A stretch of 35,772 nt of DNA from Vampirovibrio sp. (GTDB lineage: Bacteria > Cyanobacteriota > Vampirovibrionia > Vampirovibrionales > Vampirovibrionaceae), in assembly GCA_019634025.1 (NCBI GenBank), contig JAHQWC010000062.1, positions 1 to 35,772 of the forward strand, given 5' to 3'. The notes beneath the pieces are model-generated. The model was not told the DNA's origin. It was given only the letters and a program-made list of their open reading frames with translations, and searched no databases. The position numbers and the translations under genes are program-made. Below, one piece after another: positions 1 to 35,772 of this stretch (its first letter is position 1; every line of letters begins with the position of its first letter).

Positions 1-296
1 AGATTGTAGTTGGCTTTGATAAACCCATAAAACCCAAAGAAGAATTTCATAACATCTGTGGTAGAGGCAAAAGGATTATTGATAAGGTCCTTATGCTCTT
101 TTTTGCCACTTGCTGGCAGATACTGCAAGGCATTGATAAACAGATGCCGTCCTGCCACACCAATCAAGGCATTAGGAAACTGCAAAATTTTACTATGTTC
201 GGCCAAATCCTCACGGACGAACCCGCCCCAGCTGACCAGCTTATCAGCCATCAACCAGGTTTCACCATCTTTGCAAAGTCCCGCCACAATCGTCAT
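1..296 (-). CDS. Proteasome-like Ntn-hydrolase, 5' part only (runs off left edge)
   Basis: An open frame of 98 codons starts at ATG 296 and reaches the left edge without a stop, so only the N-terminal part is visible. A strong ribosome site (GGAGG, 9 bases upstream) supports the start. The protein begins MTIVAGLCKDGETWLMADK. If Met is removed, Thr is residue 1 and an Asp falls at residue 17, as in HslV and proteasome beta subunits (Thr1, Asp17). Lys35 in the segment SKILQF precedes ALIGVAG, matching the usual Lys33 stretch and the following GxAG turn. This predicts a self-activating N-terminal nucleophile hydrolase. No HslU or other ATPase is visible nearby. It could also be a phage-type or stand-alone HslV-like protein. 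It lies 138 bases downstream of rnhC on the same strand. The family-level call is fairly secure; the substrate is unknown. Confidence 0.72.
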   Translation of the reverse strand, partial: MTIVAGLCKDGETWLMADKLVSWGGFVREDLAEHSKILQFPNALIGVAGRHLFINALQYLPASGKKEHKDLINNPFASTTDVMKFFFGFYGFIKANYN

Positions 297-434
297 ATGT
301 TGTCTCCTCCCACCGGCTAATCATGCCAAATAAGCAATGGATCTATTCTATCTGGTTTTACCGCCCATCACACCCTCTATATTAACGGCTATATCACTGG
401 TCGGTTCAACGCCATGCTCTGTTTGAAGCAGGAT

Positions 435-1433
435 CTATAACACCTGCTGCGTGGTTTTAAAATGCATTTTGGCTACCTGGGTCAAGGCCTCTCCACCATG
501 ACGCGTCACAAAACGCTTGGCCTGTTGCAATACACGTGGCCCAGCTCCCAACGGCAGCTCCACCTCAAACTGGCCGGAAAGGGCCCCTATTTTTCGCACA
601 AACCGGTGGCGGGCAATAATACTGGCGGCAGCCACGCCAATATTGGCTTCTGCCTTGGGTGTCTGGTGCAAGGTGATGGCTTTTCCTTTGTCTTTTAGCT
701 GAGATAGGATATAGCGTTCATTTCCAAATTGATCGGCCACGGCTTGGCTACAGACACTGTCTGTTTCTTCGAGGGCAGTCAGCAGATTCTCTATAGAAGT
801 GGCGTGTGCCCACGCCAGCAGGTGGTTCAGGTTTTTACCAGAACGCTTAAACTTGTCATACAGCTGGTTATATTTAGCAGGGCCAATTTCTATAACGCTA
901 ATCGCTTTTTCACCCACTGTTTCTTTAATTTGCGCGGCAAGCCGCTGAATATCCCTGTCCGTTAGTTTTTTACTGTCCGCCACACCCAGTTCTTGTAAAA
1001 CCGGCATCGTCCCCTCATCCACATAAACCCCGGCCACCACTAGGGGACCAAAATAATCTCCCTTCCCAGACTCGTCGGTACCAATGTAAGCGCCTTCAAT
1101 ATCCAAAAGCCCACGAGGTTTAGCCTCTACCTTGCCTGACGACTCTATTTTTTTACCTGTTTTTGATTTGGCAGCTTGAGCACCAGAACCTTTACCAGCA
1201 TATTCTGAGAGTGTATTAAGCCCTGCTTGTGTTGACGCCTCTAGGTATAGGGTACCGTTTGTATACTGCTTTACCCGAACCCATCCGCTGTCGGACTGAC
1301 CGTCTAACCGATAGTCACAATACTGTTCAGGCTTTTCCTGCCACTGAATACCAGAAGCTTTGAGCAGATTATGCTTCAGGCTTTCTCGGTCTTTTGCTGC
1401 CTTAATTTGATACTTGGCTGCACAGTTACCCAC
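435..1433 (-). CDS. rnhC: Ribonuclease HIII
   Basis: RNase HIII cuts the RNA strand of RNA-DNA hybrids in the cytoplasm (R-loops, primers). The 332-residue length fits the family. Residues 1-85 resemble the N-terminal TBP-like substrate-binding domain (DUF3378) that separates HIII from HII. A Gly/Lys/Ser-rich linker (80-107) follows. The catalytic domain starts with YIGTDESGKGDYFGP (about 116-130), giving acidic residues Asp120 and Glu121. It continues with ADSKKL (152-157), ADQFGNE (233-239, Asp234) and KAEANIGVAAASIIAR (260-275). The start is GTG at 1433, with a purine-rich GGAAGGAAGG about 11 bases upstream; no better ATG exists before the N-terminal domain. It is the third of four minus-strand genes and may share a transcript with the two small helical proteins upstream. 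Bacteria with HIII often also carry HI or HII, which cannot be judged here. Confidence 0.95.
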   Translation of the reverse strand: MGNCAAKYQIKAAKDRESLKHNLLKASGIQWQEKPEQYCDYRLDGQSDSGWVRVKQYTNGTLYLEASTQAGLNTLSEYAGKGSGAQAAKSKTGKKIESSGKVEAKPRGLLDIEGAYIGTDESGKGDYFGPLVVAGVYVDEGTMPVLQELGVADSKKLTDRDIQRLAAQIKETVGEKAISVIEIGPAKYNQLYDKFKRSGKNLNHLLAWAHATSIENLLTALEETDSVCSQAVADQFGNERYILSQLKDKGKAITLHQTPKAEANIGVAAASIIARHRFVRKIGALSGQFEVELPLGAGPRVLQQAKRFVTRHGGEALTQVAKMHFKTTQQVL

Positions 1434-1534
1434 AGATTATGATGCCTTCCTTCCAAAACACATGTCAAAAAGCTGGCTTCTATCATAGGGCCTGACCGAT
1501 GAAAGAGAAAGAGGGTTTTTAACGCAGGTACGTA

Positions 1535-1876
1535 TTACCGACCACCTTGATTCAAGATACCGAAGGAGGTCCGGATGTTGTTGGAAACCGTTTTCTTCAC
1601 ATCCTCCAACTCCTGGGTCACGGCCTGACGCTGGCTGGTAATTTGTTGCAGCCGCATTTCCAACATCTTGTCAGCTTGTTGCAACTGGTTAATTCGGGCT
1701 TCAATGTGTTTGGCAACGGCGGATTCCGGGTCCCATCGCATCTGGTGGCCCAGCATAATCGAGGTCATTTGTGCCAGATACATCCGTTTCTGACTAATCA
1801 TTTGCGCATCAAGCTCTAAATCACTCTTTCGAGCGATGAGCATCATAACCCTTGCTTGATTTGCTGCAAACCCCAT
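1535..1876 (-). CDS. Small coiled-coil protein of unknown function
   Basis: This is a 113-residue protein without signal peptide or membrane segment. The N-terminus reads MGFAANQARVMMLIARKSD and is followed by a long amphipathic, Gln/Met/Leu-rich region (about 20-100), predicted by eye to form alpha helices or a coiled coil. The opening pattern M-G-[FL]-A-x-[NS]-Q-A-R-x-x-x-L-x-[AS]-R-x-[SN]-[DN] resembles small helical proteins I associate with Melainabacteria-like genomes, but I cannot name a family. A ribosome site (GGGGAA, about 8 bases upstream) supports ATG 1876. It lies 60 bases after another small helical protein on the same strand, and the two look like a co-expressed pair. Such short helical pairs are often chaperones or structural subunits of secretion or motility machines; that is only a guess. 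Confidence 0.75.
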   Translation of the reverse strand: MGFAANQARVMMLIARKSDLELDAQMISQKRMYLAQMTSIMLGHQMRWDPESAVAKHIEARINQLQQADKMLEMRLQQITSQRQAVTQELEDVKKTVSNNIRTSFGILNQGGR

Positions 1877-1936
1877 TTTTAATGTTCCCCGTGCTTTGTG
1901 ATTTACCCCAGTGTTATTGGTTCATTTCCAAATGTC

Positions 1937-2188
1937 TTAGAACGCCCGATTAATTTTGCCGCCGCCCTTAATATCGTATGGGCTGCCAGTTTGAATGTGA
2001 TGCTCCATCTTGTTCAACTGCTCTTGAGCTAGCATATATTTGTATTTCAGTAGCTTCATCTTGCTGCGGAGCGTCACCAGGTTATTGATCCCGGTCAAGA
2101 TAGAGTTTAAAAACTGTTCCACCGGATTATTCCGCCGGAAGTAATCCATAGATAAATTGATAATCGTTTGTACGTTTGCTACTGCCAT
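1937..2188 (-). CDS. Small helical protein of unknown function
   Basis: This is an 83-residue protein starting at ATG 2188. It is probably all-helical: an N-terminal segment with IINLSMDYFRRNNPVEQFLNSI, then a basic heptad-like stretch (LRSKMKLLKYKYMLAQEQLNKM, about 41-62), and a glycine-rich tail ending KGGGKINRAF. There is no signal peptide, cysteine or recognisable catalytic motif. An AAGGGG purine tract lies about 12-17 bases upstream of the start. It is the first gene of the minus-strand group (this gene, the 113-residue protein, rnhC) and begins 115 bases from a perfect palindrome that may regulate it or the divergent gatA. The family is not recognised. The two small proteins share size, helical character and orientation, which supports joint function. 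Confidence 0.7.
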   Translation of the reverse strand: MAVANVQTIINLSMDYFRRNNPVEQFLNSILTGINNLVTLRSKMKLLKYKYMLAQEQLNKMEHHIQTGSPYDIKGGGKINRAF

Positions 2189-2302
2189 TGGATCTTAAAA
2201 AACCCCTTCGATTAGATCTCTATCCGTTTGATATCCAAAAAATGGACATAGATGTGGTCCTACTTATAAAAAAACAACATGAAAGGCATTTTTGCGCGTT
2301 TT

Positions 2303-2318
2303 TGTAACAAATGTTACA
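2303..2318. promoter_or_regulatory. Palindromic operator candidate (CRP/FNR/NtcA type)
   Basis: TGTAACA (2303-2309) and TGTTACA (2312-2318) form a perfect inverted repeat with a two-base centre. It satisfies the NtcA pattern TGTA-N8-TACA as well as the looser CRP/FNR-family pattern. It lies between the small helical protein gene starting at 2188 (minus) and gatA starting at 2467 (plus). I see no convincing minus-10 element at the 22-23 base spacing typical of NtcA-activated promoters in either direction, so it could equally be a repressor site or serve another CRP-family regulator. Confidence 0.4.
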
Positions 2319-2466
2319 TATCGACATAACATTTTGATTCAAAATCGAACTGATAAACTAACTCATCCACAGGCAAGCACCGGTGTGTGGGGTCTCATCC
2401 ATTGGAAAACACCCGCTTTTTGGGTAAGATGCCAGCAAATGTTGCCATTGGTTTGTCTGGAGGCGT

Positions 2467-3951
2467 ATGGTCGCCATGTCCCCCAATTCTGAAGAAATAA
2501 CCGCTATTGATTTGCACGAGCAAATCAAATCGGGCAAGCGTAAAGCCAGAGAGGTCCTGGACGAAACCTTTGCCCGGATCGACAAAATGGACACTCAAGT
2601 GGGCGCTTTCTTAACCTTGACCCAAGAACACGCCTATCAGGTGGCGGACGAAGTCGACCGGAAGGTGGCTGCCAAGGAAAACTTACCCATGTTGGCCGGA
2701 GTCCCTATTGCCGTCAAAGACAATATCAACATGACCGGCGTGCCTACAACCTGCGGTAGCAAAATTTTAGGCGGGTTTGTCTCTCCCTATGGCGCCACAG
2801 CCTACCAAAAACTCCGTGAGCGGCTCATGCCCGTGGTAGGTAAAACCAACATGGACGAATTTGCCATGGGCAGCTCAACGGAAAATAGCGCTTTGAAGGT
2901 CACCCACAATCCGTGGGATTTAGACCGGGTCCCTGGCGGTAGCTCCGGTGGTTCAGCAGCCGCTGTATCCAGCGGTGAGGTGCTTATCAGCCTAGGCTCT
3001 GATACCGGCGGCAGTGTCCGGCAACCGGCCGCATTGTGCGGTGTATATGGCATCAAACCCACCTATGGAACAGTATCTCGTTATGGCCTCGTGGCATTTG
3101 GCAGCAGCCTGGATCAGATCAGCCCCTTTGGCCGAAACGTCCACGACACCGCAGCCACCCTGTCTGCCATTATGGGATTTGACCCCAAAGACTCCACGTC
3201 TGTGGAGCCTCAAGGAAGCCAAAATTACTTCCGAGATATTGAAATGGGTATCCGGGGTCTTAAAGTTGGCTATATCCAAGAGTTAAAGGGCGACGGCATG
3301 CAACCAGAGGTGGCGACAAGCTTTGATGCGGCCATCAAAACCCTTACCGATATGGGCGCCGAGGTCGTGCCCATCTCTTTATCCACTGTGAATTTGGCAG
3401 TTGCAGCCTATTACATTGTTGCTACTGCCGAAGCCAGCTCAAACTTGGCCCGGTTTGACGGGGTCCGTTACGGCGCCCGCAAAGAAGAGGGCGTTAATGA
3501 TATTAAGGCTATGTACCGTAAAACCCGAATGGACGGCTTTGGCGCCGAGGTAAAACGCCGGATTATGCTAGGCACTTTTTCTCTTAGTTCAGGCTACTAT
3601 GATGCTTTTTACGGTAAGGCCCAGAAAGTTCGTAAGCTTATGCGTCAGGAATTTGAAGACGCCTGGAGAGATGTGGATGTCCTCATCTGCCCTACCTCTC
3701 CCACCACAGCATTTAAAATCGGAGAGAAAGCCGATGATCCGGTACAAATGTATCTGTCAGACATCGCCACTATTCCGGTCAATATGACGGGCATCCCTGG
3801 AATCAGTATTCCTTGTGGGTTTGATAACGACAATATGCCTATTGGTCTTCAGATTTTGGGCCCTCATTTTTCTGAATCTTTATTGTTCCGGGTAGCTAGA
3901 GCGTTTGAACGGGAAACCGGCCTCACCAACCTTCAGCCCAAATGGGGCTAA
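2467..3951 (+). CDS. gatA: Glutamyl-tRNA(Gln)/aspartyl-tRNA(Asn) amidotransferase subunit A
   Basis: GatA is the amidase subunit of GatCAB. It releases ammonia from glutamine, and GatB uses the ammonia to convert misacylated Glu-tRNA(Gln) or Asp-tRNA(Asn) to the correct amide form. The 494-residue length and full amidase-signature domain fit. The Ser-cisSer-Lys triad is intact: Lys84 (PIAVKDNIN), Ser159 (GGSSGGS) and Ser183 (SDTGGSVRQPA), with spacings of 75 and 24 residues identical to the known enzyme. Two starts are possible. ATG 2467 has GGAGG only 3 bases upstream, while ATG 2476 (MSPNSEE) has the same site 12 bases upstream; I kept the first. gatB and gatC are not in the window, so the complex is encoded at scattered loci. 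The palindrome at 2303-2318 lies 148 bases upstream. Confidence 0.96.
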   Translation: MVAMSPNSEEITAIDLHEQIKSGKRKAREVLDETFARIDKMDTQVGAFLTLTQEHAYQVADEVDRKVAAKENLPMLAGVPIAVKDNINMTGVPTTCGSKILGGFVSPYGATAYQKLRERLMPVVGKTNMDEFAMGSSTENSALKVTHNPWDLDRVPGGSSGGSAAAVSSGEVLISLGSDTGGSVRQPAALCGVYGIKPTYGTVSRYGLVAFGSSLDQISPFGRNVHDTAATLSAIMGFDPKDSTSVEPQGSQNYFRDIEMGIRGLKVGYIQELKGDGMQPEVATSFDAAIKTLTDMGAEVVPISLSTVNLAVAAYYIVATAEASSNLARFDGVRYGARKEEGVNDIKAMYRKTRMDGFGAEVKRRIMLGTFSLSSGYYDAFYGKAQKVRKLMRQEFEDAWRDVDVLICPTSPTTAFKIGEKADDPVQMYLSDIATIPVNMTGIPGISIPCGFDNDNMPIGLQILGPHFSESLLFRVARAFERETGLTNLQPKWG

Positions 3952-3978
3952 TTACCTGTCCTGGTTTGAACCAGCATC

Positions 3979-3987
3979 TGTTACAAT
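3979..3987 (+). promoter_or_regulatory. Extended minus-10 promoter candidate for the MTHFR gene
   Basis: TG at 3979-3980, one base, then TACAAT at 3982-3987 matches an extended minus-10 element (TGnTATAAT, 5 of 6). There is no good minus-35, as is common for this class. Predicted initiation near 3994 gives a leader of about 65 bases. A 14-base palindrome (CTGGTTTGAACCAG, 3961-3974 within one base) sits just upstream, right after the gatA stop, and has no T-run. Confidence 0.35.
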
Positions 3988-4058
3988 GAGGGACAACCTT
4001 GAGATCCAAGGAGTTGTATCCGCTTTTATTACGGTCTGACGAGTCAGGATGAGCGCAG

Positions 4059-4961
4059 GTGGGATTTCCTGAAAAACTGCTGACAGAAGATTTTTTAGTG
4101 ACGGTAGAGATTTCTCCACCCAAAGGCACCGACGTGTCCGGATTCCTGAAGCGGGTCAACGCATTGAAAGGGAAAGTAGACGCCATTAATGTGCCGGACT
4201 GCCAACGATCTATTCTTAAAATGAGTTCCATGGCAGCCTCCAAAATTATCCAGGATGAAACCGGTATTGATACCGTTTGGCAATTGACGTGTCGGGATAG
4301 AAATCTAATTGCGCTTCAGGCCGATTTAATGGGCGCTTCTGCTATGGGACTGCAAACTGTTCTAGCGCTTACCGGTGACCCGGTACAGGTAGGTGATCAA
4401 AAAGACGTGGCCAAGCAAGTCTACCACTTGGAATCTATCCGGCTACTAGAGCTATTGCAAAGCATGAATAACGGGAAAGATGCCACCGGCAAAGACTTTA
4501 AACATCAAGGAACAGATTTTTCGGTCGGTGCAGCCCTAAACCCCTTGCGGATGCACAACCACGCCCAAAAGAACCGACTGCAACAAAAATTAGAGCGAGG
4601 CGTTCAATTCCTTCAAACCCAACCCGTATATGACCTGGAGCCAGTCGAACGAATGAACGAAACCATGTCAGAGGTAGCTGAGCAGTCCGGTGTACCTGTC
4701 CCCAGGTTACTATTAGGAATGATCCCCCCGCGTTCTGCTGATGCAGCAAGGTTTATGAATAAATTCGTCTCCGGCATCGCCATTCCTCAGTCGTTTATTG
4801 ACCTATTGGAACGCTCCCCGGACCCGATAGGAGAAAGTATTCAGTTCTGTGCCGATCGAGTCCACATTCTAAAGCCCCATGTAAACGGGTTCCATTTTAT
4901 GCCGGTAGGCATGGAAAGCAGATCACCAGCACTGCTGGATGCCTGTTTTGCACTAACCTGA
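4059..4961 (+). CDS. metF: Methylenetetrahydrofolate reductase family protein
   Basis: MTHFR reduces 5,10-methylene- to 5-methyl-tetrahydrofolate with FAD, feeding methionine synthesis. The 300-residue protein is a single TIM-barrel domain of normal length. It carries VTVEISPPKGTD near the N-terminus (Glu17 equals the conserved catalytic Glu of the family's FExxPPK stretch), ALTGDP (about 108-113), HLESIRLL, FSVGAALNP and FLQTQPVYD. The last two resemble the MTHFR half of bifunctional homocysteine methyltransferase/MTHFR proteins more than enteric MetF. The start is GTG 4059: the preceding in-frame codon region contains TGA at 4050, so the gene cannot begin earlier. A weak AGGA lies 9 bases upstream. 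It follows gatA by 107 bases and precedes the DUF5522 gene by 19 bases, probably on one transcript with the latter. Physiological direction and electron donor are not visible. Confidence 0.85.
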   Translation: MGFPEKLLTEDFLVTVEISPPKGTDVSGFLKRVNALKGKVDAINVPDCQRSILKMSSMAASKIIQDETGIDTVWQLTCRDRNLIALQADLMGASAMGLQTVLALTGDPVQVGDQKDVAKQVYHLESIRLLELLQSMNNGKDATGKDFKHQGTDFSVGAALNPLRMHNHAQKNRLQQKLERGVQFLQTQPVYDLEPVERMNETMSEVAEQSGVPVPRLLLGMIPPRSADAARFMNKFVSGIAIPQSFIDLLERSPDPIGESIQFCADRVHILKPHVNGFHFMPVGMESRSPALLDACFALT

Positions 4962-4980
4962 TCTGGACACACCTATAAGG

Positions 4981-5169
4981 ATGGATAAGCAGGCAGCCAT
5001 AAACCAGCAGCAAATCGCTTTAATTCACCAACAAGCAGTGGCCCGTGAAGAGATGAGCTACGTGGATCCTGTCACCGGATATCAGGTGTGGACGGCACTG
5101 TATCTAAAACAGCAAGGGACATGCTGCGATTCAGGGTGCCGTCACTGCCCGTATGGTTCAGACCCTTAA
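4981..5169 (+). CDS. DUF5522-type cysteine-rich small protein
   Basis: This 62-residue protein matches the small DUF5522 pattern: an N-terminal helix with His16, then YVDPVTGYQVWT (27-38), then a C-terminal cysteine cluster CCDSGCRHCPYG (48-59; Cys48, Cys49, Cys53, Cys56). The cluster looks suited to binding a metal or an iron-sulfur centre, but the function is not established. The start at ATG 4981 is kept because His16 and the helix are part of the conserved family segment. A later ATG (5053) would delete them. The ribosome site is weak (AAGG directly abutting the start), which suggests translational coupling to the MTHFR gene 19 bases upstream. The next gene is convergent, and no obvious terminator lies in the 17 bases between them. 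Confidence 0.8.
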   Translation: MDKQAAINQQQIALIHQQAVAREEMSYVDPVTGYQVWTALYLKQQGTCCDSGCRHCPYGSDP

Positions 5170-5186
5170 GTAAAAATATATTGGGC

Positions 5187-5693
5187 TTACTGGCTTTTTC
5201 CACCGTAGTTCACGTTATAAATATTGAGATCGGTTTCATAATCGCCAGTATATCCTTGCTCCACTTTACTAATCCGACTGGCCAGGGTGTTGGCTAAATC
5301 AGAGGCCACGATTTCTACCGGTTTCTTCTTGATGTCCAATGTGTAAGAAGACAAAATAGCCCGGTCAGGAGACTTAACATATACTCTGAGTTTGGTGCAG
5401 TAAATGATACCAGCACACTTTATATCAACCCGGTAATCAGCTTCTTCGGTGGTTTCAGTCAAAGAGAGCCAGTTAGTCGTTTGGAATTCGTGGCCCAGAT
5501 ATCCTAAAAATTTGGTATTCTCGTCTGCCGGACGAGGGAAACGCATCAAGGCATCGTTGGTGGGGTAATCCTGGTTATATAAAAATATTTTCAGGTGCCC
5601 TGGAGCGTTTGCAGACGCTATTTCTTTCGTAAAGAAAATTCCGGCAGCTATCAAAGCAACAATGGCTATCAAGCCAGCAATATATCGATTCAT
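5187..5693 (-). CDS. Exported or membrane-anchored protein of unknown function
   Basis: This is a 168-residue protein. Residues 1-29 (MNRYIAGLIAIVALIAAGIF, then Ala/Ser-rich) form a signal peptide or N-terminal anchor. The remainder is soluble and beta-rich, with sequences such as LKIFLYNQD, ADYRVDIKCAGIIYCTKLRVYVK and YTLDIKKKPVEIVASDLANTLASRI. Two cysteines in KCAGIIYC could form a disulfide outside the cytoplasm. A GAGGA site lies about 10 bases upstream of ATG 5693. It is downstream of the M23 peptidase gene on the same strand with a 142-base gap that holds an inverted repeat (5735-5755). The family is not recognised; the closest general picture is a periplasmic accessory protein. Confidence 0.7.
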   Translation of the reverse strand: MNRYIAGLIAIVALIAAGIFFTKEIASANAPGHLKIFLYNQDYPTNDALMRFPRPADENTKFLGYLGHEFQTTNWLSLTETTEEADYRVDIKCAGIIYCTKLRVYVKSPDRAILSSYTLDIKKKPVEIVASDLANTLASRISKVEQGYTGDYETDLNIYNVNYGGKSQ

Positions 5694-5734
5694 CGACTTG
5701 GATTCCTCATTTCGCGAAAAATGGACAGGAAAAC

Positions 5735-5755
5735 ATTCTTCTTGTCAGGAAGAAT
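5735..5755. promoter_or_regulatory. Inverted repeat upstream of the exported-protein gene
   Basis: ATTCTTC (5735-5741) and GAAGAAT (5749-5755) are perfect inverted arms separated by seven bases, placed 42 bases before the start of the minus-strand exported protein. There is no T-run on either side, so an operator is more likely than a terminator. The cognate regulator is unknown. Confidence 0.3.
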
Positions 5756-5835
5756 ATTCCTTTTGTTTCAGTGTGATGGAAAACGGGGGGTTTCAAATCC
5801 GCTAGCTGGATGAGAGCATGTTTGTTAGCGCAGAA

Positions 5836-6825
5836 CTAGCAGGCGTTCAAGCCTTTGACCCACTGCCGAGGATTTACCGGCATACCGTTTACATACACTC
5901 CCCAGTGTAAGTGTGGTCCTGTAGCAAAGCCCGTAGAACCCACATAGCCAATGACCTGACCTTTCTGAACCACGTCGCCAGGTTTTACGGCAAATTTGGA
6001 CATATGAATGTAAATGCTGCTCACCCCCTGGCCGTGATCAAGTCCAACCGTGCCGCCATGAAGACGGAATTTCTTCACCAGTTTGACAGTGCCAGAGGCA
6101 GCCGCTTTGATGGGCCGACCTTGAGGCGAACGTTGATCAACACCCTTGTGGTAGTTTCCGGTAAATTTACCGTTGTGCAGCCGCAGGTTACCAAATCGGG
6201 AGTTCATACAATCCGGCACCGGGAGTTGAAAGGGTTTATCCCAATAACGTTTTGGGCTCATCACTTTCTTTAATCCACCAATGGCGGCTAGCTCGCCAGG
6301 CCCCGGCTGCAGCCCGGCAGTGCCTTTACTGACCCGGATATTTTGCTTGGACAGGTGGGCGTTGACCACCTGGACTTTGGTAGTGTGCTCTGTGGCACCG
6401 TTTACATCCTGGACTTTTAACGAGAAAGTGCCCAGCCCCTGAGCTACAGAAACCGGCACCCAGCCTTCAAAGGTGTCGTTGCCCTGAGCAAAAAGCGGGT
6501 ATTGTTTGCTGAGAAACCAGATGGAACCCTTATTTAAGTTACGAGTAGGGTGTTTTAGGGTGATAAAAATCGTTTCTCCTTGTTTCACAGTAGGAGACAC
6601 CGTTATTTGAGGCGTTGGCTTTGGGTTTGTGGCAGCAATTTTTGCGGGTGTTGTACTCAGGTGGTGCTGAGGACCACTGGAAGTTTCGGGCGTGCCCGGC
6701 ACGGGTGGGGCGCCATGGTAGATGCTGATGTCTGACCCGGTTTGAGCAGTAGAGGCCAATTGATAGCCCACAAACCCAATGCCAATGGTTAAGATGAATC
6801 CAAAAAACGCCAGCTTTTTCAACAC
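5836..6825 (-). CDS. M23 family peptidoglycan endopeptidase (LytM domain)
   Basis: This is a secreted or inner-membrane-anchored zinc peptidase predicted to cut peptidoglycan cross-bridges. With a GTG start at 6825 (or TTG 6822) it has 329 residues: a hydrophobic segment at about 4-24 (KLAFFGFILTIGIGFVGYQL), a Pro/Thr linker, an Ig-like or M23 N-terminal beta domain (about 75-165), and a C-terminal LytM domain. The zinc motifs are intact: HKGVD (His-x3-Asp) and GPHLHWG (His-x-His). I chose 6825 because AAAGGGG lies four bases upstream and the signal segment then sits at the N-terminus. The same frame extends to an ATG at 7023, but that would overlap obg head-to-head by 27 bases and has no ribosome site; ATG 6993 is another option. 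The extension encodes an NKPLD repeat (see 6886-6930). Confidence 0.88.
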   Translation of the reverse strand: MLKKLAFFGFILTIGIGFVGYQLASTAQTGSDISIYHGAPPVPGTPETSSGPQHHLSTTPAKIAATNPKPTPQITVSPTVKQGETIFITLKHPTRNLNKGSIWFLSKQYPLFAQGNDTFEGWVPVSVAQGLGTFSLKVQDVNGATEHTTKVQVVNAHLSKQNIRVSKGTAGLQPGPGELAAIGGLKKVMSPKRYWDKPFQLPVPDCMNSRFGNLRLHNGKFTGNYHKGVDQRSPQGRPIKAAASGTVKLVKKFRLHGGTVGLDHGQGVSSIYIHMSKFAVKPGDVVQKGQVIGYVGSTGFATGPHLHWGVYVNGMPVNPRQWVKGLNAC

Positions 6826-6885
6826 AAAGCCCCTTTCATTGCCGCTGGTAACACCCCTTTGACTCTCCCAAGGATGATTACCCAG

Positions 6886-6930
6886 AAGTTTATGGTCTAA
6901 CGGTTTGTTGTCCAAGGGTTTATTGTAGAG
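6886..6930 (-). repeat. Three degenerate 15-base tandem repeats upstream of the M23 gene
   Basis: Three imperfect copies of a 15-base unit, GTTT[AG]TKGTC-like on the plus strand (for example GTTTGTTGTCCAAGG), lie in the M23/obg divergent region. Read on the minus strand in the M23 frame they encode NKPLD-NKPLD-HKLLG. A period divisible by three would be tolerated in a coding N-terminus, but the better ribosome site lies downstream. The repeats may be non-coding leader sequence. Confidence 0.5.
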
Positions 6931-6996
6931 TATAGAGCGACGTTTTGTGTAGTACCCGGTGTTTTTTATATCAATTCCGTTAGGTAAACCCATTCC

Positions 6997-8313
6997 ATGT
7001 TTTTGGACAAAGTTAAAATTCACATCAAATCCGGTGCCGGTGGTAACGGTAAAGTAGCCTGGCGGCGAGAGAAGTTTGTGCCATATGGCGGTCCTGCCGG
7101 TGGAGACGGAGGTAACGGCGGTAATGTATATCTAGAAGCAACTAATAACCTAAACACTCTGTTGGATTTTAAATATAAATCTATTTTTAAGGCTGAGGAC
7201 GGTGAGAACGGCCGATCCAAAAATCAATACGGCAAAAGCGGTAAGGATCTAGTCATTCAGGTTCCTTGCGGCACTGTGGTAAGGGATGCAGAAACTGGAA
7301 AAGCCATTGCTGATTTGGTAAACCCCGGCCAGAGAGCCATTGTGGCTTCTGGTGGCCGAGGTGGACGGGGAAACACCCGATTTCTGTCCTCTGTTCGGAA
7401 AGCACCTCAGTTTTGTGAGCCGGGAGAACCCTGTGTTGAGAGGGAGTTGGAACTGGAGTTAAAACTCATTGCAGATGTAGGCATCATTGGATTGCCCAAT
7501 GCCGGTAAATCCACCCTCATTAGCGTTATTAGCTCTGCCAAACCCAAAATTGCCGATTACCCATTTACCACATTAGCGCCAAATCTTGGAGTGGTTAAAA
7601 AACCAGATGGAGACGCAGTAGTGGTGGCAGATATTCCAGGACTGATTGAAGGCGCCAGTGAAGGGTCAGGCTTAGGTCATGAATTTTTACGGCATGTAGA
7701 ACGTACTCGGTTGCTGCTTCACTTGGTAGACATATCCGGTGAGACGGATGCAGATCCGTTGGTTCCGTACCGGTTAATTCAAGAAGAATTGAAGCGTTAC
7801 AGCCAAAAACTGGCTGAGAAGCCTCAGCTTCTGGTCCTTTCCAAATTGGATACCGTGGATGAGTCTCAACTCAACGAAATCCGACAGATTTTTGCTGCTG
7901 CTGGACAGAAAAGCGTCTATGAAATCTCCTCAGTCACTCGAAAAGGCGTGGATACATTGGTGCAGGCCATGCTGGACCGGTTGGATACTTTGCCCAAGGA
8001 AGAAATGGTCATAGATGTTGTGCCGGACGATAAAGCGTTTGATCATGACGACAGTGCGTATAAAATCATTCGGCATAAAAAATCATTCTCGGTGGTGGGT
8101 GGCCGGGTAGAACGGCTGGTGGCGGTGACGGATATGCGCAATAAGGCGGCAGTTCATCGGCTGCTTAATATTTTAAAATCCATGGGGGTGTATAAGGCAC
8201 TGAAAGAAGCCGGCGTCAAGGAAGGACAAACCGTCAGTATTGCGGGCATTGAATTTGAACATTTTAGCGATGATCCACCAGAAGATTCCGAGTTAGAAGA
8301 CGGAGAAGCCTAA
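6997..8313 (+). CDS. obg: GTPase Obg/CgtA
   Basis: Obg is an essential GTPase that associates with the 50S ribosomal subunit and links assembly to growth and stress state. The 438-residue protein has the whole family layout. An Obg fold occupies about residues 1-158, with glycine-rich stretches such as SGAGGNGKVAWRREK and GGPAGGDGGNGGN. The G domain follows with P-loop GLPNAGKST (165-173), switch/G2 YPFTTLAPN, G3 DIPGLIEGA (212-220) and G4 as LSKLD (Ser replacing the usual Asn, as in some Obg proteins). The C-terminal OCT domain (about 345-425) is present, with an acidic tail DDPPEDSELEDGEA. ATG 6997 is the family-typical start (MFLDKVKIHIKSG). It is divergent from the M23 gene, and the promoter is presumably within 6826-6996. 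Confidence 0.97.
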   Translation: MFLDKVKIHIKSGAGGNGKVAWRREKFVPYGGPAGGDGGNGGNVYLEATNNLNTLLDFKYKSIFKAEDGENGRSKNQYGKSGKDLVIQVPCGTVVRDAETGKAIADLVNPGQRAIVASGGRGGRGNTRFLSSVRKAPQFCEPGEPCVERELELELKLIADVGIIGLPNAGKSTLISVISSAKPKIADYPFTTLAPNLGVVKKPDGDAVVVADIPGLIEGASEGSGLGHEFLRHVERTRLLLHLVDISGETDADPLVPYRLIQEELKRYSQKLAEKPQLLVLSKLDTVDESQLNEIRQIFAAAGQKSVYEISSVTRKGVDTLVQAMLDRLDTLPKEEMVIDVVPDDKAFDHDDSAYKIIRHKKSFSVVGGRVERLVAVTDMRNKAAVHRLLNILKSMGVYKALKEAGVKEGQTVSIAGIEFEHFSDDPPEDSELEDGEA

Positions 8314-8343
8314 CATTTTTTCAACCGGCTTATACAGGTGTCT

Positions 8344-8349
8344 ATATAA
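8344..8349 (+). promoter_or_regulatory. Perfect TATAAT minus-10 upstream of the bufferin-like locus
   Basis: TATAAT at 8344-8349 is a perfect sigma-70 minus-10, with a poor minus-35 (TTCAAC, 8320-8325, 18 bases upstream). If used, the leader before bufA would be about 240 bases long. It lies only 30 bases after the obg stop. Confidence 0.3.
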
Positions 8350-8392
8350 TCATTTGTGGCTCTATACCATGGGTAGGTATTCGGGTAGAATG

Positions 8393-8417
8393 GGAACCTC
8401 TTTTGGGAATCTGAGTC
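8393..8417 (+). promoter_or_regulatory. ECF-sigma-like promoter candidate for the bufferin-like locus
   Basis: GGAACC (8393-8398) followed 15-16 bases later by AGTC (8414-8417) resembles the GGAAC/CGTC promoters read by extracytoplasmic-function sigma factors. Such factors control several bufferin (DUF692) operons in other bacteria. The spacing and the first base of the minus-10 are imperfect. The remaining 8418-8594 is an unannotated leader of about 175 bases, in which I see no protein gene or known riboswitch. Confidence 0.3.
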
Positions 8418-8594
8418 ATTAAAGAGAGACCATTACGTTAAAAGCGCAAATGCACACACTCGTAATAATCCGCGGGAAACAATACGAGGACGAGCAAAAG
8501 CATTGATTCAAGGCTATTGGCTAAACGATTGAATAGGCGTGATGGTGTTTGTTCCGTTGTATCAACTAGGTAAAAGGTAAAAGGAGTTATCGTG

Positions 8595-8909
8595 ATGAAC
8601 TACAAACAAATGGTGCCTGCAGTAGCCGTAACATTGGGTCTTTCTGCCGGCTTGGCCGCCCAATCCATGGCCAACCCTCTTACCACCGATGGGTTGAACC
8701 TGTTCCAAATGAACGAAGTATCCAACCAGGGTGCTTTGTTGGCCGAAGGCGACCATAAATGTGGTAAAGGCGCCTGCGGTGGTGAGCACGACGAAGATGA
8801 TAAAGGCGAGCACAAGTGTGGTAAAGACCATTGTGGTGATGACAAAGACCATGGCGACAGTGACCACAAGTGTGGTAAAGACTCTTGCGGTGGTGACAAA
8901 GACCACTAA
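8595..8909 (+). CDS. bufA: Bufferin/HvfA-like metal-binding RiPP precursor
   Basis: This is a predicted exported peptide substrate of the adjacent MNIO enzyme. From ATG 8595 it has 104 residues; AAGGAG at 8581-8586 is eight bases upstream, so ATG is preferred to GTG 8592. Residues 1-26 are a classical signal peptide (MNYKQMVPAVAVTLGLSAGL, then AAQSMA, cleavage after Ala). A short leader-like segment (NPLTTDGLNLFQMNEVSNQG) follows. The rest is Asp/His/Gly/Lys-rich with three copies of HKCGK-x-x-CG, giving six cysteines as three C-x4-C pairs. HvfA proteins use EGKCG repeats whose cysteines are converted to copper-binding oxazolone/thioamide groups, and bufferins carry modified cysteines that bind copper. 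The same chemistry is inferred here. The first residues of the motif differ (D/E-HKCG instead of EGKCG). Confidence 0.85.
   Translation: MNYKQMVPAVAVTLGLSAGLAAQSMANPLTTDGLNLFQMNEVSNQGALLAEGDHKCGKGACGGEHDEDDKGEHKCGKDHCGDDKDHGDSDHKCGKDSCGGDKDH
8751..8909 (+). repeat. Three in-frame tandem repeats encoding HKCGK-x-x-CG units
   Basis: Copies begin at 8751, 8808 and 8862 (period 57 then 54 bases, 19 and 18 codons). Copies two and three share CACAAGTGTGGTAAAGAC exactly (8811-8828 and 8865-8882). The repeats stay in frame and form the modified core of the precursor, so they are coding repeats and not a CRISPR array. Confidence 0.85.
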
Positions 8910-8924
8910 TTCTTAAAGGCTTGG

Positions 8925-8963
8925 TGCGGAGGCCATTTTAAATGGCCTCCGCATGCCTTTTTT
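8925..8963 (+). terminator. Strong intrinsic terminator between bufA and bufB
   Basis: TGCGGAGGCCATT (8925-8937) pairs with AATGGCCTCCGCA (8941-8953) in a 13-base stem with a three-base loop, followed by TGCC and six T (8958-8963). It lies 15 bases after the precursor stop and 54 bases before the maturase start. This suggests that most transcripts stop after bufA and only read-through reaches bufBC. Confidence 0.85.
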
Positions 8964-9016
8964 AATCCCTTTTTGATAGTATCTTTATCTAAAGCTCCCG
9001 TTATTCGAGGTATTGC

Positions 9017-9931
9017 GTGATCCAGTCTTCAGAGAAAAAAAAGAGAACAGGATTTCAAGAATGTCCGGTCTTGGGCGTAGGCCTGGGACTCCGTCGTCCC
9101 TTGGTAGACGAAACATTAACGTCGACAGATCTATTAGATTGGGTAGAAGTAACGCCGGAAAACTATATGGGCAAAGGGGGGCGGAGTCAGGAAATTTTGG
9201 CTCAAGCGAAAGAAGTTTATCCTTTGGTTTCACATGGCGTGAGTCTATCCATCGGTAGTGTGGATCCTTGGGATTCAGAGTACCTGCGTCAGTTTCGCGA
9301 GTTTCTCGATGTGGCCCAATCTCCCTGGTTTAGTGACCATCTGTGTTTTAGCGGCGTTGATGGTGTCTATTTCCACGATTTAATTCCTCTGCCCAGAACC
9401 AAAGAAACCGTTGCCCACTGCGCTGCCCGAATTCGGGAATTACGGGATCGGTTGGAAAAACCAGTGTTGGTAGAAAATGTCTCGTATTATCTGCGGTATC
9501 CGGAAGATGAACTGTCTGAGGCAGACTTTGTGGCAGAAGTCATTGAGCAGGCCGATTGTGGGCTGCTGTTGGATGTAAATAACGTGTATGTGAACACCCA
9601 AAACCACGGTGGAGATCCATATGCCTATTTCTCCAGAATCCCTTTGGAGCGAGTGGTTCAGATTCATACCGCCGGACACCACAAATATCCTGAAGGGTTA
9701 GTAGACACCCACGGCAGCGAGGTGTGTGAAGACGTCTGGACCTTGCTTGCATGGGTGCTGGAGCGCAGCCGGCCTTGTGGGGTGATGATTGAACGCGATA
9801 CGTATATCCCTGCCTTTGAGGAGCTGAAGCCTGAGATTCAACGGCTTCGGCAGCTATGGGAGGCTACGCAGGGAACTACCTTGAGGGAGTCTGAGAAGCC
9901 ATTAGCAGATCAGCAGGAGGCGTTGGTATGA
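9017..9931 (+). CDS. bufB: DUF692/MNIO multinuclear iron oxidative enzyme (RiPP maturase)
   Basis: This MNIO enzyme is predicted to modify cysteines of the BufA-like precursor in the cytoplasm before export. The 304-residue TIM-barrel protein has the family signatures in order: WVEVTPENYMGKGG (42-55), SHGVSLSIGS (72-81; His73), FSDHLCFSG (105-113; Asp107, His108), HDLIPLPRTKE, VLVENVSYYL (150-159; Glu153), GLLLDVNNVYVNTQNHG (182-198; Asp186), QIHTAGHHK (215-223; His217, His221), DTHG (230-233) and MIERD (257-261). These His, Glu and Asp residues are the expected iron ligands, so the enzyme looks active. The start is GTG 9017, with CGAGG six bases upstream. It overlaps the next gene by four bases (ATGA). 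The substrate assignment rests on gene order. Confidence 0.92.
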   Translation: MIQSSEKKKRTGFQECPVLGVGLGLRRPLVDETLTSTDLLDWVEVTPENYMGKGGRSQEILAQAKEVYPLVSHGVSLSIGSVDPWDSEYLRQFREFLDVAQSPWFSDHLCFSGVDGVYFHDLIPLPRTKETVAHCAARIRELRDRLEKPVLVENVSYYLRYPEDELSEADFVAEVIEQADCGLLLDVNNVYVNTQNHGGDPYAYFSRIPLERVVQIHTAGHHKYPEGLVDTHGSEVCEDVWTLLAWVLERSRPCGVMIERDTYIPAFEELKPEIQRLRQLWEATQGTTLRESEKPLADQQEALV

Positions 9932-10845
9932 GCCCTGCAATGACTTTAGCCGAACGTCAAAAAGCTATGGGAACTGCTCTTCTACAGGCAAAAGGCCATT
10001 TGGTATTGGATACGGAGGATGCCTGGCAACAGTTTGCTGTAAAAGAGGCTGATGCGACTTTTGCTTTTGAAGGACTGGATCGTAAGAAACTGTTGCTATA
10101 CGAGAGCTTGATTCGTGGCAGTATGAAGGAAACCCTGCTCAGTATTTACCCTCACACCCTGAAATTTTTTGAAGGAAACCAATCCGGTCTCACGGAGAAC
10201 TATCGGCGGTCTAACCCCAGCAGTTCTTTCAAACTCTCATATGCCACATCTGCGTTGCCCGAATATCTTCGAGGGTTAACTGTAGATAAGCCGAAAAGCT
10301 TGTACAAGCCGTTATTTTTAGAGCTGTTAAAGCAATATCCGTTTCTACCAGAACTGGCTGAGTATGAGTGGCAAGAAGCAGCTGTTGCGCTAATGCCGGA
10401 TCAGGCTATTCCTGAGGAATTTGAGCCCGGGATTCCGGATACTGTAGATGAAATGAGTCGGTGGCAGCCTGTCTGGAATCTGGTGCGGCAAATCAACACG
10501 TTTCATTACAATATTCCGGGTTTGGTTGAGCAAGTTAGCGAAATGGAATCCGTCTTGAAGTCCTCGTGGGATATGCCGCCAGTACCCTGCCAGATGCTCT
10601 TTTACCGAGACCCCAAAACCTTTAAAGTTCGGTTTTTCCAATTGAATGATCTCACCGCTGCATTTTTAACCGCCGGCGAATATGCCGGGAGTTATCAAGA
10701 AATTGTGGAAACCCTTCACCGTGAACAACCCAGTCTACGGGCAATTCCCGTGGAAGCATTGATGGGTGAAGTGTTAAAACTTTTACAGATGTGTTTCTCT
10801 CAGCAAATCCTGCTGGGATCGGTACCGGTCATGCCTGAGAGTTAG
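9928..10845 (+). CDS. bufC: DUF2063 partner protein (BufC/HvfC-like)
   Basis: This 305-residue soluble protein is the usual partner of MNIO enzymes. In Hvf and bufferin systems the C protein binds the precursor leader and presents it to the B enzyme. Visible family features are an N-terminal helical domain (about 10-110; FEGLDRKKLLLYESLIRGS and LLSIYPHTLKFF), the segment KSLYKPLFLELLKQYPFLPE followed by LAEYEWQEAAV (about 130-155), and a mixed C-terminal domain with LFYRDPKTFKVRFFQLND and a terminal winged-helix-like stretch. It starts inside the bufB stop (ATGA overlap), which implies translational coupling and a complex. The YceI gene follows after 51 bases. Sequence identity to characterised HvfC cannot be measured here; the call rests on motif style plus position. 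Confidence 0.85.
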   Translation: MSPAMTLAERQKAMGTALLQAKGHLVLDTEDAWQQFAVKEADATFAFEGLDRKKLLLYESLIRGSMKETLLSIYPHTLKFFEGNQSGLTENYRRSNPSSSFKLSYATSALPEYLRGLTVDKPKSLYKPLFLELLKQYPFLPELAEYEWQEAAVALMPDQAIPEEFEPGIPDTVDEMSRWQPVWNLVRQINTFHYNIPGLVEQVSEMESVLKSSWDMPPVPCQMLFYRDPKTFKVRFFQLNDLTAAFLTAGEYAGSYQEIVETLHREQPSLRAIPVEALMGEVLKLLQMCFSQQILLGSVPVMPES

Positions 10846-10896
10846 GCATCCACAAGAATCGGACACCGAATAAAATTAATATGGAGGTTAAATTAA

Positions 10897-11565
10897 ATGA
10901 GTTTCTGGAAAAAAGCAACGATAACAGCTGTGTTAACGGCTATGGCAATTCCGCTTCAGGCAATCCCTGGCTGGGCAGAGCAAAATACATTTTATGTTGG
11001 CGACCCTTCTAAGCGTGATGTGGTTTCCTTTGACAGTGACGCCCCGGTAGAGCTGATTAAAGGCACCACCAATAAAATCAAGGGCCACGTGACCTACGAC
11101 AAGGAATTTAAGTTTGACACCAAACACCCCTTTGAAATTGTGTTTGATGTGGATCTGGCCAGCATTGACACCGGTATTCCTCTCCGGAACCAGCATATGC
11201 GGGATAACTTTTTACAAACGGCTAAATACCCCAAGGCCGTCTTTAAGGCCAGACAGATCAAAACCCGTTCCAAGCACCCCATGAAGTCTGGTCAGGTGGT
11301 GAAACTGACGGCCATTGGCGATTTAACCATCCACGGCAAGACCGTTCCCAAAACTATTCCGCTGACAGTAACGTATTTTCCAGAGTCGGCCATCACCAAA
11401 AAGCGGTTCAAGTCCGGCAATATGATCCGGATTCGCGCCAATTTTCCAGTAAAACTGGCTCAGCACAACATCCAGCGTCCCGAAGCCCTCTTTGTGAAGC
11501 TGGCTGAAGAGGTCATCATCAAAGTAGATGCCTTTGCCACCGATGACAAAACGGCGCTGAAGTAA
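10897..11565 (+). CDS. YceI family periplasmic lipocalin-like protein
   Basis: This is a 222-residue exported protein with a signal peptide of about 27 residues (MSFWKKATITAVLTAMAI, ending PGWA) and a YceI beta-barrel domain. The domain shows VVSFDSDAPVELIKGTTNKI, FEIVFDVDLASIDTGIPLRNQHMRDNFL, YPKAVFKA, DLTIHGKTV and a closing IIIKVDAF strand. The family forms a hydrophobic cavity and binds isoprenoid or other amphiphilic ligands; physiological roles vary. An excellent ribosome site (GGAGG, 9-10 bases upstream) supports ATG 10897. It is 51 bases behind bufC and ends at a strong terminator, so it may be the last gene of the RiPP transcription unit. A role in metal or oxidative stress alongside the bufferin-like peptide is plausible but not shown. 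Confidence 0.92.
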   Translation: MSFWKKATITAVLTAMAIPLQAIPGWAEQNTFYVGDPSKRDVVSFDSDAPVELIKGTTNKIKGHVTYDKEFKFDTKHPFEIVFDVDLASIDTGIPLRNQHMRDNFLQTAKYPKAVFKARQIKTRSKHPMKSGQVVKLTAIGDLTIHGKTVPKTIPLTVTYFPESAITKKRFKSGNMIRIRANFPVKLAQHNIQRPEALFVKLAEEVIIKVDAFATDDKTALK

Positions 11566-11586
11566 GAGGATAAACTATATTTCTTA

Positions 11587-11619
11587 AATCCCCAGGCAGC
11601 AACTGCCTGGGGATTTTTT
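11587..11619 (+). terminator. Intrinsic terminator after the YceI gene
   Basis: AATCCCCAGGCAG (11587-11599) pairs with CTGCCTGGGGATT (11603-11615) across a CAA loop, with a T-run to 11619. It closes the bufABC-YceI unit and separates it from the convergent glycosyltransferase gene. Confidence 0.9.
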
Positions 11620-11670
11620 CATACCCGTTTTTAAATTGAGATCTGTCGACAACAGGTGATATAAATCAGG

Positions 11671-14634
11671 TTAAATCGCCGTCAACGTCTCAAACCGGTG
11701 GGATTCTTCAGCCACATGGATCCGGCGGCTAATTTCTTCCACATCGTTAAGACTCAAATTCAGGAAATACACCAACAGCAATGCTGGCTTGCCATCGGCA
11801 GGCGGTTGAATGTCCTGTATCTCTCCCTCTAGGTCCATCGAATCCTGTTTATCCCAATAGAGCTTCAAGCTAACAGTCATCCCCCGGCGCAGTGGGATAT
11901 TTTCCTGCAGGCTGATCACAGCGCCCATCTCACTCATTTCCCAGGTATAGCCTCGGATGAGCTTACCAGGCTGCCCAGTAGCATCCCGATTGTCGACAAC
12001 GGACAGAACACAGTTCACGGTTTTTTGAATCCCCGGTGCCACCCGAACCAAGCCTTCTCTGGGCCGATACATCTGCTGGATAATATGTAGCTGCTGCTGC
12101 TTGGTTAATTCTAAAAACTCGAGTCCTAGTTTGTATTGATCCGCATCGATTTTCTTCAGGTATTTCACCTCAGACGGCAATTCAGTGACATTCCCGTTGC
12201 TCCATTGAATCCGTGCAGTGACTTTGGTCCCTAGATCAATCGATTTTTTCAGGTAAACAGCAATACCGGTTTCACTCACATCATCCGAAAATCCAATCAA
12301 CGGGTCTTGCCCGTTGCCCGTATCAACCACACAAGACAGGTTGGTTCTAAACCGCAACACTCTACGCCGGGTGGTTTCCTCTTTGGTGAACAGCACCCGG
12401 AACGGGGTCGTCAGCATATGCAGAAAAGAGGAAAACGTACTGGTCCGCTGATTTTCCTGCATCCAGATCCCTGGCGTGCCAAACATATGGCAAATCAGCT
12501 TTTGATGCTGCTTATCGGTTCGATCAATCACGTTAAACCCAACATAATGGCGGTTATCCTGATCAATGGTGCTCCGGATGGGCTGCACTTTAAGCATAGT
12601 AGACTCATTAATATCCCAATCCAACAGCTTCACGCTGGCCACACCACTCACAGGCACAGGCTCTTCAAAGACCATGGCCACACCACTCTCGCTGATATTG
12701 GTCGTATAGCCGATGGCGACGGTACCATCCTGAAGATGCAACTCGCTCCTGATTTCTTTGAAAATCCGCGGCATCATCCGATATTGGGGACGCTCTTGGG
12801 CTACGTAGATGCCACCCAAAAGCAACACCAGGTTGTAGCAAGCCCAAAACATATTGATAAACACACCCGGTTTGTAATCCGGGGTTTCCAGCAAGCGCCA
12901 GACACCGAACGCCAGGCTCATCAGAATTAACAGGGTTAAAAATACCTGAGGTAAAACCACCCGCAAATCAAACCGCATCTTCTGCATCACCCCACCCTTA
13001 GGGGTCACCCGAAACTTGGCTCGACCCTTGGTAAACAGGGATGAAAACACCGTGGTGAAATTTGTGAAAAACATCTCGGTACACATCGCCGTATCATAGA
13101 CTTCACCCCAGAAGTTTTGCCGCAACCCGCGGGTCACAATGGGATAACCCCACACCAAAAACACAAAGCTTGGCAGGTAGTAGACCAAGACTTCTACATA
13201 CCCGGCATTAATCGTGGTCACCCCAAACAGTAAAAAGGCAATGGGGGCTGCCAAAAAGATCATCCGGGCCAACCCACTAAAGAAGTACCAGATGCCGGAG
13301 AAATAGCACAGGCGTTGCCCAAACGTCAGACCAGATTTCAGCAAGGGGTGATCAAAAAACAGAATCTGGGTCATCCCCTTGGTCCACCGCAACCGCTGCT
13401 TAATAAAGTCGGCAAAGGTATCTTGGGCTAGGCCGGCCGCCAAATCCTTATTGTAATAAATAGACTTCCACCCTTTAGCGTGAAGCCTCAGACCGGTGTG
13501 GACATCTTCTGTGATGGTCTCAGTGGCGAATCCATCGATCTCCTCTAGGGCCTTGCGCCGGAAAATCGCGCCGCTACCCGCAAAGAAGGCAGCATCCCAA
13601 GCATCATTGCCGGGTTGAATAACGTGGAAGAACAGATCTTGCTCGTTATTCATTTCGGTGGCCAACAGGTTCCGTTGGAAGGGATCCTGGGTGAAAAAAT
13701 GCTGAGGCGTTTGAACATACGCCAGGTTGTCATTGATAAAGAAGCCGACAACTTCCTTTAAAAAGCTTTTGCACGGCACATGGTCAGCATCAAAGATCAA
13801 AGACAGATCACCGGAGGTTTGCTCCAGTGCATTATTTAAATTCCCTGCCTTGGCATGGGTATTTTTCTCGCGGCCAATGTATTGGATTTTCAGCTTCTTT
13901 GCCAGCTCCGCCATCTCAGATCGGTTGCCGTCATCCAGCAAGTAGACTGTTTTGTTCTCATAGTCTATGTTTTTACAGCCCACCAGAGTCCGATACAGGA
14001 CACTTAAGGGCTCGTTATAGGTGCACACAAACACGTCCACAGACGGCCTATCCTCTCCTTTAGGAAAAGATTTATCTAACGGCACTGCCTCGCGATCTGT
14101 TTGATTCCACATCTGGAGAAAGCCTAATAACAGAGAGGCTGCCGCCAGAATTTCGGCCCCATAAACAATCCAAGCCACCACAGTGGAAGAAGGCGCCACC
14201 GTGTCCATGGTTTCAAACCCCCGCCACAGCAAATGACGCAAGATCACCACAAACGTCAATCCCATCACCACTTTACGATGCCGAGGCATCCATTTGGCAA
14301 TCAGCAAAAAGACAAGCACCAACACCCCGGAAATAATGGCTTGAGTAAACCAAGAGGTCCCAAACAGCGAGTCTTCAGGCAAGAGTTCTCTCGTCATACT
14401 GCCATAATAGAGACTGGCCAGATCAGAAATAGATTGCTGAGTTTGCTGCAAAAAGCCGCCACTGCCAGGATCGGCAAAAGCAGTTACCTCAGCACTCAAA
14501 AGAATCAAATTTACCAAGACAAACGCAACAGAGAACAAAACACCAATACGGCCCAAGAGCTGGACGCCGTTTAACCGGTTCACAGTTCGATAAACAGAAG
14601 TATCAACGATTTGCTTGAGGCGATTCCATATCAT
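11671..14634 (-). CDS. bcsA: BcsA-like processive glycosyltransferase with three PilZ-like domains
   Basis: This inner-membrane GT2 synthase resembles BcsA, which makes and extrudes beta-1,4-glucan when c-di-GMP binds its PilZ domain. The 987 residues exceed the usual size. N-terminal membrane helices (about 28-48, 98-112, 121-137, 151-172) precede the GT domain, which has VFVCTYNEP, LLDDGNRSE (DDG 234-236), FDADHVP (DxD 282-284), TED (375-377) and QRLRW (413-417); more helices follow (about 446-500, 558-612). The tail has PilZ-like domain 1 (about 614-720; RPQYR, NISESG), domain 2 (about 756-855; RRVLR, DVSETG) and a degenerate domain 3 (about 862-975; EMSEMG). Catalytic residues are intact. 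bcsB, bcsC and bcsZ are absent nearby, so the polymer may not be cellulose. The start is ATG 14634 with a weak ribosome site. TTGAGG-N17-TATACC about 65-105 bases upstream could be the promoter. Confidence 0.9.
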   Translation of the reverse strand: MIWNRLKQIVDTSVYRTVNRLNGVQLLGRIGVLFSVAFVLVNLILLSAEVTAFADPGSGGFLQQTQQSISDLASLYYGSMTRELLPEDSLFGTSWFTQAIISGVLVLVFLLIAKWMPRHRKVVMGLTFVVILRHLLWRGFETMDTVAPSSTVVAWIVYGAEILAAASLLLGFLQMWNQTDREAVPLDKSFPKGEDRPSVDVFVCTYNEPLSVLYRTLVGCKNIDYENKTVYLLDDGNRSEMAELAKKLKIQYIGREKNTHAKAGNLNNALEQTSGDLSLIFDADHVPCKSFLKEVVGFFINDNLAYVQTPQHFFTQDPFQRNLLATEMNNEQDLFFHVIQPGNDAWDAAFFAGSGAIFRRKALEEIDGFATETITEDVHTGLRLHAKGWKSIYYNKDLAAGLAQDTFADFIKQRLRWTKGMTQILFFDHPLLKSGLTFGQRLCYFSGIWYFFSGLARMIFLAAPIAFLLFGVTTINAGYVEVLVYYLPSFVFLVWGYPIVTRGLRQNFWGEVYDTAMCTEMFFTNFTTVFSSLFTKGRAKFRVTPKGGVMQKMRFDLRVVLPQVFLTLLILMSLAFGVWRLLETPDYKPGVFINMFWACYNLVLLLGGIYVAQERPQYRMMPRIFKEIRSELHLQDGTVAIGYTTNISESGVAMVFEEPVPVSGVASVKLLDWDINESTMLKVQPIRSTIDQDNRHYVGFNVIDRTDKQHQKLICHMFGTPGIWMQENQRTSTFSSFLHMLTTPFRVLFTKEETTRRRVLRFRTNLSCVVDTGNGQDPLIGFSDDVSETGIAVYLKKSIDLGTKVTARIQWSNGNVTELPSEVKYLKKIDADQYKLGLEFLELTKQQQLHIIQQMYRPREGLVRVAPGIQKTVNCVLSVVDNRDATGQPGKLIRGYTWEMSEMGAVISLQENIPLRRGMTVSLKLYWDKQDSMDLEGEIQDIQPPADGKPALLLVYFLNLSLNDVEEISRRIHVAEESHRFETLTAI

Positions 14635-14942
14635 AGGGGTGAGGCCATCCGGCTTTCAAATTCAGGGACACATGTAGCTATCATTAAGGCATTGGTGGTA
14701 TAAAACCGAGTGAAATTCTCCTCAATATAAAAACAAGGGCAAATTTAAATTGCGTCATTCCGTTTCCAGCGAACATATTGAGAAATTAGATCTTCCTAAA
14801 TTCTCCTGGACACCTGGATTATTGTCAAAGCCAGATCTCCAAAAGAAAGACGAATCCCTATCATCCTCGATATCGGGCTTTTTATCATCCAACGGATGAC
14901 GCAATTTATGCGCACCTACGCATTAATCATAGGGGCTCAGGT
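14635..14942. other. 308-base non-coding stretch upstream of the bcsA-like gene
   Basis: No open frame here looks real. On the minus strand it holds the promoter candidate TTGAGG-N17-TATACC (about 14698-14726). A small hairpin (ATCATCC-aac-GGATGAC, near 14884-14900) and a short inverted repeat ATGCG/CGCAT lie just after the Tic20-like gene end. Neither hairpin has a convincing T-run on the minus strand, so termination there is uncertain. Confidence 0.4.
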
Positions 14943-15470
14943 TCAGACGAGACTTTTAATATTTGTGCTGATCAGCGGAATCTCGTGGGTACGTCCGCTT
15001 AAGGAAAACAAGCTGCAATACACAGCCGCAACAGGCATTAAATACCGGCTCAACAGGCCCATAACAATGGCGATAGTGGCAGAAACACCGCTTAGCAAGC
15101 TACTAAGCCCCACCAACTCCGCACCCGTAAAGACGACCCGGATCACCGCACCCAACAACTCCAACCCCAAAAGCAACAACCCAAACATCACCATCGCTTG
15201 TAAAAGATGATATCGGACAAAATAAGGAACTCGATGGCGCTTTTGCTGGACAAAAATCCAGTACAACAAACCCATCAACAACAGCAAGGTCAAGCCAGAT
15301 CCAGGGGCAGTATATAGAGCAAAGCCTAGAAATAAGTACGCGGCAGTTGCTAACAACCGTTCTTTCCAAGGGGTATCATTCTGTACAGGGCCTCGTTCAC
15401 GGCGAGGAGAACCACCATCTCTTCCACGATAAGAGGAAAAATCTCGAATGTTCCCAGAAGGTGACATCAA
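14943..15470 (-). CDS. Tic20-like multi-pass membrane protein
   Basis: This 175-residue protein has a polar, Arg-rich N-terminus (1-37) and four hydrophobic segments (about 40-57, 60-72, 85-110, 125-160). The loop between segments two and three reads RHRVPYFVRYHLLQAMVMF. This resembles the Tic20/YCF60 signature in which a F[IV]R[FY]N-x-x-QA stretch starts a membrane helix in cyanobacterial and plastid Tic20 proteins. The bacterial function is not settled. The start could be ATG 15470 or 15467, and the ribosome site is weak. It lies between a small unknown gene and the bcsA-like gene, all on the minus strand. Alternative reading: an unrelated DUF4870-type membrane protein. The membrane nature is certain; the family is a moderate-confidence call. 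Confidence 0.6.
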   Translation of the reverse strand: MMSPSGNIRDFSSYRGRDGGSPRRERGPVQNDTPWKERLLATAAYLFLGFALYTAPGSGLTLLLLMGLLYWIFVQQKRHRVPYFVRYHLLQAMVMFGLLLLGLELLGAVIRVVFTGAELVGLSSLLSGVSATIAIVMGLLSRYLMPVAAVYCSLFSLSGRTHEIPLISTNIKSLV

Positions 15471-15550
15471 TCAATACCCATCTCTTGCTAATCGCATGGT
15501 ACTTCACCATCTTATAGGACTTATGCAGAATGTGCTATTTACCAAAATTG

Positions 15551-15904
15551 TTACGGCGTCAGTTTTACTTTCATCTGCTCCACTGACTCGCCTCGGCCCA
15601 ACTTGCCTTTATTTTGAGTGGTGTTCCGCACAGCCACCAACCAGTGATGGTTGGGATTGATAAACAATAAATAGGTTGCCTCACTTCCCACCAGCCGTTC
15701 CACATCATCCACCTCTAACTCACCGGTATCGCTCATCGGGAAAACAGTAAAAGAAAGCGGCTCAGACGGCGTACTATGGAGATACCCATCAAATTTTGCC
15801 GTACCTGTTCGGCTGGTATCTTTAATAGCCGGGCCCTTACTCCCCATCACGTGCTGCCATAGATAGGTCATTAAGTTGTCTGTCAAGGGGATAGGGCGCG
15901 ACAT
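15551..15904 (-). CDS. Small protein of unknown function
   Basis: This is a 117-residue soluble protein with no signal peptide. It starts at ATG 15904 (MSRPIPLTDNLMTYLWQHVM) and has a central region rich in beta-type sequence (EPLSFTVFPMSDTGELEVDD, then ATYLLFINPNHHWLVAVRN). A His-His pair and a Trp occur in NPNHHWLVAV. No domain is recognised. No clear ribosome site precedes the start, which may mean leaderless or weak translation. The divergent slt promoter occupies its upstream region (15925-15953). It could be co-transcribed with the Tic20-like gene 80 bases downstream. Codon use and length of the open frame make it likely real, but function is unknown. Confidence 0.6.
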   Translation of the reverse strand: MSRPIPLTDNLMTYLWQHVMGSKGPAIKDTSRTGTAKFDGYLHSTPSEPLSFTVFPMSDTGELEVDDVERLVGSEATYLLFINPNHHWLVAVRNTTQNKGKLGRGESVEQMKVKLTP

Positions 15905-15924
15905 AGAAAGATAGGGCCAATCAT

Positions 15925-15953
15925 TTGTAAAATGCTTGTGGCTCTATCATAAT
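15925..15953 (+). promoter_or_regulatory. Sigma-70 promoter candidate for the lytic transglycosylase gene
   Basis: TTGTAA (15925-15930), a 17-base spacer and CATAAT (15948-15953) form a good housekeeping promoter. Predicted start is near 15960. The leader contains a small hairpin (GGTCTG 15965-15970, CAGACC 15975-15980). Confidence 0.55.
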
Positions 15954-16011
15954 ATACATCTTAAGGTCTGACAGCAGACCGTCTTGAAAGAGGCTTACTT
16001 AAAAAAGGACC

Positions 16012-18327
16012 GTGACGGCTTGTATGGCAAAAATCATCGCAGCCAATCCTTCTACTCCTTCCGGCACAACCCATAAACCGAACTGGGGATCAAAAATCCG
16101 CCGCCTTTTCCAGGCACTGTTCATTGCGTTCATATTGGTAGCATTAGGAACCGCAGGCGCTTACCTCTGGATGGCCCAGAACCACTGGAATTTGGAAGAC
16201 ACCACTGCCTACATCAAAAGCAGATTCGGGATGGTGGTTCCTCCGCCGGTACTGTTTAATGCGAATGTCGGGATGGAAAGGTCCACCGCAAGAGAAACCT
16301 ATGCCAACGCATTGTCGTTATTAAGAGACAAGCGGTACAGTGAGGCCATAGAAGCATTTAAACAACTAGAGTCTGTATACCCTGGGCTTGGAGATCTCAT
16401 CGCTATTCACCAGGCAGAAGCCTATGCGGGGCTTCCCAATGAAATGGCGGCCCAAAACAAATTAAAACCACTCACCATTTCCAGCAGTCACTCACCTTTT
16501 CAGGCGAAGGCACTCTACCTGTTGGGTCAGTCCCACTTCCGGGCCAAGGAAGAAGAGGAAGCTCATCGCCGTTTTTCTCAACTGCAAGACACTTATCCAA
16601 ATACAGAATACGCTAGTGGTGCTGATTATTATCTGGGAGAGCTCGCAGCCACAAAGAACCGACAAGCCACAACAGGCTATTGGCTACGTTATCTGTCCAA
16701 CAGCCCAGATGGTCGGTTCGCCACCAACATCGCAAAAAACTTGGACAGTCTTATTGAAGCACCCACACCGGAGCAGCACCGGCTGATAGGACTAGGATAT
16801 TACAATGGTAAAGCAGATTGGGACAAGGCCATAGAACACTTAGAAACACTTCCTCTGCAGGAGGTATGGCTACCCCTAGGCAGGTCCTTACTCCATACGG
16901 ACGCAACGCAAAAAGGGCTGCAAACCCTGGAAAAAGGCCTGCTTTACGCAAAAGATATAGATGAGGCCCGAGAAGGACTTGACCTACTGGTCCGCAATCT
17001 TTCCGGATCTTCCTCTCGTATTACGACCCTAAACCGATTGAATGCCCAAGTACTGCCTTACGGCAAAGATTACGTGCTGTGGCGACTAGCACAATTTAAC
17101 CCAGCCCTACAACAAAGCTACTATCGGCAAATAATAACAGACTATCCTGAAAGTGATTATGCCCCTGAAAGTGCTTGGGTTACTTTATGGCCGTTAATTA
17201 AACATGGAAAAGCACAACAGTTTTTAAAACAGAGTGAGTCATACATAAGCCGGTACGCATATTCCAAGGCCGCCCCACGGATATTGTTCTGGCAAGCCAA
17301 GCTACTGGAAAAACAAAAGGCGCCAATAACCAAAACCGATGAACAAGGCAACGAGTTATCCACTCCTCCACGTCAACTAGCGATTAAGAAATACCGTCAA
17401 GTCCTGAAAGACTATCCTGAAAGCTACTATGCCTTTCGGGCTTTCGGACGTCTCGGCAAGCTGGTTTATCAGAAAGAGGATATTGGCTGGCGAACCTTAC
17501 CTAAATCCGAATATCCAGAAGTTTCTGTGGATATTAACCCGCTGGCGCTAATGCCCAAGGAAACGCGGGGCCAGTTAGCACCCAAGATTTTAGAAAAAGC
17601 CGGCGAGTTAGCTGCCATTGGTTCCACAGCTGCCAATGACTTGGTCTCTTTGTTGGAAGAATCCGGCGTCATGGTCCCTGCAGGGATTCAAAGCTGGCAG
17701 GCATCTGCCAACGGTCAACGAGATCGCGCCATCCGAATTATTCGTGATGATCTGGCCGAAACAGCCAGGAAACGTAAGAAAAAACCTACCCCACCCACCA
17801 ACGAAGAACTAAAACTTCTCTACCCAGTCTACTTCCCCGAAAATATTAAAAAGCAGGCTGGGACAAATAACATCGATCCCCTGCTGGTCCAGTCGTTAAT
17901 GCGGGAGGAAAGCTACTTTAACGAGTTTGCCGTAAGCACCTCAAACGCTCTGGGGCTGATGCAACTGTTGCCGACCACCGCAAAAGAAGTCGCCGGATGG
18001 GTAGGTCGGCGGTCATTTAAGGCTCCGGATTTATTTATCCCAGAGATAAATATTCAATTGGGCAGTCGTTATTTGGGTCATCTGCACCAACTGTTTAACG
18101 GTAACTCCATGCTCTCTGTAGGATCTTACAACGGCGGCCCTAATGCCATGAAGCGCTGGGTCAAGGCATCTCCTCACATCAAGTCTGATCCGGACTTGTT
18201 TGTGGAAAATATCCCCTACGAGCAAACCCGCAAGTACATTAAAAAGGTATATGGCAGCTTTTGGAATTACAACCGGCTTTACCGAACCGGTGCTCAAGAG
18301 CATACCAAGACCGCAGAAGCTGGATAG
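16012..18327 (+). CDS. slt: Soluble-type lytic murein transglycosylase (Slt) with TPR-like arm
   Basis: This enzyme cleaves the MurNAc-GlcNAc bond of peptidoglycan with anhydro-product formation, and acts in the periplasm. The 771-residue protein has a basic N-terminus and a membrane anchor or signal segment (about 33-52, ALFIAFILVALGTAGAYLW). A long alpha-helical superhelix with TPR-like pairs follows (about 95-600), and then the SLT domain (about 615-755). The SLT domain shows IDPLLVQSLMREESYFNEFA with catalytic Glu633 (REES), SNALGLMQLLPTTA, NIQLGSRYLGHL, SVGSYNGGPNAMKRW and PYEQTRKYIKKV. The start is GTG 16012, with AAGGA only two bases before it; ATG 16024 (same frame, same site at 14 bases) is an alternative. 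It is followed after 122 bases by the GH57 operon, probably from its own promoter. Confidence 0.94.
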   Translation: MTACMAKIIAANPSTPSGTTHKPNWGSKIRRLFQALFIAFILVALGTAGAYLWMAQNHWNLEDTTAYIKSRFGMVVPPPVLFNANVGMERSTARETYANALSLLRDKRYSEAIEAFKQLESVYPGLGDLIAIHQAEAYAGLPNEMAAQNKLKPLTISSSHSPFQAKALYLLGQSHFRAKEEEEAHRRFSQLQDTYPNTEYASGADYYLGELAATKNRQATTGYWLRYLSNSPDGRFATNIAKNLDSLIEAPTPEQHRLIGLGYYNGKADWDKAIEHLETLPLQEVWLPLGRSLLHTDATQKGLQTLEKGLLYAKDIDEAREGLDLLVRNLSGSSSRITTLNRLNAQVLPYGKDYVLWRLAQFNPALQQSYYRQIITDYPESDYAPESAWVTLWPLIKHGKAQQFLKQSESYISRYAYSKAAPRILFWQAKLLEKQKAPITKTDEQGNELSTPPRQLAIKKYRQVLKDYPESYYAFRAFGRLGKLVYQKEDIGWRTLPKSEYPEVSVDINPLALMPKETRGQLAPKILEKAGELAAIGSTAANDLVSLLEESGVMVPAGIQSWQASANGQRDRAIRIIRDDLAETARKRKKKPTPPTNEELKLLYPVYFPENIKKQAGTNNIDPLLVQSLMREESYFNEFAVSTSNALGLMQLLPTTAKEVAGWVGRRSFKAPDLFIPEINIQLGSRYLGHLHQLFNGNSMLSVGSYNGGPNAMKRWVKASPHIKSDPDLFVENIPYEQTRKYIKKVYGSFWNYNRLYRTGAQEHTKTAEAG

Positions 18328-18356
18328 CAACTAAGTTTTCCTTTTATGGACACCCT

Positions 18357-18385
18357 TTTACTTATCAGCCCGTTCCGTGTAAGAT
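18357..18385 (+). promoter_or_regulatory. Promoter candidate for the GH57 gene cluster
   Basis: TTTACT (18357-18362), a 17-base spacer and TAAGAT (18380-18385) give four of six matches in each hexamer. It sits between the slt stop and the branching-enzyme start, leaving a leader of about 60 bases. Confidence 0.35.
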
Positions 18386-18449
18386 AGCCACTAGTGTTTT
18401 GGTGTCTCAAGTGTCCTATACAGGCAGCCCCAGTGGAGTGTTCTCACCC

Positions 18450-20162
18450 ATGAGCTACGGTTCCTTTGTCCTAATGTTGCACAGCCACCTGCCATTTTAC
18501 CGAAAGGCAGGTATGTGGCCGTTTGGAGAGGAAAATCTATATGAATGTATTGCGGAAACCTATTTGCCCCTGTTAAACGCCTTGGAAGAGCTAGTTTCTG
18601 AAGGCATTCAGCCCAACATTACCGTGGGCATAACCCCTATTTTGGCGGAGCAGCTAGCTGATTCTCATCTTCAGCAGGGGTTTATTGATTATATCCAGAC
18701 CCGCCTAAAAGCAGCCTCTGAAGATATTGAGCGTTACCCGGATCCCAAAGTCAAAGACTCCAAACATTTAGCCTACCTGGCAGATTATTATCACAAGCAT
18801 TTTACACAACTGTTGGATGACTTTATTAACCGTTACGACAAAAACCTCTTAAAGGCCTTTAAGGACCTCCAAGACACCGGTGCCATCGAAATCACCACCT
18901 CCGGCGCCACCCATGGTTTTTCTCCGTTACTGGGTTTACAAGAGAGTATCAATGCCCAATTTAAAGTGGGCGTAGAAACCTACAAGCGCCACTTTGGCAA
19001 GGACCCCAAAGGCTGTTGGCTCCCAGAATGTGCATACCGACCGGCTCACTCTGAAGTGGCTGTCGGTAAAAACCATCATGCTTTATCTACCGATGCCTTT
19101 TTATACGAGAACGGCCTACAATACTTTTTCACCGAATATCACGCCATTGAAGGCAGCACCGGCGTTGAAGCTCGACGAGATTTTGGCTTGTACGGCGCTA
19201 TCCAATACATCCCCACAGATAACCCTCAGACTCACCGGATAGCTACCGGATTCTCCACAGACGAGGCTTACTGGATGAAAGACTACCCGGTTGCGGTAAT
19301 GGGCAGAAACAACCGGGCCAGCTTCCAAGTCTGGTCGGCAGCAGACGGTTACCCAGGCGACGGAGTGTATCGGGAATTTCACAAAAAAGATGAACAATCC
19401 GGTTTGCATTTCTGGCGGATTACCAGTAAGGACTGCGAACTAGGGGACAAGGGCCTATACGATCCCGTAAAAGCTCTGGAACAGACAACCTCACACGCCG
19501 ATCACTACGCCAACATGATTTATCATCAACTCAAAGAACATTACGAGGCCACCGGCAAGGAACGCCTGGTAATGGTGAGCTTTGACACGGAACTGTTTGG
19601 TCATTGGTGGTTTGAAGGGATTACCTGGCTAAAACAAGTTATCCGTCAACTCAATAAGGTTGAACAGGTTTCTGTAGAAACCGCCAGCGCCTACCTGCAC
19701 AACACCCCGCCACAGTGTGCCATTGAACTACCGGAAAGCACATGGGGCCAAGGCGGACACTACTGGGTATGGCAGAATCAGCACACCGACTGGATGTGGC
19801 CTATCATTCACCAGGCGGAAGAAACGATGACAGATTTGGTAGTACAGCACCCAGATGAATCTGATCCGATGAAAGTAAGGATATTAAACCAAGCGTTCCG
19901 AGAACTCTTGTTATTACAAAGCAGCGATTGGCCATTCCTGGTCACCACCTTCCAGGCAAAAGATTACGCCATTGAGCGGTTTAACGAACACGTTGACAAC
20001 TTCAAACAATTAGCCGACATGCTAACAAAAAGCTCTATAGACAACGCTCTGTTGTCCACACTGGAAGAGAAAAACAATCCTTTCCCGAATATTCATTACC
20101 GTTGGTACCAAGGTCTCAGCGGCGCCACAGACGCCATGCCGCCCCAGCCCGTCGGCGTATAA
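18450..20162 (+). CDS. GH57 1,4-alpha-glucan branching enzyme
   Basis: This enzyme introduces alpha-1,6 branches into glycogen-like glucan in the cytoplasm. From ATG 18450 (MSYGSFVLMLHSHLPFYRK) it has 570 residues, matching the GH57 branching-enzyme group (TK1436-like, DUF1957) and not the GH13 GlgB type. Motifs in order: HSHLPFYRK, ATHGFSPLL, GCWLPECAYRP with nucleophile Glu193, and SFDTELFGHWWFEG with acid/base Asp379, followed by the helical C-terminal region with TWGQGGHYWVWQN. The frame stays open back to 18261, inside slt, but that extension has no family similarity. GTG 18438 is a possible alternative start. GGAG lies 11 bases before the ATG. It is 15 bases ahead of the second GH57 gene, so the two are almost certainly co-transcribed. 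Confidence 0.92.
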   Translation: MSYGSFVLMLHSHLPFYRKAGMWPFGEENLYECIAETYLPLLNALEELVSEGIQPNITVGITPILAEQLADSHLQQGFIDYIQTRLKAASEDIERYPDPKVKDSKHLAYLADYYHKHFTQLLDDFINRYDKNLLKAFKDLQDTGAIEITTSGATHGFSPLLGLQESINAQFKVGVETYKRHFGKDPKGCWLPECAYRPAHSEVAVGKNHHALSTDAFLYENGLQYFFTEYHAIEGSTGVEARRDFGLYGAIQYIPTDNPQTHRIATGFSTDEAYWMKDYPVAVMGRNNRASFQVWSAADGYPGDGVYREFHKKDEQSGLHFWRITSKDCELGDKGLYDPVKALEQTTSHADHYANMIYHQLKEHYEATGKERLVMVSFDTELFGHWWFEGITWLKQVIRQLNKVEQVSVETASAYLHNTPPQCAIELPESTWGQGGHYWVWQNQHTDWMWPIIHQAEETMTDLVVQHPDESDPMKVRILNQAFRELLLLQSSDWPFLVTTFQAKDYAIERFNEHVDNFKQLADMLTKSSIDNALLSTLEEKNNPFPNIHYRWYQGLSGATDAMPPQPVGV

Positions 20163-20177
20163 GATAGGCGTACCCTT

Positions 20178-22283
20178 ATGATCAATTTATTGTTCGGCAT
20201 TCATAACCATCAGCCGGTAGATAACTGGGACAGTGTGATGTCTCATGCCACAGAAAAGTGTTATCAGCCTTTTCTAGACGTGCTGGAAGCCCACCCCAAG
20301 ATTCACGCCGGCATTCATTTCACCGGTTACCTTTTGGATTGGCTAGCAGACAATCACCCGAGCACTATTGAACAGGTACAACGCATGGCCCTTTCCGGCC
20401 AACTGGAAGTGCTCACCGGTGGGTATTATGAGCCGATTTTGGCCATGATCCCCGATGAAGACAAAGTCGGACAAATTCAGGCTCTAACTCACCGCATTCA
20501 TCAGCTCATCGGAATTCTCCCTACCGGCATGTGGCAAGCCGAGCGGGTTTGGGAACCACATTTACCAAAATACCTGGCAAAGGCTGGCGTTAAGTATGTG
20601 TTTTTAGATGACGTCCACTTCAACCATGCCGGCTTCCCGGATGATGCGTTATTGGGCCTCTATACCACTGAAGAACAAGGGCATACTCTGGATGTACTGC
20701 CGATTCGAAAAAGCCTCCGGTACAAAATCCCCTTTGCCCAACCTCAAGAAATTGTGGAAGAACTCCTGGGCCTAGCACATCATCATGACGGAGGCGCTGC
20801 CATTTACTTTGATGACGGCGAAAAATTCGGCGTATGGCCGGGAACCCATCAATGGGTATACAAGGAAAAATGGTTAGACAAGTTCTTTAACGCCGTAGAA
20901 CATCATCCAAATGCAATTCAAGCTGTCACTCCATCTGAATATATTGCCAACAGCAAATCATTAGGCCGAGCCTACCTGCCGTCAGCCAGCTACAGCGAGA
21001 TGCTTGCCTGGGCACTACCTTCAGAAAAGCACAGTGCATATGAAGCCGCCGTCAAACAAGCATCCTCGGAACAACAACCTTTTATTAAGGCAGGGTTCTG
21101 GCGTCATTTTTTAATCAAATACCCAGAAGCCAACATGCTCCATAAGAAAATGCAGCGGGTAGCAAACAAAGTCCGGCAGATGAACTCTAAAAGCGCTTAC
21201 CTGGCCCAAGCCACTCAGGCCTTATGGAAAGGTCAATCCAACGACGTATTTTGGCACGGCACCTTTGGCGGCTTGTACCTCACCAACCTGCGCTCTGCGA
21301 ACTACCGACACCTGTTGCACGCAGAGAATCTGGCTGATGATTCTAACCGGGGCAAACAATTTTTTAATCTGGAAGAAGCCGACATTGATGGCGATGGCCT
21401 GCCGGAGATGATCATCGAAACCCATCAGCAAAACCTCTACTTGGACACTGACCAGGGAGGCGCTCTGGTAGAAGTGGACTACCGGCCCTCCTGTATCAAT
21501 TTATTAGATACCTTGGCACGGCGGTATGAACCTTATCACGATGAGTTTGATGCTGATCGAAAATCCAAGATTCATTACGATTGGCACCGACGGGCAAGCC
21601 TATTGGATCATTTCTGGGCCCCGGATACCAACTTAGACAGTGTATCCCAATCCACTTTTGGTGAAGTCGGTAACTTTATCTTGGAACCTTATCAAGCCGA
21701 AAAAACCGGTTCCCATAGCATCACCCTCACCCGGGACGGTGCGGTGTGGGACAACGGAGTACAACAACCCATACAGGTCACTAAAACCCTGACGGTAGAT
21801 CCCAAAGAAGCCGCCACCCGAATCAAATATAGTATTATCAACCTATCCAATACGCCGTTACCCCTTTGGTTTGCTCCAGAGTTCAACATTAACCTGTTGG
21901 CGCCGGACGCCCCGGACCGCTATTACTACACACCTGTTACTCACACTCCTTCGGAAGCCGGTGTCGTTCAACAAGAAACAACGGCAGTTGCAGTGGCCGT
22001 GACAGAAAGGCAAAAACTGACTCACCCCAAGCTTCAATCCCGGGGCAAGCTCAGCCAACAAACCGCCATCGGCCTGGTGGACGAATGGCAGCAGGTGGAT
22101 TATCAACTGCACTTTAGCAAGCCCACCGATATCTGGCGGTTTCCAATAGAAACCACCTCCAAATCCGAATCCGGCATTGACCGCGTCTATCAATCCAGCG
22201 CTATTTTCCCCAACTGGAAGTTCCAGTTGGAACCCGGCACGTCTTGGGACGTCGAGATACTGCAAGTCCTCTCCAAACCCTGA
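20178..22283 (+). CDS. GH57 4-alpha-glucanotransferase (amylase-type, DUF1925/DUF1926)
   Basis: This 701-residue enzyme is predicted to transfer or hydrolyse alpha-1,4-glucan segments. The N-terminal GH57 barrel starts INLLFGIHNHQPVDNW and contains LTGGYYEPILAMIP (79-92), GMWQAERVWEP with nucleophile Glu122, and AIYFDDGEKFGVWPGTH with acid/base Asp212. A helical DUF1925-type segment follows (about 300-390). The C-terminal beta domain (about 400-695, DUF1926-like) contains DIDGDGLPEMIIET and LWFAPEFNIN. Length and order match Thermococcus litoralis-type glucanotransferase. It follows the branching enzyme by 15 bases. Together the two give chain transfer and branching, i.e. glycogen-type polymer remodelling. 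No glgA, glgC or glgP is in the window. Confidence 0.92.
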   Translation: MINLLFGIHNHQPVDNWDSVMSHATEKCYQPFLDVLEAHPKIHAGIHFTGYLLDWLADNHPSTIEQVQRMALSGQLEVLTGGYYEPILAMIPDEDKVGQIQALTHRIHQLIGILPTGMWQAERVWEPHLPKYLAKAGVKYVFLDDVHFNHAGFPDDALLGLYTTEEQGHTLDVLPIRKSLRYKIPFAQPQEIVEELLGLAHHHDGGAAIYFDDGEKFGVWPGTHQWVYKEKWLDKFFNAVEHHPNAIQAVTPSEYIANSKSLGRAYLPSASYSEMLAWALPSEKHSAYEAAVKQASSEQQPFIKAGFWRHFLIKYPEANMLHKKMQRVANKVRQMNSKSAYLAQATQALWKGQSNDVFWHGTFGGLYLTNLRSANYRHLLHAENLADDSNRGKQFFNLEEADIDGDGLPEMIIETHQQNLYLDTDQGGALVEVDYRPSCINLLDTLARRYEPYHDEFDADRKSKIHYDWHRRASLLDHFWAPDTNLDSVSQSTFGEVGNFILEPYQAEKTGSHSITLTRDGAVWDNGVQQPIQVTKTLTVDPKEAATRIKYSIINLSNTPLPLWFAPEFNINLLAPDAPDRYYYTPVTHTPSEAGVVQQETTAVAVAVTERQKLTHPKLQSRGKLSQQTAIGLVDEWQQVDYQLHFSKPTDIWRFPIETTSKSESGIDRVYQSSAIFPNWKFQLEPGTSWDVEILQVLSKP

Positions 22284-22321
22284 CCCTAAAACAATTAACC
22301 ATAGAGCAAATTGCAAATTTG

Positions 22322-23164
22322 ATGAAACCCTTGTTTTATAATCTGGCACCATCTATCACGGCATGTGTTTTGTCCGTTGTGTTATGTCTCATATGCACAC
22401 ACATACAAGAAACCGCCGCGCAGCTTCACTTGGACGTACCCAATAGCAAAGCCCAATCCATTTCTTTTAATCTCCACGGCGGAATATTTAACAATCAAAA
22501 GATTGGCAGCCTTAATGTCTCGGTGCAGGGTATTGATTTTAAATATGGAAAGCTCCAAAAGTTCAGTGCCCACACCAAAAACAGTCAGTTCAATTTCTTT
22601 CCTGTCGATGAACTCAAGATCACTACGCCGGCATTTAAGTTCAACCCCATTGAGCTCTCAAAGAACCAGCGGTTTATCATGCCCAAGCCTGTTCGGGCAA
22701 ACATTACCCTCAAGATGTCGGAAGGCAGCCTCAACAAGTTGGTCTCCCATCCCACCACAGTAGATAAACTGGAATCAGGCGTTGCAAAAGTAACCGGCAA
22801 CTTCCGCCTCATCAAGTTTTTTGAGCCCAAGCTTCAACTCTCCGGCGGCCAGAATTTAGAACTCTCCCTGGTCGTCACCTTTGGCGATACTTTTGCATTG
22901 CCTGTAAAGATGAACGGCCAATTGGTTCATAAAAATCAAAACGTCCAAATTGAAAATATGCAGATGGCCACTGGTAACAATAAGCTGCCGAAACAACTTT
23001 CCAAAATCATCCAGGATCAACTCAATAAGCTATTCGATCTCAATCAGGCCGGTGGCAACAAAGATTTTTCTATTAAGGCGACAAGCATGCGTATTGTCGG
23101 CAAGATTGTTGTCGTGCAAGGTTACGCTTCTTTATCAAAACTGCAGTTTGGTAAAAAGAAGTAA
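22322..23164 (+). CDS. DUF2993 (LmeA-like) exported protein
   Basis: From ATG 22322 the protein has 280 residues. A signal peptide or anchor lies at about 10-27 (PSITACVLSVVLCLICTH). The mature part is beta-rich with the DUF2993 style: a repeated F-x-[FL] pattern, DELKITTPAFKFNP, RFIMPKPVRANITLKMSEGSLNKLV and a C-terminal KATSMRIVGKIVVVQGYASL. In Actinobacteria the family includes LmeA, a phospholipid-binding protein needed for mannan maturation; in Cyanobacteria the role is open. The frame extends to 22244 inside the preceding gene, but that extension lacks signal character, so I chose 22322, which gives a normal signal peptide. Its ribosome site is weak. It is 38 bases behind the glucanotransferase and one base before queA, hence in the operon. 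Confidence 0.75.
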   Translation: MKPLFYNLAPSITACVLSVVLCLICTHIQETAAQLHLDVPNSKAQSISFNLHGGIFNNQKIGSLNVSVQGIDFKYGKLQKFSAHTKNSQFNFFPVDELKITTPAFKFNPIELSKNQRFIMPKPVRANITLKMSEGSLNKLVSHPTTVDKLESGVAKVTGNFRLIKFFEPKLQLSGGQNLELSLVVTFGDTFALPVKMNGQLVHKNQNVQIENMQMATGNNKLPKQLSKIIQDQLNKLFDLNQAGGNKDFSIKATSMRIVGKIVVVQGYASLSKLQFGKKK

Positions 23165-23165
23165 A

Positions 23166-24269
23166 ATGCAGCCCACAGATACCACTAACGCTTCACTAAG
23201 TTTGGATGCCTACGACTACCAATTGCCGGAAGCTCTCGTCGCCCAGTACCCTCTCAGTCAGCGGCATGAGTCGAGGATGATGGTGCTGAACCGAAAGACC
23301 GGCGAAATAAGTCATCATCGGTTTTACGACTTGCCTCAGTTTCTGGACCCGGGTGATTTGGTGGTACTCAATAATACCAAGGTCTTACCCAGCCGATTTT
23401 TGGGAAACCGGGTCGGTTTTACCGGGCGAATTGAAGTGTTATTGCTCTATCCCAATGCAGAGGCTACTCAAGAAACCAGCTCTCCGGTATGGCATGCACT
23501 GTTGCGTCCTGCCCGTAAGTTGAAAGAGGGAACTGTCATTGAGTTCCTCCAAATTTCAGCCGGTATTTCTGCAACAATGACGGTCTATAAACTGGAAGAA
23601 GGTGGACGGGGCCAAGTAGCAATTGACCTCCCTAAGGGAGAGTCTGTTGAAACGCTGATGGATACGCTGGGCCAAATGCCTATTCCGCCTTACCTTAACC
23701 GTCCGGTGGAACCGTCAGACAAAGAAACCTATCAAACTGTTTTTGCCTCGGTCCCCGGCGCTCAAGCAGCTCCCACGGCAGGGCTACACTTTACGCCAGA
23801 GGTACTTCAACAACTTAAAGACAAGGACATCGGCGTTACGGAAGTAACCCTATCAGTCAGCAGCGGCACATTCCGTTCGGTGGACGAATCAGACATTACC
23901 CGTCATGTAATGGACCCAGAGTATTATACCGTACCTGAAGCTGCCGCCCGGCAAATCCACCAGACTCGTCAGAATGGAGGCCGTATCATCGCCATCGGCA
24001 CCACCGTCACCAAAACCTTAGAAACTGTTGCGGCAAAACATCAAGGAAAAATTACACCCGGCTCGGATTGGAGCCGGCTATTCATCTATCCCGGATTCCA
24101 ATTTCAAGCAGTAGACATGTTGCTGACCAATTTTCATCTTCCCAAAACCACCCTATTAATGCTGGTCAGTGCCTTTGCAAACCGAGAGTCCATTTTGAAG
24201 GCCTACCATCAGGCAGTAGCCAATGAATACAGGTTCTTCAGCTATGGTGACTGCATGCTGATCTTATAG
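23166..24269 (+). CDS. queA: S-adenosylmethionine:tRNA ribosyltransferase-isomerase
   Basis: QueA moves and isomerises the ribose of SAM onto 7-aminomethyl-7-deazaguanine at tRNA position 34, giving epoxyqueuosine. The 367-residue protein from ATG 23166 has all family motifs: YDYQLPEALVAQYPL at the start, LNNTKVLPSRFLG, ALLRPARKL, GAQAAPTAGLHFT, HVMDPEYY, IAIGTTVTKTLE, and TNFHLPKTTLLMLVSAF near the end. The open frame reaches back to 22950 inside the DUF2993 gene, but the QueA fold begins only at the chosen ATG. That ATG follows the previous stop by a single base, so translation is probably coupled. No tgt, queC-F or queG is in the window. No hairpin with T-run is obvious after the gene. Confidence 0.96.
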   Translation: MQPTDTTNASLSLDAYDYQLPEALVAQYPLSQRHESRMMVLNRKTGEISHHRFYDLPQFLDPGDLVVLNNTKVLPSRFLGNRVGFTGRIEVLLLYPNAEATQETSSPVWHALLRPARKLKEGTVIEFLQISAGISATMTVYKLEEGGRGQVAIDLPKGESVETLMDTLGQMPIPPYLNRPVEPSDKETYQTVFASVPGAQAAPTAGLHFTPEVLQQLKDKDIGVTEVTLSVSSGTFRSVDESDITRHVMDPEYYTVPEAAARQIHQTRQNGGRIIAIGTTVTKTLETVAAKHQGKITPGSDWSRLFIYPGFQFQAVDMLLTNFHLPKTTLLMLVSAFANRESILKAYHQAVANEYRFFSYGDCMLIL

Positions 24270-24342
24270 CTTTTGTAAGGCTACTCTGCCAGCAGATCAG
24301 TTACTCTTCATTCTTAGGTTCATTCTTTTAAACGATATGGAA

Positions 24343-24372
24343 TTGCCTGACATCTTCTTAAATGGGTACTAT
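24343..24372 (+). promoter_or_regulatory. Promoter candidate for the Wzc-like gene
   Basis: TTGCCT (24343-24348), an 18-base spacer and TACTAT (24367-24372) match the sigma-70 hexamers at four of six positions each. The predicted leader before GTG 24449 is about 70 bases. Confidence 0.3.
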
Positions 24373-24448
24373 AGCGTATTTTGTATGCGAATCCGTACGG
24401 GTTGCTCCAATTGAGTAAAGAGTAAATCGACGAGCCGAGAGTATTCAC

Positions 24449-26614
24449 GTGGCCGAAGAACAGTTTATTGAATCTGAATCTATCACCATCGATCTGCAAC
24501 GCGTCAGGCGGATTCTGTGGCAAAATTGCCATTTAATCGTGGGGACGACACTCCTGTGCGCAGCCATTGGTGTATTATTTGCGCTTCTGGCTTTTCATGA
24601 AAAATACCGGTCTGAATCTACGGTGCTCATGAACACTCAAGGCATGCCCTATATTGTCACGAATTACGGCCGATCTAGCGGCAGCCTGCTTAAGAGCGAT
24701 CCTATTAAAAACCAGGAAACACTCATTAAAAGTCGATTACTGGCTAAAAAAGTCATCAAGCATTTCTCACAGAAACATCCAGGCAAATTATCAGATATTA
24801 CGCCTGACTACCTGGCCGAGAAAGTAATCCAAGTCACACCGGTGTCCGGTACTGATTTTATCAAGCTATCTGCCATCTGGGATGATCCGACACTGGCTCG
24901 TGCCATGGTTAAAAGCTATTTGAACAGCTATTTCAACCTTTCAGACAGCATCTTGCGCCAGCCATTAAGCCACGAAAAAAAGTTGCTTATTGCTAAGGTC
25001 AAAGATTCCACCAATGATTTGGAGACATTAAACGATAAGATCCGACTATTCCAGCTAGAGCACGATGTCGTAGATATCAATGCAGAAATAGAACTAACGG
25101 TTGAAGAAATACAAGGCTTAGGCGCAAAGATTAAACGCCAAGAAGCTGACTTGGTCGAAAAAAACACAGCCTTTCAGAAGCTCACCACTCAACTCAACCT
25201 TAGTCCTCAGCAAGCCATTGCATCGGTTGCCGGTGGATTTAACGATGTTTTAAGGCATTTGGCAGAAGAATTAAATGAGGTAGAACGGGAAATCAATATT
25301 AAATCCGTCACTTATGCACCTACAAATCCAACTATGGTTAAATTACGTGAAAAAGCCGCCGTATTGAACCGCCAAATTGAAGATCAACAAATCAAAACAG
25401 TGGGCCGAAAATTTGAAACAGGCGATCTCGTCATTACCGATTCTATTCGGGCAGACATGGTCAGAAAGCTTACTAACCTAGAGACCGAACGATCGGCCAT
25501 TAAAAACAAATTGGCAACCTTTCGAGCACAAAAAAAGGCACTGGAAAAAAAGGTTGCTCACATGCCGCATACCAAATTAAAGTATGCTGAACTAACACTC
25601 AAGAAGAGGAATACAGAGGAAATCCTCACTCGGCTTCAAGAGAAATTGGCCGAGGTCAAAATTCAAGAAGCCGGTATTCACCAGAAACTCCGGATCATTG
25701 ACGTCCCATCACTCCCACATTCTCCGATTTTCCCAGGAAAACTCCATATCATCCTAATTTTCACCGTAGTTGGCTTGGTCATGAGTTCAACCGTAACTGT
25801 CGGTTTCCATTACCTTCAACAAAATCAAATCCGGCCAGAATTTTTGGAACACATGTTGAACATTCCTGTGTTAACAGTCTTACCCTGGGTTGCCCGCATC
25901 AAAAAGAAAAAGAATCGCCTTACCCCTGAAGGTGGGAACCTACAAGTTCTTCAGGCCAACAGCCATCAGGCAACCATCGCAGCCTATCAAGACTTGGCCC
26001 TTAACCTCAGCGTACAAGGGAACCTTCATCAAAAAAATGCTTTTGCCATGGCGTCTTTGTATCAAGATCCGTCAGAATCTTTTATCGCATCCAACCTCGG
26101 TTACTGCCTAGCCCAAGGTGGTCAACGGGTGGTCTTGGTAGATACAAATCTACGGAATCCTCGGTTGCATGAAACCTTTGGCCACAGCCTCAACTACGAA
26201 AAGGGCTTACCAGAGCTAATCAACACTGTCTCCGAGATGGCAGCTAAGAATCCCAACCTGCAACCGGAAGAATTGTTTCCCATCATCCAACAGGCCCTTA
26301 TTCCATCCCAAGCCCATCCAAACCTCTGCTATATCAACGCCGGAGTATCATTGGATAATACCTTTGAATTCCTAAACGCTAAAGGGTTTTCCTTATTGGT
26401 CAATGGTTTAAAAGAATATTTCGACTGGGCGCTGTTCGATACCTCCAGCCTGCTGAATTATCCGGATACTGCCGTTTTATTACGCCAGGTAGATAGCCTG
26501 TTGATGATCGTTGAGCAACAGGCTGATGAAGCCCAACTTCGGCAGGCCGCCAAAAAGGTTCAGCAAGTTCAAGGGAATATTATCGGCGCCATTATGCGTC
26601 AGCCGTTGGATTAA
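24449..26614 (+). CDS. Wzc-like polysaccharide chain-length protein with degenerate kinase domain
   Basis: This inner-membrane protein of the Wzz/BY-kinase class controls polysaccharide polymerisation and export. The 721 residues start at GTG 24449. A Wzz domain begins with a first membrane helix at about 29-49. A long periplasmic coiled-coil arm follows (about 190-410), ending with the GNVR-like boundary VPSLPHSPIFPGKL. The second helix is at about 432-455. The cytoplasmic P-loop-type domain spans about 528-720. The A' motif VVLVDTNLRNPRLH (Asp565) and the Walker B-like WALFDTSS (Asp664) remain. The Walker A site is replaced by ASLYQDPSESFIASNLG, with no Gly-Lys-Ser/Thr. There is no C-terminal tyrosine cluster. 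It is therefore probably a non-catalytic, structural version. No Wza, flippase or glycosyltransferase lies next to it; the bcsA-like gene is 10 kb away. Confidence 0.88.
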   Translation: MAEEQFIESESITIDLQRVRRILWQNCHLIVGTTLLCAAIGVLFALLAFHEKYRSESTVLMNTQGMPYIVTNYGRSSGSLLKSDPIKNQETLIKSRLLAKKVIKHFSQKHPGKLSDITPDYLAEKVIQVTPVSGTDFIKLSAIWDDPTLARAMVKSYLNSYFNLSDSILRQPLSHEKKLLIAKVKDSTNDLETLNDKIRLFQLEHDVVDINAEIELTVEEIQGLGAKIKRQEADLVEKNTAFQKLTTQLNLSPQQAIASVAGGFNDVLRHLAEELNEVEREINIKSVTYAPTNPTMVKLREKAAVLNRQIEDQQIKTVGRKFETGDLVITDSIRADMVRKLTNLETERSAIKNKLATFRAQKKALEKKVAHMPHTKLKYAELTLKKRNTEEILTRLQEKLAEVKIQEAGIHQKLRIIDVPSLPHSPIFPGKLHIILIFTVVGLVMSSTVTVGFHYLQQNQIRPEFLEHMLNIPVLTVLPWVARIKKKKNRLTPEGGNLQVLQANSHQATIAAYQDLALNLSVQGNLHQKNAFAMASLYQDPSESFIASNLGYCLAQGGQRVVLVDTNLRNPRLHETFGHSLNYEKGLPELINTVSEMAAKNPNLQPEELFPIIQQALIPSQAHPNLCYINAGVSLDNTFEFLNAKGFSLLVNGLKEYFDWALFDTSSLLNYPDTAVLLRQVDSLLMIVEQQADEAQLRQAAKKVQQVQGNIIGAIMRQPLD

Positions 26615-26697
26615 TACGCTGCCTAGAAAACCAACAAAGAAAAATAAGGCTTACATTGAAGGTAGCGAGTCAGAGTGCACTCAGCATAAATCCTAGG

Positions 26698-26703
26698 TAT
26701 AAT
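26698..26703 (+). promoter_or_regulatory. rnpB promoter (perfect TATAAT)
   Basis: TATAAT at 26698-26703 is placed 9 bases before the predicted 5' end of RNase P RNA. The minus-35 region (GTGCAC, 26675-26680) does not match consensus but lies inside a perfect 10-base palindrome, GAGTGCACTC (26673-26682). Confidence 0.6.
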
Positions 26704-26711
26704 ACTGTGGT

Positions 26712-27074
26712 AAAAAGAGCCGGACAAACGGTCGCGCGCAGTGGGTTTCTCACTGTGTGAGGAAAGTCCGGGCACCCCAGGGCAAATTGCCGGATAACGT
26801 CCGGTGTGGGCAACCACGAGGATAGTGCCACAGAAATGCAGACCGCCGATGGCCGATTTTCGGCACAGGCAAGGGTGCAACGGTGGGGTAAGAGCCCACC
26901 GGCAAAGCCGGAAGGCTTTGGCCAGGTAAACCCCGATTGGTGCAAGGCCGGAGGCAGCTGTTTAATCAGCAAGGGCGGCCCGCCCGCTTCCCAACCGCTT
27001 GAGCATGGTGGAGACACCCTGCCCAGATAGATGACCGTTCTCGACAGAACCCGGCTTATGGACGGCTCTTTTTA
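26712..27074 (+). ncRNA. rnpB: RNase P RNA (bacterial type A)
   Basis: This is the catalytic RNA of RNase P, which trims tRNA 5' leaders. The two halves of the universal P4 core are clear: GAGGAAAGTCCGGGC (26759-26773) and ACAGAACCCGGCTTATG (27044-27060). GATAGTGCCACAGAAA (about 26821-26836) is the conserved CR-II/III segment. The ends pair as helix P1 (AAAAAGAGCC at 26712-26721 with GGCTCTTTTT at 27064-27073), and this stem plus T-run probably also ends transcription. The length of about 363 bases fits type A. It lies alone between the Wzc-like and SulP genes. Confidence 0.97.
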
Positions 27075-27229
27075 CACTGAGTTTATAGTACTTTTGGTCA
27101 TTACTTTCCTCTCTTAAGGGGAGAAGCAAGCCTCAAAACTTGACAACGGGCGGGTACTTCAACCAAAATCAATTGAATAGACAAGTTACAGTAACGTTTC
27201 TGATCGAACAGTTGGGTTTAGAGTCTGAC

Positions 27230-28801
27230 ATGGCGAACGCATCTCCTACCGGGATATCACCGGCCACTCTCAAAAACGATTTTCTCTCTTCTATTGTGGT
27301 GTTCCTAGTGGCATTACCTCTATGTCTGGGTATTGCCATCGCATCCGGCTACCCGGCAGCAGCCGGTATCATTTCCGGTATTATCGGCGGTCTGGTTGTA
27401 GCAACCCTATCGGGTTGCCCTCTGCAGGTTAGCGGCCCAGCAGCAGGACTCATTACCATCATATGGGAAGCCGCCCAAACCCATGGCATTGAAAATGTCG
27501 GTATTATAATTCTGGTTGCCGGTGGCCTGCAAATACTGATGGGAATTTTTTCTCTGGGACAATGGTTCCGGGCCGTTTCTCCTGCCGTTATCCAGGGAAT
27601 GCTGGCAGGTATTGGTGTTCTAATCTTTTCCAGTCAGTTTCATGTGATGGTAGATGATACTCCTAAGGGCAATGGATTGGAAAACTTGTTGTCCATTCCC
27701 CAGGCCATTATGAAGGGCTTGGTTCCCGTGGAAGGCTCCACCCATCACATCGCTGCCGGCATCGGCCTGCTCACCATAGTTGTTATCATTGGCTGGAGTT
27801 GGATACCCGGCAAACTCAAGATGATTCCAGCGCCACTGGTAGCTGTGATTGCCGCCTTGGTGGTAGCAGCTATCCTGGGTCTACCCATTAACTACGTAGA
27901 GATTCCTTCAAACCTGGCAGAATCCGTCCGACTTGTGAATCCATCTCAATTTTCTATGCTGGCGGAGCCCAGCGTTTGGATCACCATTTTAAGTGTTGCC
28001 TTCATCGCCAGCGCCGAAACTTTGTTGACGGCCACCGCTGTGGAACAGATGACGGAAAAGTCCAAAACGGACTACAACAAGGAAGTGTTGGCACAGGGTG
28101 TGGGAAATGCCCTTGCCGGCGTCTTAGGCGCTTTGCCCATTACCGGCGTTATCGTTCGTAGCTCGGCCAACGTCCAGGCTGGTGCGGAAACCCGTATGTC
28201 TGCTATTTTCCACGGTATTTGGATGCTGATTTTTGTGATGGTGATTCCCTTTGTACTGGAAAACATTCCCGTCGCCAGCTTGGCCGCTATATTGGTATAC
28301 ACCGGTTACAAACTGGTCAATGTCCATGCCATTCGCCGCCTGGCCACCTTTGGCAAGGCTGAAGTGGCTATTTATGTAGCCACCGTCATGGGCATCGTCC
28401 TCACCAACCTGCTGGAAGGGGTCGTCATCGGCCTGGGGCTGGCTCTCATCAAGTGGATTTACAGTCACTCCCAACTGGACATTGAGCCGGTATCCAAACC
28501 TGAAGAAAACGTTGAGTATATTCATTTTAGAGGCAGCGCCAGCTTTGTGAATTTACCCAAAATTGCTTCGGCCTTGGACGCTGTACCCATCGGCAAAACC
28601 GTCTATATCCATACCCAAGAATTGCACGTAGTCGATCAAGCTGTTATTGAGTTATTCGAAAGCTTTGAAAAGCGCTACAAGCTCTCTGAGGGAACGGTAA
28701 ACGTAGAGTGGTCTCAACTAATGGCCAATGCCCGCCGCCAGGATCCCCTACGCTCCTCAGCCGAAAAGGCAAAAGAGAAAGAAGAGAACGGGATCAAATA
28801 A
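27230..28801 (+). CDS. SulP family inorganic anion transporter (bicarbonate or sulfate)
   Basis: This inner-membrane transporter has about 12-14 helices and a C-terminal STAS domain. From ATG 27230 (MANASPTGISPATLKNDFLS) it has 523 residues. Family features are the first helix FLSSIVVFLVALPLCLGIAI, the second-helix region GIISGIIGGLVVATLSGCPL with VSGPAAGLITI, SAETLLTATAVEQMT, and LPITGVIVRSSANVQAGAETRMSA. The STAS region (about 425-505) includes YIHFRGSASFVNLPKIASAL. The FLVALPLCLGIA and SGPAAG style is typical of SulP proteins often found next to carbonic anhydrase, which favours bicarbonate; no carbonic anhydrase is in the window. The frame is open back to TTG 27140, with a distant GGGGAGAAG, so a 553-residue form is possible. 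A small hairpin follows the stop. Confidence 0.9.
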   Translation: MANASPTGISPATLKNDFLSSIVVFLVALPLCLGIAIASGYPAAAGIISGIIGGLVVATLSGCPLQVSGPAAGLITIIWEAAQTHGIENVGIIILVAGGLQILMGIFSLGQWFRAVSPAVIQGMLAGIGVLIFSSQFHVMVDDTPKGNGLENLLSIPQAIMKGLVPVEGSTHHIAAGIGLLTIVVIIGWSWIPGKLKMIPAPLVAVIAALVVAAILGLPINYVEIPSNLAESVRLVNPSQFSMLAEPSVWITILSVAFIASAETLLTATAVEQMTEKSKTDYNKEVLAQGVGNALAGVLGALPITGVIVRSSANVQAGAETRMSAIFHGIWMLIFVMVIPFVLENIPVASLAAILVYTGYKLVNVHAIRRLATFGKAEVAIYVATVMGIVLTNLLEGVVIGLGLALIKWIYSHSQLDIEPVSKPEENVEYIHFRGSASFVNLPKIASALDAVPIGKTVYIHTQELHVVDQAVIELFESFEKRYKLSEGTVNVEWSQLMANARRQDPLRSSAEKAKEKEENGIK

Positions 28802-28815
28802 GACCCTCGGTCTTA
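28799..28815. terminator. Small hairpin between convergent SulP and panD genes
   Basis: TAAGACC (28799-28805) and GGTCTTA (28809-28815) pair across a CTC loop, with the arm including the SulP stop codon. Only short A/T tracts flank it (AAAA on the plus side), so it is a weak bidirectional terminator candidate. Confidence 0.35.
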
Positions 28816-28831
28816 AAATCATGGCTCAAAC

Positions 28832-29218
28832 CTAAACCGGCAATATCTCCGGCGTCTCATTAACTGGCCGGTTGTTTTCATCCACAAACACCAAGGTGGG
28901 CTTCCATGTGTCAGCCTGAGTTTTAGGCAGCGTGGCATAAGCCGCAATAATCACCAAATCTCCCCGATTCATCAAATGCGCCGCCGCTCCGTTGCTACGG
29001 ATCATCCCACTCCCCCGCTCAGCCGGAATGGCATATGTGGTCAGCCGATTGCCATTGGTCACGTTGTAAATATCGATCTGCTGAAACTCCGTCAATCCCG
29101 CCGCATCCATCAAGTCCTCATCAATGCTCAGGCTCCCCTCATAATGCAAATCCGCCCCGGTCACCCGGACTCGGTGGATTTTGGCATAGAGGACAGGAAT
29201 TTGAAGATCAGATGTCAT
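28832..29218 (-). CDS. panD: Aspartate 1-decarboxylase (pyruvoyl enzyme)
   Basis: PanD makes beta-alanine from aspartate for pantothenate and CoA. The 128-residue proenzyme is of normal length and matches the family throughout: AKIHRVRVTGADLHYEGSLS, then IDEDLMDAAGL, IDIYNVTNGNRLTTYAI, AERGSGMIRSNGAAAHL, GDLVIIAAY and TWKPTLVFVDENN. Self-cleavage is expected between Gly28 and Ser29, turning Ser29 into the pyruvoyl group. The catalytic Lys13 and Tyr62-equivalent region are present. The start is ATG 29218 with a weak ribosome site; the N-terminus is four residues longer than in E. coli. It lies 94 bases after an unknown exported-protein gene on the same strand. No panB or panC is in the window. 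Confidence 0.96.
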   Translation of the reverse strand: MTSDLQIPVLYAKIHRVRVTGADLHYEGSLSIDEDLMDAAGLTEFQQIDIYNVTNGNRLTTYAIPAERGSGMIRSNGAAAHLMNRGDLVIIAAYATLPKTQADTWKPTLVFVDENNRPVNETPEILPV

Positions 29219-29312
29219 GACCAGATAACATTCTTATTAGGCTGCTACGGGATGAAGAAGCTACTACAGTAACACAAGTGATGACTCCCTTACCAGCCCG
29301 TTAAAAGGGTCG

Positions 29313-30074
29313 TTACTGGCGAATCATCGCCGCAGGCTTGGCGATCATCGTGGTCAACTCCAGGGTCGCCCGCTCACCAATCAGTTCTGCCAAAGCAGCC
29401 TGGCCTTTTTCGCTATCAATATGATCCACCCCATATTCCACCTGAGTCTTAATTTCCACCTGCCGGGCGGCAATTTTTTTATTATACCGATGCCGAAAAT
29501 ACATCTGCCCTCCCAGCACTGCCAGGGACACGGCACTCCCGACAACACCCAGCACTGAAGCAGTAGGGCTATCCCGCTCGATAGAGTGTTCTTCTCCTTC
29601 TGCATGGGCCTCACCACCTGCATCCAGGGTAGCCAAAGACAACACACTCGAGGCCATCCCTAAACCAGAAAGTCCAATAGCGCTGACTGTGCCAACCTTA
29701 CCCAGACGTCCACTTTTTTTAAGATAACGACGGATCTCCGGATCCCGTTCATAAGCCATAGTTAAAGCCAGGTTAACCCACAAACTGTCGGACAGTACCG
29801 AATGCTCCACAGAACCATGCTGTTGAGACACCTGATCCACATGGCCGGCAACAATGCTGCTGGTAAATTCCACGTTACCGTCATCGGCATGGGCCAGTTC
29901 GAGTTTGGTATCGTCTGTAGGCAGCGCCAACTCAACAACTGCAGGCAAATTTTCAGCTACGGACGCATTGTTGATTCCGTCCGCCGCCTGTACAAACGCT
30001 ATTCCACTAGTATGCCAGGCAACACTTACCATCAGCGACGCCGCCAAAACTTGTTGAGAAGACCATGGATTCAT
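29313..30074 (-). CDS. Exported protein of unknown function with two membrane segments
   Basis: From ATG 30074 (MNPWSSQQVLAASLMVSVAW) the protein has 253 residues, with AAGGTGG eight bases upstream. The open frame continues to 30266, but that extension has no ribosome site and would overlap the divergent M48 promoter. Residues 1-32 look like a signal peptide ending FVQAADG. The middle is acidic and His-containing (DDTKLELAHADDGNVEF; QQHGSVEHSV). Two hydrophobic segments follow (about 140-165 KVGTVSAIGLSGLGMASSVL; about 187-207 SVLGVVGSAVSLAVLGG), separated by AHAEGEEHSIERDS. A basic segment with YFRHRYNKKIAARQVEIK and a helical tail end the protein. No family is recognised. It is divergent from the M48 protease gene with a shared 168-base regulatory region, which hints at a linked role. 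Confidence 0.7.
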   Translation of the reverse strand: MNPWSSQQVLAASLMVSVAWHTSGIAFVQAADGINNASVAENLPAVVELALPTDDTKLELAHADDGNVEFTSSIVAGHVDQVSQQHGSVEHSVLSDSLWVNLALTMAYERDPEIRRYLKKSGRLGKVGTVSAIGLSGLGMASSVLSLATLDAGGEAHAEGEEHSIERDSPTASVLGVVGSAVSLAVLGGQMYFRHRYNKKIAARQVEIKTQVEYGVDHIDSEKGQAALAELIGERATLELTTMIAKPAAMIRQ

Positions 30075-30146
30075 CCTTGACCACCTTTTATCGTTGAAAT
30101 AGCTGACACCCTGCTCAATTTCTTGCAGAATATGAGGGTATCTTAA

Positions 30147-30163
30147 TTGCAATATTATTGCAA
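30147..30163. promoter_or_regulatory. Perfect 17-base palindrome (operator candidate)
   Basis: TTGCAATA (30147-30154), one central T, and TATTGCAA (30156-30163) form a perfect inverted repeat between the divergent exported-protein and M48 genes. The 8+1+8 geometry and A/T-rich centre are reminiscent of Fur-superfamily metal regulator sites, but the exact motif is not one I can assign. Confidence 0.45.
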
Positions 30164-30211
30164 TAAAACCATAGGGAACGTCTAGACCAGTTATAACGTC
30201 TATGGTTTTAT
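30163..30211 (+). promoter_or_regulatory. ECF-type promoter inside a 12-base inverted repeat, upstream of M48
   Basis: GGAACG (30175-30180), a 16-base spacer and CGTCTA (30197-30202) closely match promoters of envelope-stress ECF sigma factors. The promoter is enclosed by a perfect 12-base inverted repeat (ATAAAACCATAG 30163-30174; CTATGGTTTTAT 30200-30211). It also contains a direct repeat AACGTCTA (30177-30184 and 30195-30202) and the palindrome GTCTAGAC (30180-30187). Predicted initiation is near 30208, about 35 bases before the start codon. Confidence 0.5.
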
Positions 30212-30242
30212 CACGGTGACTGACTGGAAAGGGAGCCTTACG

Positions 30243-30971
30243 GTGGTGATAAAACACATCCGGCAATTACTCCTCGGGTTTATGATAGGTGCTGCCCTTT
30301 TGGCTAGTCTTGAACTCGGCGCTTCAGCCCATGACCATCACCCCATCCTCGTCGCCCAGCGCACCCAAACGGTACAAAAAGCAGGCGTGCAAAAAACCAA
30401 GGTTCTCCCCGGCAACAGCCAACATGCCCAAGCCATTCTCAACCGGCTCTTGCAACGCAACGGCCTGCCCCAAAATCTTGTCCAACGCATTGCCGTTGTC
30501 CAGTCCAACACCCTCAACGCCGCCACCAACGGCGAGTCCATTACCTTTACCTCTGCCTTGTGGAACAAGCTCAAAACAGACGACCAAAAGGCCTTTGTCA
30601 TCTCTCATGAAATGGCCCACATTGACCTCAACCATGTCCAAAAAACCCAGGTCCGCCGCATCGGCATCATTGGCGCCGGGTACCTCCTCAACCGGCTCAT
30701 GGGTAGCGACGGCTCTCAAAAAAGCAAGCTCCTCACCACCACCACCCAGGCCGGACTCGCCCTCACAGACTTAAAGTTCTCCCGAAACGCCGAATACCAG
30801 GCCGACGAACGCGGCATGCAACTCCTCGCCCGGGCAGGCTATGCTCCCCAAGCAGCTATTGAAACCCTGGAAATCCTCGGCGCCAACAACTCCGCCAACA
30901 CCCCCCAATTCCTCTCCAGCCACCCCAAAAGCCGCAGCCGCATCGAAGCCCTAGTCCGCCAGTATCGGTAA
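30243..30971 (+). CDS. Exported M48 family zinc metalloprotease
   Basis: This is a short Oma1/BepA-type peptidase, probably periplasmic. From GTG 30243 it has 242 residues. I chose this start because AAAGGGAG (30228-30235) is seven bases upstream and the product then begins with a proper signal peptide (VIKHIRQLLLGFMIGAALLA, ending GASA). GTG 30216 in the same frame has no such site, and GTG 30246 is also possible. The zinc motif is FVISHEMAHIDLNH (HExxH at 122-126), and the third ligand is in NAEYQADERG (Glu184, with Asp188). The tail FLSSHPKSRSRIEAL is the conserved M48 SSHP stretch. It lacks the TPR domain of BepA. Its promoter region looks stress-responsive, which fits a role in envelope protein quality control. 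Confidence 0.92.
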   Translation: MVIKHIRQLLLGFMIGAALLASLELGASAHDHHPILVAQRTQTVQKAGVQKTKVLPGNSQHAQAILNRLLQRNGLPQNLVQRIAVVQSNTLNAATNGESITFTSALWNKLKTDDQKAFVISHEMAHIDLNHVQKTQVRRIGIIGAGYLLNRLMGSDGSQKSKLLTTTTQAGLALTDLKFSRNAEYQADERGMQLLARAGYAPQAAIETLEILGANNSANTPQFLSSHPKSRSRIEALVRQYR

Positions 30972-31020
30972 CCCCGATTTCGAATTTTAAACCGCTATCC
31001 AACATCACAACATTCAATCG

Positions 31021-31034
31021 ATAGGACTTACGCA
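31021..31034 (+). repeat. Short dispersed repeat ATAGGACTTACGCA (copy 2)
   Basis: ATAGGACTTACGCA here and ATAGGACTTATGCA at 15514-15527 differ at one of 14 bases, and both are intergenic. This resembles the end of a small mobile element, but no matching second end is visible at either place. Chance similarity cannot be excluded. Confidence 0.25.
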
Positions 31035-31054
31035 ACCCGTCTGCTGTATTTTGT

Positions 31055-31096
31055 AAAAAGGCCGAACGAGCGGCAGCAATGCCGCGAAGTGAGGCC
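31055..31096 (-). terminator. Terminator-like hairpin after the 200-residue protein gene
   Basis: GCGGCA (31070-31075) and TGCCGC (31080-31085) pair across a GCAA tetraloop, with outer GGCC/GGCC arms (31060-31063, 31093-31096) flanking a purine-rich internal loop. Read on the minus strand the hairpin is followed by five T, so it could terminate the gene ending at 31208. A second hairpin, GGGGCC/GGCCCC (31120-31138), lies between. Both belong to a 236-base stretch with no protein gene that I can support. Confidence 0.5.
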
Positions 31097-31207
31097 AAAT
31101 AATTACTAGGGTCGGGTTTGGGGCCGGATACAGGCCCCACGGCCAACTCTGCTGGCTTTCCAACCAACCATAGCCGCTTATCTACAACTTACACAGGCAA
31201 GTGCATT

Positions 31208-31810
31208 TTACTTCCGAAACCGCCGATCATTCTTCTTCTCAGTCGAAATAATATGCCGCCGCTGCTCAGATTTACCCCCCAATAGCGGCCCACCAGTGCG
31301 TCCCTTACGATCCACCACCTTAATGCTCTTAGAATCTTCCGTCAGCATCACATAGGCGTCTTTCAAAATACTATCTACCTCTTTCACCAGGTCCTGACCA
31401 TAAGACAACCGTTTGGTCTCTTGCTCATGGATATACAGGGCAATCTCCACCACTCGGGTGGCAAACACCTCCAACACCTCTTCCGGCACCGTAGACATCA
31501 TAGTAAAGGCTCTGTGGAGACTGGGAGTACCGTCAAACCACCGATGTTTATCGCTGGCCTTATACAACCCCATAATCCGGGCAGAACTCACCCCCACCGA
31601 GCTGGCCCCACTATTCCGTCGAAGCCGGCGGTGATGATCAATACAATCGTTCAAGTGCTTGGCAATCACTCCTTGAATCTCCGGCGGCAGCTGCTTGGTC
31701 AGCTTAATCGCCTGCGCCATTTTTGGCACAGCATCATACCACCGGCTTTTGGGGTGCAAATTTTGTGGATGCTGCCGCTCAAGGAGATCAGGCCGCTCAA
31801 TTTCATCCAT
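31208..31810 (-). CDS. Protein of unknown function
   Basis: This is a 200-residue soluble, mostly helical and basic protein. It starts at ATG 31810 with GGAG eight bases upstream. The N-terminal part (DLLERQHPQNLHPKSRWYDA) leads into helices with QGVIAKHLNDCIDHHRRLRR. A central block contains SSARIMGLYKASDKHRWFDG and LHRAFTMMSTVPEEVLEVFA. A helix YIHEQETKRLSYGQDLVKEV follows. The C-terminus is a basic, probably disordered tail (RRHIISTEKKNDRRFRK). There is no signal peptide and no membrane segment. I recognise no domain. It sits downstream of the giant helical protein on the same strand, 265 bases away, with a hairpin repeat between, so a functional link is possible but unproven. Confidence 0.7.
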   Translation of the reverse strand: MDEIERPDLLERQHPQNLHPKSRWYDAVPKMAQAIKLTKQLPPEIQGVIAKHLNDCIDHHRRLRRNSGASSVGVSSARIMGLYKASDKHRWFDGTPSLHRAFTMMSTVPEEVLEVFATRVVEIALYIHEQETKRLSYGQDLVKEVDSILKDAYVMLTEDSKSIKVVDRKGRTGGPLLGGKSEQRRHIISTEKKNDRRFRK

Positions 31811-31960
31811 GAGGTAGGCTCCGGAAGCTCTTCCTAAAACAACCGGCTAAAACAAACCGGCTATTCCTTATATCGGCAAAACGTAAACAAAGTTAAGCTA
31901 TCCATCGTGTTCAACTAAGACTAACTGACAATTAAACACTGAAGCCCCCGCCAATGTGTC

Positions 31961-31980
31961 ATTCCCGCGAAGGCGGGAAT
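31961..31980. repeat. dRS3/REP-like palindromic repeat
   Basis: ATTCCCGC (31961-31968) and GCGGGAAT (31973-31980) form a perfect eight-base stem with a GAAG loop, flanked by GTC and CCA. The ATTCCCGC-N4-GCGGGAAT form is the same as the dRS3/REP-like intergenic repeats scattered in many bacterial genomes. It lies 96 bases after the end of the giant protein gene and may protect or terminate that transcript. Confidence 0.6.
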
Positions 31981-32075
31981 CCATTGAGAGGACTTGAAAA
32001 TCATTGCAGCCACTGACTTTTAGAAAAATCCGAACATTAGATGTGGATTAGCACTGGCAATACGCTATAGCCCGC

Positions 32076-35000
32076 TTAACTCACCTTTTCAAAATAGTTC
32101 TTTGCAGAGCCGTCACGCACAGCTTTTATCAACGTATCCAGCTGTTCGTTAGTAATAATGTTAAAGGTGTCTTCTTGGTGCACAACATCGGCATTGGCTC
32201 GGCCATAATTCGGGTTGTTTTGGTTTTCTTGCAACCAGGCCACCAGATAACCAATGCGAACAAACTCTCGACCGTTTTTGCCATCCAAAGATTTATCGTT
32301 GTATTCGTATCCCAGTAAGTAATCTCTTTCAATGCTGTCCAAGGCTTCCTTTATTTCCGGGTGATCTTTATACATGTTCAGGGCGATGCGGGACAACGTA
32401 GAAGGATCCTGCTTAGGACGCTCTTGAACGCCTATATCAGCATCTTCGTACTCATCTGACGAATCGTAATAGTCTACCGCATAGGTCTGGCGGTCCACCG
32501 GTGTTCTTCTCAAGCGCTCCCACAACTGTTCTCTTAACGCCTTGGCCTCTCCAAGTGACTCATATGATTCATCCACAATCAACTGCCATTGAGCCCGCAA
32601 CTCTTGAAGCTGCTGCTTTTCTGACCCGGATAATTCACCAGCCTGTTCTTTTTCCTCAAGAGAGTCAATATGAATTCTCACTGCATATGATGCATTACTT
32701 TCACCCATCCAATTATCCCGTTTTGAATCAGCTTCCCACCATTTCGTATAGGCAACCGAAAGTTGATCTTGGATAGCTTCTTCTTGTTCAACGCTTAATT
32801 GCCCGCTTGCAGAGGTTTGTGCCATTGCAGCCTCTGCTAAATTCAAAGCACTATTGACTGCTTCGGTTTCAGAAGCCATCTCATTCTGGAGGCGTTCCAT
32901 ATCAAACCGACCTAATACACTTTGTAATTCTTCAAGCTGCACTTCAGAAGGGCTATCAGATAACGCTCTTGCAGTACCCACCAAGAGATTAAGTTTACTA
33001 TCAAGTTTTTGCTTCGTATCCAGGGCATTTTCATCCCTTAAAATCTGTTCAATAATGTAATCGTCCAATCTTACGTCAGTGTCGGTTTCTAAATGATTGA
33101 ACCCAACATAAGGAATGTGTTTATTATGTGTACGCTCATCGTTATAGGTAGCATACGTAGAGTCATCAAGACTGTAGCCAGACACTTGGTGCTGTTGCAT
33201 CGCGTCATCAATTTTTGCTTTCACCCATTTGCTGACTTGTATTGAAACCGACTTATCTAGCTCGTTTAATGCTTCCAGATACTCGTCGGACGCTTTGATG
33301 GGATCCTCATTGTCAGGATCAATTTTTTCCCACTGTGCTGCAATTATATCGGACGCTTGAATGAGGCCTTCTCTGGAATTTAAATCTAATTGATCAATTT
33401 CTGCTTTAAATTGTTGAAAATCATCCAGATTCAAGGCATTTGGGTCAATTGGCTGTAGCATTGCCGGTGCAGCTTCATTGTTGACCTGCAATGCGTCTAT
33501 GCGCCTAAACACATTTTGATAGCGAACATCAAAATCATCAAGAAATCCTAAGGTCGACCCCGACATATGATGTAGCCGCTCCGTCAGCTTCTGATAAGCA
33601 TCGGCGCCTTGCGCACCTTGCTCTTCAAGTGCTCTAATTCTATTCTGAACTTCCGTTTTCTGATGCTCGTTATAGATTCTGTTGCGAACATCTGCCGCTT
33701 CTTCAGCATAGGTTTCTGTTGCGGTTAATTGCGCAAATAAACTATCTTTTTGCTCTTGCGTGATTGGTTCACCGCTGGCTTCAATTTGGCTCAAACTGGT
33801 TTCTAATTGGATAAATTCTGCATTTGCCTGATCCCTGTAAGGGGCCATTGCACTATTAATCTCATCCGTCAGTCCTTCCAAGGTATCCAGCATACCTTCC
33901 AGCTCAGCCACTTCGGCATCAACAGGCGTTGCATCTGGTTTTGTCACTTGAGCTTGTAAATCAGCGGCTTTGGCCTGAAGGGCTGCCATTCTTGCCCGAA
34001 GGTCGGCATCCTGTTGAGTAATCTTGGCCAGTTGCTGTTGCAAAGTCTCATCCGCTCTTTCGGCATCACTTAGTTTTGCCATCTCCTCATCAATTTGTTT
34101 CAGGTATCTTTCAGAAGGCCCTTGAATCCGAGCAGCCATTTGATGCAGATAATTCCCTTCCAAATCCGACAGCCGTTGTTTTTGTTCAGCTGTAATGGTA
34201 TTGCCATGCACCGCCGCTTCCAAGGTGTTCAATTCTTCTTTAAATTTGGTGACACTACTTGCACTACCCCTGTGTGGGCCGTTGGCTCCACGCAATGAAG
34301 CCAAAGAAGCAAATACTGCTTCATAGTCCGCACTGGGTTCAACAGCATTGGGGTAAAGCTCTTTATACTTTCCCTGAGCTAATGTCATCAGATCTGCTTC
34401 GGAGGTTTGATCCACTGTCTCTAAAAATTTGTCCAACTCCGCCTGGGTAATAACGTCATCACCACCGGCAGCAACTTTAAAGAAGGTTTCATCTTCCCGA
34501 GGACTATCAAAGTATTCGTTGCTTGGGGTATGAACGGCGTCAAAAGTATTCCAAAGCTTCTCTCTACGATCATCGTTACCCAATGCATCCCACAGGTCGC
34601 GTCTCACTTCAGCATAATCGGCCTCTACAGGGTCGCGGGTAATGACCGGGGGGGTGTTATCCGGTAACTCAGCCGCTGCAAGGGGCTTAATACCCAACAG
34701 TTCTTTCAACCAATCCAAAGCCCCCGATTTTTCAAGCTCTGCCGGATCAGCGTTCATAATGTCGTCCAATTGCCGACGGCTTAAAGGCAATGTTTCACCA
34801 CCTTTTAACGTAACCGTCGCACCGCTGGGTGCATCTCTGTCTGTGACACCCCCAATATCAAAACTATAGTCATCAGCCATAATTTTTATTCCAGCCACCT
34901 GATCCGCGATGTCCTGATGACTTTGCAACGCCAGTTCTAATTTTTGCACCGCAACCTGACTGTATGTTTTTTCAAATCTATCTTTCAGGTTATTAAGCGT

Positions 35001-35772
35001 CGCACTATATCCGTTTGTAGAGGATTTATCACCAACCTGACTGTGGACTTCGCTTAGAAGTTCTTCCATGTTGGGGATCAACGACCGGAATTTCTCGCCA
35101 TCGGGGTCCTGTGCCGGATTGTAACTGGCTAATTCTTCTTTGAATTCCACGAAGGGCGGATACGTTGTATCTAGAGGGCGATCTTCATGACCCCACTCGG
35201 CAACATGTTCCGAATCACCGGCTTCTCCAGCTTCTGCCAACTTATTCTGCAGGGTTGCCAATTCTGTTGCTATTCCCTGCAAATCAGCTCCTTGGGCAGA
35301 GAGTTTCTGTAGTTCATCATTCAGTGGTGCTGCATTGTGATGGGCTCGGACTGCTCGTTGCGCATAACCAGGGAGTGCCTCAATATCTGTTAATACTTGG
35401 ACTGTTTCTGCCTGGTTTTCTTGAAATGCGACCAATTGTTCATTCAATTGTTCTGCCGCCTCGTCCAGCCTGGACTGGAAGTCTTGTCTCGCGTCTGCCG
35501 GCAAAGTATCTCCAGCCTGGCTTAAATCATCTCGGACCGATTGTAGGCTTTGGCCAATGGTATCCAGAGCCGCCTGGCTGTTTGCGTTGGTTGACTGGAG
35601 TTCCGGAAGGAGCCGGTCAATGTTTGCTTTGATATCAGCCATTTTAGTAGGGACGTCCCTACTGGAGGGCGGTTCAGTTTCAAGGTTAGAAGGCTCCAGA
35701 CCCAAAAATGCGTGCATGTTTTCCGAGGTATCCAGCAAGTCGGGATTTCTCAGGATGTTGACAGCATCTTCA
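32076..35772 (-). CDS. Giant helical repeat protein, N-terminus beyond the right edge
   Basis: The frame is open from the stop at 32076 to the window edge (1232 codons visible). It reads EDAVNILRNPDLLDTSENMH at the edge, so the TTG at 35738 is probably not the start and the gene continues. The visible protein is acidic, Gln/Glu/Ala/Leu-rich and almost entirely helical, with many coiled-coil stretches. A unit of the form G-x-[IL]-[TS]-x-[ES]-[QE]-[KE] opening a helical hairpin recurs: HGNTITAEQKQRL (about 34200), SGEPITQEQKDSL (about 33775), SGQLSVEQEEAI (about 32810) and AGELSGSEKQQL (about 32640). GGDDVITQAELDKFL (about 34470) looks like a partial EF-hand. One short hydrophobic patch (LKELLGIKPLAAAEL) is not a clear membrane helix. 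No cysteines, signal or enzyme motif are evident. It could be a structural, surface or effector protein; the family is unknown. Confidence 0.85.
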   Translation of the reverse strand, partial: EDAVNILRNPDLLDTSENMHAFLGLEPSNLETEPPSSRDVPTKMADIKANIDRLLPELQSTNANSQAALDTIGQSLQSVRDDLSQAGDTLPADARQDFQSRLDEAAEQLNEQLVAFQENQAETVQVLTDIEALPGYAQRAVRAHHNAAPLNDELQKLSAQGADLQGIATELATLQNKLAEAGEAGDSEHVAEWGHEDRPLDTTYPPFVEFKEELASYNPAQDPDGEKFRSLIPNMEELLSEVHSQVGDKSSTNGYSATLNNLKDRFEKTYSQVAVQKLELALQSHQDIADQVAGIKIMADDYSFDIGGVTDRDAPSGATVTLKGGETLPLSRRQLDDIMNADPAELEKSGALDWLKELLGIKPLAAAELPDNTPPVITRDPVEADYAEVRRDLWDALGNDDRREKLWNTFDAVHTPSNEYFDSPREDETFFKVAAGGDDVITQAELDKFLETVDQTSEADLMTLAQGKYKELYPNAVEPSADYEAVFASLASLRGANGPHRGSASSVTKFKEELNTLEAAVHGNTITAEQKQRLSDLEGNYLHQMAARIQGPSERYLKQIDEEMAKLSDAERADETLQQQLAKITQQDADLRARMAALQAKAADLQAQVTKPDATPVDAEVAELEGMLDTLEGLTDEINSAMAPYRDQANAEFIQLETSLSQIEASGEPITQEQKDSLFAQLTATETYAEEAADVRNRIYNEHQKTEVQNRIRALEEQGAQGADAYQKLTERLHHMSGSTLGFLDDFDVRYQNVFRRIDALQVNNEAAPAMLQPIDPNALNLDDFQQFKAEIDQLDLNSREGLIQASDIIAAQWEKIDPDNEDPIKASDEYLEALNELDKSVSIQVSKWVKAKIDDAMQQHQVSGYSLDDSTYATYNDERTHNKHIPYVGFNHLETDTDVRLDDYIIEQILRDENALDTKQKLDSKLNLLVGTARALSDSPSEVQLEELQSVLGRFDMERLQNEMASETEAVNSALNLAEAAMAQTSASGQLSVEQEEAIQDQLSVAYTKWWEADSKRDNWMGESNASYAVRIHIDSLEEKEQAGELSGSEKQQLQELRAQWQLIVDESYESLGEAKALREQLWERLRRTPVDRQTYAVDYYDSSDEYEDADIGVQERPKQDPSTLSRIALNMYKDHPEIKEALDSIERDYLLGYEYNDKSLDGKNGREFVRIGYLVAWLQENQNNPNYGRANADVVHQEDTFNIITNEQLDTLIKAVRDGSAKNYFEKVS

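Follow-up and report, generated by a model that had tools for sequence, protein, structure and literature searches.

A probable lineage-specific HvfA-type captophorin locus in a Vampirovibrio genome

The window, by which we mean the whole stretch of 35,772 nucleotides of Vampirovibrio sp. DNA that was analysed, contains a three-gene locus for an exported Cys-rich precursor (A), an MNIO enzyme (B) and a partner protein (C). The initial annotation had placed this locus at positions 8595-10845, and every part of it was found there. The operon-like unit reaches further than that annotation had noted, to a YceI gene that follows C after a gap of 51 bp. The features are as follows.

8595-8909, plus strand: precursor A, ATG at 8595, stop ending at 8909, 104 amino acids
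8595-8672, plus strand: putative Sec signal peptide of A, residues 1-26, ending in AQSMA, judged by eye
8673-8750, plus strand: leader of A with LFQMNEVSNQGALLAEG, from profile score and shuffles
8751-8780, plus strand: core unit 1, DHKCG-KGACG
8808-8837, plus strand: core unit 2, EHKCG-KDHCG
8862-8891, plus strand: core unit 3, DHKCG-KDSCG
8924-8964, plus strand: terminator-like hairpin between A and B, 14-bp stem and T run
9017-9931, plus strand: MNIO maturase B (DUF692), GTG start
9928-10845, plus strand: partner C (PME-type 1, DUF2063 plus RRE-like domain), ATG start
10897-11565, plus strand: YceI-family exported protein (PF04264, 1.3e-22)

An RBS-like aaaggag precedes the start of precursor A, and an ATGA overlap joins the stop of B to the start of C. 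We read precursor A as a genuine gene and not a chance open reading frame, because orthologues lie directly upstream of the MNIO gene in related genomes, including that of Vampirovibrio chlorellavorus. The gene order with its ATGA overlap had been taken as that of an HvfABC/bufferin-type cluster, and domain and profile matches of the three proteins bear this out. An Obg GTPase gene lies upstream of the locus. A cellulose-synthase-like glycosyltransferase of 987 residues with three PilZ-matching stretches is encoded on the minus strand at 11671-14634, convergent to the YceI gene. The A-B-C-YceI core unit has no linked copper gene, and one Cu-ATPase was located on another contig; DoxX is absent from the locus contig and present elsewhere in the genome.

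The window genome, an assembly rated 79% complete, has a single MNIO. Its family is that of V. chlorellavorus NCIMB 11383, in keeping with the Vampirovibrionia-like lineage that had been suspected. MNIO genes were found in eight of the nine other family genomes sampled and in many further Vampirovibrionia genomes, so the proposed extension of the system to this lineage was right, with a wider reach than had been proposed.

The N-terminus of precursor A has, on inspection, a basic start, a hydrophobic stretch and small residues at its end; a cut before NPLTT would leave a mature form with an average mass of about 8235.7 Da. Its six Cys (residues 56, 61, 75, 80, 93 and 98) lie in three units that begin at residues 53, 72 and 90, and at the DNA level a 49-nt stretch occurs three times, at spacings of 57 and 54 nt and with 71-78% identity to the first copy. 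The three [D/E]HKCGKxxCG units with paired Cys (C-x4-C) are thus present as described. The pairing had been held to distinguish them from the EGKCG repeat, but EGKCGEGKCG is spaced identically. Because neighbouring Cys of EGKCG arrays show the same C-x4-C spacing, HKCGKxxCG reads as two tandem pentamers, DHKCG and KxxCG. HvfA of Haemophilus influenzae contains three AEGKCGEGKCG motifs with six Cys (PMC13419390), and precursor A has this same plan of three Cys pairs. Literal EGKCG pentamers are absent from it, and the six pentamers are DHKCG, KGACG, EHKCG, KDHCG, DHKCG and KDSCG.

Peptides of the same class bridge the two repeat types, for example EDHKCGEDHKCGEGKCG. The peptide at locus L051 mixes DHKCG and EGKCG (EDHKCGESKCGESKCGEDHKCGEDHKCGEGKCGE), and bridging peptides L221 and L215 read EDHKCGEDHKCGEGKCGDDHKCGEDHKCGEGKCGE and EHKCGADHKCGEGKCG, respectively. 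Those of L051 and L221 pass the HvfA-family repeat model KCGExKCG_twice (NF050137; 27.3 and 29.5 bits, cut-off 19.5), which precursor A approaches with 14.9 bits. The core is a diverged array of EGKCG pentamers, and not a departure from that repeat as had been claimed. The likeness of precursor A to HvfA holds as a match to model NF050188 (E=1.3e-6) and fails as membership, with 28.9 bits against a cut-off of 95; a gammaproteobacterial EGKCG peptide likewise falls below this cut-off (50.7 of 95 bits). No DUF2282 or BufA2 match was found in precursor A with Pfam and NCBIfam, and a Buf2-type control peptide matched BufA2. The pentamers DHKCG and EHKCG, and SCKGKEG (see below), were not found in the papers searched; supplementary motif tables of survey papers may list them.

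The added His noted earlier in the core is a real enrichment: the cores of nine Vampirovibrionaceae peptides contain 4-22% His, against 0-2% in those of eight gammaproteobacterial peptides. A KCG/HKCA-type peptide also lies beside an MNIO gene in a Bdellovibrio-labelled MAG (L094), so a His ahead of KC may have more than one origin.

The leader segment LFQMNEVSNQGALLAEG resembles the gammaproteobacterial NPFxMTELSSGYMVAEG type. An HMM of nine gammaproteobacterial leaders alone, with 17 columns and too short, gave no significant hit to the window precursor, and the same alignment was therefore put to a shuffle test. The window leader scores 14.9 against the profile of these nine HvfA-type leaders, and 3 of 500 shuffles score as high. 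The same test gave 0/500 for L032, 2/500 each for the distant L044 and L051, and 23/500 for an Acinetobacter peptide with a different leader (L088). We assign precursor A an HvfA-type leader from this sequence comparison, and the segment is probably the recognition site for B and C.

MNIO B matches PF05114 (MbnB_TglH_ChrH) at 9.7e-100 and PDB entry 3bww at 2.3e-55; HvfB, a close relative of 3bww, makes 5-thiooxazoles (PMC13419390). The top NCBIfam models are BufB (307.8 bits, cut-off 310) and HvfB (289.3 bits, cut-off 360), and since both scores are short of their cut-offs, B earns no equivalog name. The match to MbnB is weak (35.3 of 325 bits), which places B outside the MbnB-type enzymes of methanobactin. 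HvfB residues N175, D242 and H244 of metal site 3 are essential (PMC13419390), and the corresponding Asn, Asp and His motifs are kept in B as LDVNN and DTHG. Also present is the ERD aspartate, the counterpart of the FonB catalytic base. We note that HvfB and FonB residue numbers were assigned by motif and not by alignment to these two proteins themselves. On this numbering, the Arg-Arg pair at FonB-Arg15/Arg16 is kept as Arg26-Arg27, and Phe250 is replaced by Thr262.

The residue at the Phe250 position follows the enzyme groups, with the caveat that rows within one group are kin and not independent events. It is Phe in 13 of 13 gammaproteobacterial EGKCG-clade enzymes and Asp in 11 of 13 Buf2-type ones, in agreement with the residue logos in PMC13097082. 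Gln occupies it in all 22 members of the SCKGKE-associated Obscuribacterales-like group, and Thr, Leu or Gly in all nine of the window clade. KCG enzymes from elsewhere in the Vampirovibrionia vary at this position (Phe 5, Thr 2, Gln 1, Ser 1). Repeat type and this residue may have shifted together within the class, HKCG with Thr, Leu or Gly and SCKGKE with Gln, an idea that we hold with considerable doubt.

The MNIO tree (131 rows) places the window enzyme in a nine-row clade with an SH-aLRT of 97. Clustering with enzymes of unrelated precursor classes, which would have spoken against the initial annotation, was not seen: eight of the nine rows adjoin HKCG-type precursors, as typed by script. 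The ninth, L038, has GGKCAGDSCSG and GSKCAGGSCSG in its precursor. Automatic typing left 63 of the 131 rows untyped, and the repeat type of the Obscuribacterales peptides therefore rests on reading the peptides themselves. Deep branches of the tree are weak (SH-aLRT 58), so we make no claim on transfer to or from Pseudomonadota.

In the order Obscuribacterales, SCKGKEG-type repeats, in which Cys precedes Lys, adjoin the MNIO gene (L039-L043, L045 and L057-L070). The associated MNIO enzymes, about 50% identical to that of the window, carry Gln at the Phe250 position; the repeat type has switched inside a single class. Three of these loci (L060, L062 and L063) also encode a second small exported peptide upstream of the SCKGKE precursor, with one CGKGSCG or CGKGACG motif, which is a possible second substrate. 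In an Obscuribacterales genome (L071:346-2628), MNIO and partner form one 760-residue frame, a natural counterpart to the engineered HvfBC fusion unless the assembly is in error there.

Partner C matches the HvfC model at 8.2e-15, below its cut-off, and scores under the Pfam cut-offs in the window; the DUF2063 cut-off was passed by all six orthologues scanned. A phmmer search of C against PDB sequences returned no match, and a fold search was therefore run. The AlphaFold2 model of C, from a 25-sequence alignment, has a mean pLDDT of 89.7, and its best Foldseek matches are 3dee (NGO1945, 1.1e-6) and TglI (8hi7, 1.7e-6). Together with 8hci, the other TglHI entry, these are the only PDB matches at E < 0.001. 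The predicted fold identifies C as a diverged PME-type 1 partner with the DUF2063 plus RRE architecture.

In seven of the nine MNIO-bearing Vampirovibrionaceae genomes, counting that of the window, and at ten Obscuribacterales loci, the YceI gene directly follows C. The proteins encoded after C are 45-63% identical to that of the window; other YceI proteins of the class are ~31-39% identical over part of their length. YceI-like domains bind polyisoprenoids, and one structure contains ubiquinone-8 (PMC8981238). No paper that ties YceI to MNIO loci was found in the literature. One genome of the genus Vampirovibrio (G006, L206) keeps the MNIO-associated YceI type and has no MNIO match, by loss or an assembly gap.

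The intergenic region between A and B has a minimum free energy of -37.1 kcal/mol. Terminator-like sites are no more frequent than in shuffles (3 found, 3.6 expected), and the stem of the A-B hairpin is by far the longest. L049 and L051 have comparable hairpins, and L032-L035 have none. The hairpin is a possible attenuator that raises A over B and C.

These observations make it likely that the window holds a lineage-specific form of the HvfA (EGKCG, captophorin) system, whose peptide would bind copper, probably in the cell envelope. In support of this HvfA-type reading are the domain matches, the 3bww match, the fold of C, the catalytic motifs, the six-Cys plan, the mixed DHKCG/EGKCG peptides, the leader match and the well-supported MNIO clade. 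Counted against it are the scores of precursor A below the cut-offs of both HvfA models, the change of Phe250 to Thr, the lack of a linked copper gene, the Lys at position 1 of the second pentamers and the leader-only HMM. The A-B-C-YceI unit is best described as working like an HvfABC system, outside the HvfA and HvfB equivalogs, for which membership was tested. By analogy, we infer 5-thiooxazole chemistry, copper binding and export for the window peptide. Precursor A would be made in the cytosol, where its leader would dock on partner C. The C-bound di-iron B would then oxidise the Cys of both pentamers, [D/E]HKCG and KxxCG, to 5-thiooxazoles, with loss of 4 H each, and Sec would export the peptide to buffer Cu in the cell envelope. 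More speculatively, His side chains would serve as extra ligands, the hairpin after A may hold the peptide in excess over B and C, and YceI, which may carry quinone or another isoprenoid, would work alongside the peptide in the envelope.

Three rather than six Cys may be modified. This is a live alternative because Lys opens every second pentamer of the window precursor at position 1, where Arg stopped FonBC: a substrate in which both position-1 residues were Arg went unprocessed, and FonB-R15A relieved the block (PMC13097082). The counterparts of FonB-Arg15 and Arg16 are kept in B, and position 3 of the second pentamers is Ala, His or Ser. If oxidation were limited to the first Cys in each pair (HKCG) and that of KxxCG remained a free thiol, the result would be a mixed thiooxazole/thiol/His site with a ligand set unlike that of oxazolin. 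However, in both pentamers the residue after Cys is still Gly, FonBC tolerates Ala at position 3, and Thr262 may make the enzyme more permissive, an effect that F250D had for one substrate. We consider oxidation of the first Cys only to be possible, at rather less than even chances. A fuller proposal seems more doubtful, namely that the Vampirovibrionaceae captophorin is a mixed-donor peptide (thiooxazole from HKCG, thiol from KxxCG, and His) made by an MNIO with reshaped contacts, with YceI coupling copper to envelope quinones.

The His content of the family cores, above the gammaproteobacterial values, and the mere four Cys of the V. chlorellavorus precursor would also suit a chiefly His/Asp-rich zinc or nickel buffer, with Cys chemistry secondary, or lost in some parts of the lineage. 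This is unlikely, as nearly all relatives in the family keep MNIO and partner beside the peptide, and KC[G/A]xGxCG units persist. It is less likely still that an altered pocket makes B install a chemistry other than 5-thiooxazole. Thr, Leu or Gly at the Phe250 position and the many reactions known across the MNIO family (PMC13419390) leave some room for this, but every characterised MNIO-PME1 pair yields 5-thiooxazole, and so did FonB F250A and F250D (PMC13097082). Methanobactin-like copper acquisition in place of copper protection shares the MNIO chemistry but is likewise improbable given the weak MbnB match, the conserved A-B-C-YceI unit without a transporter gene, and near HvfA/bufferin kin tied to copper excess (PMC13097082 and PMC12452194).

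Many of the genomes sampled from the sister group of cyanobacteria that lacks photosynthesis, among them that of V. chlorellavorus, a predator of algae, carry HvfA/bufferin-type RiPP loci, and the literature found does not describe such a system in this lineage. Neither the group nor V. chlorellavorus is named in the main text of the survey PMC12452194. The class offers a natural experiment on MNIO specificity, with kin enzymes that serve HKCG or SCKGKE and differ at the residue of the FonB mutagenesis. YceI is pointed out here as a conserved candidate accessory gene of MNIO loci.

Several known systems can be compared with the window locus. Melainabacteria SJ512 of the same wider lineage also has an MNIO-made RiPP, MelA/MelH, but its ChrH-type enzyme belongs to another MNIO subfamily and its motif is CPACGMG (PMC12636315). 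The CxxxxC precursor family shares the C-x4-C spacing and a signal peptide; in PMC12452194 it is reported from Pseudomonadati, often with Lactamase_B_2, and the spacing is not diagnostic of that family because it is common to EGKCG arrays. Bufferins Buf1 (DUF2282) and Buf2 share the MNIO and partner families, and B falls just short of BufB, but the window precursor matches neither DUF2282 nor BufA2; Buf2 enzymes, unlike B, mostly have Asp at the Phe250 position and have lost the second Arg. Fontiphorin (FonABC) and bulbicupramide (MmrABC) are EGKCG-type captophorins, and the Mmr core has also been read as three two-Cys cassettes (PMC12538549); they differ from the window locus in repeat residues and in the MNIO contact residue. 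The closest likeness is to HvfABC of H. influenzae, which makes the EGKCG captophorin oxazolin and shares the A-B-C order, an exported six-Cys precursor with three C-x4-C paired motifs, a PME-type 1 partner, the conserved MNIO ligands and a resembling leader. Where HvfABC has EGKCG+EGKCG and a linked DoxX, the window locus has DHKCG+KxxCG and YceI; its core contains His, its MNIO carries Thr at the Phe250 position, and its host comes from a non-photosynthetic cyanobacterial lineage, not from Pseudomonadota.
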